From: a virus | Length of the DNA: 29,185 bases | Virus record (IMG/VR): IMGVR_UViG_3300009094_000056 | Span: 1-29,185 of that record | Direction: 5' to 3' (one strand) | Part shown: one piece after another, positions 1 to 29,185 of the stretch | Position numbering within the stretch: the first letter of the stretch is position 1 | How the letters are laid out: each line of letters starts with the position of its first letter | The notes under the pieces: model-generated | Told to the model about the DNA's origin: nothing | Databases searched by the model: none | The model's input: the letters and a program-made list of their open reading frames with translations, nothing else | Translations under genes and position numbers: made by a program

Positions 1-1
1 A

Positions 2-841
2 GATTTCGAGCCGCCATATTGGTGGCCACGAGTTATCGCAGCTGATTGGGGCTATACGGCTAAGACATGGGTCGGCTGGGGAGCGGTGGCACCGGATGGC
101 AGGCTCTTTCTTTATCGCGAATATGTCCGAGAAAAGACTTCCATTGAGGAATGGGGGTCAGATGTTAGAAGAATTTCTCAGTTTGAATTAGATAATCTTG
201 GAGCGGCCACCCTCGATCCCTCTGCATGGGGTAAGAGGGGGGAGGCAAAGACGCTCCAGCAGCAGATTACAGAGGCCACTGGGATTTCTTGGGAGCAAGC
301 TGATAACGACCGGCTCGGCGGGAAGCTCCTGATGCATGAGATGCTCAGATGGAAGCCTCGCCCTCCCAAGTATACTCCTCCCGAGGGTTTCAGAGAGGAT
401 ACGGCGCAACGGATTCTTCGGATGCAGGGTCCTGATGTTTATTCGGAATACATCAAGATGTTTCAGCCTGACCCTCCCGAATTGAATCTTCCGAAGCTCC
501 AAGTCTGTCGTTCTTGTTCTCATTTTCGAGAAGCGATACCATCCTGCATCTATGAACAGAAAGATGGGAAGAACGCCGAAGACGTTCAAGAATTCGATGG
601 TGATGATCCTTACGATGGCGGTCGTTACCTTATTAAAGCCTATTCTCGATACATTCGAGAGAGCAAAACGAAGCACGAGAAGCAGACGGCGCTTGGGGAG
701 ATCATTCAGAAGCTCGTGGAAACTTCCGATTACAACCAGTTCCATCGCCAAATGCACGTTTTCGAGCACAAGTTCCTCAAGAAATCTCGATCGGTTCACC
801 GAACGCGCTCAAGGTCAGTAGGACAGAGATTTAGGGCATAA
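2..841 (+). CDS. terL: Terminase large subunit, C-terminal nuclease part (5' partial)
   Basis: The frame is open from the first bases of the window, so this is the 3' end of a longer gene; the GTG at 86 is internal. The 279 visible residues look like the RNase H-like nuclease domain of the phage packaging motor, which cuts concatemeric DNA into genome units. The first acidic motif is AADWGY near residue 15. A second acidic residue lies in LDPSAWG near 72. A third motif, DDPYDGGRY, starts near 201, as in the usual D-P-x-D-xx-R-Y of terminases. The ATPase domain lies outside the window. A basic, Ser/Arg-rich tail ends the protein. The assignment rests on the three spaced motifs and on the portal gene downstream. 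Confidence 0.85.
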   Translation, partial: DFEPPYWWPRVIAADWGYTAKTWVGWGAVAPDGRLFLYREYVREKTSIEEWGSDVRRISQFELDNLGAATLDPSAWGKRGEAKTLQQQITEATGISWEQADNDRLGGKLLMHEMLRWKPRPPKYTPPEGFREDTAQRILRMQGPDVYSEYIKMFQPDPPELNLPKLQVCRSCSHFREAIPSCIYEQKDGKNAEDVQEFDGDDPYDGGRYLIKAYSRYIRESKTKHEKQTALGEIIQKLVETSDYNQFHRQMHVFEHKFLKKSRSVHRTRSRSVGQRFRA

Positions 842-861
842 CTTTTCCATAAAGAGATAAT

Positions 862-1323
862 ATGGACACACCAATGGGAATCGGCGGCGCTCCTGAGGCT
901 CCTATGGGTCCTTCTCGACCCAAAAAGCTTCGCGGACCGAGAGAATCTCTTGGCGGACCTCCTCCTTCTCCGATGGGTGGGGGAATGCCTCAGAGGATGG
1001 GACCTCCTCAAGGAATGCCTCCTCAGGCTCAAGGACGACCCCAGGGAATCCCTCCTCAAGCAATGATGGCTCAGAGGAACGCCCAGATGCAGAGAATGCA
1101 GCAAATGCAGGCTCCGCAAGGTCTCCAAGCACCCCCCGGAGTTCAGATGCCTCAGGGACCTCCTCCTGGTATGACTCCGATGGGTCCGATGCAAGCTGAC
1201 CCGATGCAAATGCAGAAAATCATGCAAATGAAAGCTATGCAAGAGGGTCAGAGGCAGATGATGGACCCGCGCGCGAAAATGATGGCCTATCGTCAGGCCA
1301 TGATGGGACAGCAGGGGTTCTAA
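862..1323 (+). CDS. Met/Pro/Gln-rich low-complexity protein
   Basis: A 153-residue protein of unknown function. It contains 27 methionines and many Pro, Gln and Gly residues in repeats of the type GPPQGMPPQ and MQRMQQMQ, so it is almost certainly disordered in its first two thirds. The last 30 or so residues (QEGQRQMMDPRAKMM and on) may form a short helix. No domain is recognisable. It starts at an ATG after an AAAGAGATAAT stretch, and its TAA overlaps the next ATG by one base (TAATG), so translation is probably coupled. The place between terminase and portal suggests a head or packaging accessory role, which is inference only. Confidence 0.7.
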   Translation: MDTPMGIGGAPEAPMGPSRPKKLRGPRESLGGPPPSPMGGGMPQRMGPPQGMPPQAQGRPQGIPPQAMMAQRNAQMQRMQQMQAPQGLQAPPGVQMPQGPPPGMTPMGPMQADPMQMQKIMQMKAMQEGQRQMMDPRAKMMAYRQAMMGQQGF

Positions 1324-1748
1324 TGTGGCCTTGGAGCAAATTTGCTCGGTTGGAGGGGGAAATTGTTCGCCTGAAGAACGATTTACGCTCCGCCGAGATG
1401 TCTTATTCGGCTTATATCGCCCAGAATCGAGTTCTGGAAGATAAAGTCCGTATAATGGAGGCTGACGAGCGGGAAATTCGTCTCAATCTCTTACGTCGTT
1501 CTGGGGTGTTACCGTCTGAGGCCCAAATCGACTCCAAAGAGCGCGAATTCAAGCCCGTAAAGAAGGCCGTCCTTCCTTGGTCTCAGCAAGCGGCAAAGTT
1601 AGAGGCTGATTCTAAGGAAAGATATTGGAAAAAGCAGATCGAACTTCGTGAGCGATCACAACTTGACCGAATTCAGGACCAGCAGAATCAGGAACAGGTC
1701 GATTACGACAAGGATTTAGCCGAGTTGAACAATGTTTCCTCCAGCTGA
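1323..1748 (+). CDS. Coiled-coil protein upstream of portal
   Basis: A 141-residue, highly charged protein with no recognised domain. Residues about 8-60 show heptad-like spacing of Leu/Ile/Val (LEGEIVRLKNDLRSAE, then VLEDKVRIMEADEREI), which predicts a coiled coil. A second charged helical stretch covers about 90-135. The gene starts inside the previous stop (TAATG) and overlaps the portal start by 17 bp, so the three genes are likely one translation unit. It could be a minor head protein or a small packaging partner, but the sequence gives no direct proof. Confidence 0.7.
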   Translation: MWPWSKFARLEGEIVRLKNDLRSAEMSYSAYIAQNRVLEDKVRIMEADEREIRLNLLRRSGVLPSEAQIDSKEREFKPVKKAVLPWSQQAAKLEADSKERYWKKQIELRERSQLDRIQDQQNQEQVDYDKDLAELNNVSSS

Positions 1749-4299
1749 GCCTGAACTCCTCGACGAAGCGCTCCTCCCGCAAGAGGATCTCGGTGGTCCT
1801 ATCGTCCAGGGCGACTTGGAGCCGCAGGATGAGCCTCTCGCTCTTTCTCCAGAGCCTTTACCTGAGGCTGAGGCCGAACAGGAGCATTTCTGTGACTCCG
1901 ATATTGCGAAGAATCTCTCAAGGATCATCGACCACCTTGAGCAGCACGACCGCTTCGCGCGCGACCGTCTTATTAAGAAGTGGCGAAAGCAGATGTGTTA
2001 TTGGGATAATATCCAATACATCTGGTGGTCAGACTTTGCTCTCGATTGGCGCACTCCGGACCAAATCAAGGAAGAAGATCCTCAGAGCGATATCGACCCA
2101 GCTCTCTATGCTAAGATTATCAACATCTACCGAGCATATGGAGAGGTTATTATCGCGGCGATGAGTTCCGCGCTTCCGACCGTTCCTTTCGTGCCTGACG
2201 ACGCTGAGAATCCTGATGATATTCAGACGGCGAAGGCGTATACGAAGATAGGAATGCTCGTTCAGAAGCATAACTACGCCGAACTTCTTTTCATGAAGGC
2301 TCTTTTCATTCTCTATAATCAAGGAGTCATCTTTGGTTACAATGAAAATCGAGCTTCTGAGAAATACGGAGTCTACGAGAAGCCAATCGTTCAGAATCAT
2401 GCCGTAGTTACTCGCGAATACTATTGCGCGAATTGCGGCTACGCTCTCGGTTCTGCGGAGGTTTCTGCCTCCCCTATTCCACCGTCCCCGGAAGAGGCTG
2501 GCTCTGAAGAACCGAGTCCTCTCGACCTCCCCTCGCCCACTGGTCCGGTTGATGAGCCTCCCGTAGCCCAAAGTTTGCCCCCGATGGCCGACCAAGCTAT
2601 GGGTCAGCAGGCTTGCCCGCAGTGTGGCTACGACAATATGCCCGAATCGGATGATTTTGAGGAGCTTGTTCCTCGAATCGCTGGATATGCCAAGACCCCA
2701 AAGAATCGTGAGTGTCTCGAAGTCTATGGTCCCCTGAACGTCAAAGTTGCACCCTGGGCGACCAAGAAAGAGGATCTTCCCTACCTCATTTTGGAGACGG
2801 AAGAGCATTACGCCAAGCTCCAGGACACTTATCCCGACATAGCCGAGCGAATCCAGCCCCTTATCGATATGGATTCGATGGATCGCTCGATGCGAACGTC
2901 TGTAGCCCTCAAAGGGGACGTTTCGACCGACCTTTGCACGTGTAGGAGGGTGTGGCTTCAACCTTGGGCCTTCAATGTTCTCGGAATCGCTGGTCATAAG
3001 GATGAAATCGAAGAACTCCGCTCCCTCTACCCTAATGGCGTTTATTGCGTCGTTATCAATAAGGATTTGGTCGTTGAGGGAATTCCTGATGTAATGGAGG
3101 ATCACTGGACCATTACGGAGCATCCCCTTTCAGAGAATCTTCATGCTGAATCGGTAGGCTCCTCGGTGATGCCAATTCAGGACATGACCAATGAAGGCTG
3201 GAATCTTACCCTGGAGGGAATCGAGTTCGGCATCCCGGAGCTATACGCCGATCCCGATGTTCTTGACTTTGATGCCTACGGTAAATCAGAGGCGCGCCCG
3301 GGTCAAGTCTCTCCTGCTAAAGCACCCGCCGGTCGATCTCTTGGTGAAGGATTTTTTGAGGCTAAGACATCATCTATTAGTCAAGAAATCGACAAGTTCC
3401 TTAATCGCCTTGAGCGAGTCGGTCAGTTCATCTCGGGTGCGCTACCTACGGTCTTTGGCGGGTCCATTACGGGTGGAAGTGGAACGGCTAAAGAATATGA
3501 AATGTCGCGAGCGCAGGCCCTTCAGCGTCTTCAAATCACCTGGAAAATCGTAAAGATCTGGTGGGCGAGGATGCTGTCGAAGGCTGTTCGCAGCTATGCG
3601 ATGAACATGCTGGAGGATGAGAAATACGTAGAAAAGCGCGGCTCTACCTATGTAAACGTCTGGATTCGGCACATTCACATGACCGGCTCCGTGGGTGAAG
3701 TTGAGCCAGACGTCAACGAAAGCTTCCCGATCTCATGGGCTCAGAAAAGGGACATGATTCTCCAGTTGTTCCAGGGTGGTAACGAGGATGTGATGAATGT
3801 CCTCCGACACCCCGAGAATGCTGGTCTAATCGCCCTAATCATTGGAGTTCCGGAACTCTACATCCCAGGTGATGACGACCGGAATAAACAGCTAGTGGAG
3901 ATCGGGGAGCTTATTCTCGGGGAGCCGATGCCGACAATGCCTCCTCCGCCTCCTCAAGCTCCGCAAGAGGGAATGGGGCCAGTTGGACCTCCCGCACCTC
4001 CTCCCGAAGCTCCTCCTTCAGGTGAAGAGCAGATGATGCCCCAACCGATGATGGTCTCGTCGGTCCAGGTAGAGGAGACTCTCGATAATCACGAAATCGA
4101 GATGATTACATGTCAGGCTTGGCTCAAGAGCGAAGTTGGTTTGCAATACAAGAAAGAGAATCCAGGGGCTTACCTAAACGTCCTCCTCCATATGCAAGAG
4201 CATCAGAGATTCGTGCAGATGGCAGAGCAAGCTGCTGCTGAATCCGAGGCTGAATCTGAGGAAGAAGCCCCAAAGAAAGGTAAACAAAATGCCGACTGA
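1732..4299 (+). CDS. Putative portal protein with inserted split zinc ribbon
   Basis: An 855-residue protein in the portal position, between terminase and scaffold/capsid. After an acidic, Pro-rich N-terminus comes a portal-like body: helical YWDNIQYIWW segment near residue 90, TAKAYTKIG near 170, and a long helical region from about 540 with TAKEYEMSRAQALQRL. Portals form the dodecameric DNA channel and terminase dock at the capsid vertex. Two CxxC pairs (Cys232/Cys235 and Cys295/Cys298) are separated by a Ser/Pro/Glu-rich loop and would make one zinc ribbon. The C-terminus has a poly-Pro stretch and then a charged helix. The start overlaps the upstream gene and lacks a strong ribosome site, so coupling is likely. 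Family call is from size, context and helical pattern; no single portal signature is decisive. Confidence 0.75.
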   Translation: MFPPAEPELLDEALLPQEDLGGPIVQGDLEPQDEPLALSPEPLPEAEAEQEHFCDSDIAKNLSRIIDHLEQHDRFARDRLIKKWRKQMCYWDNIQYIWWSDFALDWRTPDQIKEEDPQSDIDPALYAKIINIYRAYGEVIIAAMSSALPTVPFVPDDAENPDDIQTAKAYTKIGMLVQKHNYAELLFMKALFILYNQGVIFGYNENRASEKYGVYEKPIVQNHAVVTREYYCANCGYALGSAEVSASPIPPSPEEAGSEEPSPLDLPSPTGPVDEPPVAQSLPPMADQAMGQQACPQCGYDNMPESDDFEELVPRIAGYAKTPKNRECLEVYGPLNVKVAPWATKKEDLPYLILETEEHYAKLQDTYPDIAERIQPLIDMDSMDRSMRTSVALKGDVSTDLCTCRRVWLQPWAFNVLGIAGHKDEIEELRSLYPNGVYCVVINKDLVVEGIPDVMEDHWTITEHPLSENLHAESVGSSVMPIQDMTNEGWNLTLEGIEFGIPELYADPDVLDFDAYGKSEARPGQVSPAKAPAGRSLGEGFFEAKTSSISQEIDKFLNRLERVGQFISGALPTVFGGSITGGSGTAKEYEMSRAQALQRLQITWKIVKIWWARMLSKAVRSYAMNMLEDEKYVEKRGSTYVNVWIRHIHMTGSVGEVEPDVNESFPISWAQKRDMILQLFQGGNEDVMNVLRHPENAGLIALIIGVPELYIPGDDDRNKQLVEIGELILGEPMPTMPPPPPQAPQEGMGPVGPPAPPPEAPPSGEEQMMPQPMMVSSVQVEETLDNHEIEMITCQAWLKSEVGLQYKKENPGAYLNVLLHMQEHQRFVQMAEQAAAESEAESEEEAPKKGKQNAD

Positions 4300-4522
4300 G
4301 CAAATTCCCTTCGGAGTCCCGACTACATGCCTGCAAAACGTAGTCTACGCGGTTCCGGCCGCAGCAGGACAGCTTTTCTCCTCGGCGGCGCTTGAAATCG
4401 GGTCTGCTTTCGCTGGCCCATTTGTAGCTTCTCCGGCCTCTGCAACTACTGGAATTCCCTGTTCCGCCTCCTATTTCCGTTGCACGACAGGAGCGGCTGT
4501 CGTTACGGTGCGAAAGGCATAG
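4289..4522 (+). CDS. Small hypothetical virion-region protein
   Basis: A 77-residue protein rich in Ala, Ser, Thr and Pro, overlapping the portal 3' end by 11 bp and ending 4 bp before the scaffold gene. It has three Cys residues and alternating hydrophobic/small residues that suggest a small beta sandwich (VVYAVPAAAGQLFSSAALEIG, then ASYFRCTTGAAVVTVRKA). No family is recognised. A small capsid-surface or structural role would fit the place between portal and scaffold, but this is inference. Confidence 0.6.
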   Translation: MPTEQIPFGVPTTCLQNVVYAVPAAAGQLFSSAALEIGSAFAGPFVASPASATTGIPCSASYFRCTTGAAVVTVRKA

Positions 4523-4526
4523 ATAA

Positions 4527-5825
4527 ATGTTTTTCTTCAATCCTCAACAATTCTTTTCACCTGACGACTCCGGAGGCGGATCTGATGGGGACTTCTCTGC
4601 AGACATGGCCGTCCTCAACGAACCATCTGGAGAACCTTCTCCTCCTGAAGAAAAAGCTAGATCGTATAACGAAGAGCCGACAGTCGAAGATCTCGCCGAA
4701 GAAGAAGAGGACGAAGATGTTCAAGACGAAACCGACGAAACCGAAGAGTCCGAAGAGCCCGAGGAGACCGACGAGGCCGACTCGCCCATCCAAGGCAAAC
4801 CGTCCCTAAAGCAGATAAAGGCGGAGTTTCCCGGTATCTTCAAGAAGTTTCCTGACCTCAAGGTTGCATATTTCAGGGACCAGGAATTCTCCAAGGCGTT
4901 TCCGACCCCTGAAGACGCTGCTCAGGCTTCCCAGAAGGCTGATAATTACGACCTCTTGGAATCCACTTTGGTTCAGGGTTCGCCTGACCTCCTGATGAAA
5001 GAGCTTTCGGAGAACAACCCGAAGGCATTCAAGGAGGTAGCTCTCAACTGGCTTCCGAAGCTCAGAGAAATCGATGAGAAGCTCTTTATCTCCGCTACCG
5101 AGCCAGTTCTAGAGGAGCTGATTTTCCTTGCATTCAAACATGGCGAGAAGACCGGCGACAAGAATCTTGCAATGTCGGCCCGTCACCTCGCCAATTTCAT
5201 CTTTGCGAACGGTGGTGAGATCCCGGACATCGCTAAGAAGCAGAATAAAGAGCCGAATCCTGCTGAGGTCCAACTCCAGCAAGAACGCGCGCAGTGGGCT
5301 CAAACAAGATACCAAGAGGCAGATGGGGAAATCTTCAACTTCGTAACTCGCTCCCTCGACCAAACCATTCGTCAAGGTTTGGACCCTGCTGGAACGATGC
5401 CCGAACGGATGAAAGCCTCCATCGTCCAGGATGTAATCAATGAGATGAACGCCCAACTCGCCAAGGACCCCGTCCACGCACGAAGGATGCAGGGTCTATG
5501 GAAACGAGCTGCTGGCGACGCCTATTCACGAGCAAGCAAAGAGAGTATCGTAAACACCTACCTCTCGGGTGCGCGTCCCTTGCTTCGTGACCTCCGGAAC
5601 CGAATCAGATCGGAATACCTCGGCTCTTCACCCTCTCGGAAAGTTCCGAATGGGAAGGATGAGAAGCTTGCAAGTATTCCACAGAAAAAGAAGCCCTTCG
5701 AGGGATCTTCGAAGCGGGTAGATTCGCGGCGGGAAAGGGCGACGGTTCTCGATCCGAAGAAAATCGACTACGCCCGCACTTCCGACATGGATATACTCTC
5801 GGGCAAGGTTTCTCTGAAGAAATAA
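4527..5825 (+). CDS. Putative capsid scaffolding protein
   Basis: A 432-residue, charged protein directly before the major capsid gene, the usual scaffold position. Residues about 30-90 are strongly acidic (many Glu/Asp with short Thr/Ser breaks), the middle is helical (LKQIKAEFPGIFKKFPDLKVAYFRD and a Gln/Glu-rich segment near 250), and the C-terminus is basic (KKKPFEGSSKRVDSRRE), the typical charge layout of scaffolds that bind coat protein through a basic C-terminal helix. Scaffolds guide procapsid assembly and then leave or are digested. No protease domain is visible. The start follows the previous stop by 4 bp. Confidence 0.75.
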   Translation: MFFFNPQQFFSPDDSGGGSDGDFSADMAVLNEPSGEPSPPEEKARSYNEEPTVEDLAEEEEDEDVQDETDETEESEEPEETDEADSPIQGKPSLKQIKAEFPGIFKKFPDLKVAYFRDQEFSKAFPTPEDAAQASQKADNYDLLESTLVQGSPDLLMKELSENNPKAFKEVALNWLPKLREIDEKLFISATEPVLEELIFLAFKHGEKTGDKNLAMSARHLANFIFANGGEIPDIAKKQNKEPNPAEVQLQQERAQWAQTRYQEADGEIFNFVTRSLDQTIRQGLDPAGTMPERMKASIVQDVINEMNAQLAKDPVHARRMQGLWKRAAGDAYSRASKESIVNTYLSGARPLLRDLRNRIRSEYLGSSPSRKVPNGKDEKLASIPQKKKPFEGSSKRVDSRRERATVLDPKKIDYARTSDMDILSGKVSLKK

Positions 5826-5912
5826 ATTGGTGTGCTCAAATACCGGCTGTCAAAGTCCTACCACACGTAATTGCCGGACCTGAAGGTGTGGCACCGATAG
5901 GAGTAAAAGGTT
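5826..5912 (+). promoter_or_regulatory. Structured leader of the major capsid gene
   Basis: An 87-bp gap, one of the longest in this packed region. CCGGC at 5843-5847 can pair with GCCGG at 5873-5877. The enclosed loop contains CCACAC (5861-5866), which can pair with GTGTGG at 5886-5891, so the segment can be drawn as an H-type pseudoknot ending 7 bases before the ribosome binding site AGGAG (5899-5903). An alternative pairing uses GTGTG at 5830-5834. No clear sigma70 promoter is evident. Structure by eye only. Confidence 0.35.
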
Positions 5913-7193
5913 ATGGCTCTAACAGAGACGCAGGTAGTTGCTGCTGAACTGGAAACAGTCCAGAGCAAAGTGCCCGTCCTGTTCGACCGCGATTCGCTTT
6001 TCTATGGCAACATCGAGAAGCGTGACGTTGAGAAGGTTTCGAATCGGGATATGAGAGTCCCGATGGAAATCCGACCCGGTGGACGGTTCGGTTACTTCTC
6101 TCCGGATGGCGGCGACCTGGGACGCGGCGATGGTCAGTCGTTCGAGAAGGCTCTCGTCTCCACTGTTCACATGAAGCACGGTGTGGAGTGGCAGAAGCGA
6201 GCACAGTGGGCCACCGACGATACGAGGAAGTCGGTTGTCAATGCTTTCCGGCAACTCTTGGCCAAGGCGATGGCAGAGTTCCGGCGTCAGGTCGATTCCA
6301 GCCTCATGACCGGGGGAAATGGTGCAGTCGCGACCATTACCTCGGTTGCAACTGCGGGTGGTCAGGATACCTTTACCTGCACCACGGACGGATTCGGTGT
6401 TCGTCTCCTCCGATATGGACAGTTCGTGTCGGTTTACGACGCCGCTTTCGCCGCTGCCAAGGTCATTGCACCCTCGGCTGGAGCCGCTCTTGTCGGAACT
6501 GCCGCGCAGATCGATTTGGTGGATTATGCGGCAAAGACATTCCGAATCAAGGGAGCCACAACGACGCCCGTCGCTGGTGACAGGATCGTTATCGAAGGGC
6601 TATCTGGGGCCAACCCAATCGCTCTGCTTGGCGTTCCCTACCATCACAACAACGCTTCGACTGGGACTTGGCTGGGATTGGACCGAGCACAGTTTCCAGA
6701 GATTCGCGCCTCCCGTGTTGCGGCGGCTGGTCCGTTGGCACCTGCACACGCGCGAGTTGCTCTGAACCGTATTGGCGACCGTATCGGACTCGATAACGGC
6801 GTCAAGGTTCAGGCCTGGATGCATCCCTGTCAGGTTCAGTCCTACGAGGAACTGGGACAGGCGGTGCAGGTCGTCAATCGGAATGGCGGCTCGCAGCAGG
6901 GTCTCGACCTCTATTTCGACGTTCAGCAAATCGCCGGTGCTCCTATCCGGCGATCGTATTCGTGGGACAAGACGCGCATCGACTTCATCGTTGGAGAGGT
7001 TTGGGGTCGTGCAGAAATGCATCCCGCAGGCTTCTACGAGGAAGAGGGGCGGCGTTTGTTCGAACTCCGAGGTGCTTCGGGTGGCGTTGCGACGGCAACG
7101 ATCTTCTACCTGACCGCCTCGTTCAATACCTTCATCAACAACCCGGCTTCGTGCAGCTACATCGATACCCTGACGGTCCCGTCGGGCTATTGA
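5913..7193 (+). CDS. Major capsid protein
   Basis: A 426-residue coat protein, well within the size range of HK97-fold capsid subunits. The N-terminal part (QVVAAELETVQSKVPVLFD, then RDMRVPMEIRPGGRFGYF, then DGGDLGRGDG) is of the kind seen in many podovirus-like coat proteins. A long helix with WQKRAQWATDDTRKSV and FRQLLAKAMAEFRRQVD corresponds to the spine helix. Residues about 140-235 (TITSVATAGGQDTFTC to AGDRIVIEGLSG) look like a beta-rich inserted domain, similar in place to the P22 coat insertion. It has a good ribosome site (AGGAG, 5899-5903), a structured leader and its own terminator, consistent with high expression. Base composition is GC-rich relative to the fibre genes. Confidence 0.88.
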   Translation: MALTETQVVAAELETVQSKVPVLFDRDSLFYGNIEKRDVEKVSNRDMRVPMEIRPGGRFGYFSPDGGDLGRGDGQSFEKALVSTVHMKHGVEWQKRAQWATDDTRKSVVNAFRQLLAKAMAEFRRQVDSSLMTGGNGAVATITSVATAGGQDTFTCTTDGFGVRLLRYGQFVSVYDAAFAAAKVIAPSAGAALVGTAAQIDLVDYAAKTFRIKGATTTPVAGDRIVIEGLSGANPIALLGVPYHHNNASTGTWLGLDRAQFPEIRASRVAAAGPLAPAHARVALNRIGDRIGLDNGVKVQAWMHPCQVQSYEELGQAVQVVNRNGGSQQGLDLYFDVQQIAGAPIRRSYSWDKTRIDFIVGEVWGRAEMHPAGFYEEEGRRLFELRGASGGVATATIFYLTASFNTFINNPASCSYIDTLTVPSGY

Positions 7194-7202
7194 TATAGGA
7201 GG

Positions 7203-7238
7203 GGACCGGAGGGTCAACGTGCTCTCCGGTCCTTCTTT
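7203..7238 (+). terminator. Intrinsic terminator after the major capsid gene
   Basis: Nine-base arms GGACCGGAG (7203-7211) and CTCCGGTCC (7224-7232) form a perfect GC-rich stem with a 12-base loop, followed at once by TTCTTT (7233-7238). The last T abuts the ATG of the next gene at 7239. It would end or weaken transcripts after the capsid gene and set the coat-to-tail expression ratio. Confidence 0.8.
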
Positions 7239-7832
7239 ATGAACGCATTAATAGATTACTTCAATCAGAAGCTCTTGGATCGCGGGAGGACACTAGATGG
7301 CCGCCCAATCTGGAGAATCTCGTGGGCTCCCGACCAGAGAGAAAAACGGCTTGGGAAGTTCTCCGACTTCTACGGATCAATCTTTCTACGAGAGCGAACA
7401 GAGGTTAGAGACGTCCCAAAATACTGGTATATGGGTGCGCGTTGGGTGCTTGAGCGTCTTAGTTTTATACCTCCTGGTAGCTCTCTTCATCGCGAGCTTG
7501 TTTCTCAAGGCTCGTCTCTAGACCCCTGGGCACCTGTGGTGAATGGAACCTATGAGCCAATCTACGTTTTTCAAGACGCTAAAGGTGAAGCTCTTCCGGT
7601 TACTGAGTGGGCTTTGGAGGCAGTTCTGCACACAGCTGAGTTCGGAGAGAGGCGGAAGCTTTCGGATTCGGATATGAGGGATCAATACCACGAGAGTATC
7701 GAAGATGACGCCAAATACTTCGAGGCTCAATTTCAGGAAGCTGGAAGGTCTGCCCTCTTTGCTTTCGAGAATTCCGTATTCGTAGACTCCACCAAAGTTT
7801 ACAAGGAGAACGTCAGTGCCGCCGAGATCTAA
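7239..7832 (+). CDS. Hypothetical protein after capsid gene
   Basis: A 197-residue protein with no domain I can name. The N-terminal half is rich in aromatic and basic residues (RPIWRISWAPDQREKRLGKF, then PKYWYMGARWVLERL) and reads as a compact globular fold; the C-terminal half is acidic and helical (ESIEDDAKYFEAQFQEAGRSA). The ATG at 7239 directly follows the terminator T-tract, so no free ribosome site is visible; an internal start (for example the TTG near 7257) cannot be excluded. The 3' end overlaps the next gene by 17 bp. A head-associated function is only suggested by position. Confidence 0.65.
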   Translation: MNALIDYFNQKLLDRGRTLDGRPIWRISWAPDQREKRLGKFSDFYGSIFLRERTEVRDVPKYWYMGARWVLERLSFIPPGSSLHRELVSQGSSLDPWAPVVNGTYEPIYVFQDAKGEALPVTEWALEAVLHTAEFGERRKLSDSDMRDQYHESIEDDAKYFEAQFQEAGRSALFAFENSVFVDSTKVYKENVSAAEI

Positions 7833-8487
7833 CGATATCTGCACCATCGTCAGCATCCTCCCGTATCCGTTGACCGAAGAAAAGCCTGGACTCGTGCCCG
7901 GAACTTTCATCATTCCGTATACGGAGCCGGGCGACTTTTCCCTTATCAACATCGAAAGGTGCCAACATGCTGTCTACCTGGACTCCAACCGCCCTCGTCT
8001 TATTGTCCCTGATCCTTCCGATTTGGTGGCTCGTAGCATTGCTTATGACCACAAAACCGCGATGGTCGGTTACGAGGCAGGGATCGCGGAGCCGGGAATA
8101 GATTGGGTCTGGGGAGAATACCTCCCGAACGAGAACGGGAAGAAGGCATTTCAGGCCGCGCACGGTGCCGTTCTCGAAGGTCTCAAAAAGTTGCAAGATG
8201 AATGGTATGTGCGGCTGTTGCGGATGGCGGATGACGATTGGGCAAGATACCGCCAGCATAAATTCATCACCGGACTCCAGAGGACTGCGGCTCAAGTTCT
8301 CGGACAAACGGATCGGGCTTGGATGGTTCAGAACCGAATCGAGGAATCCCTCTCGAAGTGCAAGTTCTGTTTCGCTCAGGTTCATCCAATCGCTTGCATT
8401 TGCCCCTCGTGTCATGGTATACTTGACAAAAACAGATACGAAAAGGAGTTCCTTGGCGCGGGTGTGATCGAGAAGGTGCGAGGATAA
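7816..8487 (+). CDS. Hypothetical protein with C-terminal zinc-finger motif
   Basis: A 223-residue protein starting at a GTG placed 7 bases after AAGGAG (7803-7808), a good ribosome site that fixes the start. The first 110 residues are beta-like (SILPYPLTEEKPGLVPGTFII), the middle is helical (WYVRLLRMADDDWARYRQHK), and the C-terminus carries CKFC and CPSC pairs about 13 residues apart, which would bind one zinc ion. It overlaps the previous gene. The fold and role are not recognised; proteins of this type between capsid and adaptor genes in podovirus-like clusters are usually unannotated. Confidence 0.65.
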   Translation: MPPRSNDICTIVSILPYPLTEEKPGLVPGTFIIPYTEPGDFSLINIERCQHAVYLDSNRPRLIVPDPSDLVARSIAYDHKTAMVGYEAGIAEPGIDWVWGEYLPNENGKKAFQAAHGAVLEGLKKLQDEWYVRLLRMADDDWARYRQHKFITGLQRTAAQVLGQTDRAWMVQNRIEESLSKCKFCFAQVHPIACICPSCHGILDKNRYEKEFLGAGVIEKVRG

Positions 8488-8507
8488 TCCGGAACAGGAG
8501 TCTAGAG

Positions 8508-8717
8508 ATGTTCAAAAAGTTTCGCAAAGCCGGAGTTACTGAGCTTCGTCCCTATGTGTATGGGGAGCCGATGAACGGGATCGTTATTTCTGAGCTGGAT
8601 AAGAAAAACGGATCTCCACAAGTTGGTGACATGATTGCGCGTGATCCAGCGAACCCTAGGGACCAGTGGCTTATCTGCGAATCTTACTTCAGAGCTAACT
8701 ACGAAGAAGTGCGATGA
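8508..8717 (+). CDS. Small hypothetical protein
   Basis: A 69-residue protein with a clear ribosome site (CAGGAG about 8 bases upstream). The sequence has a basic N-terminus and a compact beta pattern (VISELDKKNGSPQVGDMIARDP, then QWLICESYFRANYEE). The phrase GDMIARDPANPRDQWL is like small single-domain phage proteins that carry a short beta barrel, but no family is recognised. Its TGA overlaps the next ATG (ATGA), so the two are coupled. Confidence 0.6.
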   Translation: MFKKFRKAGVTELRPYVYGEPMNGIVISELDKKNGSPQVGDMIARDPANPRDQWLICESYFRANYEEVR

Positions 8718-8860
8718 AGCCACTCTGGTCGGTCACAATCGCACTCTGTAAAGGCGATGATGAAGTGGACAAACTCGATATCTCAGATACCAACCTAGAC
8801 GAGATTATCGAATCTATTGAGCGATGGTTAGAGGCGCTCAATACTCTAAAGGAGAGTTAA
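8714..8860 (+). CDS. Tiny acidic protein (48 aa)
   Basis: A short ORF read directly from the sequence: it begins MKPLWSVTIALCKGDDEVDK and ends with an amphipathic helix IIESIERWLEALNTLKES. The start overlaps the upstream stop (ATGA) and the TAA lies directly before the TTG start of the next gene, so it exactly fills the space between two genes on the same strand. That tight fit is the main reason to accept it. Function unknown. Confidence 0.55.
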   Translation: MKPLWSVTIALCKGDDEVDKLDISDTNLDEIIESIERWLEALNTLKES

Positions 8861-9076
8861 TTGGACCCTATCTCTACCTTCAACGTCGAGGAGGTTTTCA
8901 AGTTTGTTGCTCCCAAACACCCTCGCGAAAGACTGGTGGAGCAGGTTGCGAAGGATTTTGTTCTTATGGCTCAGAGCATCCTCTATAATGTTCCAGAGTC
9001 TCAGGAACGAGTTGATGCTCTGAAACTTCTTCACGAGGCAGAGCAAATCTGTATCTCCCGAATCCTGGAGGAATAA
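8861..9076 (+). CDS. Small helical-hairpin protein, possible Acb2/Tad1-type fold
   Basis: A 71-residue protein starting at TTG, 7 bases after AAGGAG at 8848-8853. The predicted form is two helices joined by a Pro-x-Ser turn: FKFVAP, a helix of about 26 residues, PES, then ERVDALKLLHEAEQICISRI. It lines up without gaps with the next protein (aromatic-x-aromatic-x-x-Pro, 26 residues, Pro-x-Ser, five residues, Ala). This layout is like the small hairpin proteins grouped with anti-CBASS Acb2 and anti-Thoeris Tad1, but the usual MWA segment of the second helix is absent here (QICIS instead), so ligand binding may be lost. It could simply be a structural paralogue. Confidence 0.5.
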   Translation: MDPISTFNVEEVFKFVAPKHPRERLVEQVAKDFVLMAQSILYNVPESQERVDALKLLHEAEQICISRILEE

Positions 9077-9077
9077 C

Positions 9078-9296
9078 ATGATTGACAAACCGTATGCTTA
9101 TCACAAACCCTCAGCAGAGGGTCTCGAAAAGATCAACCGGCTCCGTGCTCACTTTTCCGAGGGTGAGCGACTAATCAAGGAAATTTGTCCTCCGTCTCGG
9201 CAAACATCGGTCGCGATTACGGAAAACGAAACGACTGCAATGTGGGCAATCAAAGCAGTCGTGTTCAACGACCCGAAAAGCGAAGTAGAGGGATAG
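9078..9296 (+). CDS. Acb2/Tad1-like hairpin protein, candidate cyclic-nucleotide sponge
   Basis: A 72-residue protein starting just after GGAGGAATAAC. It has the pattern YAYHKP, a helix with EKINRLRAHFSEGERLIKEI, a PPSRQTSVAIT turn and a second helix ending in TAMWAIKAVVFND. The combination of a KP-x-G-x(2-4)-I-x2-LR start with Ser-Arg, Ala-Ile-Thr and MWA-x-KA in the second helix is, from memory, the hallmark of the Acb2/Tad1 hairpin family, whose members bind cyclic oligonucleotides or ADP-ribose-type signals and so block CBASS or Thoeris defence. The gene is in the late structural block rather than an early region. Family assignment is from motif recall; the bound ligand is unknown. Confidence 0.6.
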   Translation: MIDKPYAYHKPSAEGLEKINRLRAHFSEGERLIKEICPPSRQTSVAITENETTAMWAIKAVVFNDPKSEVEG

Positions 9297-9297
9297 A

Positions 9298-9951
9298 ATG
9301 GCGATCCTGGCATCCACGATCCTCCAAGGAACAAAACCGCTCCTGAATGATCCTCAGGGGATAATGTATCCGGACACTGCACTCCTCCCGCTCTTGAGTA
9401 AGGCATACCGGGAACTCCAGACCCGCTTGTCTCGCTCGGGTATGGGAGTCACGAAAGAGGTCGCAGAGAGGGTTCCTGTGAATGCCGGGGTCTCCTACCT
9501 CGGAGACGGCTCTGGTCTCCCCCTAGGATTGCTTTATCCGATTGAAATTCGGGAAGGCGCGCGAGGTGCCCTACAGAGGGACTTTCGCTATGTTGAGGAG
9601 CGAAACTGGGAACCAGCGGCGAATCCGGTCACAGAGATTCAATGTTGGGCATGGCGGGAAGAGGAAATTAAACTCTCTCCCGCCCTCACGGATCGAGACC
9701 TCTATATCAAGTTCATGAAGGGCTTGACGCCAATTACCGATGTCAACTCGAACATTACCATCCTCAATTCGGAACTCTTTCTGGAAGCTCGAACCGCAGC
9801 AATCGCATCTGCACTTCTCGGAGAGAACTACTCACGCGCTCAGAACCTCAATGCTGACGCTGAGATGTGGTATGACGTTCTAGTCGGAGGCCTCGTTAAA
9901 AGAGGTCAGCGAATGCCGGTTCGTAGGGGCCGGACACGATACCGCGCTTAA
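9298..9951 (+). CDS. Putative head-tail adaptor protein
   Basis: A 217-residue protein whose N-terminus (ILQGTKPLLNDPQGIMYPD, then ALLPLLSKAYRELQTRLSRSG) follows the pattern of phage adaptor proteins that sit under the portal and start the tail. The middle has beta strands and a Pro-rich stretch (DGSGLPLGLLYPIEIREG), and the C-terminal part is helical (EARTAAIASALLGENYSRAQNLNADAEMWY) with a very basic tail (RMPVRRGRTRYR). It starts one base after the previous stop. Position upstream of the neck/nozzle-like protein agrees with this role. Confidence 0.65.
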   Translation: MAILASTILQGTKPLLNDPQGIMYPDTALLPLLSKAYRELQTRLSRSGMGVTKEVAERVPVNAGVSYLGDGSGLPLGLLYPIEIREGARGALQRDFRYVEERNWEPAANPVTEIQCWAWREEEIKLSPALTDRDLYIKFMKGLTPITDVNSNITILNSELFLEARTAAIASALLGENYSRAQNLNADAEMWYDVLVGGLVKRGQRMPVRRGRTRYRA

Positions 9952-9984
9952 GATCCTCCGTCTTAAGTTGTCGGTTTAGGAGGA
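9947..9984 (+). promoter_or_regulatory. Hairpin whose loop can pair with the downstream ribosome site
   Basis: CTTAAGA (9947-9953) and TCTTAAG (9961-9967) are perfect 7-base arms around a 7-base loop. The loop TCCTCC (9954-9959) is fully complementary to GGAGGA (9979-9984), the ribosome site of the next gene. A pseudoknot that hides or exposes the start of the 103-residue protein is possible. No T-tract follows, so it is not a normal terminator. Confidence 0.4.
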
Positions 9985-9987
9985 AAA

Positions 9988-10299
9988 ATGGCTATCGTTT
10001 TCACACAGACTCAGAAACTCCCAAACTTTCGCACGATGCGGGTTATTGGGACTCTTGCATTCTCCGGGAATTACGTAGTAAGTGGAGAGGTTCCTTCAGG
10101 TCTCAACAAACCTGGGACAATCAAGAATCCTCTCTGGGCAGAGTTCTACAGCAAGGGTGACCATACCTTCAAGTTCGATGCAGCAACCGGAAAGATTCTC
10201 GTCTATGCTCCTGGAGGGGCGCAGTTGGCAGCAGCTGCTTATCCTGCGGGTGTAACCGGCGACGTAGTAACGATGGAAGTCGAATATCCGAAGGCATAA
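9988..10299 (+). CDS. Small beta-rich virion-region protein
   Basis: A 103-residue protein with a strong ribosome site (AGGAGGA, 9978-9984). Alternating hydrophobic residues (MRVIGTLAFSGNYVVSGEVPSG, then HTFKFDAATGKILVYAPGG, then GDVVTMEVEYPKA) predict an all-beta fold. Proteins of similar length with an HxF-x-FD-x-ATGKI-x-VY signature occur next to the adaptor and neck genes in other phages, but I cannot name a function. A strong ribosome site together with a regulatory hairpin suggests it is needed in many copies, such as a decoration or neck protein. This is inference. Confidence 0.65.
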   Translation: MAIVFTQTQKLPNFRTMRVIGTLAFSGNYVVSGEVPSGLNKPGTIKNPLWAEFYSKGDHTFKFDAATGKILVYAPGGAQLAAAAYPAGVTGDVVTMEVEYPKA

Positions 10300-10300
10300 G

Positions 10301-12169
10301 ATGAGCCTGCGGGACCACGACCCGATTTCGTTCAATCAGTTCCGCGGCACCTTCGACCGGGGGGAGGACGAATCCGTCCCTCCGGGTTTTTTCAAGGCGT
10401 CGAGGAACATTCAGTTCATTAATCAGGGTGTTAAGACTCGCGACGGAAGTTCAATCGACACGTCGGAGACCGGACCTATTCGACGGATTGCTATCTATAA
10501 GAGGATAGGCGAGGTCGCCCGTCTCCTCATTCTCAATTCTTCTGGGGTCCTCTACGATTCCATAACTCATGTTGCCATCTTAAATATACCAGCGATGGTA
10601 GATTTCTCGATGGTCAGCATGTTCAACCGAGCTTACATCACTCCACATAATGGTTTTAAAGGTCTTCCCGGAGAGAAACTTTATGTGTATGAGGGATCGG
10701 GAGTTGCACGACCAGCTGGTGGAACAGCGCCGCCTCCAGTTGGAATGGTTGCGGCAGAGGGAGCAGCGGGCAACTTCGACGCGGGCATTCATCTTTTCGC
10801 AGTTGCGTTTGAGACTGCATCAGGATACATTACGCCATTCGGCTCTTCTTGTGCGCTCTCCTCTGAATCCGGAGGAAAGAAAGTAGATCTTTCCGCTATT
10901 CCTGTCGGGCCTGCTGGAACCGTCGCGCGCGTTTTGGTGGGAACGAAGGATGTAGCAGTCAATGGAGTCTTCTCCGGGGATTATAACAACCAGACCTGGT
11001 ATGTAATCCCGGATGGACGGATTCCTGACAATTCTACTACGACGAAAACGGTAAGCTACTTCGACGCCGACCTCCAAGCAGACATTTCCTACCTCCTGGA
11101 GCAGCTGGGATCTATTCCCGCTGGAGTAGGAGTCAATATTTATCGAGGCCGCCTAATTATTTGGGGAGAAGATGTCAACGAATCAATCGTTAGAGCTTCA
11201 GCCATTGGACAACCGGAGTCCTTTGACGAGGCCGATGGCTTCGCTACCATCAATCCCGGCGATAGTGGCGGTGGTGTCCGATACTGCTTTGAGTATCGAA
11301 CTCAGCTTATTTGTTGCAAGTCTCAAAGATCCTACATTACGCAGGATAATGGAGATAATGCAGGATTCTGGAAAGTTGACGCTCTCGATAAAAGTGTCGG
11401 GACCGAATGTCACGGAGTTGGAAAAATTCTCGACTTTGGGGAGGACGTTCGAGACCGCACCTTCATCGCCGATAGGAGTGGGCTTCAGCTTTATACTGGA
11501 ACTTTCTCCGACACTGAGGTCACCAGCAACATCTCCGACATCTGGGACCGAATAAACAAGAAGGTTTTCCACAAGGTTGAAGTATCTGTAGATCCCCTGA
11601 AAGGTTTAACCTATGTGGCTTGTCCTCTTGATACAGCATCGGAGAATAACGCCATCATCGTTGTGGACTGGTCCGAGGGTCTCACAGTTGAGGATATTCG
11701 ATTCACCGTTTGGGAGTTTCCATACCGACCGCAGACTGTTGTCGTCGACGTGAATGAAGCGGATAAAGAATCGGTCATGAAGTTTGCTGGCCTCGATTCT
11801 CCATCTGTATTCAAGATTGTTGAGGATCTCAAGCTCGATAATAACCTTGCTATCGACACCTGGGTGGAGTTTCCCCTTCTTCCGCAAGATGACGATTGGC
11901 CTGTCAATCACTTCACCGGATTTCGCGCGCGAATTAAGGGGATTGGCTACCTCCTCATAAACCTGACGAGCCTCGATGATGCACAGCAGGTTATAGTTCC
12001 TCCGGTTACTCTGAACCCTCTTCCCGGACGCCCGATCTTCCGAGGTTTCAACTTCACTTCGGAAAGATGTTCGGTAAAGCTGAGGACCAATCAGGCTGGG
12101 AACTACTTCTCGATGACGAATTTCAATCTCTATTACAAGTTGCTCTGGTCAACTAGGGTTGAAGGATGA
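10301..12169 (+). CDS. Large neck/tail protein, nozzle-like
   Basis: A 622-residue beta-rich protein. The N-terminus (DPISFNQFRGTFDRGEDESV and FKASRNIQFINQGVKTRDGS) resembles the start of podovirus nozzle/tail-hub proteins, where a short arm meets a beta-propeller body; several blade-like units follow (for example RLLILNSSGVLYDSITH and RTFIADRSGLQLYTGTFSD). In podoviruses this kind of protein forms the tube below the adaptor and is the attachment point for fibres. The gene lies one base after the previous stop and overlaps the next by 4 bp (ATGA). No membrane segment or peptidase motif is visible. The exact family is uncertain, but the conserved start and position support a core tail part. 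Confidence 0.6.
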   Translation: MSLRDHDPISFNQFRGTFDRGEDESVPPGFFKASRNIQFINQGVKTRDGSSIDTSETGPIRRIAIYKRIGEVARLLILNSSGVLYDSITHVAILNIPAMVDFSMVSMFNRAYITPHNGFKGLPGEKLYVYEGSGVARPAGGTAPPPVGMVAAEGAAGNFDAGIHLFAVAFETASGYITPFGSSCALSSESGGKKVDLSAIPVGPAGTVARVLVGTKDVAVNGVFSGDYNNQTWYVIPDGRIPDNSTTTKTVSYFDADLQADISYLLEQLGSIPAGVGVNIYRGRLIIWGEDVNESIVRASAIGQPESFDEADGFATINPGDSGGGVRYCFEYRTQLICCKSQRSYITQDNGDNAGFWKVDALDKSVGTECHGVGKILDFGEDVRDRTFIADRSGLQLYTGTFSDTEVTSNISDIWDRINKKVFHKVEVSVDPLKGLTYVACPLDTASENNAIIVVDWSEGLTVEDIRFTVWEFPYRPQTVVVDVNEADKESVMKFAGLDSPSVFKIVEDLKLDNNLAIDTWVEFPLLPQDDDWPVNHFTGFRARIKGIGYLLINLTSLDDAQQVIVPPVTLNPLPGRPIFRGFNFTSERCSVKLRTNQAGNYFSMTNFNLYYKLLWSTRVEG

Positions 12170-13623
12170 GCGAGATTGATACTCAGGCGCTGCTTGGAGA
12201 CATTGAGTCAGAGCTCCGTAAACAGCATATCGATGTTCAGGGACTAATCCAAGGAATCCAGCTTGAGAATCCACGGCTCTATCAAATCCTGATGGAGCTA
12301 AATGGTGGCCTTCTTTCTGTTCAGGAGGAGATTTTTCCTCTTATCATCAAGGATAGGCTTCCGACTAATATCGCTGGAATTCTCCCAGCTCCTCCATCCT
12401 TTACCTTCGCATTTCAGCCGACTTCGGTTCGTTTCTTCTGGTCGCAGGTAGAACAGGCTTTTGGTTATGAAATTCGAGAAGGCTTACTCTGGGATACTGC
12501 AACTTTCCGAGTTCGCACAGCTTCTTTGCAAGTGGATCTCGATGCTCTTTTATCTGGTTCCTACTACTTTCTCATTAAGACCATAAACTCAGCGGGTGAG
12601 TATTCAGATGATCCCCGTTCCATTCTGGTCGATGTTCCAGCAATATCCTCTGTCATCCTTGCGCGTGAGGTCATCGATAATAACGTTCTTCTGAGATGGA
12701 CTCTTCCATCTTCGACCTTTCGAATTCTCTATTACGAAGTTTCTAAGTCTGGGGTCGTAATCGCACAGGTGGACTCCACCTTCTTTTCAACCTTTGAGAA
12801 CGTCGCAGGCACGTATGTCTATTCTGTCCTTGCGGTCGATGTGGCTGGTAATCGAGGGGCACCTGCGGATATTACCGTTCAAGTTGCCTCCCCTCCGGAT
12901 TACGCGCTTCAGGATAAAAGGACTTCCCAGCTTCTTGGTCCTCGTGTCGACCTAATTCGGCAACCAGCTATTCCCTCCCTCCTTGGTCCTTGGTTCCCGA
13001 CGACTTGGGAGGAGCATTTCGTTAATAATAACTGGGACCAGATTTCGGACCAGCTAGAGGCTGATTACACGATCTACATTCAGCCTACAGACCTGAATGG
13101 AACTTACGAGGAATACATAGACTACGGAACGGTGATCTCGAATGTCATCGTAACCGTAGCTTTCAATTTCAATCTCATCGTCCAGGATGTTGCCGTAACT
13201 ATCGAGATGTCCTCGTCGCTAGACAATGCAACTTGGACTCCGGTGGTCTCTGGTGCGAGTCAATATTTTCCTAGTTTGAGACACCTTTATCTTCGTCTCA
13301 AATGGGATGCACTAGATGACAGAAGTCTCCTAGAACTCTGGCATCTTACCATTTCTATTTCGGTTAAGCGGGAGAACGATGGTGGTGAGGTTTACGCAAC
13401 TTACAACGCTGTTGATGATCCAGGGACCTACGTCGCGTTTACTAAACCTTTCAAAGACGTGGAATCCATCACTTGCACCACAAAGTCTGTTACGGAGCCT
13501 TTCTACGCAATCTTTGACTTCGCGGATGTTCCTAACCCTCTTGGTTTCTCCGTCTACGTCTTTGACTCCTCGGGAAATCGAGTGAAGCGGACGGTGGACT
13601 GGAAAGCTCGGGGCATAGTTTAG
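12166..13623 (+). CDS. Tail protein with fibronectin type III-like domains
   Basis: A 485-residue protein coupled by ATGA to the previous gene. After a helical start (ALLGDIESELRKQHIDVQGL) there are two fibronectin III-like units: about residues 70-160 (VRFFWSQVEQAFGYEIREG to YYFLIKTINSAGEYSDDP) and 165-245 (NVLLRWTLPSSTFRILYYEV to YVYSVLAVDVAGNRGAPADI). The second half is beta-rich and ends with a strand pattern typical of distal tail domains. Such domains are common in phage tail and host-contact proteins. The helical N-terminus may dock it to the tail hub. Receptor specificity cannot be read from the sequence. Confidence 0.65.
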   Translation: MSEIDTQALLGDIESELRKQHIDVQGLIQGIQLENPRLYQILMELNGGLLSVQEEIFPLIIKDRLPTNIAGILPAPPSFTFAFQPTSVRFFWSQVEQAFGYEIREGLLWDTATFRVRTASLQVDLDALLSGSYYFLIKTINSAGEYSDDPRSILVDVPAISSVILAREVIDNNVLLRWTLPSSTFRILYYEVSKSGVVIAQVDSTFFSTFENVAGTYVYSVLAVDVAGNRGAPADITVQVASPPDYALQDKRTSQLLGPRVDLIRQPAIPSLLGPWFPTTWEEHFVNNNWDQISDQLEADYTIYIQPTDLNGTYEEYIDYGTVISNVIVTVAFNFNLIVQDVAVTIEMSSSLDNATWTPVVSGASQYFPSLRHLYLRLKWDALDDRSLLELWHLTISISVKRENDGGEVYATYNAVDDPGTYVAFTKPFKDVESITCTTKSVTEPFYAIFDFADVPNPLGFSVYVFDSSGNRVKRTVDWKARGIV

Positions 13624-13626
13624 ACC

Positions 13627-15060
13627 ATGTGGCAAAGATATAACCAAGGAAGTCACATCTTCGAGAAGTCCCTCGACAATGGTGCGAGCTGGGTTCCGAT
13701 GCCGATTAATGCGTCGAGTTTGGAAGGGACTGCTCCCCCCGGAGTTGTTCCCCCACTACCTGCAAACATTGCGTATACGAATGTCGCTAATAGTTTTATC
13801 AAGCGACAGACAATTACTCCAGCAGATACTGATGGACCTAGTCCTTATTATGCTTTGGAGGTAAGAGGACCGGCTGTTCTAAATGGTGCTCATGCAGGTA
13901 TTATCTTCAATCAGCCAAATCAAGCAATTGATGCTAAGAAATTTCGTATTATCAGCTATGCTGATCATCTCCGATTCGAGGCTGTAGCTGATTCTGAAGG
14001 CTCCACTATAGGAGGTGAGACTTTTCTAGACCGAGCTGGTAACTTTACAGTAGCTAATAATCTCAAGGCAGGATCTTTTATCGTTGCTGGAACTTGTGTT
14101 AGGGCTGTTGGTGCTCGTGGTGCGCCACCTTCTACTGGTGGTGGGATTGAACTATTTTTCCAGAGTGGAAGTGGTTATCTTCACGGGTATAACATTACTA
14201 CATCAAGTTATACTCCCATAATAATTTATGGGGAGGGCGTTAGGATAGGCCGAGGCGACCTCTACGTGGATGGTGGAGGCGCACAAGTCTTTGGGCCTAT
14301 ATATCCTGGTCGATATGATACAACCTGGGGGATTCAAACTAGTTGGTATCTTGCCTCTCACGGATCATATGGACTATTTAGCAATACTGGTCTGTATCTA
14401 AGTGGTGGATTGACGGTAGTTTCTACGTCGAATTTTATTGGCTTAATCAGATTAGCGTGCGACGTCTGGCATATTAGTGGTGAGGGTAATCAACGCCTTC
14501 ATTTCACGACGAGTGGCATCACTTACATTCAAGGCAGCGGCATCACCTTTCGGAATAATGCTCAGGTCGATACCTTCATCGTAGATTCTGGTGGAAATGC
14601 CAACTGTGGCGGAGTCTTTAAGTGTGGATGGGGATACGCTTGTCGTGCGGGTGTCTATGGAGCCTACAGCGGGAATTATTTCAACTACCAATGGACTGGC
14701 GCGATTCAGTGCTGGATTGACGCGAGCTACTTCGGAGATATTACGTTAGCCTCCGATGCACGACTCAAACGGGATTTCACGCCTCTGGTAGGTAGTCTTG
14801 ATAAAGTGCTTCAGATGCGTCCTGGCACCTTCTATTTCAAACCAATGAGCGAGGATGCTGAGGCTGATCCCCATCTTCGACTTGGTTTACTTGCGCAGGA
14901 TGTGCAGGAGGTTGCTCCAGAGCTAGTTCGTAATACTGGAATGAAGACCTACCTGACTCCAGATGGTCTTCAGCAAATCAATTACCTTGAAATGATACCG
15001 ATGTTGGTCGCCGCCATTAAGGAACTAAATCAGAAAGTAGAGGAGAAATGGAAGAACTAG
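13627..15060 (+). CDS. Tail fibre/spike with C-terminal S74 self-cleaving chaperone
   Basis: A 477-residue fibre. The C-terminal 102 residues match the peptidase S74 (endosialidase-type) intramolecular chaperone: ASDARLKRDF with the cleavage Ser at 376 and the catalytic Lys at 381, then LRLGLLAQDVQEVAPELV and INYLEMIPMLVAAIKELNQ ending in a coiled coil. This domain helps the trimer fold and then cuts itself off. The body is a Gly/Ser/Thr-rich beta structure with many short repeats; the N-terminus (KSLDNGASWVPMPINAS) probably attaches it to the tail. The middle is clearly AT-richer than the capsid genes (line 14041-14100 has 22 G/C in 60 against 37 in 60 at 6301-6360), a sign of exchange. Confidence 0.85.
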   Translation: MWQRYNQGSHIFEKSLDNGASWVPMPINASSLEGTAPPGVVPPLPANIAYTNVANSFIKRQTITPADTDGPSPYYALEVRGPAVLNGAHAGIIFNQPNQAIDAKKFRIISYADHLRFEAVADSEGSTIGGETFLDRAGNFTVANNLKAGSFIVAGTCVRAVGARGAPPSTGGGIELFFQSGSGYLHGYNITTSSYTPIIIYGEGVRIGRGDLYVDGGGAQVFGPIYPGRYDTTWGIQTSWYLASHGSYGLFSNTGLYLSGGLTVVSTSNFIGLIRLACDVWHISGEGNQRLHFTTSGITYIQGSGITFRNNAQVDTFIVDSGGNANCGGVFKCGWGYACRAGVYGAYSGNYFNYQWTGAIQCWIDASYFGDITLASDARLKRDFTPLVGSLDKVLQMRPGTFYFKPMSEDAEADPHLRLGLLAQDVQEVAPELVRNTGMKTYLTPDGLQQINYLEMIPMLVAAIKELNQKVEEKWKN

Positions 15061-15398
15061 TTCTGACCGAACCGGAGGTCAAACCAGAGGAGGTCGTGAA
15101 CAAATACAAGATAGTATTGCTCACGATGGATAATGAAACTGTTTTTCCATCTGCACCTCCTCCAGCAGTCAATGAACCCGGAATCCTGCTCATCAAGCTT
15201 AAGGATAACCTAGGGGGTTATTTCCAACATCAATACACTGGTAAAGCTGCGACCGATTACATCAAGTTCATCAACACAGGAAACTTTACAACAACTAGTC
15301 TCAATAAACGGCTTCTCAATAAACTGTCCGCTGACGGAATTCTTCCTGGGACCGTACAGGGAACTCCTGATTCTCCAACTGGAGTCTTCAATGAATGA
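15048..15398 (+). CDS. Small hypothetical protein after the S74 fibre
   Basis: A 116-residue protein overlapping the fibre gene by 13 bp, with GAGGAG just upstream of its ATG (inside the fibre gene). It has a beta core (YKIVLLTMDNETVFPSAPPP, then GILLIKLKDNLGGYFQHQYTG) and a C-terminal helix with Thr-rich flank. No domain is recognised. Position between fibre genes suggests a fibre accessory or assembly role, but nothing in the sequence proves it. Confidence 0.6.
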   Translation: MEELVLTEPEVKPEEVVNKYKIVLLTMDNETVFPSAPPPAVNEPGILLIKLKDNLGGYFQHQYTGKAATDYIKFINTGNFTTTSLNKRLLNKLSADGILPGTVQGTPDSPTGVFNE

Positions 15399-15582
15399 AC
15401 TTCCGCGTCAAGAAATTACCCTCGATGAACTCTACGCAATCATAGGAGAACTTGACGTTGTTCGTCGGAAGATGACTCAGCAACTTCAGCAACTCTACAA
15501 GCAGGTCGATGAGATGGCGCAAGAAATTGCCACGCTGAGGAACAAAGATGGCGGACTGGCTCAAGCCGACAATTACAAGTAA
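15391..15582 (+). CDS. Short coiled-coil protein
   Basis: A 63-residue protein that overlaps the previous gene by 8 bp and the next by 35 bp. Residues about 8-52 form one long heptad-like helix (LDELYAIIGELDVVRRKMTQ, then LYKQVDEMAQEIATLR), as in trimeric or dimeric coiled coils. Short coiled-coil proteins next to fibre genes can be fibre connectors or chaperones, and in some phages a similar small ORF lies before lysis genes; neither is shown here. Confidence 0.6.
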   Translation: MNELPRQEITLDELYAIIGELDVVRRKMTQQLQQLYKQVDEMAQEIATLRNKDGGLAQADNYK

Positions 15583-16177
15583 TTACGTTACCTTCGTCGA
15601 TGAGGTGAAGGACCGTGATTTCGATGCTATCTCTCTGCAATACAATGCGCTCGTAAATCCCCCGAACGCCTCGGTGAAGCTCGTTCGAAGCCCTGTCAAA
15701 TTCCAGCAATGGATGACGGGAGCTTGGAACGAGCTGACCCTATCTGTAGAAGGCGGGGGAACTGGGGCGACCTCGATTGCAGGCATTCGGACAGCTATTG
15801 GCCTTGGGTCGATGGCTTACCAGAATTCCAATGCGATTGCAGTTACGGGAGGGACGATAGCCAACATCTCCTCAGGTGGTTCTTATTTTAACCATCAGGG
15901 TGGGACGATGACTGTTCTTACTCCCACCATAGCGGGTCATAGCCTGACAGTAAATGCGCCCTCGAATAGTTACGTTGGTATATTAGTTCAAGGGCCTTCT
16001 GGACCAACCTCTCACGGGCTTGCGATTTCTGCGGGTGCGAACCATAACGACTTCCCTCTTATCATCCGAAACTACAATAACACCACAGAGATAATGAGAG
16101 TTACAGGCTTGGGATCTGTCTGGATTCCCGGCACTTTCGCTATTCCCGTAGGCGCAGATAAATGGGTTCCTTGGTAA
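15548..16177 (+). CDS. Short tail fibre/spike-like protein
   Basis: A 209-residue protein. Residues about 70-105 hold the familiar fibre linker GGGTGATSIAGIRTAIGLGS followed by an ITGG-like stretch (IAVTGGTIANI), which is typical of phage tail fibres. The rest is Gly/Ser/Asn-rich beta sequence. The first 60 residues (TITSNYVTFVDEVKDRDFDA) may be the tail-binding part. Its TAA is followed immediately by the ATG of the His-rich gene, so these are in one transcript. It may anchor or pair with the His-rich protein, which is inference. Confidence 0.7.
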   Translation: MADWLKPTITSNYVTFVDEVKDRDFDAISLQYNALVNPPNASVKLVRSPVKFQQWMTGAWNELTLSVEGGGTGATSIAGIRTAIGLGSMAYQNSNAIAVTGGTIANISSGGSYFNHQGGTMTVLTPTIAGHSLTVNAPSNSYVGILVQGPSGPTSHGLAISAGANHNDFPLIIRNYNNTTEIMRVTGLGSVWIPGTFAIPVGADKWVPW

Positions 16178-17092
16178 ATGGCTAAGAGACCCGGCTCCCT
16201 TTGGGTTGAAGGCAACAACCTTAACTACGTAGATGCCTCCTCTAGGGAGTGGTCCTATGCTGGCACATTCATCAAGAGTATAGGATTCGCTCGTCCTGGC
16301 TCTCTATGGGTAGAGGGTTATTACATCTACTACGTCAACGAAGCTGGCAACACCGTCTTTAGACTAGAGGCCGTTTGGAATGGTGAGTATCATGGGAGAA
16401 CGGGAAGCCTCTGGGTCGAAGGGGATAAGCTTCGCCATATTGGAGGAGGAGAGGCTGCAGAGTTCCATGCTCATTCTGATATTACCCATCAAAACGTAGC
16501 TCATACAGATACCGGAATCGCTACTCACACCAACACTCATACAAACATTGGGCATCAAAACGTTGCTCACGTCAATTATCATCAAAACGTAGCTCACGTA
16601 AATACACACACGAATTACGAGCACGCGAATTATCATGGAGACACTCATACTAACATCGCACATACGGATGAGTGGGCTGTTCTGGAGCATGGGGATACGC
16701 ATTCCAACATTACTCCTTATAGTTATCATCATGCAGATTGTTGGCGCTACGATCGGGGCACTGTAATTGACCATCACGACCATCAGGATTGGCCGGGTTA
16801 TCCCCATAATGATGGTTACGTCTTTCAGGATCACTGTGATTGGCACGATAACCTAGCTCATGCGAATAACCATTACGACTCACCGGGTCAGGCCGCGCAC
16901 ACCAATTATCACGGAAACGTAGATCATCAGAACTACTACACTCAAGTCGCGCACACAAATAATCATGGGGACACGCATACGGATATTGCTCACAGCGATG
17001 TTCCTCATGCGAATCATAACGACACGATTCACCAAAATGTCGCCCATGCGAATGTCACTCATCAGGATCAGCCGGTTCTCATAGGACTCTAA
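16178..17092 (+). CDS. His-Xaa-[Asn/Asp] repeat protein, candidate radical SAM substrate
   Basis: A 304-residue protein in two parts. Residues 4-96 hold three units of about 35 residues, each opening with R(P/T)GSLWVEG at 4, 39 and 74, likely a small beta domain that anchors it to the tail. Residues 97-295 contain 39 His, of which 36 are followed by any residue and then Asn or Asp, spaced mostly 4-5 residues apart. HQNVAH occurs four times (104, 126, 135, 285) with different codons, and HGDTHTNIAHTD is echoed as HGDTHTDIAHSD, so the protein pattern is selected and old. Only two Cys (188, 220) lie in the region. The gene overlaps the radical SAM gene by one base. Either a modified fibre, a metal-binding shaft, or both; no similar family is known to me by name. 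Confidence 0.75.
   Translation: MAKRPGSLWVEGNNLNYVDASSREWSYAGTFIKSIGFARPGSLWVEGYYIYYVNEAGNTVFRLEAVWNGEYHGRTGSLWVEGDKLRHIGGGEAAEFHAHSDITHQNVAHTDTGIATHTNTHTNIGHQNVAHVNYHQNVAHVNTHTNYEHANYHGDTHTNIAHTDEWAVLEHGDTHSNITPYSYHHADCWRYDRGTVIDHHDHQDWPGYPHNDGYVFQDHCDWHDNLAHANNHYDSPGQAAHTNYHGNVDHQNYYTQVAHTNNHGDTHTDIAHSDVPHANHNDTIHQNVAHANVTHQDQPVLIGL
16187..16423 (+). repeat. Three PGSLWVEG units (35-residue period)
   Basis: Encodes R(P/T)GSLWVEG at residues 4-12, 39-47 and 74-82 of the His-rich protein. Each is followed by a strand ending in Tyr-Val or His-Ile. The DNA of the three copies differs at many third positions, so they are not a recent duplication. Confidence 0.85.
16466..17062 (+). repeat. His-Xaa-[Asn/Asp] repeat region
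   Basis: Encodes residues 97-295 of the His-rich protein. His makes up about one in five residues, and 36 of 39 fit His-Xaa-[Asn/Asp]; the exceptions are His97, His184 and His200. Synonymous codon differences between copies of HQNVAH (16487, 16553, 16580, 17030) show selection on the protein. Confidence 0.9.
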
Positions 17093-18306
17093 TGACTGTC
17101 GAATATCTTCCCGTTGGTATCGCCTGCAACATCGCATGCAAATACTGCTATCAGGAATCGCAGAGAGATGCAGGCAATATCAACACGCCGCGAGACTGGG
17201 ACCGGGTGAAGTTTCAACTCGACCGTCTTGGAGTCGACTTTGCAGTTTTTGGTGGTGAGCCTCTCCTCACTCCGATGGTGCACCTCGAAGAAGTATTTAA
17301 GTATGGCTTCGAGAAGCACGGTAGGAACGGGATTCAGACGAACGGATCTCTCATCACCGATGAACACATCGAGATGTTTTACAAGTATAAGGTCCACGTA
17401 GGAATCTCGATAGATGGCCCCGGTGAGCTGAATAGTGTTCGCTGCACGAACGATTTGACTGCTAAGACAGAGCTTGCGATCAAGAAGCTATGTGATCGGG
17501 GAATCCCTCCATCCCTTATCATGACGATCCATAAAGGGAATAATGATATTCCTGCTCTCACTCGCTGGCTTGATAGTCTTATGTCTATCGGGCTACGCTA
17601 CGTTAACTTCCACGAAATGGAGCAGGAGTGCGGACAAGAGCAAGAAGCACTCTCCGAGGAAGATAACATAAAGAATTTCCTCGCTCTCTATGAATGGACG
17701 AAGCGTTCTAAGGTTCACGCAAACCCGTTCGTCGACATTCAATCCCTCCTCACCGAAGAACAACCGAGAGCGAACTGTGTCTGGCATAACTGTGACCCTC
17801 AGACGACCGAAGCGGTCCAAGGAATAAGTCCCGATGGTTCGATGTCAAATTGCGGTCGAGCTTACAAAGACGGGGTCAACTGGCTTAAAGCTGACACTCC
17901 CGGCTACGAGCGATATATCGCGCTTTATCACACTCCTCAAGAGTTTGGAGGGTGTAAAGACTGTAAATATTTCGCTTTCTGCAAAGGGCAGTGTCCTGGA
18001 ACTGCTATCGGAGGAGATTGGAGAAACCGAAGTCTAGAATGCCGTCTTTGGTATTCACTCTTCGAAACGATTGCGGCCGACAATAAAGACAAGCTGCTCT
18101 CTCCTGAGATAGTAGATAGGAAGGTTCAGGATCTCCTTGGTCGCTGGAGTGTTCCACAGAATACAGACCACGGAGATAAGCACGGAGATTCTCCCCACGG
18201 GGACCAGCATGGAGATCATACCGACTACGGTCCTGGCGTCGAAGCAGAATTCTTAACAGAGAGACCAGAATGGCTACAGCAACCGGAAGAAAGCAAGAGC
18301 GTTTAG
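17092..18306 (+). CDS. Radical SAM/SPASM maturase with HGD-repeat tail
   Basis: A 404-residue radical SAM enzyme. The CxxxCxxC cluster is Cys12/Cys16/Cys19 (CNIACKYC), the SAM-binding GGEP is at 54-57, and a TNGSLI segment near 83 fits the barrel. A SPASM region follows: Cys229, Cys234, Cys254, then Cys288-x2-Cys291-x5-Cys297-x3-Cys301 and Cys317, enough for two auxiliary iron-sulphur clusters. SPASM enzymes of this type usually modify peptides (crosslinks, epimerisation or decarboxylation). The tail at 360-377 has HGD four times and HTD once, matching the repeat of the neighbouring protein. It overlaps the His-rich gene by 1 bp and the next gene by 37 bp. A role in modifying the His-rich protein is inferred from context. 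Confidence 0.88.
   Translation: MTVEYLPVGIACNIACKYCYQESQRDAGNINTPRDWDRVKFQLDRLGVDFAVFGGEPLLTPMVHLEEVFKYGFEKHGRNGIQTNGSLITDEHIEMFYKYKVHVGISIDGPGELNSVRCTNDLTAKTELAIKKLCDRGIPPSLIMTIHKGNNDIPALTRWLDSLMSIGLRYVNFHEMEQECGQEQEALSEEDNIKNFLALYEWTKRSKVHANPFVDIQSLLTEEQPRANCVWHNCDPQTTEAVQGISPDGSMSNCGRAYKDGVNWLKADTPGYERYIALYHTPQEFGGCKDCKYFAFCKGQCPGTAIGGDWRNRSLECRLWYSLFETIAADNKDKLLSPEIVDRKVQDLLGRWSVPQNTDHGDKHGDSPHGDQHGDHTDYGPGVEAEFLTERPEWLQQPEESKSV
18169..18222 (+). repeat. HGD-type repeat tail of the radical SAM enzyme
   Basis: Encodes residues 360-377 of the enzyme: five His units, all His-Xaa-Asp, followed by YGPG. The same His-Xaa-Asp/Asn unit fills the neighbouring substrate candidate. It may be a substrate mimic, a tether or a metal-binding tail. 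Confidence 0.85.
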
Positions 18307-19649
18307 ATTTTACCATCCCTGAGTTCTTCCGAACCGTTTGGGTCTCGGAGAATGCTAGGGATACCTGGGAGCCTCGCATCCACGCTATAGCCTCAAACTG
18401 GCCTTACGTGGAGCGGGCTACTTTAGTTTCAGGAATGCGAGAGGGAATCCTCCAAAGCATTTCTCCGGTAGATCTCCCGATGGTTCATAACTGGTCATCG
18501 GAGCATAAGATTCCGATGGTCATTGTAGGAATGGAAGCGGCCTCTGGTCTCTCTTATGGGAATACTTCTATTCCTTACGAGCAGGGAAAGCCATTCTCTT
18601 ATCGGATTTACTTTGGACATTCCCCAGAGAACTTCCAGACGGCATGGAAAGAAGGTAATCAAGCAGTTATAGGGAGAATGTTGGGTTATCCTCCCTGCTG
18701 TATCGAATTTTTCCAGAAGCACTGGACCCAGAACGGTTGGAGAGACCTAACTTACCATTCTTACATAGAGCCAGAGCAGCGGAATCTGATGTATAACAAC
18801 GTGCTCCTCCGTTCCTTAGGAGTCCGAGCCGTTTCGCATCTTCCCTGCTCTGTAGCTTGCCGACCTTCTTGCATAATAGGAATGGACGTATTCAAGGTCA
18901 TGGAGCAGTGCGGCCATCAGGCAGAGCTGGTCGATTGGATGAAGACCCTTCTGGCTATGCCGATGCTATGGTCCTCACTCCACGGAGTAGCAATTATCAC
19001 GACGCCCATATTCAAGTTGATTAGTGCGACCGAACCGCTTGCGAAAGTCGCTGAATTGCGGCTGCTGAGTGACTACTATCCCGATGAGGGTGCGAGTGGA
19101 AATACCTTTCCCTTCCAGCACTTCAAGACGCTGAAGGTGAATATCTCCAGAAGTTCTGACTTCCTCGATAACGGATTCATGAGCCGTAGTTCGATGGAGA
19201 GTGCTCACAGGTTCATTATTTCTCTCACACCGAATCGAATCGAGGGGATGGTTGGTAACATCCTCGACCTAGGTTGTGGGAATGGAAAGCTACTTCTCGA
19301 AATTCAGAAGGAGCATCAGGATACGGTTCTACATGGTGTAGATACTAAGGATATCAAAGCACTCGGCTGGAATTTCTATCGCACTGATATTTACGATTTC
19401 GAGTGGGAGAAGCAATACGAGCTTACCCTGATGTCTGTTGAGCGATTGTTCGAGGCTAATCCGGATGCAGCTATCGACCTCCTGGAGACAATCGCTCGGT
19501 ATTCACGGTATCTCCTGCTCTCAACCTATAACCAGTGGATGGGAGGATTCGAAGAAGTAATCGATAAACTTTTCAGCGTGGTCACAGTAGGTAGAGATCC
19601 CGTCTTGGGATTCGAAGGTAAGCTTCTGGAGAGAAAACATGCCATTTGA
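18270..19649 (+). CDS. DUF483-like Cys-rich domain fused to class I methyltransferase
   Basis: A 459-residue fusion. Residues about 100-210 have GYPPCC (139-144) followed by IEFFQKHW, and LPCSVACRPSC with Cys193, Cys197 and Cys201; this GYPxCC...PCSxxC layout recalls the DUF483 family, whose function is unknown. Residues about 325-459 look like a class I SAM-dependent methyltransferase: motif I ILDLGCGNGK (331-340), an acidic strand end at GVDTKD and a later YELTLMSVERL strand. It overlaps the radical SAM gene by 37 bp, so the two should be made together. I infer a second modifying step on the His-rich protein. A nucleic-acid or small-molecule methyltransferase is not excluded. Confidence 0.65.
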   Translation: MATATGRKQERLDFTIPEFFRTVWVSENARDTWEPRIHAIASNWPYVERATLVSGMREGILQSISPVDLPMVHNWSSEHKIPMVIVGMEAASGLSYGNTSIPYEQGKPFSYRIYFGHSPENFQTAWKEGNQAVIGRMLGYPPCCIEFFQKHWTQNGWRDLTYHSYIEPEQRNLMYNNVLLRSLGVRAVSHLPCSVACRPSCIIGMDVFKVMEQCGHQAELVDWMKTLLAMPMLWSSLHGVAIITTPIFKLISATEPLAKVAELRLLSDYYPDEGASGNTFPFQHFKTLKVNISRSSDFLDNGFMSRSSMESAHRFIISLTPNRIEGMVGNILDLGCGNGKLLLEIQKEHQDTVLHGVDTKDIKALGWNFYRTDIYDFEWEKQYELTLMSVERLFEANPDAAIDLLETIARYSRYLLLSTYNQWMGGFEEVIDKLFSVVTVGRDPVLGFEGKLLERKHAI

Positions 19650-20349
19650 CATGAGTCGTTGTCCGCAAACTGAACCTGAGGCGCTCGATTGGTTCTATAA
19701 GGGAATCGGTCGAGTGATGGGTTCATCGGCGAGTGATTGGGAGCAGGTCATGACGAATTGTGGCCTCCCTCCCGGTTACGGTCCTGGGGTCGTTCCGAAT
19801 GCGTTGATGCCCTTCTTCGCATTCACACAGCAGTTCTCAGGAGGCCCGAAGGGTCGTATCTTCCTCCCGACTGATCGACCCGACGAACTCGGTTACTACA
19901 CCCGTTGTATCCAGTATCTCGACGATGCCGCAGGAACCTACTCCAAAGCAGTCTCTGACGCAGCTCGCGCAAAGAAGCCAGTTCCGGAGATTGACTTCCA
20001 GAAGGCAGCCAAATCTGGAGGACTTGTATGGGCCTGGTATTGGGTCGCTGGAAACGAATACGTTCCGGTCCAGGACGAGAGCGGATCAGGAGGCGGAGAA
20101 CTCCCTCCTCAGGGAGGTCTATCAGCAGAAGAAGTCCAGGCAATGATCGATGCCTCCTTGAATCCGATCTACGCCATGATGGAAGGGGCACTGAAGATCG
20201 GGGACAAGATCGCTCTCAAGACGAACTCTGGAATGCTTGCGGGTATCGAGGGTGGTGGACCAACTGTGGTGGACCAGCCGGTGAAGCTCATCGGTAAGCC
20301 TGAACCTCCCCACGCATGGGAGTCGTTTGAAATCGTCAAGGGGGAATGA
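19639..20349 (+). CDS. Tail-region protein with C-terminal beta-trefoil-like lobe
   Basis: A 236-residue protein overlapping the methyltransferase gene by 11 bp, with GGAGAG upstream of the ATG. Residues about 1-145 are a globular unknown with several Trp/Tyr (GLVWAWYWVAGNEYVP). A Gly-rich linker (GSGGGELPPQGG) leads to a helix with EEVQAMIDASLNPIYAMMEG and then GDKIALKTNSGMLAGIEGGG with AWESFEIV at the end, the pattern of one lobe of a fascin-like beta-trefoil. Such lobes bind sugars or proteins, and a trimer would give a complete trefoil. It may be a host-contact or fibre-tip protein. The fold call is from the short motif only. Confidence 0.55.
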   Translation: MPFDMSRCPQTEPEALDWFYKGIGRVMGSSASDWEQVMTNCGLPPGYGPGVVPNALMPFFAFTQQFSGGPKGRIFLPTDRPDELGYYTRCIQYLDDAAGTYSKAVSDAARAKKPVPEIDFQKAAKSGGLVWAWYWVAGNEYVPVQDESGSGGGELPPQGGLSAEEVQAMIDASLNPIYAMMEGALKIGDKIALKTNSGMLAGIEGGGPTVVDQPVKLIGKPEPPHAWESFEIVKGE

Positions 20350-20729
20350 AGATTCGTCCTTTCCAAGATAGCGACATACCCGAAATTGACGCTATCTGGA
20401 AAAAGCACCATAGCGACAACTTTTCTGTGCCGAATCGCTCTACCCGATTAGTAGAATGGGTAGCCGAGGAGGACGGGAGGGTTGTCGCTTATGGTCAAGT
20501 TAAGCTCTTTGCAGAAGCTATCATCATCCTCGACCTAGATGCCTCGCAACGTGCTAAGGTAGTTGCTCTGAAAAGCCTTCTCCTTGAAGCTTTTAGAGGT
20601 GCTGATTTAGCAGGTCTTGAGGATCTTCATTGTTTCGTGCAAGATCCAGCCTTCGCAACTCTCCTCATCAATCATTTTGGTTTCGAATCCAGAGAAGATC
20701 CTGGAGAACTCCTTACTAGGAAGGTGTAA
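20346..20729 (+). CDS. GNAT-like protein, acetyl-CoA motif degenerate
   Basis: A 127-residue protein that starts like GNAT N-acetyltransferases (IRPFQDSDIPEIDAIWKKHH, then VEWVAEEDGRVVAYGQVKLF), with strand-helix order of the fold and a C-terminal NHFGFE segment. The acetyl-CoA loop (R/Q-x-x-G-x-G/A) is not seen where expected, where ASQRAKVVALKSLL lies, so activity is doubtful. Its ATG overlaps the previous stop (ATGA), and its TAA is one base before the next ATG. Similar small GNAT-like ORFs sit in podovirus late regions. It may be a folding or structural remnant of the enzyme. Confidence 0.55.
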   Translation: MKIRPFQDSDIPEIDAIWKKHHSDNFSVPNRSTRLVEWVAEEDGRVVAYGQVKLFAEAIIILDLDASQRAKVVALKSLLLEAFRGADLAGLEDLHCFVQDPAFATLLINHFGFESREDPGELLTRKV

Positions 20730-20730
20730 T

Positions 20731-22062
20731 ATGGGTGGTGGTGGAGAGAAGAAGAAAACGAACCAGATGATTGATACGGATCGCGCCTCTGCTACCGGAG
20801 AGCACAATTCGTATATGGGGACCGTTAATACTGGACTCCAGGGAGCCACAGGTCGAGCCTCCGATATGTATGGGGTTCAATACGGTGGCTTCAAGGACTT
20901 CTCGGAAGGAAAGTTCGACTACGGTTCTCCTGACCTCCAAGGAGCCTATGGTGGTGGAGGTGGCGGCGGTGGTGGAGGAGGCTACGCTCCTGCTGCTGCG
21001 GACCCACGTGGTCAGCTCTCTACGGACTCCTACAAGACGTTTCTAGAGACAGGTGGGGCTGATCGGTCAATCTTCGACACGCATCAAGCGACTCTTACCG
21101 AACTCCAGAAAACTGGAGGCTGGTCTCCTGAACGTATGGCATCGATGCAGGGAAATATTGATGCCTTCAAGGAGATGGGTCGGACAGGAGGGGTAGACGC
21201 TGCGGGTCAAGCCCGCATGCGTGGTAACGGCATGTTCGAGGACTGGGCCAAAACCGGTGGCCTATCTGCTCAGGACATGGGAAACATGCGAGCGCGCGGG
21301 AATTCGGTCATCCCATCGTTTTACAAGACGATGACGGATGAATCGAACCGGATGGGAGCTATCCAAGGTGGGTATGGTCCTGGACGGCAGGCAATGGCAG
21401 CTCGGTCAGCTAGGGATCAAGCTGCTGGTGCTCAGCGAGCGGCTCTAGATACCGAGCTTGGAATTTCAGATACCAAGAGGAAAGGGCAGACCTGGGGTGG
21501 CGAGCAGATGTCGAGGTCAGAACAGGGACTTCAAGACCTCCTCTCCCGCAACAGAGTCGCCGGACTTACAGGAGCTACCAATGCTGAAACTGGAATGGTT
21601 TCAGACATTGCGCGGACTCGTGGAACTTCTGCTTCATCTGGTGGAGCGAATGAGCTAGAGATGCAGGGCCTCCTCCAGAGGGGCAAGATGTTTGGCACGG
21701 AGGGTCTGGCAGCGCAAGCTGAGGCAGAGGCAAATCGAGCGGCTCAATCTGCTGCTGCCGCTGCTGCTAGAGGAGATTATAATCGACAGTGGGAAGCTCA
21801 GTTCAACGCGGGAAATCGTCTTGCTGGTCTGGAGGGAATGAACTCTCTCTACACGAGCAAACCGGCTGAAGTCGATATGTATCTCGGGGCGAATCGGGCA
21901 GGACGGGATCTAGCCTACGGACAACAGAGCGGCACTTACGATGCACGCATGGCAAATAACCCCAAGACAGACTGGGTTGGCCTTGCAGGTAGCCTCGCAG
22001 GTGGCGCGGGTGGCTTGATGACAGGAGCCGGTGCTCTCGGCTTCGGAAAGAAGAAGAAGTAA
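20731..22062 (+). CDS. Internal virion (ejection-type) protein with TGG repeats
   Basis: A 443-residue protein. I start it at ATG 20731, one base after the previous stop and preceded by AGGAAGG; the longer frame would overlap the GNAT-like gene by 113 bp. It begins MGGGGEKKK, has poly-Gly near 75-85 and four spaced TGG units at 107, 128, 152 and 175, each followed by a helix with Arg/Met pairs (MRARGN, MRGNGM). Then come Ala/Gln-rich helices. A small hydrophobic, Gly/Ala-rich segment (WVGLAGSLAGGAGGLMTGAG) precedes a KKKK end. This is the form of podovirus inner proteins that leave the head with DNA and make a channel across the host envelope. Family call is inferred from form and context. 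Confidence 0.65.
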   Translation: MGGGGEKKKTNQMIDTDRASATGEHNSYMGTVNTGLQGATGRASDMYGVQYGGFKDFSEGKFDYGSPDLQGAYGGGGGGGGGGGYAPAAADPRGQLSTDSYKTFLETGGADRSIFDTHQATLTELQKTGGWSPERMASMQGNIDAFKEMGRTGGVDAAGQARMRGNGMFEDWAKTGGLSAQDMGNMRARGNSVIPSFYKTMTDESNRMGAIQGGYGPGRQAMAARSARDQAAGAQRAALDTELGISDTKRKGQTWGGEQMSRSEQGLQDLLSRNRVAGLTGATNAETGMVSDIARTRGTSASSGGANELEMQGLLQRGKMFGTEGLAAQAEAEANRAAQSAAAAAARGDYNRQWEAQFNAGNRLAGLEGMNSLYTSKPAEVDMYLGANRAGRDLAYGQQSGTYDARMANNPKTDWVGLAGSLAGGAGGLMTGAGALGFGKKKK

Positions 22063-23147
22063 TGGGACTCATGGACTCCTATCGTCTCAACAGTATTATG
22101 GGGGGTCAAAGAAAGAACCCCTATCAGAGGATTGGATTCGACAATCCGGGAGCACCGGAGACTCCTATCGGGGCTAGAGGGACAAGCTTCCAACAGCCCG
22201 AGATTCAGATCCCGACAGAAGATGAGGATGACTCCTCACGATACTACAGGATGATTCAGGACATTCGAGCTGAGAAAACTCCTGGGATGACGGCATATAA
22301 GACCGCTCTCCAGAACCGTCCTCAGGAGGAGGAATACAAGCCGAATGCGTGGACCCGAACAGCCTCCGCACTCTCTGGATTCTCTGCTGGATTGAAGGAT
22401 GCAGGGAAGGGAATCACTACTGCGATGGGTCTCAACAGAGAACCTTATCGTAGGGCAATGGAAGAATACGAGGGTGAGCTTGGTGGGCTGGAACAGCAGG
22501 CGGGGATGGAGCAGGACGAGAGGGAATCTCGAATGGAGGCAATTCGGGATGCTTCTCGGATGGGGCTGGAGCATCAGAAGTTTCTGGAGTCAAACCGACA
22601 TAATCAAGCTCTGGAAGGGACTGCACAGCAGAATTCTCAATCTACCAGGATGCAGGCTGAGGCTGCTACATCCAGAGCACAGACCGCTGCAGCAGCATTA
22701 CGCCAGCAGGGATGGAAAACTGAGCCTCAAACAGACGGCTCTATCCTCGCCTACAACCCCTTGACCAACGAGCGCAAAACTATCGCTGGTGATTCTCTTG
22801 GTGCAGGAAACTTGAGGAACTCTCGGGCGAACACTCAGATAAGCCGAGAGCAACTCCAGAGAGGCTTGAATCAGGACCAGGTTAACAACTACTACCGAGA
22901 CGCAGACCTTAGCATCCGAAGCCGAACTGCCGATGCGAATGCGAACAAACCGGCGACTCCAGCAGCCCAGACCTCTGCTCGGGAACTAGCTTTGGATAGG
23001 CTAATGCATCATCCGAAGTTCGCTAAGTTCATTTCGACGGATGATAATCCTGTAGGCCCGGACGACTTCACTCCTGAACAGTGGAGCACATTCCAGGAAA
23101 CTCTCAAGGCACTGGAAGCAGAGATTATGGCGGGAGGAGGCTTCTAA
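22062..23147 (+). CDS. Putative internal virion protein
   Basis: A 361-residue, mostly helical and charged protein joined to its neighbours by one-base overlaps (TAATG at both ends). The N-terminus is disordered and acidic. A Gly/Ala helix (ASALSGFSAGLKDAGKGIT) near 105-125 could insert in a membrane, and long Gln/Glu/Arg/Ala helices (residues 130-215) follow. No catalytic motif is seen. The place between two other inner-protein candidates suggests a role in the ejected core, in line with the gene order of podoviruses. Unrecognised by family name. Confidence 0.6.
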   Translation: MGLMDSYRLNSIMGGQRKNPYQRIGFDNPGAPETPIGARGTSFQQPEIQIPTEDEDDSSRYYRMIQDIRAEKTPGMTAYKTALQNRPQEEEYKPNAWTRTASALSGFSAGLKDAGKGITTAMGLNREPYRRAMEEYEGELGGLEQQAGMEQDERESRMEAIRDASRMGLEHQKFLESNRHNQALEGTAQQNSQSTRMQAEAATSRAQTAAAALRQQGWKTEPQTDGSILAYNPLTNERKTIAGDSLGAGNLRNSRANTQISREQLQRGLNQDQVNNYYRDADLSIRSRTADANANKPATPAAQTSARELALDRLMHHPKFAKFISTDDNPVGPDDFTPEQWSTFQETLKALEAEIMAGGGF

Positions 23148-26100
23148 TGGCAGGTCAAAGATTCGGTTTTGATCCTCCTCCTCCGAATCTCAGCTTCTCT
23201 ACACCAGCACAAGCTCCGACCCAAACTGCACCTCGTCGAAGGACCTTTGCTGAAGTAGAGGCCGAGCAAAGCGCGCTCCTCGACAAGTATGAGGCAGAGC
23301 AGGGAACTGGCGAATCCCTCTGGGAGAATGCCAATCGTCCTAGATGGACGAAGCCCGCAGAGTGGGGAGCGCAGCTCGGAGAATTTGTAGAGGGTGCGCC
23401 TGTTACCTCCCCCTTCGATTTAGTTAGGAATAAGGTAGCAGGGGCAGCTTCTAGATTTGCTGGAAATACTGTCTCCCAAGCTACCTCTCCTGTTGGTGCT
23501 GCGACTCTTGCTGCGACCGCACTTTCAGGTGGAGCAGCCGCACCTCTCCTCGGTGGCAGGATGGCTGCGGGGCAAGCAATTCCCTTTGCTGCGGGTCGAG
23601 TAGCTCAGGGTATTGGTGCGCTTCAGACTGCTCATGGTGTGGGAGAAATCGGGGGAGGTTTATCAGAGGGGGATTACGGACGGGCAGGAATGGGGGCTGT
23701 GGAGGTAGGCTTTGGTGCTCTGGGACTTCGAAATCCAGGAGGGAAGCCTCGTCCTACGGTTGGATCGAACGTAGGAAATGTCGGGCTTCAGGACATCGGT
23801 GCCCCTCCTACTACGACTACTGGGATTCATGGGACTCCAATGCAGCCTCAGGGTCGTCCTGTGGGAGGCCCTAATCTAGCTGGAACTTCTCCTTCCCTCA
23901 CGACGCAACCAAGAACGATTCCACTTCAAGGTCAGACTTCTCCACTTCGTGCTCATCCAAGGAGGATGCTAGCGGAGAATACTGAAACACCTCCTCCTCT
24001 CCCACAGAGCCAACTTCCCGGTCCTCCCAGATTCAGGGCAGGTCCGGCAGGAGTAGAAGCTCTCCCACAGGCTCCACTTCAGGGGGTTGTGGAGAAGGGC
24101 CGAGTATCTAATGTCTCTGCTGGAATGGGTGGGGCGAGAACTCCTGAGAAGGAGGCATTCGAGGCTCTGGTTCCCAACAGGTATAAACAGAGCGCGCAGG
24201 GAGTCTCAAGCGAGGGACTTACCTACAACTGGAGAGGTGAACCTGTTGAGCCTCCTAGTCCAGGATTGAGATTGAATCCACAGGGTCAGCTTCGGCCTGA
24301 AAAGGGATTCTCTATGAGTTTCCCACAGATGGTCGATAAGTATGGGCTGGAGGAAGCTGCCCAGAGAGCTGGAGTCACAGCTGCGGAGGCTCAGAGATTA
24401 GCAAAGGGGAAGCCTCTGGTTCCAGCAGCAAAACCGAAGGCAAAGTCGAAGTATCCTCCTCCTACTCAAACCGGAAAAGCACCAAAAAAAGCTGAGGCGA
24501 CACCTCCTGAAGTCATAGCGGCTGTAAAGAAGCTGCAAGCGATGACCCAGAGGGAAGCTCCCGTCGCTGCTGCTCCTGTTAAGCAGAATCTGGGAGCCAT
24601 GAAGACTGCCGACCTCGAAGCTCTGGCAGCAGAGGGAAATACTCAGGCTGCAGATATCTTGGTCAAGCGCGCAGCCTCTCCTCGTCAGCCTACTTCCCTC
24701 AAGGAAAGGTTGGCAGCGGCAATTCCGGAGAGATTGAAGAATGAAACTGGTTCGGTAGGTCCGGGAACAGGGGCGATCACCCGCGCACAGAAAGCGGAAC
24801 TTCGACGTAGACAGATGGGAAAGGTTGTCGAACCTCCTCCTGAACCTCGGGGACCGGGTAGAGCACCAATGGAGCCGGGACCTGAGGTCGTTCGTGGTCC
24901 AGAGCGAATGGCTCTCTGGAAACGGATGATGGATGAGACTGGCTCCGTAGGTGAGGGCACTGAAGATTTGATGCGTCGGAGAGCCTTGGCTGAGGAGGCA
25001 GAAGTCTTTGGGGATGAAGGGATTCCTTCTCGCCCTAGTTCCAATGACGAACGCTGGTTCAATCCTAAGAAGCCCGAGCGACTTGAGATAGATGGAGCCG
25101 ATGAAAACGAGTGGGTCAAAACTCACTCGGAGAATGCTCGGGATGCAGAGTTTGCAGAGCAACAAAGTCTAGCTCGAGACAAGCAGAACTTCCAAAGGAG
25201 ACAAGAGCAGAGACCTGAATTCTTCGCGCAAGATATGGATAATGTCATGAAGGACAATCCAGACTTCTCGCATGAAGAAGCGATGGATGAGGTCTTTAGG
25301 AAGTTCCGAATTCGGCAAGCAGAACTAAGCGAGCAGGTAAAAGCGGAGCACGCAGCGGGGCAGGCTAGGAGAGCAAACGAACCTCCTCCTGAGGAACCGA
25401 AGTGGGAACGCCCTCCTTTCCGCAATGTCGAGGATAAGCCCTACGTTCCTGAGGATTGGAATAGAGCCTCTCCGCAATCGACAATCGAATCTGCTAAAAT
25501 GGTCCCGCATAAGGACTGGTATGCAGGTCAGGAAAGTATTGATAGAACTCAGGTGGAGTCTGTCAAGAAGTATGGAGTTTCCGACCCTAGATCGGCAAGC
25601 AGGAGTAAGCCCTACGTAACTATCGACACTGATGGTAGTTACCAGATTCACGATGGTCATCACAGATCTACCGCTGCCTTAGAACAGAACAAAGGCATCG
25701 ATATGACAGTGGAGGACTACAGCCCGAAGGACTCCTGGTTCCGTAAAACTCGTGGGATGACAGATTCTGAGTCTCCATTTGCACAAGCTGGAAAAGACAC
25801 GGCTCGTAAGTTCAGAAGTGCAATGGACGATGCTGAATCTGACGAGTTAGGGGAAAGCCTCTACCAGCGTTTGGTAAGGCAGCTTCAATCCAGTCGATTA
25901 GGGAATGAGACCGGAGCAGTAGGAAAGAACATTAACCCCATTATCAAGGAGCAGGCTAGGATAAAGGCAGCCAGAGCTCAAGCTGCTTCGGGTGGGGCGG
26001 GTAGGGGGAATCCACCTTCTCCGAGACCTGGAGCTTCACCACCTCCGGGAGGTCAGCCTCCTTCTGTTGGAACGGGAGCGATTCCAAAGAAACCAGCAGG

Positions 26101-26932
26101 AGTTGGGGAGAAGGTGTGGAATGCTGCTCTCCAAGCCAGAATGACGGCGATGCTGTCTGGTCTGGCAGTTCCCAAATCTATGCTAGGGAACGTCGGAGCG
26201 CACGCATTTGCATCCCTTGAGGGAAAATCTCTAAAGCCGCTCAAGGAGATGCTGAATACAGGGGAGAACTGGAAGAATCTGAAGGCGGGGTGGAAGGCAG
26301 GAGCTGTCACACCGGATGCTAACGACCTAGGGTTTAGCAAATTTAATCTTCCAGGTCGGGTCATGGGCGCGTTTGACGAAATGTCGACGAAAAGCCTGAT
26401 GAGAGCAGGAGTTTCAGAGAAGGAAGCTAAGGAACTCCTCCTGACTGCTCCGAATGCCTTTGGAGAATCCATCGGTGGAAATACCCCAATAGGTCGTCTC
26501 CTAGTGCCCTTCCAAAAGACTCCTGCAAACACGTTCAAGCAGGGTCTTAATAGGTCCTATAAGCACCCACTAATCGGAGCTGGAGCAGGAGCAGTAGGAC
26601 TAGCAGCAGGAACACAAACCGAGGACCCGAAGAAAATAGCGTTGGCCTCTGCTCTGATGGGTCCATATGCTCTCCCCTTCCTCCTCGGTGCTCTACCGAC
26701 CGCAGGTGAGAAGGCAATTCAGGGGTTCTCTCCAATTCCTGAATGGTCAGTTCACAAAGCTCTCGCAGACCCGGCAGCACCTTTCCAGAAGCCCGGTTTT
26801 GCGCGGCTGTTTGAGGGGAAAGGACAGGACGCCTCCCTATTCGGTAAGGAAGGCGACCTGCGTATATTCTCTCGTGAGAAGAAAACTGGCAAGCGTTCGA
26901 AGTCCAGTAGTGGCAGGAAGGGAAGGAGCTAA
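23147..26932 (+). CDS. Large internal virion protein with ParB/Srx-like domain
   Basis: A 1261-residue protein, start at ATG 23147 (TAATG overlap) rather than the ATG at 23081 that lies inside the upstream gene. Much of it is Pro/Ala/Gln-rich and disordered. Three (N/D)ETG(S/A)VG units are at about 532, 596 and 920. Near 790-860 lies a ParB/sulfiredoxin-like stretch, with DGHHRSTAAL at 836-845 after a strand pattern (KPYVTIDTDGSYQIH). Residues about 980-1060 have a helical block (ARMTAMLSGLAVPKSMLGNV), and the end has hydrophobic helices (GAGAVGLAAGTQ, ALPFLLGALPTAGEKAIQGF) before a basic tail. This fits the largest ejection protein of a podovirus. The ParB-like part could cut or bind DNA, or be inert. 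Confidence 0.65.
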   Translation: MAGQRFGFDPPPPNLSFSTPAQAPTQTAPRRRTFAEVEAEQSALLDKYEAEQGTGESLWENANRPRWTKPAEWGAQLGEFVEGAPVTSPFDLVRNKVAGAASRFAGNTVSQATSPVGAATLAATALSGGAAAPLLGGRMAAGQAIPFAAGRVAQGIGALQTAHGVGEIGGGLSEGDYGRAGMGAVEVGFGALGLRNPGGKPRPTVGSNVGNVGLQDIGAPPTTTTGIHGTPMQPQGRPVGGPNLAGTSPSLTTQPRTIPLQGQTSPLRAHPRRMLAENTETPPPLPQSQLPGPPRFRAGPAGVEALPQAPLQGVVEKGRVSNVSAGMGGARTPEKEAFEALVPNRYKQSAQGVSSEGLTYNWRGEPVEPPSPGLRLNPQGQLRPEKGFSMSFPQMVDKYGLEEAAQRAGVTAAEAQRLAKGKPLVPAAKPKAKSKYPPPTQTGKAPKKAEATPPEVIAAVKKLQAMTQREAPVAAAPVKQNLGAMKTADLEALAAEGNTQAADILVKRAASPRQPTSLKERLAAAIPERLKNETGSVGPGTGAITRAQKAELRRRQMGKVVEPPPEPRGPGRAPMEPGPEVVRGPERMALWKRMMDETGSVGEGTEDLMRRRALAEEAEVFGDEGIPSRPSSNDERWFNPKKPERLEIDGADENEWVKTHSENARDAEFAEQQSLARDKQNFQRRQEQRPEFFAQDMDNVMKDNPDFSHEEAMDEVFRKFRIRQAELSEQVKAEHAAGQARRANEPPPEEPKWERPPFRNVEDKPYVPEDWNRASPQSTIESAKMVPHKDWYAGQESIDRTQVESVKKYGVSDPRSASRSKPYVTIDTDGSYQIHDGHHRSTAALEQNKGIDMTVEDYSPKDSWFRKTRGMTDSESPFAQAGKDTARKFRSAMDDAESDELGESLYQRLVRQLQSSRLGNETGAVGKNINPIIKEQARIKAARAQAASGGAGRGNPPSPRPGASPPPGGQPPSVGTGAIPKKPAGVGEKVWNAALQARMTAMLSGLAVPKSMLGNVGAHAFASLEGKSLKPLKEMLNTGENWKNLKAGWKAGAVTPDANDLGFSKFNLPGRVMGAFDEMSTKSLMRAGVSEKEAKELLLTAPNAFGESIGGNTPIGRLLVPFQKTPANTFKQGLNRSYKHPLIGAGAGAVGLAAGTQTEDPKKIALASALMGPYALPFLLGALPTAGEKAIQGFSPIPEWSVHKALADPAAPFQKPGFARLFEGKGQDASLFGKEGDLRIFSREKKTGKRSKSSSGRKGRS

Positions 26933-26944
26933 CTCCCCTCCTTC
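26917..26944. terminator. Hairpin over the convergent stop codons (possible bidirectional terminator)
   Basis: GAAGGGAAGGAG (26917-26928) and CTCCCCTCCTTC (26933-26944) pair with a two-by-two internal mismatch and one G-U, leaving a four-base loop CTAA. The loop holds the stop codons of both converging genes (TAA plus, TAG minus). A weak T-run (ATTTT) follows on the plus side; none on the minus side. Confidence 0.45.
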
Positions 26945-28140
26945 TGCATTTTCGAATAGTTGTCAACTACAGCAGGAGTCAAGACATAAACAATCTCCTT
27001 CTTCATGTTACCATTGAGAGAAATCATCTTTATCACCACGGCTTTCTGAGCCTCTAGAGATTCCGCAATTCGGTCTAGCTCGTAGGAGTCAAAGTCTGCC
27101 CAATGCTTCTTGAGCATATTGACCCTGGTCATAGCATAGCCATGTTCCTTCCGAGAAAGTAGCTCCTTCAGGAAGGTCGCAGTCCCCACCGAAGTTATCG
27201 ACTTCCCGCCTCCCATAGAAACCCGCCGCGCACCCGGCACGAAATCCTGACAGGCAATAATCGCCTCTTGAATATCCTCCTCCTCCAAGACAAGGTTGAC
27301 CTTTCTGGAGAGGGAGATAAGCATTGCTGCCTTCAGGATGTGATCGTGCAATCTCTCGATGGTCCCTGTGGTATCCGTATAATCCCCGTCTGAGAACTCC
27401 GTATACCACTTGTTGTAAATTTCGCGAGCACCGTCTGAATACTTGAATTGGCCACTAAGCTGAGAAAGCACTTTCAGATACTTCGCCAGTTCCGGAACTG
27501 AAATGTCCTCTTTAGGCTTACTGGTCAGCGGATTGACAATGCTCTTCCTATCTGCGTGGATGATATTGGTGCGCGCAACGAAGCCACCTCCGAGTGCATT
27601 GTCGGGGACAGCATCCTTGAAGTGAACTTCATTGCTCGCTCCAATCATTGTCAAACATGGATTCTTTAGCTTCTCTGAGCCGCTGCCTTTTGTGAGGTTT
27701 GTCCATTCAGGGTTGTAATCGCCGTCGTATAGGTCTGTGAGGATGGTTAGTGCTTGTTGGTCTTGGATGATGAAACTTGCGAATTCTGAAGTTGTCAGGA
27801 ATCCAGAAGCGTCAGTCAAGGGAGGACCACCATTATCACTAGTCTTAGCTTTCTGAAGCTCCGTGATAATAGCTTGGATACTTGCCCTTCCTGAAATGAC
27901 CCGAGTATTACCTACCTCTGTAACCAACCGTTTTGCTAGTGCTACGGGTGGCCCTTTTCTGATCCCGGATTTCCCCACGAGCAGCACGTAAATATTTGGG
28001 TATAGCTTGTAATAGAACTTATCAAGATACACCTGATTCTTCACGACTGCTGCGATGGCAGACATACCGGCCCAGTAGTAATACTTTCTAGGACTCTCTG
28101 ATTCCTTCGTTACGGTCATCAGGTGGTCCAGCCATGTCAT
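26929..28140 (-). CDS. P-loop replication protein, DUF3987/primase-helicase-like
   Basis: A 403-residue protein. Residues 25-70 run through YYWAGMSAIAAVVKNQVYLD and YVLLVGKSGIRKGPPVALAK, a P-loop-like turn in which the classical Gly and Ser/Thr are Arg61 and Gly63; this RKG form is, as I recall, seen in phage proteins of the DUF3987 type. A Walker B-like region follows (GFLTTSEFASFII), then TMIGASNEVHFKDAVPDNAL with a sensor-like arginine at GGGFVARTNII. The C-terminus is a helical domain with HADRK and a winged-helix-like end. It is encoded next to the polymerase on the same strand, with a 9-base gap, so it should serve replication, as a helicase or primase-helicase. Its stop overlaps the opposite virion gene. 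Confidence 0.65.
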   Translation of the reverse strand: MTWLDHLMTVTKESESPRKYYYWAGMSAIAAVVKNQVYLDKFYYKLYPNIYVLLVGKSGIRKGPPVALAKRLVTEVGNTRVISGRASIQAIITELQKAKTSDNGGPPLTDASGFLTTSEFASFIIQDQQALTILTDLYDGDYNPEWTNLTKGSGSEKLKNPCLTMIGASNEVHFKDAVPDNALGGGFVARTNIIHADRKSIVNPLTSKPKEDISVPELAKYLKVLSQLSGQFKYSDGAREIYNKWYTEFSDGDYTDTTGTIERLHDHILKAAMLISLSRKVNLVLEEEDIQEAIIACQDFVPGARRVSMGGGKSITSVGTATFLKELLSRKEHGYAMTRVNMLKKHWADFDSYELDRIAESLEAQKAVVIKMISLNGNMKKEIVYVLTPAVVDNYSKMQKEGS

Positions 28141-28149
28141 TTCTTGCCC

Positions 28150-29185
28150 TCAAGCTGCTACTGGTAAGTAATCGTGCATCCCATTGCATCCCCTACAGCC
28201 CTTAACTTTGCACTCCTTGTAATTCCGTCCGACCTTGGCTTCTGAAGGGATTATCAGCTTGCCACGAGAGAGGGTGCAGTTAGAGAAGTCGATGGGCTTG
28301 TTCAACTCCTCAGTCATGATCTGCACGTATCTCCCGACATACTCATTAGGGACTAACCCAACGAATGCGTCGTGAGCCTCCACTACGAACGGGGTTTTTC
28401 CTCCGATGAATCTTGGGAGGACCTTATCCGCCCAGAAGCGAGGAAGAGCTCGTAACCCAGCCTGTCTAAGGTGGTCTGGGACAGTTGATTGTGGAATGTG
28501 GGCGTATGCCTCACGATAGAGGTCGTCTCCCCATCGACCGAAGAATTTTCGGTATCGTCCAAAAGGAGAGACAAGGACACGGTCGTTTTTGTCAATCGCA
28601 TCCCTGACTTCCTTGTGGAAGACTTGACGGATAGGAGGATTGAACTGGTGGAACTTTTCGAGGATTTTTCCTCCTTGCCACTCAGAAATGCTGATGTTAA
28701 TACCGAACTTCTTGGCGTCAGTATTAACAATTTGCATGAGCCGTTTCTTGCCCATGTCATAGTTACCAGCGTGTCGAGTAGTCTTGCCGATAAACCTAAA
28801 CTCAGGAGTGACTTTTTCAAAGGCCACACCAAAAATCCACGTTGATGTGAGCCGATGTATGTCAACCTTATCGTCGAACAACTTGAGGGTTTTCTCGTCC
28901 CTTCCGAGGAGTGCGACAATTCTAGCCTCCGCTTGTGATAGGTCGATTTCAACGAATGAATAGCCAGGGTCCGCGATGAAGTAGGAGCGAAGTTCTGCCC
29001 CTATCTCACCGTGCTTGGTCATCGTTTGGAATGCGAGTCCAATCTTTTCGGGTCGTAGAGGTTGCTTAAGGATGCTGTTAGAGCTTCGCCCGGTTTCAGT
29101 TCCACAGATTCTGACACTAGTTCGCATCCGTCCGTCGTAGTCAGGCTTAGCCTCAAAGTAAGTCCCCTTGGACTTACGTAATCGG
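28150..29185 (-). CDS. Family A DNA polymerase, C-terminal part (5' partial)
   Basis: The frame is open to the window edge, so the gene starts outside; the ATG at 29127 is internal (codons upstream read YFEAKPDYDGR). The 344 visible residues hold the palm and fingers: RTSVRICGTETGRSSN, motif A EIDLSQAEARI, motif B with RHAGNYDMGKKRL, and motif C VEAHDAFVG. Asp in motif A and the His-Asp of motif C are the expected metal ligands. The residue that matches E. coli Pol I Phe762 is Tyr (NY), as in T7 polymerase. The C-terminus adds CKVKGCRGCNG, an unusual Cys cluster beyond the usual end. An exonuclease domain, if any, is outside the window. Confidence 0.9.
   Translation of the reverse strand, partial: RLRKSKGTYFEAKPDYDGRMRTSVRICGTETGRSSNSILKQPLRPEKIGLAFQTMTKHGEIGAELRSYFIADPGYSFVEIDLSQAEARIVALLGRDEKTLKLFDDKVDIHRLTSTWIFGVAFEKVTPEFRFIGKTTRHAGNYDMGKKRLMQIVNTDAKKFGINISISEWQGGKILEKFHQFNPPIRQVFHKEVRDAIDKNDRVLVSPFGRYRKFFGRWGDDLYREAYAHIPQSTVPDHLRQAGLRALPRFWADKVLPRFIGGKTPFVVEAHDAFVGLVPNEYVGRYVQIMTEELNKPIDFSNCTLSRGKLIIPSEAKVGRNYKECKVKGCRGCNGMHDYLPVAA

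Follow-up and report, generated by a model that had tools for sequence, protein, structure and literature searches.

Organization of the locus

The window analyzed here is a complete IMG/VR record of 29,185 bases, and the two genes under study lie on its plus strand between the major head protein gene (5913–7193, plus strand; phrog_14242, E 2.4e-5) and the gene of a SU10-like adaptor. The boundaries given for both genes by an earlier sequence-only reading proved right: P1 (8861–9076) starts with TTG and encodes a protein of 71 aa, and P2 (9078–9296) starts with ATG and encodes a protein of 72 aa. P1 abuts P2, which in turn abuts the adaptor-like head-tail gene (9298–9951, plus strand); the latter gives a weak SU10_adaptor match (20.6 bits vs. 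the cut-off of 27), and the adaptor of contig L010 scores above the cut-off. Putative ribosome-binding sites, read by eye, were found on the plus strand for both genes: an AAGGAG-like sequence precedes the TTG start of P1 (8848–8853), and the GGAGG of P2 lies within the 3′ end of P1 (9067–9071). When the surroundings of P1 and P2 were scanned for promoters and terminators, nothing promoter-like was seen and terminators were not in excess. Directly upstream of P1 there is an ORF of 48 aa (8714–8860, plus strand; positioned via the L002 offset), and an ORF of 47–50 aa likewise precedes P1 in the relatives L003, L036 and L044. The gene ahead of this ORF (8508–8717) is replaced in relatives by that of an unrelated-looking 76-aa protein (L003:3438–3668), and the stretch between the zinc-ribbon and adaptor genes is thus a variable accessory site.

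Several other genes of the window are of independent interest. The region 16178–18306, near the tail-fibre gene, encodes a 304-aa protein with many HTNxxHQNVAH-like His/Asn repeats, directly followed by a radical SAM protein (PF04055, 1.5e-16) with a Cys-rich C-terminal part; the two look like a phage peptide-modification pair. The radical SAM gene is adjoined by a gene (18270–19649) whose product has a methyltransferase-like C-terminal part (Methyltransf_23, 26.7 bits vs. the cut-off of 27), and the product of 13627–15060, in which the chaperone domain of S74 endosialidase was recognized (54 bits), is probably a tail fibre.

P2 is a canonical hairpin protein

P2 is clearly an Acb2/Tad1-hairpin protein, as it matches the Pfam family PF24729 (Acb2_Tad1_hairpin) with 49.4 bits at a curated cut-off of 27, and PHROG 1454 (phrog_1454) at 6.1e-10. 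The AlphaFold2 model built from 35 sequences consists of two antiparallel helices (residues 13–36 and 41–63; mean pLDDT 88). The first Foldseek match of this model in PDB was T4 Acb2 (Vs.4), with the probability of 0.97 but E of 0.24, and VIA-align superimposed it on Vs.4 (Z 6.7, rmsd 2.6, 61 residues aligned) and on Acb2 8h2x (Z 6.0, rmsd 2.3, 59 residues), the latter method being non-discriminating here, since other helical hairpins reach equal Z. Among PDB sequences the P2 profile found 9ptq, 'Acb2 homolog 43' (E 0.0081), and more weakly PaP2 Acb2 (0.18), Vs.4 (0.29) and Tad1 (1.4); a phmmer search of PDB sequences with P2 returned no match.

Acb2 forms homo-hexamers that offer three sites for dinucleotides and two for trinucleotides; it binds cyclic oligonucleotides and has anti-CBASS activity. 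With the Acb2 proteins (T4 Vs.4, PaP2 p26/PaMx33 gp24) P2 shares the hairpin fold, the PF24729 domain and the dinucleotide-pocket pattern of an aromatic and a basic residue: in the alignment, Tyr8 of P2 corresponds to Tyr8 of T4 and Tyr11 of PaMx33, and Arg23 to Lys26 of PaMx33, a dinucleotide-pocket residue with a role in phosphate contact. The pocket positions Tyr8, Arg23 and Arg41, as well as Thr48 and Trp56, show no variation in the 35 P2 rows compared. According to PMC12657218, Tyr8 of T4 Acb2 is required for dinucleotide binding, and the substitutions Y8A and F82C abolish the effect of Acb2 on Panoptes; the Y8A effect is also described in PMC12657230.

The structures and ligand ranges of known sponges were taken from PMC12043709, PMC10419184 and PMC11722364. 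In contrast to Acb2, P2 has only 72 aa and lacks the inter-helix insertion, and its sequence match to Acb2 itself is weak. The C-terminal helical hairpin of Tad1 shares PF24729 by name; the N-terminal beta-sheet domain of Tad1, as described in PMC12043709, is absent from predicted P1 and P2, both of about 72 aa. In length, gapless alignment and residue pattern P2 resembles the short PF24729/phrog_1454 proteins of Paenibacillus, Mycobacterium, Gordonia and Arthrobacter phages (and 9ptq), among which it constitutes its own subfamily (IDKPYAYHKPS...MWAIKAVVFNDP). One of the short proteins, gp54 of Paenibacillus phage Heath (L155:1989–2204), has 71 aa and matches the PF24729 hairpin with 86 bits, yet it and its relatives in many Paenibacillus and Brevibacillus phages are labelled 'putative phosphomannomutase', which is a propagated misannotation.

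P1 is a diverged relative

No Pfam match at E ≤ 10 was obtained for the P1 of the window or for three of its homologs, so that the PF24729 cut-off is not reached and P1 should be regarded as a diverged relative rather than a member of the curated family. PADLOC produced no match, P1 included, and tblastn of P1 in phages found none either. phrog_1454 matched the window P1 at 3.5e-4, and its homologs just at 0.14, 0.3 or not at all. A home-made family profile of 24 diverse members, from which every P2 was excluded, was searched against about 5,130 peptides. It scored P1 at 23.5 bits (E 1.3e-5) and the P1 homologs at 15.8–16.8, the best of 2000 shuffles reaching 6.3 and the best non-family peptides about 6–8 bits. 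When each member was left out in turn, PaMx33 Acb2 scored 4.1 and the remaining 23 members 41–107, which makes the score of P1 intermediate. The comparison of P1 with the wider family by hhalign gave 88.5% probability (E 2.7e-6). The model of P1, built from four P1 sequences with P2 left out, contains helices at 21–43 and 48–70 (mean pLDDT 84.7). Among its top 13 matches in a viral structure library 11 were Acb2/Tad1 hairpin proteins (probability 0.99–1.00), and the other two were a nameless protein and an 'uncharacterized' one of Gordonia phage GMA6, with E ≥ 0.001 in all cases. PDB fold matches (Foldseek, VIA-align) were weak and comprised mixed helical proteins, Tad1 and Vs.4 being listed with no clear winner, and the P1 profile retrieved chance matches only from PDB sequences.

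Taken together, the remote profile, the hairpin model and the viral fold matches indicate that P1 is a diverged relative within the Acb2/Tad1 hairpin superfamily in the broad sense. The assignment of both proteins to this group, proposed in the sequence-only reading, is thus retained, P2 being placed by its Pfam match, and P1 by a remote profile match together with its fold. As for the profile search suggested there, P2 passed the PF24729 cut-off, and P1 missed Pfam and was found by the home-made profile; the expected helical hairpin is present in the predicted single-chain structures of both proteins.

The short PF24729/phrog_1454 proteins are the closest sequence group for P1 too, but P1 lacks both the Pfam match and the Arg. 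The column of Lys26 is basic in 23 of the 25 family rows and is occupied by Ala or Ser in all four P1 rows, and the column of Tyr8 holds Phe or Trp in P1, so the aromatic residue is kept. Compared with Acb2, P1 therefore has Phe/Trp in place of Tyr and no basic residue, and it does not show the Acb2 pocket pattern. This basic residue is the telling loss of P1, not the MWA motif, the absence of which had been emphasized: Trp stands at that column in just 13 of the 25 family rows outside P1 and P2, and is not diagnostic. The loss of the basic residue agrees with the suggestion that one of the two proteins has changed its ligand; it could also mean that nucleotide binding is gone altogether. At the columns of Arg67 (PaMx33) and Thr68 (T4) P1 has Gln and Lys. 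Arg occupies the former in 14 of 25 family rows, and its partner at the latter is then always Thr or Asn. Of the 11 rows without Arg, 6 are basic at the latter column (Fisher p 0.0026, the rows not being independent). As a separate observation, a PF24729 match over the cut-off was present in 12 of 392 genomes of the Limnoglobus roseus phylum (L137–L148), and in a subset of these members the two columns are changed to Ala/Arg.

P1 is under purifying selection, with dN 0.060 and dS 1.13 for L003–L036, and dN 0.228 and dS 1.19 for the window and L003. The dN/dS ratio is about 0.05–0.2 where dS is measurable, some pairs being saturated; the frame is intact in every copy seen, and the central segment is almost invariant.

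Relationship between P1 and P2

P1 and P2 had tentatively been read as a duplicated pair on the basis of a gapless motif. The spacing is indeed present (FKFVAP/YAYHKP, 26 residues, PxS, five residues, Ala), but the pairwise likeness is within chance: in the proposed register P1 and P2 are identical at 7 of 59 positions, the best gapless score falls in a different register, and shuffled sequences reached it in 49 of 300 trials. BLASTP yielded no alignment of P1 and P2 at E ≤ 100, and when a P1 alignment (3 rows) was compared with one of P2 (35 rows) by hhalign, the probability was 0.3%. P1 does align beyond chance with some other members, among them gp9 of Arthrobacter phage Jasmine and one protein from a genome of the Limnoglobus roseus phylum (0 of 300 shuffles in each case), and not with several other members. 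Since the likeness to P2 is at chance level and other members align better, P1 is no recent duplicate of P2. The best tree places P1 beside proteins of Gordonia phages (support 89/83, not starred), a grouping that is provisional because of long branches. The reading as a duplicated pair is accordingly not supported, P1 aligning better with other family branches than with P2; the P1+P2 clade was not rejected by the topology test (p-AU 0.294), which leaves room for an old common origin.

The nearest tree group comprises Schomber gp21, UBSmoodge gp23 and GMA6 Orf10, which have lost the basic site as P1 has, and are encoded beside the portal gene, but unlike P1 have Pro or Ile at the Tyr8 column and are only about 19–24% identical to it.

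Presence and exchange of P1 and P2 among phages

P1 was found in 9 records including the window, and repeated searches, among them a wider one (alignment A4), gave the same 8 contigs. All belong to a single phage clade, and wherever the surroundings of P1 were read (8 of the 9 records, all but L046), it occupies one and the same site among the head genes. P2 directly follows P1 in 7 of the 8 P1 records with a readable next gene; the L046 contig ends there. The pair is not obligate. L044 carries P1 without P2, no PF24729 match being found anywhere in its 28.5-kb fragment, and its nucleotide identity to L003 is 96.0% in the zinc-ribbon gene, 91.8% in P1 and 93.5% in the adaptor gene. Conversely, L007 has the same adaptor and P2, with no P1 within the 6.6 kb read. 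In L036 the P2 protein is 72% identical to that of L003, while P1 and the adaptor are at 91% and 96%, so P2 was probably exchanged in place.

P2-type genes behave as cargo, their neighbours varying from phage to phage and including adaptor, terminase, RecA, AAA and cold-shock genes. The search for P2 relatives in viral contigs gave 40 loci (116 with alignment, the best 80 of 116 being kept), and P1 is present at 6 of the 40. Eight of ten hand-chosen nearby proteins matched Pfam families at E ≤ 0.001, namely terminase, RecA, AAA_24 (two), cold-shock domain (two) and SU10 adaptor (two, one of them below its cut-off); the other two had no match.

A pairing similar to that of P1 and P2 exists in Gordonia Bendigovirus phages. 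Schomber encodes the P1-like gp21, which has Gly at the Lys26 column and aligns with P1 in BLASTP (E 4e-5 for the single pair, 10/28 identical), and the canonical gp23, with the portal gene in between; in both Schomber and UBSmoodge three hairpin-family matches, two of them over the cut-off, lie near terminase and portal. Genes like gp21 occur in 13 Gordonia records, 10 of which also showed the canonical gene (eight plus ScarletRaider and UBSmoodge), with FlyingTortilla left out and one of the two GMA6 records scanned. The canonical gene is again dispensable, as GMA6 (NC_030906), bearing the P1-like Orf10, gave no canonical match at E ≤ 1. In Arthrobacter phage Jasmine the canonical gp9 adjoins the diverged gp10, and Brad keeps a gene of the gp10 type with no family match over the cut-off. 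Gp25 of NoodlelyBoi, considered as a partner of the canonical gp26, was rejected, being no hairpin protein by Pfam or PHROGs. An impression that pairs are rare, based on counts of one place per record, was also dropped, since profile searches gave two to three matches in Jasmine, Schomber and UBSmoodge. As a side observation, in the stretch L162:2980–5268 of Schomber a canonical hairpin gene is located between the portal gene and an RNA ligase–ADP-ribosyltransferase pair, a possible counter-defence cluster.

The position among head genes, which had been called unusual for anti-defence genes, turned out to be common in the family, members being encoded between capsid protease and capsid gene, after portal, and beside terminase. 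With the Gordonia and Arthrobacter pairs, this means that the window is not alone in either the site or the doubling. In a term search of one open-access library, no listed title or abstract bore on paired or mixed Acb2-type proteins.

Possible functions of the pair

We put at about 50% the probability that P2 is a mobile Acb2-type cyclic-nucleotide sponge, and P1 a resident diverged hairpin protein with a changed ligand or role. The two-helix hairpins of P2 would assemble, presumably into hexamers, and capture second messengers of host immunity, leaving the effectors switched off. P1, keeping the predicted fold and the aromatic residue and lacking the basic one at the Lys26 position, would reside at the head-gene site and most likely form homo-oligomers of its own, a second sponge whose target would be another messenger or which would use the trinucleotide site only.

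The sequence-only reading had also allowed for a mixed oligomer, in which P1 could be a non-binding subunit modifying the specificity or affinity of P2. The two genes are adjacent, probably co-translated, and together in 7 of the 8 readable P1 records; a P1-like and a canonical gene co-occur in Schomber and UBSmoodge, and a diverged and a canonical one are neighbours in Jasmine. However, P1 stands alone in L044 and P2 in L007, the P2 of L036 was apparently exchanged independently while P1 stayed, a P1-like gene exists without the canonical one in GMA6, and Brad retains the gp10-type gene with no match over the cut-off; these cases disfavour the mixed oligomer as an obligate state, and we consider co-assembly improbable. 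Somewhat unlikely, in our estimation, is that P1 uses the same hairpin as a component of the virion or in head assembly and is devoid of an anti-defence role, P2 being the sole sponge. The constant head-gene site within one phage clade, the portal-adjoining P1-like genes of Gordonia phages, the lost pocket residue and the persistence of P1 where P2 is absent would all suit such a role. Yet members with intact pocket residues are also found among head genes, so that location cannot separate a sponge from a head protein, and since the relative L007 has P2 and the same adaptor but no P1, P1 is not essential to the head.

That P1 is a decaying, functionless former sponge would be in line with the loss of the basic residue, of His and of other conserved positions; the low dN/dS ratio, the intact frames and the almost invariant central segment speak against it, and in view of these selection data decay is disfavoured and very improbable. 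A broader proposal, which we regard as speculative and rather doubtful, is that P1, together with the P1-like proteins of Gordonia phages, represents a second, unnamed hairpin branch, which stays beside head genes in phages that are unrelated, whereas the canonical sponges next to it are gained and lost. With the basic contact of the dinucleotide pocket gone, this branch would bind another signal, e.g., trinucleotides only. If this were true, such proteins would overcome one defence and yet leave untouched the pool of dinucleotides guarded by Panoptes.

Since family scores miss P1-type proteins lying below the cut-off, phages may hold more sponges than have been counted. Comparison of the P1-type and canonical proteins of one phage would offer a direct view of how the pocket sets ligand choice, and would bear on how phages handle the Panoptes dilemma presented in PMC12657218.

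Follow-up and report, generated by a model that had tools for sequence, protein, structure and literature searches.

Organization of the locus

The window analyzed in this work is the whole 29,185-nucleotide stretch of the virus record IMGVR_UViG_3300009094_000056. Between positions 16178 and 19649, three overlapping ORFs were confirmed at the coordinates listed below, and, as proposed in the initial annotation, they lie inside a tail and fibre block, with a fibre carrying an S74 chaperone and a host-specificity protein upstream. The start of P0003 overlaps the stop of P0002 (TAATG), and the P0003 and P0004 genes share 37 nt. The features are as follows:

13627..15060, + strand, tail fibre with a Peptidase_S74 intramolecular chaperone (context)
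15548..16177, + strand, short fibre-like protein directly upstream of the cassette, weak tail-fibre match (context)
16178..17092, + strand, P0002 (304 aa), H-x-[D/N] repeat protein with an N-terminal beta domain, a long repeat and a C-terminal strand
16178..16462, + strand, P0002 N-terminal domain, residues 1-95, PGSxWVEGxxLxYxDxxG x3, AlphaFold pLDDT about 88-98
16472..17068, + strand, P0002 repeat segment, 36 H-x-[D/N] motifs together with FQD and WHD in residues 99-297, predicted to be disordered without modification
17092..18306, + strand, P0003 (404 aa), radical SAM/SPASM enzyme
18166..18225, + strand, substrate-like C-terminal tail of P0003, DHGDKHGDSPHGDQHGDHTD, residues 359-378
18270..19649, + strand, P0004 (459 aa), DUF483-like domain plus methyltransferase
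18270..19124, + strand, P0004 DUF483-like domain, about residues 1-285, with near-invariant C143, C144, C193 and C197
19149..19646, + strand, P0004 class I SAM-dependent methyltransferase domain, about residues 294-459

In the window, in the phages Cumys and phiLo and in a haloarchaeal provirus, the cassette is surrounded by tail and baseplate genes, and this gene position suggests that P0002 is a virion component.

The repeat protein

The claim that 36 of 39 His in about 200 residues have the form H-x-[D/N] was borne out by a recount over residues 96-304 (36 of 41 for the entire protein); the highest number of such motifs in 20,000 shuffled versions of P0002 was 17. AlphaFold predicted no fold for the repeat, with pLDDT values of about 42-50 across most of residues 119-260, and modeled the C-terminal residues as a confident strand. 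This strand resembles the N-terminal beta domain, which gives the repeat the appearance of a closed insert. A PDB search with P0002 gave no significant match. As a 304-aa tail-region protein in which no leader was recognised, P0002 does not correspond to a RiPP precursor.

Comparison of the window with locus L001 revealed that none of the 36 His had changed, and that the D/N position had left the {D,N} set in 1 of 36 cases, with 8 swaps between D and N, whereas 28% of the x positions and 35% of the other positions had changed. A chance or low-complexity origin of the repeat is ruled out by the shuffles, by codon-level selection and by synteny.

Across repeats, D and N are freely interchangeable and the motif order is strictly His, then D/N. 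His has D/N at +2 in 97% of cases, a value that is in part due to the selection of repeats. The same rule extends to other aromatic residues: the probability of D/N at +2 is 0.49 for F, 0.32 for Y and 0.35 for W, as compared to 0.05-0.11 for other residues. F-x-[D/N] was observed 153 times against 26.6 expected (maximum of 39 in 300 shuffles), Y-x-[D/N] 166 times against 42.7 and W-x-[D/N] 33 times against 8.9, corresponding to a 3.7- to 5.8-fold enrichment over shuffles. Where His is substituted by Phe, D/N at +2 was retained in 516 of 522 aligned cases. The aromatic(i)-x-acceptor(i+2) motif that defines substrates of triceptide systems is thus present in the repeats and, judged from sequence, their grammar is the aromatic(i)-[D/N](i+2) pattern of three-residue cyclophane (triceptide) enzymes and not that of metal sites.

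The radical SAM enzyme and the DUF483-methyltransferase protein

P0003 was identified as a radical SAM protein by Pfam (Radical_SAM, 61.5 bits; cut-off 29.5). The complete cluster motifs initially reported are present, comprising the CxxxCxxC cysteines C12/C16/C19 and eight further cysteines of a full SPASM set (C229, C234, C254, C288, C291, C297, C301 and C317); all 11 are invariant among 67 relatives. The best NCBIfam match was AmcB, with 81.5 bits against a cut-off of 425, and the GrrM/OscB (50.8 bits; cut-off 310) and YhhB (47.9 bits; cut-off 445) models were also matched. All NCBIfam cyclophane models thus remained far below their cut-offs, and P0003 reached the curated score of no characterised 3-CyFE family. 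At the family level, the model of the cyclophane-former AmcB was matched by all 67 enzymes at E<=1e-10, DynA by 66 and YhhB by 64. The score of P0003 against the anaerobic sulfatase maturase, an enzyme of different chemistry, was similar to those against the cyclophane models.

The C-terminus of P0003 contains five HGD/HTD motifs within residues 359-378, a feature that had been missed initially. Tails that mimic the repeat substrate occur in 80 of 102 family enzymes, as compared to 1 of 67 controls.

P0004 was found to join the GYPxCC/PCSxxC region of the initial description, in the form of GYPPCC and PCSVAC, to a class I methyltransferase domain. Its score against DUF483 (PF04467) was 19.1 bits, with a Pfam cut-off of 25 bits; 37 of 59 P0004 homologues match PF04467 at E<=1e-3, the best at 9.8e-8. 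The methyltransferase half has the Rossmann-type SAM-binding fold and a GxGxG-type motif (DLGCGNG), was modeled by AF2 with a pLDDT of 91 and has NodS and a plantazolicin methyltransferase as PDB matches. Since this half topped the PDB search with P0004, no solved DUF483 relative was found there. The methyltransferase domain is missing from the Thermus phage homologues, and fusions between the radical SAM and DUF483 proteins occur in the family.

Distribution and linkage

The cassette is a widespread module that is conserved far beyond this contig. When the three-gene neighbourhood was sought elsewhere, it was found widely. Linkage was assessed for 70 non-identical loci of the radical SAM family with adequate flanks, using 57 distantly related radical SAM loci as controls. 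A repeat ORF was present within 8 kb of the enzyme in 65 of the 70 family loci versus 1 of the 57 controls, and a DUF483 partner in 70 of 70 versus 0 of 57. The sole control with a repeat match (L081), a sulfatase-like protein in which HxD motifs are scattered, was dismissed. Among the five family loci that lack a repeat protein, L030 is truncated, L137 and L069 carry a single-HxD precursor, and no HxD substrate was found near the enzymes of Fulvivirga (L071) and Halorussus (L282).

Repeat homologues mostly occurring without the enzyme had been named as an observation that would speak against the initial proposal; this check did not refute it. In an unbiased DNA scan for the repeat only, 59 of the 65 true contigs also contained the enzyme. 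Five more are truncated: four stop inside the repeat gene (L213, L218, L236 and L263), and one starts inside it (L256), with a layout like that of L054, where the enzymes are upstream. The sole remaining repeat without a radical SAM gene is on a single 19-kb contig (L258/L296). Three matches of the DNA pattern in the wrong frame, without a genuine repeat gene (L228, L232 and L274), were left out of the count.

Many tailed bacterial viruses carry the cassette, the cultured Thermus phages phiMa, Cumys and phiLo among them, as does one haloarchaeal provirus; the number of candidate sites in a single chain reaches 104 (phiLo_136). Near chromosomal relatives, five homologous RiPP-like small precursors were identified, each with a C-terminal [VI]H[IV]D[FVIL] containing a single HxD, and a Marinicella relative adjoins a RiPP C-methyltransferase (TIGR03975) and a YydG-like epimerase. 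Of the hallmarks of a RiPP system, namely a short precursor with leader and a protease or exporter, chromosomal relatives such as L137 show a part.

Proposed function and alternative explanations

The cassette is probably a post-translational maturation system that introduces three-residue cyclophanes into a phage tail-region protein. P0002 would be made with its N-terminal beta domain and a segment of about 200 residues that is unfolded on its own. P0003, the likely modifier of the repeat protein, would take H from the C-beta of Asp/Asn at i+2, which would then be bonded to the aromatic ring at i, mostly His and sometimes Phe, Tyr or Trp, converting each H-x-D/N into a three-residue cyclophane at a mass change of -2 Da. 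The DUF483 protein may aid the enzyme in substrate handling or electron transfer, its four conserved Cys perhaps binding a metal or an Fe-S cluster, and the fused methyltransferase, where present, would probably provide optional methylation. With tens of rings, the otherwise flexible segment could become a rigid rod that withstands proteases and heat. Co-occurrence, synteny, motif selection and the aromatic-x-[D/N] grammar lend strong support to the original idea that a phage structural protein is modified by a radical SAM enzyme, and from these and the gene position we infer the modification and the place in the virion. Among the purposes offered initially, crosslinking is favoured over metal binding and protease resistance, because Phe/Tyr/Trp can replace His and Asn can replace Asp.

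P0003 may instead modify H-x-[D/N] by other radical chemistry, such as C-beta oxidation of Asp, Asn or His, decarboxylation, epimerisation or formation of a bond from a His nitrogen to C-beta. This would be consistent with the comparable proximity of the enzyme to the sulfatase maturase and the cyclophane formers, and with the family-wide match to DynA, since the dynobactin product has a C-N link. However, oxidation, decarboxylation or epimerisation confined to D/N would require no aromatic residue two positions before, and a C-N imidazole link is impossible for Phe, yet F-x-[D/N] obeys the same grammar; such chemistry is therefore considered unlikely. Phages are known to possess fibres with HxH iron sites (PMC11705849), and a repeat rich in His and Asp could form a metal-binding fibre like the T4 gp37 tip, the enzyme being unrelated or merely tuning metal sites. 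This is very unlikely in view of the strict His-then-D/N order, the substitution by Asn and Phe/Tyr/Trp and the tight linkage of the repeat to the radical SAM gene; with only 11 of 3783 His having His at +2, an HxH-iron fibre tip was rejected. T4 gp37-type tips are likewise His-rich phage fibre segments, but they have about six or seven HxH motifs, are metal-coordinated and lack an enzyme.

Kolesnik et al. 2024 (PMC11437467) named a three-gene "rSAM module" in Cumys and phiMa that consists of the same three genes, with a radical SAM protein about 42% identical to that of the window (tblastn), and suggested that it modifies phage DNA; it also reports that cyanobacterial radical SAM and DUF483 homologues are located near deazapurine DNA-modification genes. 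Of the two proteins of unknown function described there, one is the repeat protein; the accessible portions of PMC11437467 contain no mention of the repeat and no link to tail maturation. We give DNA modification only a very slight chance, as the inspected stretches of the Thermus phages and of the haloarchaeal provirus have no such gene annotated next to the cassette, 65 of the 70 loci have the repeat protein as the adjacent ORF, relatives lie close to RiPP precursors, and the tails of the enzymes reproduce the repeat. That the operon yields a secreted RiPP-like product cleaved from the repeat protein, and not a virion part, would fit the occurrence of relatives in RiPP clusters that include small precursors of the NHLP-like kind. 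We nevertheless regard it as extremely improbable, given the closed-insert appearance of the repeat in the AlphaFold model, the placement among tail and baseplate genes and the absence of any recognised protease or transporter next to the cassette of the window.

A broader reading, which is somewhat favoured, is that poly-cyclophane fibres are made by tailed viruses that infect bacteria and archaea; in these fibres, a dedicated radical SAM-DUF483 machine crosslinks tens to >100 aromatic-x-Asp/Asn triplets into a covalently stiffened rod. If true, this would be, to our knowledge, the first case of a virus particle modified by radical SAM chemistry, and cyclophane formation would take place at an exceptionally large number of sites on a single protein. 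Small bacterial peptides are known to be crosslinked by radical SAM enzymes, and a large viral protein is apparently treated by the same logic. An unexplained phage module would gain a function, DUF483 a predicted role, and tail proteins a new type recognisable from sequence; a route to enzymatically rigidified protein materials may also be opened. In the literature covered, consisting largely of papers outside subscription, no radical SAM-modified phage tail protein was found, and the repeat substrate of the module appears to be unreported. Since phiMa, Cumys and phiLo can be propagated on Thermus thermophilus HB8, and co-expression of the enzymes with their repeats is feasible, the proposal is open to direct test.

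Relation to known systems

The closest parallels are the triceptide enzymes (XncB, OscB, YxdB, HaaB, YhhB and AmcB), which are likewise SPASM-type radical SAM proteins encoded beside an aromatic(i)-x-(i+2) substrate. Known three-residue cyclophane enzymes join the aromatic residue at i to C-beta at i+2, and there are separate precedents for Asn/Asp acceptors and His donors, whereas no His-Asp or His-Asn cyclophane is among those described in the accessible parts of that source (PMC11002830). Triceptide enzymes act on short RiPP precursors, whereas the proposed substrate here is a large phage protein that carries tens to >100 motifs; the cassette further differs in the dominance of His with D/N, the DUF483 partner, the scores far below family cut-offs and a product that is proposed from sequence.

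The parallel to Hxs (His-Xaa-Ser) systems drawn initially holds for the pairing of a His-repeat protein with radical SAM enzymes, but the resemblance is loose. Hxs has Ser where the cassette has Asp/Asn, an HxsB/HxsC pair instead of one radical SAM protein and no DUF483; the cassette contains neither a His-Xaa-Ser repeat protein nor an HxsB plus HxsC pair, and HxsB was not among the 25 NCBIfam models that P0003 matched best. With Ser at +2 in 15 of 3783 His and a single radical SAM enzyme, an Hxs assignment was rejected. Another example of a radical SAM enzyme working repeatedly along a tandem-repeat substrate is the TvgA/TvgB poly-cyclopropylglycine system (PMC9062424), which differs in its TVGG repeat, its Val side-chain chemistry and its small bacterial peptide substrate.

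Architecture of the cassette

In the window, an IMG/VR virus record of 29,185 bp, head genes are followed by tail genes and then by the cassette, the first gene of which encodes the repeat protein:

16178-17092: P0002, H-x-[D/N] (HxD) repeat protein

The N-terminus of P0002 contains PGSxWVEGxxLxYxDxxG three times and is followed by a repeat segment of about 200 residues. A recount agreed with the initial annotation that 36 of the 39 His of this segment lie in H-x-[D/N], as compared to a maximum of 17 in 20,000 protein shuffles. The gene overlaps that it described were located as TAATG, shared by the P0002 stop and the P0003 start, and as 37 nt between P0003 and P0004, and, given this arrangement, translation of the three genes is likely to be coupled. 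AlphaFold predicted two parts of P0002 with confidence, a beta domain (residues 1-95) and, close to the C-terminus, a strand (residues 300-303) that in this model appears to join the N-terminal domain; the repeat forms a long insert between the two.

The radical SAM enzyme P0003 has CxxxCxxC and 8 further cysteines in a SPASM-type arrangement, and all 11 are invariant in 67 relatives, which bears out the complete cluster motifs noted initially. The previously proposed fusion in P0004 was likewise recovered in both parts, namely, a DUF483-like domain, in which C143, C144, C193, and C197 are near-invariant, and a methyltransferase of class I, modeled by AF2 with a mean pLDDT of 91. The Thermus phage homologues of P0004 have no methyltransferase; this domain is an optional part of the module. 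The cassette is followed by a 127-amino-acid acetyltransferase-like protein (window 20346-20729), which had no Pfam match at E 0.01 and is conserved in the close relatives L001, L002, L004, and L018.

A feature overlooked in the initial annotation is a short HGD repeat at the C-terminus of P0003 (residues 359-378; window 18166-18225). Radical SAM enzymes with an HxD tail of at least two motifs account for 80 of 102 family members versus 1 of 67 controls, and locus L054 (9508-11451) has two adjacent radical SAM genes; the C-terminal part of the second enzyme carries 25 HxD motifs. The tail may be a docking mimic, may be modified by its own enzyme, or may be left over from a former fusion of enzyme and substrate. 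In L003 (6001-7197; IMGVR_UViG_3300012159_000003), whose neighboring genes equal those of L002, an in-frame TAG interrupts the radical SAM gene, either a sequencing error or a decayed copy.

Distribution and gene linkage

The cassette is a widespread module. Searches with its three proteins yielded loci L001-L211, from which 70 family radical SAM loci were retained after removal of identical enzymes, each with at least 3 kb upstream and at least 2.5 kb downstream. The three-gene neighborhood suggested by the initial annotation was found to recur: a repeat ORF was present within 8 kb in 65 of these 70 loci and a DUF483 partner in all 70, loci that are related by ancestry and hence do not represent 70 independent events. 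Among 57 distant radical SAM loci from the same scan, DUF483 was absent and the single repeat-type match was a chance match in a sulfatase-like protein. The enzyme tree (67 rows) shows deep divergence, with end branches of median 0.37 changes per site, and the enzyme is fused to DUF483 in L067, L074, and L290.

When all viral contigs were scanned at the DNA level for runs of five HxD units, without regard to the enzyme, 69 stretches on 68 contigs were identified, 3 of which were in the wrong frame. The enzyme was present in 59 of the remaining 65, so that homologues of the repeat protein mostly occur with it, the opposite of what had been named initially as evidence against the reading; 5 contigs are truncated at or beside the repeat gene. 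The real exception is a genuine HxD repeat protein (L258 2011-2841; whole record L296), the only one on a sizeable contig with no radical SAM gene within 19 kb.

In the cultured Thermus phages phiMa and Cumys, repeat protein, radical SAM enzyme, and DUF483 protein are encoded in a row adjoining baseplate genes; their repeat proteins have 53 and 54 HxD motifs, respectively, which include every His. Phage phiLo encodes three consecutive giant repeat proteins (58, 104, and 75 motifs) adjoining baseplate wedge genes, with the enzyme pair nearby. A Halomicrococcus plasmid provirus has the same N-terminal domain, repeat, radical SAM enzyme, and DUF483 protein, with a baseplate J gene upstream. The three genes of Cumys and phiMa have already been drawn as an "rSAM module", for which an unknown DNA modification was proposed (Kolesnik et al. 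2024, PMC11437467); the portions of that paper on which we draw report cyanobacterial homologues beside deazapurine genes and make no mention of the HxD repeat. The GenBank start of phiMa_28 (L008 8001-8114) lies 114 nt downstream of that of the full reading frame, so that the deposited protein lacks CxxxCxxC and was named hypothetical.

Repeat grammar and probable modification

In 104 repeat proteins, D/N occupies His+2 for 3462 of 3783 His (91.5%, versus 15.9% expected from composition), a count that is partly circular because the proteins were selected by this motif. At this position, His was found 11 times and Ser 15 times, and Pro is nearly absent between and after the pair. Two tests are not circular. 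In the comparison of the window with L001, all 36 motif His were conserved and a single D/N left {D,N}, with 8 D/N swaps, whereas the middle residue differed in 28% of cases and the other repeat positions in 35%; silent changes were plentiful. The second test was confined to the repeat segments in a strictly non-redundant set of 85 proteins selected on His alone. Here, the D/N frequency at +2 was 0.49 for Phe, 0.32 for Tyr, and 0.35 for Trp, versus 0.05-0.11 after L, I, V, M, T, S, G, A, and P. F-, Y-, and W-x-[D/N] occurred 153, 166, and 33 times versus 26.6, 42.7, and 8.9 in 300 shuffles with HxD motifs held fixed (maxima 39, 59, and 17). Among aligned relatives, compared as overlapping and therefore non-independent pairs, D/N at +2 was kept in 516 of 522 His-to-Phe changes and mostly lost where a non-aromatic residue replaced His.

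As judged from sequence, this pattern of aromatic(i)-[D/N](i+2), in one order only and with F/Y/W/His and D/N exchangeable, is what three-residue cyclophane enzymes require of their substrates. Such enzymes bond an aromatic ring to the C-beta of residue i+2: XncB and OscB pair Trp or Phe with Asn/Asp, YxdB pairs Tyr with Asp, and His C2 is joined to Ala by HaaB and to Arg by YhhB (PMC11002830). The cassette repeats follow the same rule. It is very probable that the radical SAM enzyme, with the DUF483 protein, modifies aromatic-x-[D/N] in the neighboring tail-region protein, and reasonably likely that the product is a three-residue cyclophane.

The low AlphaFold confidence of the P0002 insert (pLDDT about 42-50) fits a segment that is unfolded until covalent crosslinks make it rigid, although an oligomer or a metal-dependent fold, both invisible to the method, could give the same low confidence. 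A reading of the repeats as metal sites is disfavored: Phe would be unacceptable in a metal site and Asp preferred over Asn, whereas the repeats exchange His with Phe and D with N. The chemistry is not settled by homology alone, since P0003 scores far below the cut-off of the AmcB model, matched at E<=1e-10 by 67 of 67 family enzymes, and nearly equally well with sulfatase maturase; the closest solved enzyme is an anaerobic sulfatase maturase (4k37, E 1.9e-17). Cyclophane formation in the repeat might yield a stiff, resistant fiber element. No radical SAM-modified phage tail protein was found in the open literature.

Chromosomal and cellular relatives

Few cellular genomes carry the family: 1 of 369, 4 of 297, and 2 of 396 in three sampled groups, counts that include already known genomes. 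On a Halorussus plasmid (L282 8001-10206), the enzyme is paired with a DUF483-like protein, and neither an HxD substrate nor any annotated phage gene was found nearby. Members in Marinicella, Bradyrhizobium-group genomes, and a Lysobacterales MAG are chromosomal and lack the repeat protein, and each has within a few kb a homologous peptide of 78-99 amino acids, with the C-terminus [VI]H[IV]D[FVIL] in all five found:

L137 12670-12969: single-HxD precursor, near a B12 radical SAM methyltransferase and an epimerase
L069 6660-6914: single-HxD precursor
L072 3080-3316: single-HxD precursor
L291 5638-5892: single-HxD precursor
L292 5506-5760: single-HxD precursor

One enzyme family therefore meets a single HxD in RiPP-like peptides and many in a viral protein. 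The Marinicella peptide is a weak match to the NHLP precursor clan. Genes for a YydG-like epimerase and for a RiPP radical SAM C-methyltransferase (E 3.9e-180) lie in the same cluster. The single-HxD loci fall into more than one group of the enzyme tree. The small single-H-[IV]-D precursors may constitute an undescribed RiPP class. In an actinobacterial MAG, an HxD repeat protein with a predicted signal-like N-terminus and a lipoprotein-like cysteine (L073 12829-13302) adjoins the radical SAM and DUF483 genes, and is a cellular and probably exported version.

Follow-up and report, generated by a model that had tools for sequence, protein, structure and literature searches.

The window, a viral contig of 29,185 nucleotides (IMG/VR record IMGVR_UViG_3300009094_000056), contains a gene for a 304-residue His-rich protein, directly followed by the gene of a radical SAM/SPASM enzyme and then by that of a DUF483-like protein fused to a methyltransferase domain. 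The features of these genes are collected in Table 1. The start codon of the enzyme gene overlaps the stop codon of the His-rich gene by one base (TAATG). Upstream, the two genes at 12166–15060 matched phage tail and tail-fibre families, and 5913–7193 had a weak match to a major head protein. The C-terminal signature AIPVGADKWVPW of the protein encoded immediately before the His-rich gene preceded the corresponding gene in 15 further loci and was fused ahead of the His-rich region in five loci; the BLASTP comparison of this product with one fused counterpart was weak (E 0.088) and gave no firm tie. Downstream, the product of the small gene at 20346–20729, which has some resemblance to a GNAT acetyltransferase, had no Pfam match. 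An ORF resembling this product was also observed downstream of the same three genes in contig L004.

Table 1. Features of the His-rich gene and its neighbours in the window.
Feature	Positions	Strand	Basis
Tail-fibre-like protein, 209 aa, ending AIPVGADKWVPW	15548–16177	+	Weak PHROG tail fibre match, E 0.009
Array protein, 304 aa	16178–17092	+	ORF; candidate multi-site substrate
N-terminal beta domain, three RPGSLWVEG-type repeats (residues 1–102)	16178–16483	+	AlphaFold2 pLDDT about 71–94 by blocks
H-x-[N/D] array, 36 motifs (residues 99–297)	16472–17068	+	H and D/N conserved; x and linkers variable
C-terminal strand HQDQPVLIGL (residues 295–304)	17060–17089	+	Predicted packing on the N-terminal domain
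Radical SAM/SPASM enzyme, 404 aa	17092–18306	+	PF04055, E 1.5e-16; CxxxCxxC and full SPASM cysteine pattern
CNIACKYC radical SAM cluster motif (residues 12–19)	17125–17148	+	Cysteines invariant in 6 aligned enzymes
SPASM cysteines (residues 234–317)	17791–18042	+	Invariant in 6 aligned enzymes
HGD/HTD motifs, the enzyme's own C-terminal tail (residues 360–378)	18169–18225	+	Sequence motif
DUF483-like protein fused to a class I SAM methyltransferase domain, 459 aa	18270–19649	+	Pfam below cut-off; AlphaFold2

The distribution of His was evaluated in 16466–17062 (+ strand), which corresponds to residues 97–295 of the ORF. This stretch has 39 His, and the second residue after His is Asn or Asp in 35 cases (Asn 20, Asp 15). 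In 5000 shuffles of the same residues, the mean number of His-x-[N/D] was 8.6 and the maximum was 17, whereas Asn or Asp at +1, +3, +4 and +5 was at or below expectation. The sequence-only reading, which had pointed out Asn or Asp two residues after His, was correct on this point. Its count of HxH was likewise confirmed: the motif occurs exactly twice, at residues 97–99 and 200–202, and this number is below the shuffle mean of 7.4, in agreement with the view that the pattern is distinct from HxH iron sites. The fibre tip of T4 gp37 binds iron through HxH. The window array resembles such tips in being a His-rich phage fibre protein and differs from them in its motif, its pairing with an enzyme and its substitutions. 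That reading had also described a His at every 4–5 residues, which is frequent (25 of the 38 His–His gaps) without being a fixed lattice; the gaps were 5 (14 cases), 4 (11), 9 (5) and other lengths (8). The array is built from H-x-[N/D] triplets at irregular distances rather than on a fixed lattice of 4–5 residues. The 36 motifs of the gene are encoded by 30 different 9-mers, and Tandem Repeats Finder gave a single match within the gene, with two copies of 25 bases; hence, the array is not a DNA microsatellite or tandem repeat. The array protein belonged to no Pfam (searched up to E 0.1), NCBIfam or PHROG family. Antisense ORFs overlie the array stretch, as expected from the repeated codon pattern.

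The motif rule was derived from 49 non-redundant arrays, reduced to 46 after the Phe-rich arrays of loci L046 and L053 were dropped, with the region of each array set by H-x-[DN] only. Asp or Asn was found at +2 for 1484 of 1510 His (Asp 1425, Asn 59); Glu was never found there (0/1510) and Ser twice (2/1510). The same position was occupied by Asp or Asn after 44 of 117 Phe, 71 of 207 Tyr and 13 of 46 Trp. The corresponding values were 0/23 for Met, 10/107 for Leu, 22/438 for Val and 7/34 for Arg, and roughly 0–11% for other residues. When the His pairs were kept fixed in 1000 shuffles, the mean for FYW-x-[DN] was 30.9 and the maximum 51, compared with 128 observed, whereas the 53 LIVM-x-[DN] observed were close to their mean of 55.6, indicating no preference of the aliphatic residues. 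Moreover, among the 479 Asp/Asn lacking a His partner, Phe, Tyr or Trp stood at −2 in 128 cases, as against 17–44 at six other offsets. Since Phe, Tyr and Trp share the preference of His for Asp/Asn at +2 and the aliphatic residues do not, the recognised site would be aromatic-x-Asp/Asn. One comparison counts against this rule: at the His columns of the 16-row alignment, in which gap placement is uncertain, the non-His residues were mainly non-aromatic, with 9 of 24 being aromatic.

When the window array was compared with its 15 relatives, His and Asp/Asn were largely preserved (36/36 and 35/36, respectively, in the closest). In distant relatives, Asp and Asn were exchanged at about half of the positions, and the middle residue and the linkers varied freely. 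The gaps in the 46 arrays were 3 (162), 4 (356), 5 (543) and 6 (106) residues, plus longer ones. The pattern is kept in relatives. The spacing of 4–5 residues, whose loss in relatives was one half of the refuting condition set by the sequence-only reading, is loosely kept, so that this half gave no result against that reading.

The structure of the array protein was predicted with AlphaFold2 as a single unmodified chain from a shallow alignment of 16 rows. Residues 1–101 and 296–304 formed a small ordered beta domain, whereas residues 102–295 had a pLDDT of about 33 and no order in this model. The C-terminal ending is kept in most of the 16 rows. Because the C-terminal strand is predicted to pack on the N-terminal domain, the array would become a loop, and we read it as about 200 residues leading out of and back into the small beta domain. 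The fold search with the array protein gave no convincing structural relative; the best structural match of the N-terminal domain, the lectin-like mannose-binding bacteriocin LlpA, had a Z of 3.8 and was too weak to name the domain. In a viral structure library, the only strong match to the array protein was one unnamed protein of 342 residues. In other phages, the array forms the C-terminal part of a protein of 700–1200 residues. Of six array proteins compared with PHROGs, that of L021 matched a virion structural family, that of L025 matched a family of unknown function only, and the other four had no match. The idea of a His/Asn/Asp ladder along a fibre was supported as far as the tail-fibre region is concerned, given the tail matches at 12166–15060; the ordered beta-helix that it assumed was not found in the model of residues 102–295, and the structural half of the refuting condition thus came out against it. 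The predicted disorder and the many gaps of 5 are also what would be expected of an unmodified repeat fold or low-complexity spacer, such as a pentapeptide-like solenoid or a flexible linker. This explanation is highly improbable, because the gaps vary (3 to 6 residues and longer), no repeat family was matched in Pfam, and under neutral drift His and Asp/Asn would not be preserved while the middle residue changes.

The enzyme encoded next to the array was compared with curated families. Its best NCBIfam scores included those of AmcB (cyclophane) and DynA (dynobactin), and all were far below the curated cut-offs; AmcB scored 81.5 bits against a cut-off of 425, and GrrM/OscB, XyeB and YhhB were lower still. 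The score of the sulfatase maturase family was nearly equal to those of AmcB and DynA, and the nearest solved relative was an anaerobic sulfatase-maturating enzyme. On the evidence of motifs, the enzyme appears cyclophane-like, and it lies outside every curated cyclophane family. The array motif is repeated in the enzyme itself. Downstream of the SPASM region, 42 of 68 family enzymes had at least two H-x-[DN] motifs, compared with none of 60 distant radical SAM controls; this HxD tail was absent from part of the freshwater-type group L027–L050 and from most chromosomal members. The motifs in the tail may be modified by the enzyme itself, or they may occupy its substrate site. At L011:8001–9197 and L060:8001–8766, the enzyme ORF was found in pieces, reflecting either sequencing error or decay.

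The association of array and enzyme was explored in both directions. A profile of six enzymes was used to search for relatives, giving 55 viral loci and 11 close genome loci. The 70 family loci comprised the window, three Thermus phages (phiMa, Cumys and phiLo), and the 55 viral and 11 genome contigs; L001–L005 were left out as repeats of L009–L011, L014 and the window, and near-identical contigs remain among the 70. An array was defined, before any result was seen, by at least 8 motifs and a density above 0.03. At this threshold, an HxD/HxN array was present in 51 of the 70 family loci and in none of 69 distant radical SAM loci from the same search, and a DUF483 homologue was present in 65 of the 70 and again in none of the 69. 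Array and enzyme were at most 30 bases apart in 33 of 50 pairs. Two more family loci had arrays below the threshold, namely L036, with 41 motifs spread over a protein of 1471 residues, and L046, with Phe-x-Asn/Asp. The latter array, at L046:2908–3945, has 39 Phe-x-Asn/Asp and 6 His-x-Asp/Asn and represents a natural swap of the aromatic residue. At L053:6768–14132, two radical SAM ORFs and one DUF483 ORF were observed together with two arrays in which HxD and FxN are mixed. Of the remaining 17 family loci, 11 were on contigs that run out near the enzyme, in the direction in which the array was expected. The fetched DNA of L040 and of five chromosomal loci (L068, L070, L071, L073 and L136, with L071 cut shortly downstream) had no array. 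These six are either genuine exceptions or cases in which the enzyme serves another purpose, and in view of them the radical SAM/DUF483 pair may have other substrates too. In five bacterial genome contigs (L064, L065, L066, L069 and L072), short HxD-rich ORFs of 69–237 residues were seen near the enzyme, some of which resemble precursor peptides more than tail proteins. Among chromosomes, the module seems to be rare; in 297 genomes of the phylum of L064, no further member was found, the one match being the starting genome.

For the reverse direction, viral contigs were scanned with a DNA pattern for four H-x-D triplets spaced five residues apart, which gave at least 120 stretches. Before any rule was written, 39 stretches were picked by eye and 34 of them had the enzyme, although at least 6 of these 34 enzyme-positive records were already known from the profile search and some stretches came from near-identical phages; 50 of the rest were tested and none had it. 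A true array was then defined, after these first tests, by at least 12 motifs in frame and at least 70% distinct 15-mers. Among the 120 stretches listed, this rule picked 38 true arrays, and the enzyme was in the record of 33 of them; for the true arrays with at least 20 motifs, the number was 28 of 29. The other 82 stretches listed were represented by 51 that were tested, and the single one with the enzyme was a true array just under the rule. Taken together, the forward and reverse counts indicate that prediction works equally well in both directions, from array to enzyme and from enzyme to array. It is very probable that the array is the substrate of the neighbouring radical SAM enzyme.

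These results also bear on the metal-loaded shaft proposed by the sequence-only reading, in which unmodified His and Asp/Asn would bind metal along a fibre. The very high content of His and Asp/Asn and the tail-fibre context are in line with such a shaft. However, the position of His can be taken by Phe, Tyr and Trp, which are poor ligands or not ligands at all, and the replacement is almost complete in L046. Furthermore, Glu never stands at +2, the radical SAM enzyme is a constant partner, and AlphaFold2 gave no ordered model of the array in its single unmodified chain. Metal loading of the unmodified protein is thus very unlikely, while metal binding by a modified array is possible.

The third gene of the module was characterised by its predicted structure. 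The AlphaFold2 model of the 459-residue partner had a pLDDT of 89, and its C-terminal half matched NodS with a Z of 16.2, which firmly places this half among the class I SAM methyltransferases. The structural search gave no named fold for the DUF483 half, the methyltransferase half having filled the match list, and the partner had no sequence match among solved structures.

The host on which the three Thermus phages of the family were isolated is T. thermophilus HB8. One point against modification of the array by a radical SAM enzyme is that such enzymes are sensitive to oxygen, whereas Thermus is grown in air. The radical SAM module printed for Cumys and phiMa is the same module as that of the window, and the gene before their radical SAM gene is an HxD array. 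The relevant passages of the 2024 report on Thermus phages (PMC11437467) left this gene without a function and suggested DNA modification, and the words histidine and His-rich are absent from its main text. Among the open-access papers searched, none linking such arrays to the radical SAM enzyme was found, and the passages on Campylobacter phages and pelagimyophages that deal with their radical SAM genes (PMC2853527, PMC7029224) do not describe the array system. If the radical SAM/DUF483 pair modified DNA, the array gene would be a mere neighbour. Such a role would suit the related pairs that adjoin deazapurine genes in cyanobacteria, according to the passages on them in PMC11437467, and the chromosomal pairs that occur without an array. 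It is nevertheless extremely improbable, given that the reverse search ties the array to the enzyme, that just 3 of the 50 family records, a set with many fragments, encode QueC, and that the array motif recurs in enzyme tails. In addition, peptides are the typical substrates of SPASM radical SAM enzymes.

The aromatic-x-Asp/Asn triplet corresponds to the i/i+2 signature of the three-residue cyclophanes made by radical SAM enzymes, and the array was hence read as a substrate with many sites. Precedents for such linkages are given in the sections of PMC11002830 on these enzymes and include the joining of Trp to the beta carbon of Asn/Asp by OscB, of Phe to that of Asn by XncB and OscB, of Tyr to that of Asp by YxdB, and of His to that of Ala by HaaB or of Arg by YhhB. 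In these triceptide systems, as in the window, a SPASM radical SAM enzyme is encoded beside its substrate gene, the aromatic residue is at i and the target at i+2, and an Asn/Asp target and a His partner each have a precedent (PMC11002830, same sections). The window system differs in that its substrate is a 304-residue phage tail-type protein with tens of motifs and its partner is a DUF483 protein; the pair His-Asp is not among the examples in those sections of PMC11002830, and the window enzyme passes no curated cut-off. The His-Xaa-Ser (Hxs) systems, as described in part of PMC9062424, also combine a repeated His-Xaa-X motif with radical SAM enzymes, whereas the array has Asp/Asn in place of Ser at +2. 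Families of the HxsB/HxsC type were absent from the best 25 of 62 and the best 25 of 45 NCBIfam families. The poly-cyclopropylglycine peptide system TvgA/TvgB, which is treated in the same part of PMC9062424, is similar in that a radical SAM enzyme modifies a repeated motif many times, and it differs in its TVGG motif, its peptide product and its chemistry.

Our best overall explanation, which is reasonably favoured by the evidence, is a multi-site substrate in a tail-fibre protein that is stapled by the enzyme of the next gene. According to this mechanism, the phage radical SAM/SPASM enzyme would recognise aromatic-x-Asp/Asn triplets, mostly with His and at times with Phe, Tyr or Trp, and would abstract a hydrogen from the beta carbon of Asp/Asn. 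This carbon would then be joined to the aromatic ring two residues earlier, leading to a row of three-residue cyclophane rings. With up to about 36 motifs in the window, the rings would rigidify the loop of about 200 residues, and the stiffened loop would probably serve stability or receptor contact at the tail, a benefit to the phage that we infer. The DUF483-methyltransferase partner may assist the enzyme or add a second modification.

The product of array modification is probably, though by no means surely, a cyclophane. The same pairing of array and enzyme would also be seen if H-x-D/N were modified by other chemistry, such as a bond between a ring nitrogen and the beta carbon, hydroxylation, epimerisation, or formation of a product that the methyltransferase completes. 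The dynobactin enzyme connects the beta carbon of Tyr through a C–N link to a ring nitrogen of the His that stands two positions from it (PMC11002830, in its section on that enzyme), and the window has a methyltransferase domain fused to DUF483. However, a ring-nitrogen or His-specific product is impossible for Phe, which nonetheless takes the first position, and cross-linking at the beta carbon best fits the invariable distance of two residues and the restriction to Asp/Asn. Other chemistry is therefore rather unlikely, at perhaps one case in a few, and cross-linking into cyclophanes is retained as the preferred reading.

There is about an even chance that a widespread class of phages builds a tail part from a ribosomal, enzymatically stapled polymer, in which a phage radical SAM enzyme, together with its DUF483 partner, introduces tens of aromatic-x-Asp/Asn cyclophane rings per structural protein. 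If this is true, the virion would contain a material with intrachain carbon–carbon cross-links, and radical SAM chemistry would extend from small peptides to viral structure. Phage tails would then hold a very heavily cross-linked ribosomal product, and the enzyme would provide a means of stapling a single long protein at many sites. Stability or contact with the host may also be accounted for by the stapled loop. A module whose function was left open in print would thereby be given a specific role, as an alternative to the printed suggestion of DNA modification.

Follow-up and report, generated by a model that had tools for sequence, protein, structure and literature searches.

Why should a virus-encoded radical SAM enzyme carry, in its own C-terminus, the short unit that is repeated in the protein encoded next to it? 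The question is raised by a 29-kb viral record (IMG/VR record IMGVR_UViG_3300009094_000056, positions 1 to 29,185), the whole of which is referred to here as the window. A family A DNA polymerase and a primase/helicase are encoded at one end of the window, and the locus under study is preceded by head and tail genes (Table 1). Elsewhere, at positions 4725-4781, the nine-base tandem repeat GACGAGACC is present in 6.3 copies. The preliminary description of this DNA proposed that the His-Xaa-Asp unit links the two neighbouring genes beyond their adjacency. It offered several readings of the enzyme tail, from a pseudo-substrate or an automodification site to the remnant of a fusion.

Table 1. Features of the locus encoding the repeat protein and the radical SAM enzyme (positions in the window).
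Feature	Position	Strand	Characteristics
Small tail protein immediately upstream of repeat gene	15548..16177	+	Ends IPVGADKWVPW
His-x-Asp/Asn repeat, tail-fibre-like protein	16178..17092	+	304 residues, 36 units; N-terminal PGSxWxEG repeats; conserved end HxDxPxxxG
Radical SAM/SPASM enzyme of a family maturing HxD/N proteins (putative)	17092..18306	+	404 residues; Pfam Radical_SAM 1.5e-16
CxxxCxxC of radical SAM cluster (C12, C16, C19)	17125..17148	+	Invariant in 28 homologues
SPASM cysteines C229, C234, C254, C288, C291, C297, C301, C317	17776..18042	+	All eight invariant in 28 homologues; aligned with anSME
Arg256, two residues past SPASM Cys254	17857..17859	+	Identical in 27 of 28 homologues; L047 alone has Leu
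C-terminal tail of enzyme, HGDKHGDSPHGDQHGDHTD	18169..18225	+	Residues 360-378; disordered in model; conserved through synonymous codon changes
DUF483-like protein with C-terminal methyltransferase domain, third gene of module	18270..19649	+	Pfam DUF483 0.0014, Methyltransf_23 5e-6

The enzyme begins at the radical SAM core, with no preceding peptide-recognition domain. It has the features expected of a radical SAM/SPASM maturase: a CxxxCxxC motif, SPASM cysteines, and a neighbouring candidate substrate with a repeated motif. The top NCBIfam models are the cyclophane-forming AmcB (5.6e-23, 81.5 bits against a cut-off of 425), the dynobactin maturase DynA (1.3e-20, 73.7 against 450), and sulfatase maturase (3.7e-19), all far below their cut-offs; GrrM/OscB scores 50.8 bits against 310. 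The PDB folds nearest to the predicted structure are anSME (4k39, 1e-14) and then the cyclophane synthase ChlB (9gmc, 3e-12). The enzyme family is one of peptide or protein maturases related to both. anSME acts on proteins in trans. It is the best structural match of the window enzyme, but its substrate motif differs and its model scores 69 against 349 bits. Asp277 of anSMEcpe, the catalytic base, which follows the third SPASM cysteine, aligns with Gly255. The replacement argues against formylglycine-type oxidation, and the enzyme is not assigned to anSME.

The stop codon of the repeat gene overlaps the start of the enzyme gene. The unit reported for the neighbouring protein is indeed present there, as 16 HxD and 20 HxN; since both forms occur, it is better written His-x-Asp/Asn. 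Among the repeat proteins of the family, the third residue counted from the histidine is Asp in 709 units and Asn in 88, the next most frequent being Ile (12), with Ser found in 6, and these proteins contain few or no cysteines. Searches of Pfam, NCBIfam, PHROGs, and PDB sequences gave no match for the repeat protein of the window, and a search for relatives using a fibre alignment was unproductive because conserved stretches are lacking. No RiPP leader is recognisable in this fibre-like protein. Its gene follows that of a fibre with an S74 chaperone in the window, and in the Thermus phage Cumys the repeat gene follows tail/baseplate genes. In loci L030 and L034, the HxD/N repeats are fused to long upstream proteins. 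The ending (I/L)PVG(A/T)(D/N)(K/R)(W/F), located at 16142-16177 in the window, recurs in several relatives, including Cumys, at the end of the gene that precedes the repeat gene. More phage proteins with HNDxPPHNDV-type runs are encoded near the enzyme in L149 (2-988, minus strand) and L151 (4744-6192), and they may be additional substrates.

The enzyme tail contains HxD units at residues 360, 364, 369, 373 (all HGD), and 376 (HTD), and residues 1-317 contain none. The four HGD and one HTD of the preliminary description are thus correct, but it ended the tail at position 18222 (residue 377) instead of 18225 (residue 378). Shuffling of residues 318-404 produces at least five HxD units with P = 5e-6, and five units within 18 residues were obtained in 0 of 20000 shuffles of the whole protein, which rules out a chance origin of the tail. 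Over the 19 tail codons, the window differs from L016 by 11 synonymous and no amino-acid changes, and from L017 by nine synonymous and two amino-acid changes. Judged from these codons, the tail is under selection at the protein level.

The units of the tail are not those of the fibre. Asp is the third residue of every one of the 102 tail units, which come from 21 enzymes, and Asn of none, although the fibre in the window has mostly Asn. In a comparison of units pooled over related sequences, Gly occupies the Xaa position in 66 of the 102 tail units (65%) and in 144 of the 797 (18%) counted in the repeat proteins; exceptions to the preference of the tail for Gly are L025 (0 of 5 units) and L039 (none). 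The ungapped DNA identity of tail and fibre gene equals that of controls with resampled codons (P is 0.5-0.9 for five phages and 0.10 for Cumys), and the idea that the tail arose by duplication of part of the fibre gene is rejected. Together with the different use of Gly, this disfavours the suggested remnant of a fusion. Residues 357-388 have pLDDT values under 50, and the linker and tail are predicted to be disordered. AlphaFold gave the tail (pLDDT 34-44) no definite place, so that the model neither supports nor opposes its insertion into the active site.

The association of the tail with the repeat protein was surveyed in 50 loci, of which 37 encode tail-bearing and 13 tailless enzymes. 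They originate from viral contigs, phage genomes (the Thermus phages phiMa, Cumys, and phiLo), and bacterial genomes. The tails contain two to nine HxD units. A dense HxD/N protein is encoded on the fetched flank in 42 of the 50 loci: 35 of the 37 tail-bearing and 7 of the 13 tailless ones. The two tail-bearing exceptions are L036, located on an 8-kb contig, and L152, for which the sequence retrieved extends only to the enzyme gene. A nearby His-x-Asp/Asn repeat protein accompanies each of the 35 tail-bearing homologues whose flanks are long enough to show one. The repeat gene is 0-4.4 kb from the tail-bearing enzyme and mostly directly adjacent to it. The largest distance, 4.4 kb, is found in phiLo, where the repeat gene is on the other strand and the enzyme still has a tail of nine units.

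Of 2.9 million viral contigs, 26 contain a DNA pattern for HGDxPHGDxHGD, 25 of them in the enzyme tail (some copies are truncated or broken) and one in a repeat protein. None of 62 outgroup radical SAM/SPASM loci has at least two HxD units after the SPASM domain, which rules out that the tail is a general feature of these enzymes. A tail of this kind on an unrelated enzyme with no repeat protein nearby would speak against the proposed link, and no such case was found in the viral contigs or the 62 outgroup loci. With 35 of 37 tail-bearing enzymes accompanied by a repeat protein, and a tail word nearly exclusive to the enzyme family, the unit does link the two genes beyond adjacency. The expectation that the tail is present only beside a repeat gene is borne out on the side of the tail-bearing enzymes. 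However, most tailless relatives also have an HxD partner, and the tail is therefore not required for the association. Nor is the tail essential, since some fibre-associated enzymes lack it (L031-L033, L037, and L046).

In a tree of the core enzyme calculated with the tails removed, the family members group together, and a long, supported branch divides them from the SPASM enzymes of the outgroup. The distribution of the tail requires about five changes (4-5 in bootstraps), compared with 11.8 for shuffled labels. Because five changes are needed, the tail was probably gained or lost several times; a single origin is conceivable but less probable. When viral contigs were scanned in the converse direction, for HxD repeats of period 4, most hits were DNA microsatellites. 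Real HxD repeat proteins were found in L166 (1-2417) and L173 (2014-2841), which are viral contig fragments of 17-19 kb on which no family enzyme was found. Either the enzyme is encoded off the fragment, or there are HxD fibres without the enzyme, and the rule that a repeat implies an enzyme is not supported. A search of about 400 genomes from each of the phyla of L041 and L050 identified no new member at E 1e-90. The reading frame of the enzyme is broken in L131 (contig 3300012159_000003) and L143 (contig 3300044699_000072), and intact relatives exist.

Almost every locus encodes a DUF483-like homologue downstream of the enzyme. The fold matches of the model of the window protein are Rossmann methyltransferases; they came mainly from the methyltransferase half, and the search was uninformative about the DUF483 half. 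The DUF483 proteins of Thermus phages, including Cumys, differ from that of the window in having no methyltransferase domain, and methylation is therefore likely to be optional. An aKG-HExxH peptide beta-hydroxylase (TIGR04267) is encoded between the fibre and the enzyme in the phage contig L134 (7636-8475, 70.5 bits, cut-off 40), and another adjoins the enzyme in L047 (9156-9953, 57.7 bits, cut-off 40). A HExxH protein that partners a cyclophane synthase introduces hydroxyl groups at Asp and His (PMC12636437). A further TIGR04267 match, below the cut-off, is located beside the HxD enzyme in L043 (10285-10806).

The bacterial and tailless relatives extend the range of candidate substrates. Short HxD proteins adjoin the enzyme in L041-L043 (Acidobacteriota), and the enzyme reading frame continues into the DUF483-like domain in L043 and L050. 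In L049, from an actinobacterial MAG, the HxD protein has a lipoprotein-like N-terminus and the enzyme tail consists of two units. Six tailless loci have no dense HxD/N protein on the fetched flank: L045, L048, L113, and L047, which are described below, and L031 and L033, whose contigs end near the gene and whose near-identical relative L032 has an HxD fibre. In the repeat protein of L037, 16 of the 17 units have Asn. Three loci encode RiPP-like precursors of about 80 residues, which end in GTIHIDIL (L045, 4660-4911), SVVHVDV (L048, 3080-3313), and AVVHIDF (L113, 10724-10966). The enzymes beside these leader-type precursors have no tail. The clusters are apparently undescribed, and that of L045 also encodes a YydG-like epimerase and a RiPP B12-rSAM C-methyltransferase.

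A 1363-residue protein with several HxD units at its end is encoded directly upstream of the enzyme in L050 (Frankia). Its homologue in L047 (Fulvivirga, 4841-7972, BLASTP 3e-7) ends in His-x-Lys repeats. The L047 enzyme (8001-9152) is the only one among 28 in which Arg256 is replaced by Leu, accompanied by the changes Q82M, T145Q, and D309E. This single case suggests that Arg256 may contact residue 3 of the unit. With its HxK repeats and Leu-containing enzyme, L047 resembles a natural specificity switch.

Triceptide/cyclophane enzymes (OscB, XncB, YxdB, HaaB, and ChlB) likewise contain a SPASM domain and act on an i,i+2 motif, in which the first residue is aromatic and the third may be Asp or Asn. 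The window enzyme differs from them in that no curated model reaches its cut-off, that the candidate substrate is a putative virion fibre with dozens of units and without a recognisable leader, and that the enzyme bears a substrate-like tail. The three-residue crosslinks made over i,i+2 include Trp-Cbeta(Asn/Asp), C3(Tyr)-Cbeta(Asp), and C2(His)-Cbeta(Ala), and His-Asp/Asn is absent from the His crosslinks given in the review that describes them (PMC11002830). The His-Xaa-Ser system also has a His-Xaa-residue motif, which is thought to be matured by the radical SAM proteins HxsB and HxsC (PMC9062424). The third residue in the proteins studied here is Ser in 6 units compared with Asp or Asn in 797, there is one radical SAM enzyme, and neither HxsB nor HxsC is among its best 25 NCBIfam models; the locus is not assigned to that system. 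HxsA is the repeat protein of the His-Xaa-Ser system.

The explanation that accounts best for these observations, to which slightly less than an even chance is given as a whole, is that the enzyme carries out the post-translational maturation of the tail-fibre protein encoded next to it. The His-x-Asp/Asn units, which are very probably the substrate of the enzyme, would be recognised and then acted on by the radical SAM and SPASM iron-sulfur clusters. Of the possible products, the likeliest would have the His imidazole bonded to the beta carbon of residue 3, forming a three-residue cyclophane repeated along the fibre; for this crosslink the chances are about evenly balanced. The constant His and a third residue that is Asp, Asn, or in one case Lys fit a bond at the beta carbon and not at a carboxylate, and the scarcity of cysteines in the repeat proteins agrees with this too. 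Cyclophane chemistry is also in keeping with the best models and nearest folds of the enzyme, with the crosslinks known for such enzymes, and with the aKG-HExxH hydroxylases encoded in the clusters of L134 and L047. A modification partner would be the DUF483-like protein, in many cases together with a methyltransferase and in some with the aKG-HExxH hydroxylase. The flexible tail, Asp-only and rich in Gly, may be an in-cis mimic of the substrate that engages or holds the leaderless repeat protein. The role of a tethered docking mimic is a tentative best guess, favoured because the enzyme has no recognition domain, the fibre has no leader, and enzymes beside leader-type precursors have no tail. 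The variation in the number of tail units and the suitability of His-x-Asp for metal binding count against this explanation, as do the fibre-associated enzymes that have no tail, the repeat proteins of L166 and L173, and the exceptions to the Gly preference. A bolder version is possible but doubtful: a widespread phage system with a poly-cyclophane fibre stapled at dozens of units, a selected tail that replaces both leader and recognition domain, and Arg256 that reads residue 3.

It is conceivable, though unlikely, that the tail is itself a substrate, and that the enzyme modifies its own C-terminus as a switch or for fibre assembly. The tail has real HxD units, placed on a flexible linker that in the predicted structure would be long enough to reach the active site. 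A precedent is provided by borosin precursors, in which, according to passages of PMC7878506, a methyltransferase domain autocatalytically modifies a C-terminal core peptide; OphMA (omphalotin) has a substrate-type sequence on its own C-terminus, as does the enzyme studied here. However, borosin methyltransferases perform a different chemistry, and the main substrate proposed here is a separate protein. Automodification is also opposed by the dissimilarity of tail and fibre units, with Gly at Xaa and never Asn, by substrates proper being separate proteins, and by the many relatives without a tail.

Less probable is that the units are metal sites, with the tail, rich in His and Asp, storing metal or acting as a chaperone arm, and with the fibre forming a metal-stabilised trimer, so that the shared motif would reflect a common metal. 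Metallochaperones UreE, HypB, and SlyD have His-rich C-terminal tails, and the tip of T4 gp37 contains HxH iron sites; the strict use of Asp in the tail agrees with such a function. In contrast, Asn occupies over half of the fibre units in the window and nearly all of those in L037, and Lys is found in L047, all of which are poor ligands. Furthermore, RiPP-like precursors with a single terminal HxD need no metal site, and the usual partnership with a radical SAM peptide maturase would be left unexplained.

That the tail is functionless, a fusion remnant or a chance low-complexity extension, is highly improbable: such tails do come and go, and the family tree has its several changes, but the purely synonymous divergence from L016, the recurrence of HGDxPHGDxHGD in 25 enzymes, and the lack of DNA likeness to the fibre gene all speak against it. 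For the Thermus phages Cumys and phiMa, passages of a 2024 article in Viruses (PMC11437467) describe an "rSAM module" of an rSAM protein, a DUF483 protein, and a hypothetical protein, and suggest that it modifies DNA; HxD repeats and the enzyme tail are not mentioned in these passages. Cumys has homologous genes in the same order as the window, encoding an HxD repeat protein (Cumys_13), an HxD-tailed rSAM enzyme (Cumys_12), and the DUF483 protein (Cumys_11). Modification of DNA has very little probability, because, although the same passages place homologues of the rSAM and DUF483 proteins in gene contexts of cyanobacterial deazapurine DNA modification, the third protein of the Cumys module carries 54 units and is itself an HxD repeat protein, the enzyme is nearest to peptide maturases, and its relatives are found with RiPP-like precursors, a B12-rSAM RiPP C-methyltransferase, and peptide beta-hydroxylases.

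No report of radical SAM modification of a phage fibre was found in a search of the open-access literature, with subscription journals mostly outside its scope, and the passages of a paper on a Burkholderia jumbo phage were not relevant to it. Radical SAM maturation of a virion fibre thus seems to be undescribed. What would be new, it seems, is SPASM maturation of a repeat substrate moved to a virion protein, together with a substrate-like tail on the enzyme. If the proposed maturation of the fibre is correct, it would explain a conserved phage module that lacks an assigned function, and a virion protein would join the substrates of cyclophane-type chemistry. Cumys and phiMa have already been isolated on Thermus thermophilus HB8, and the module would provide a test bed for how SPASM-type enzymes find leaderless repeat substrates.
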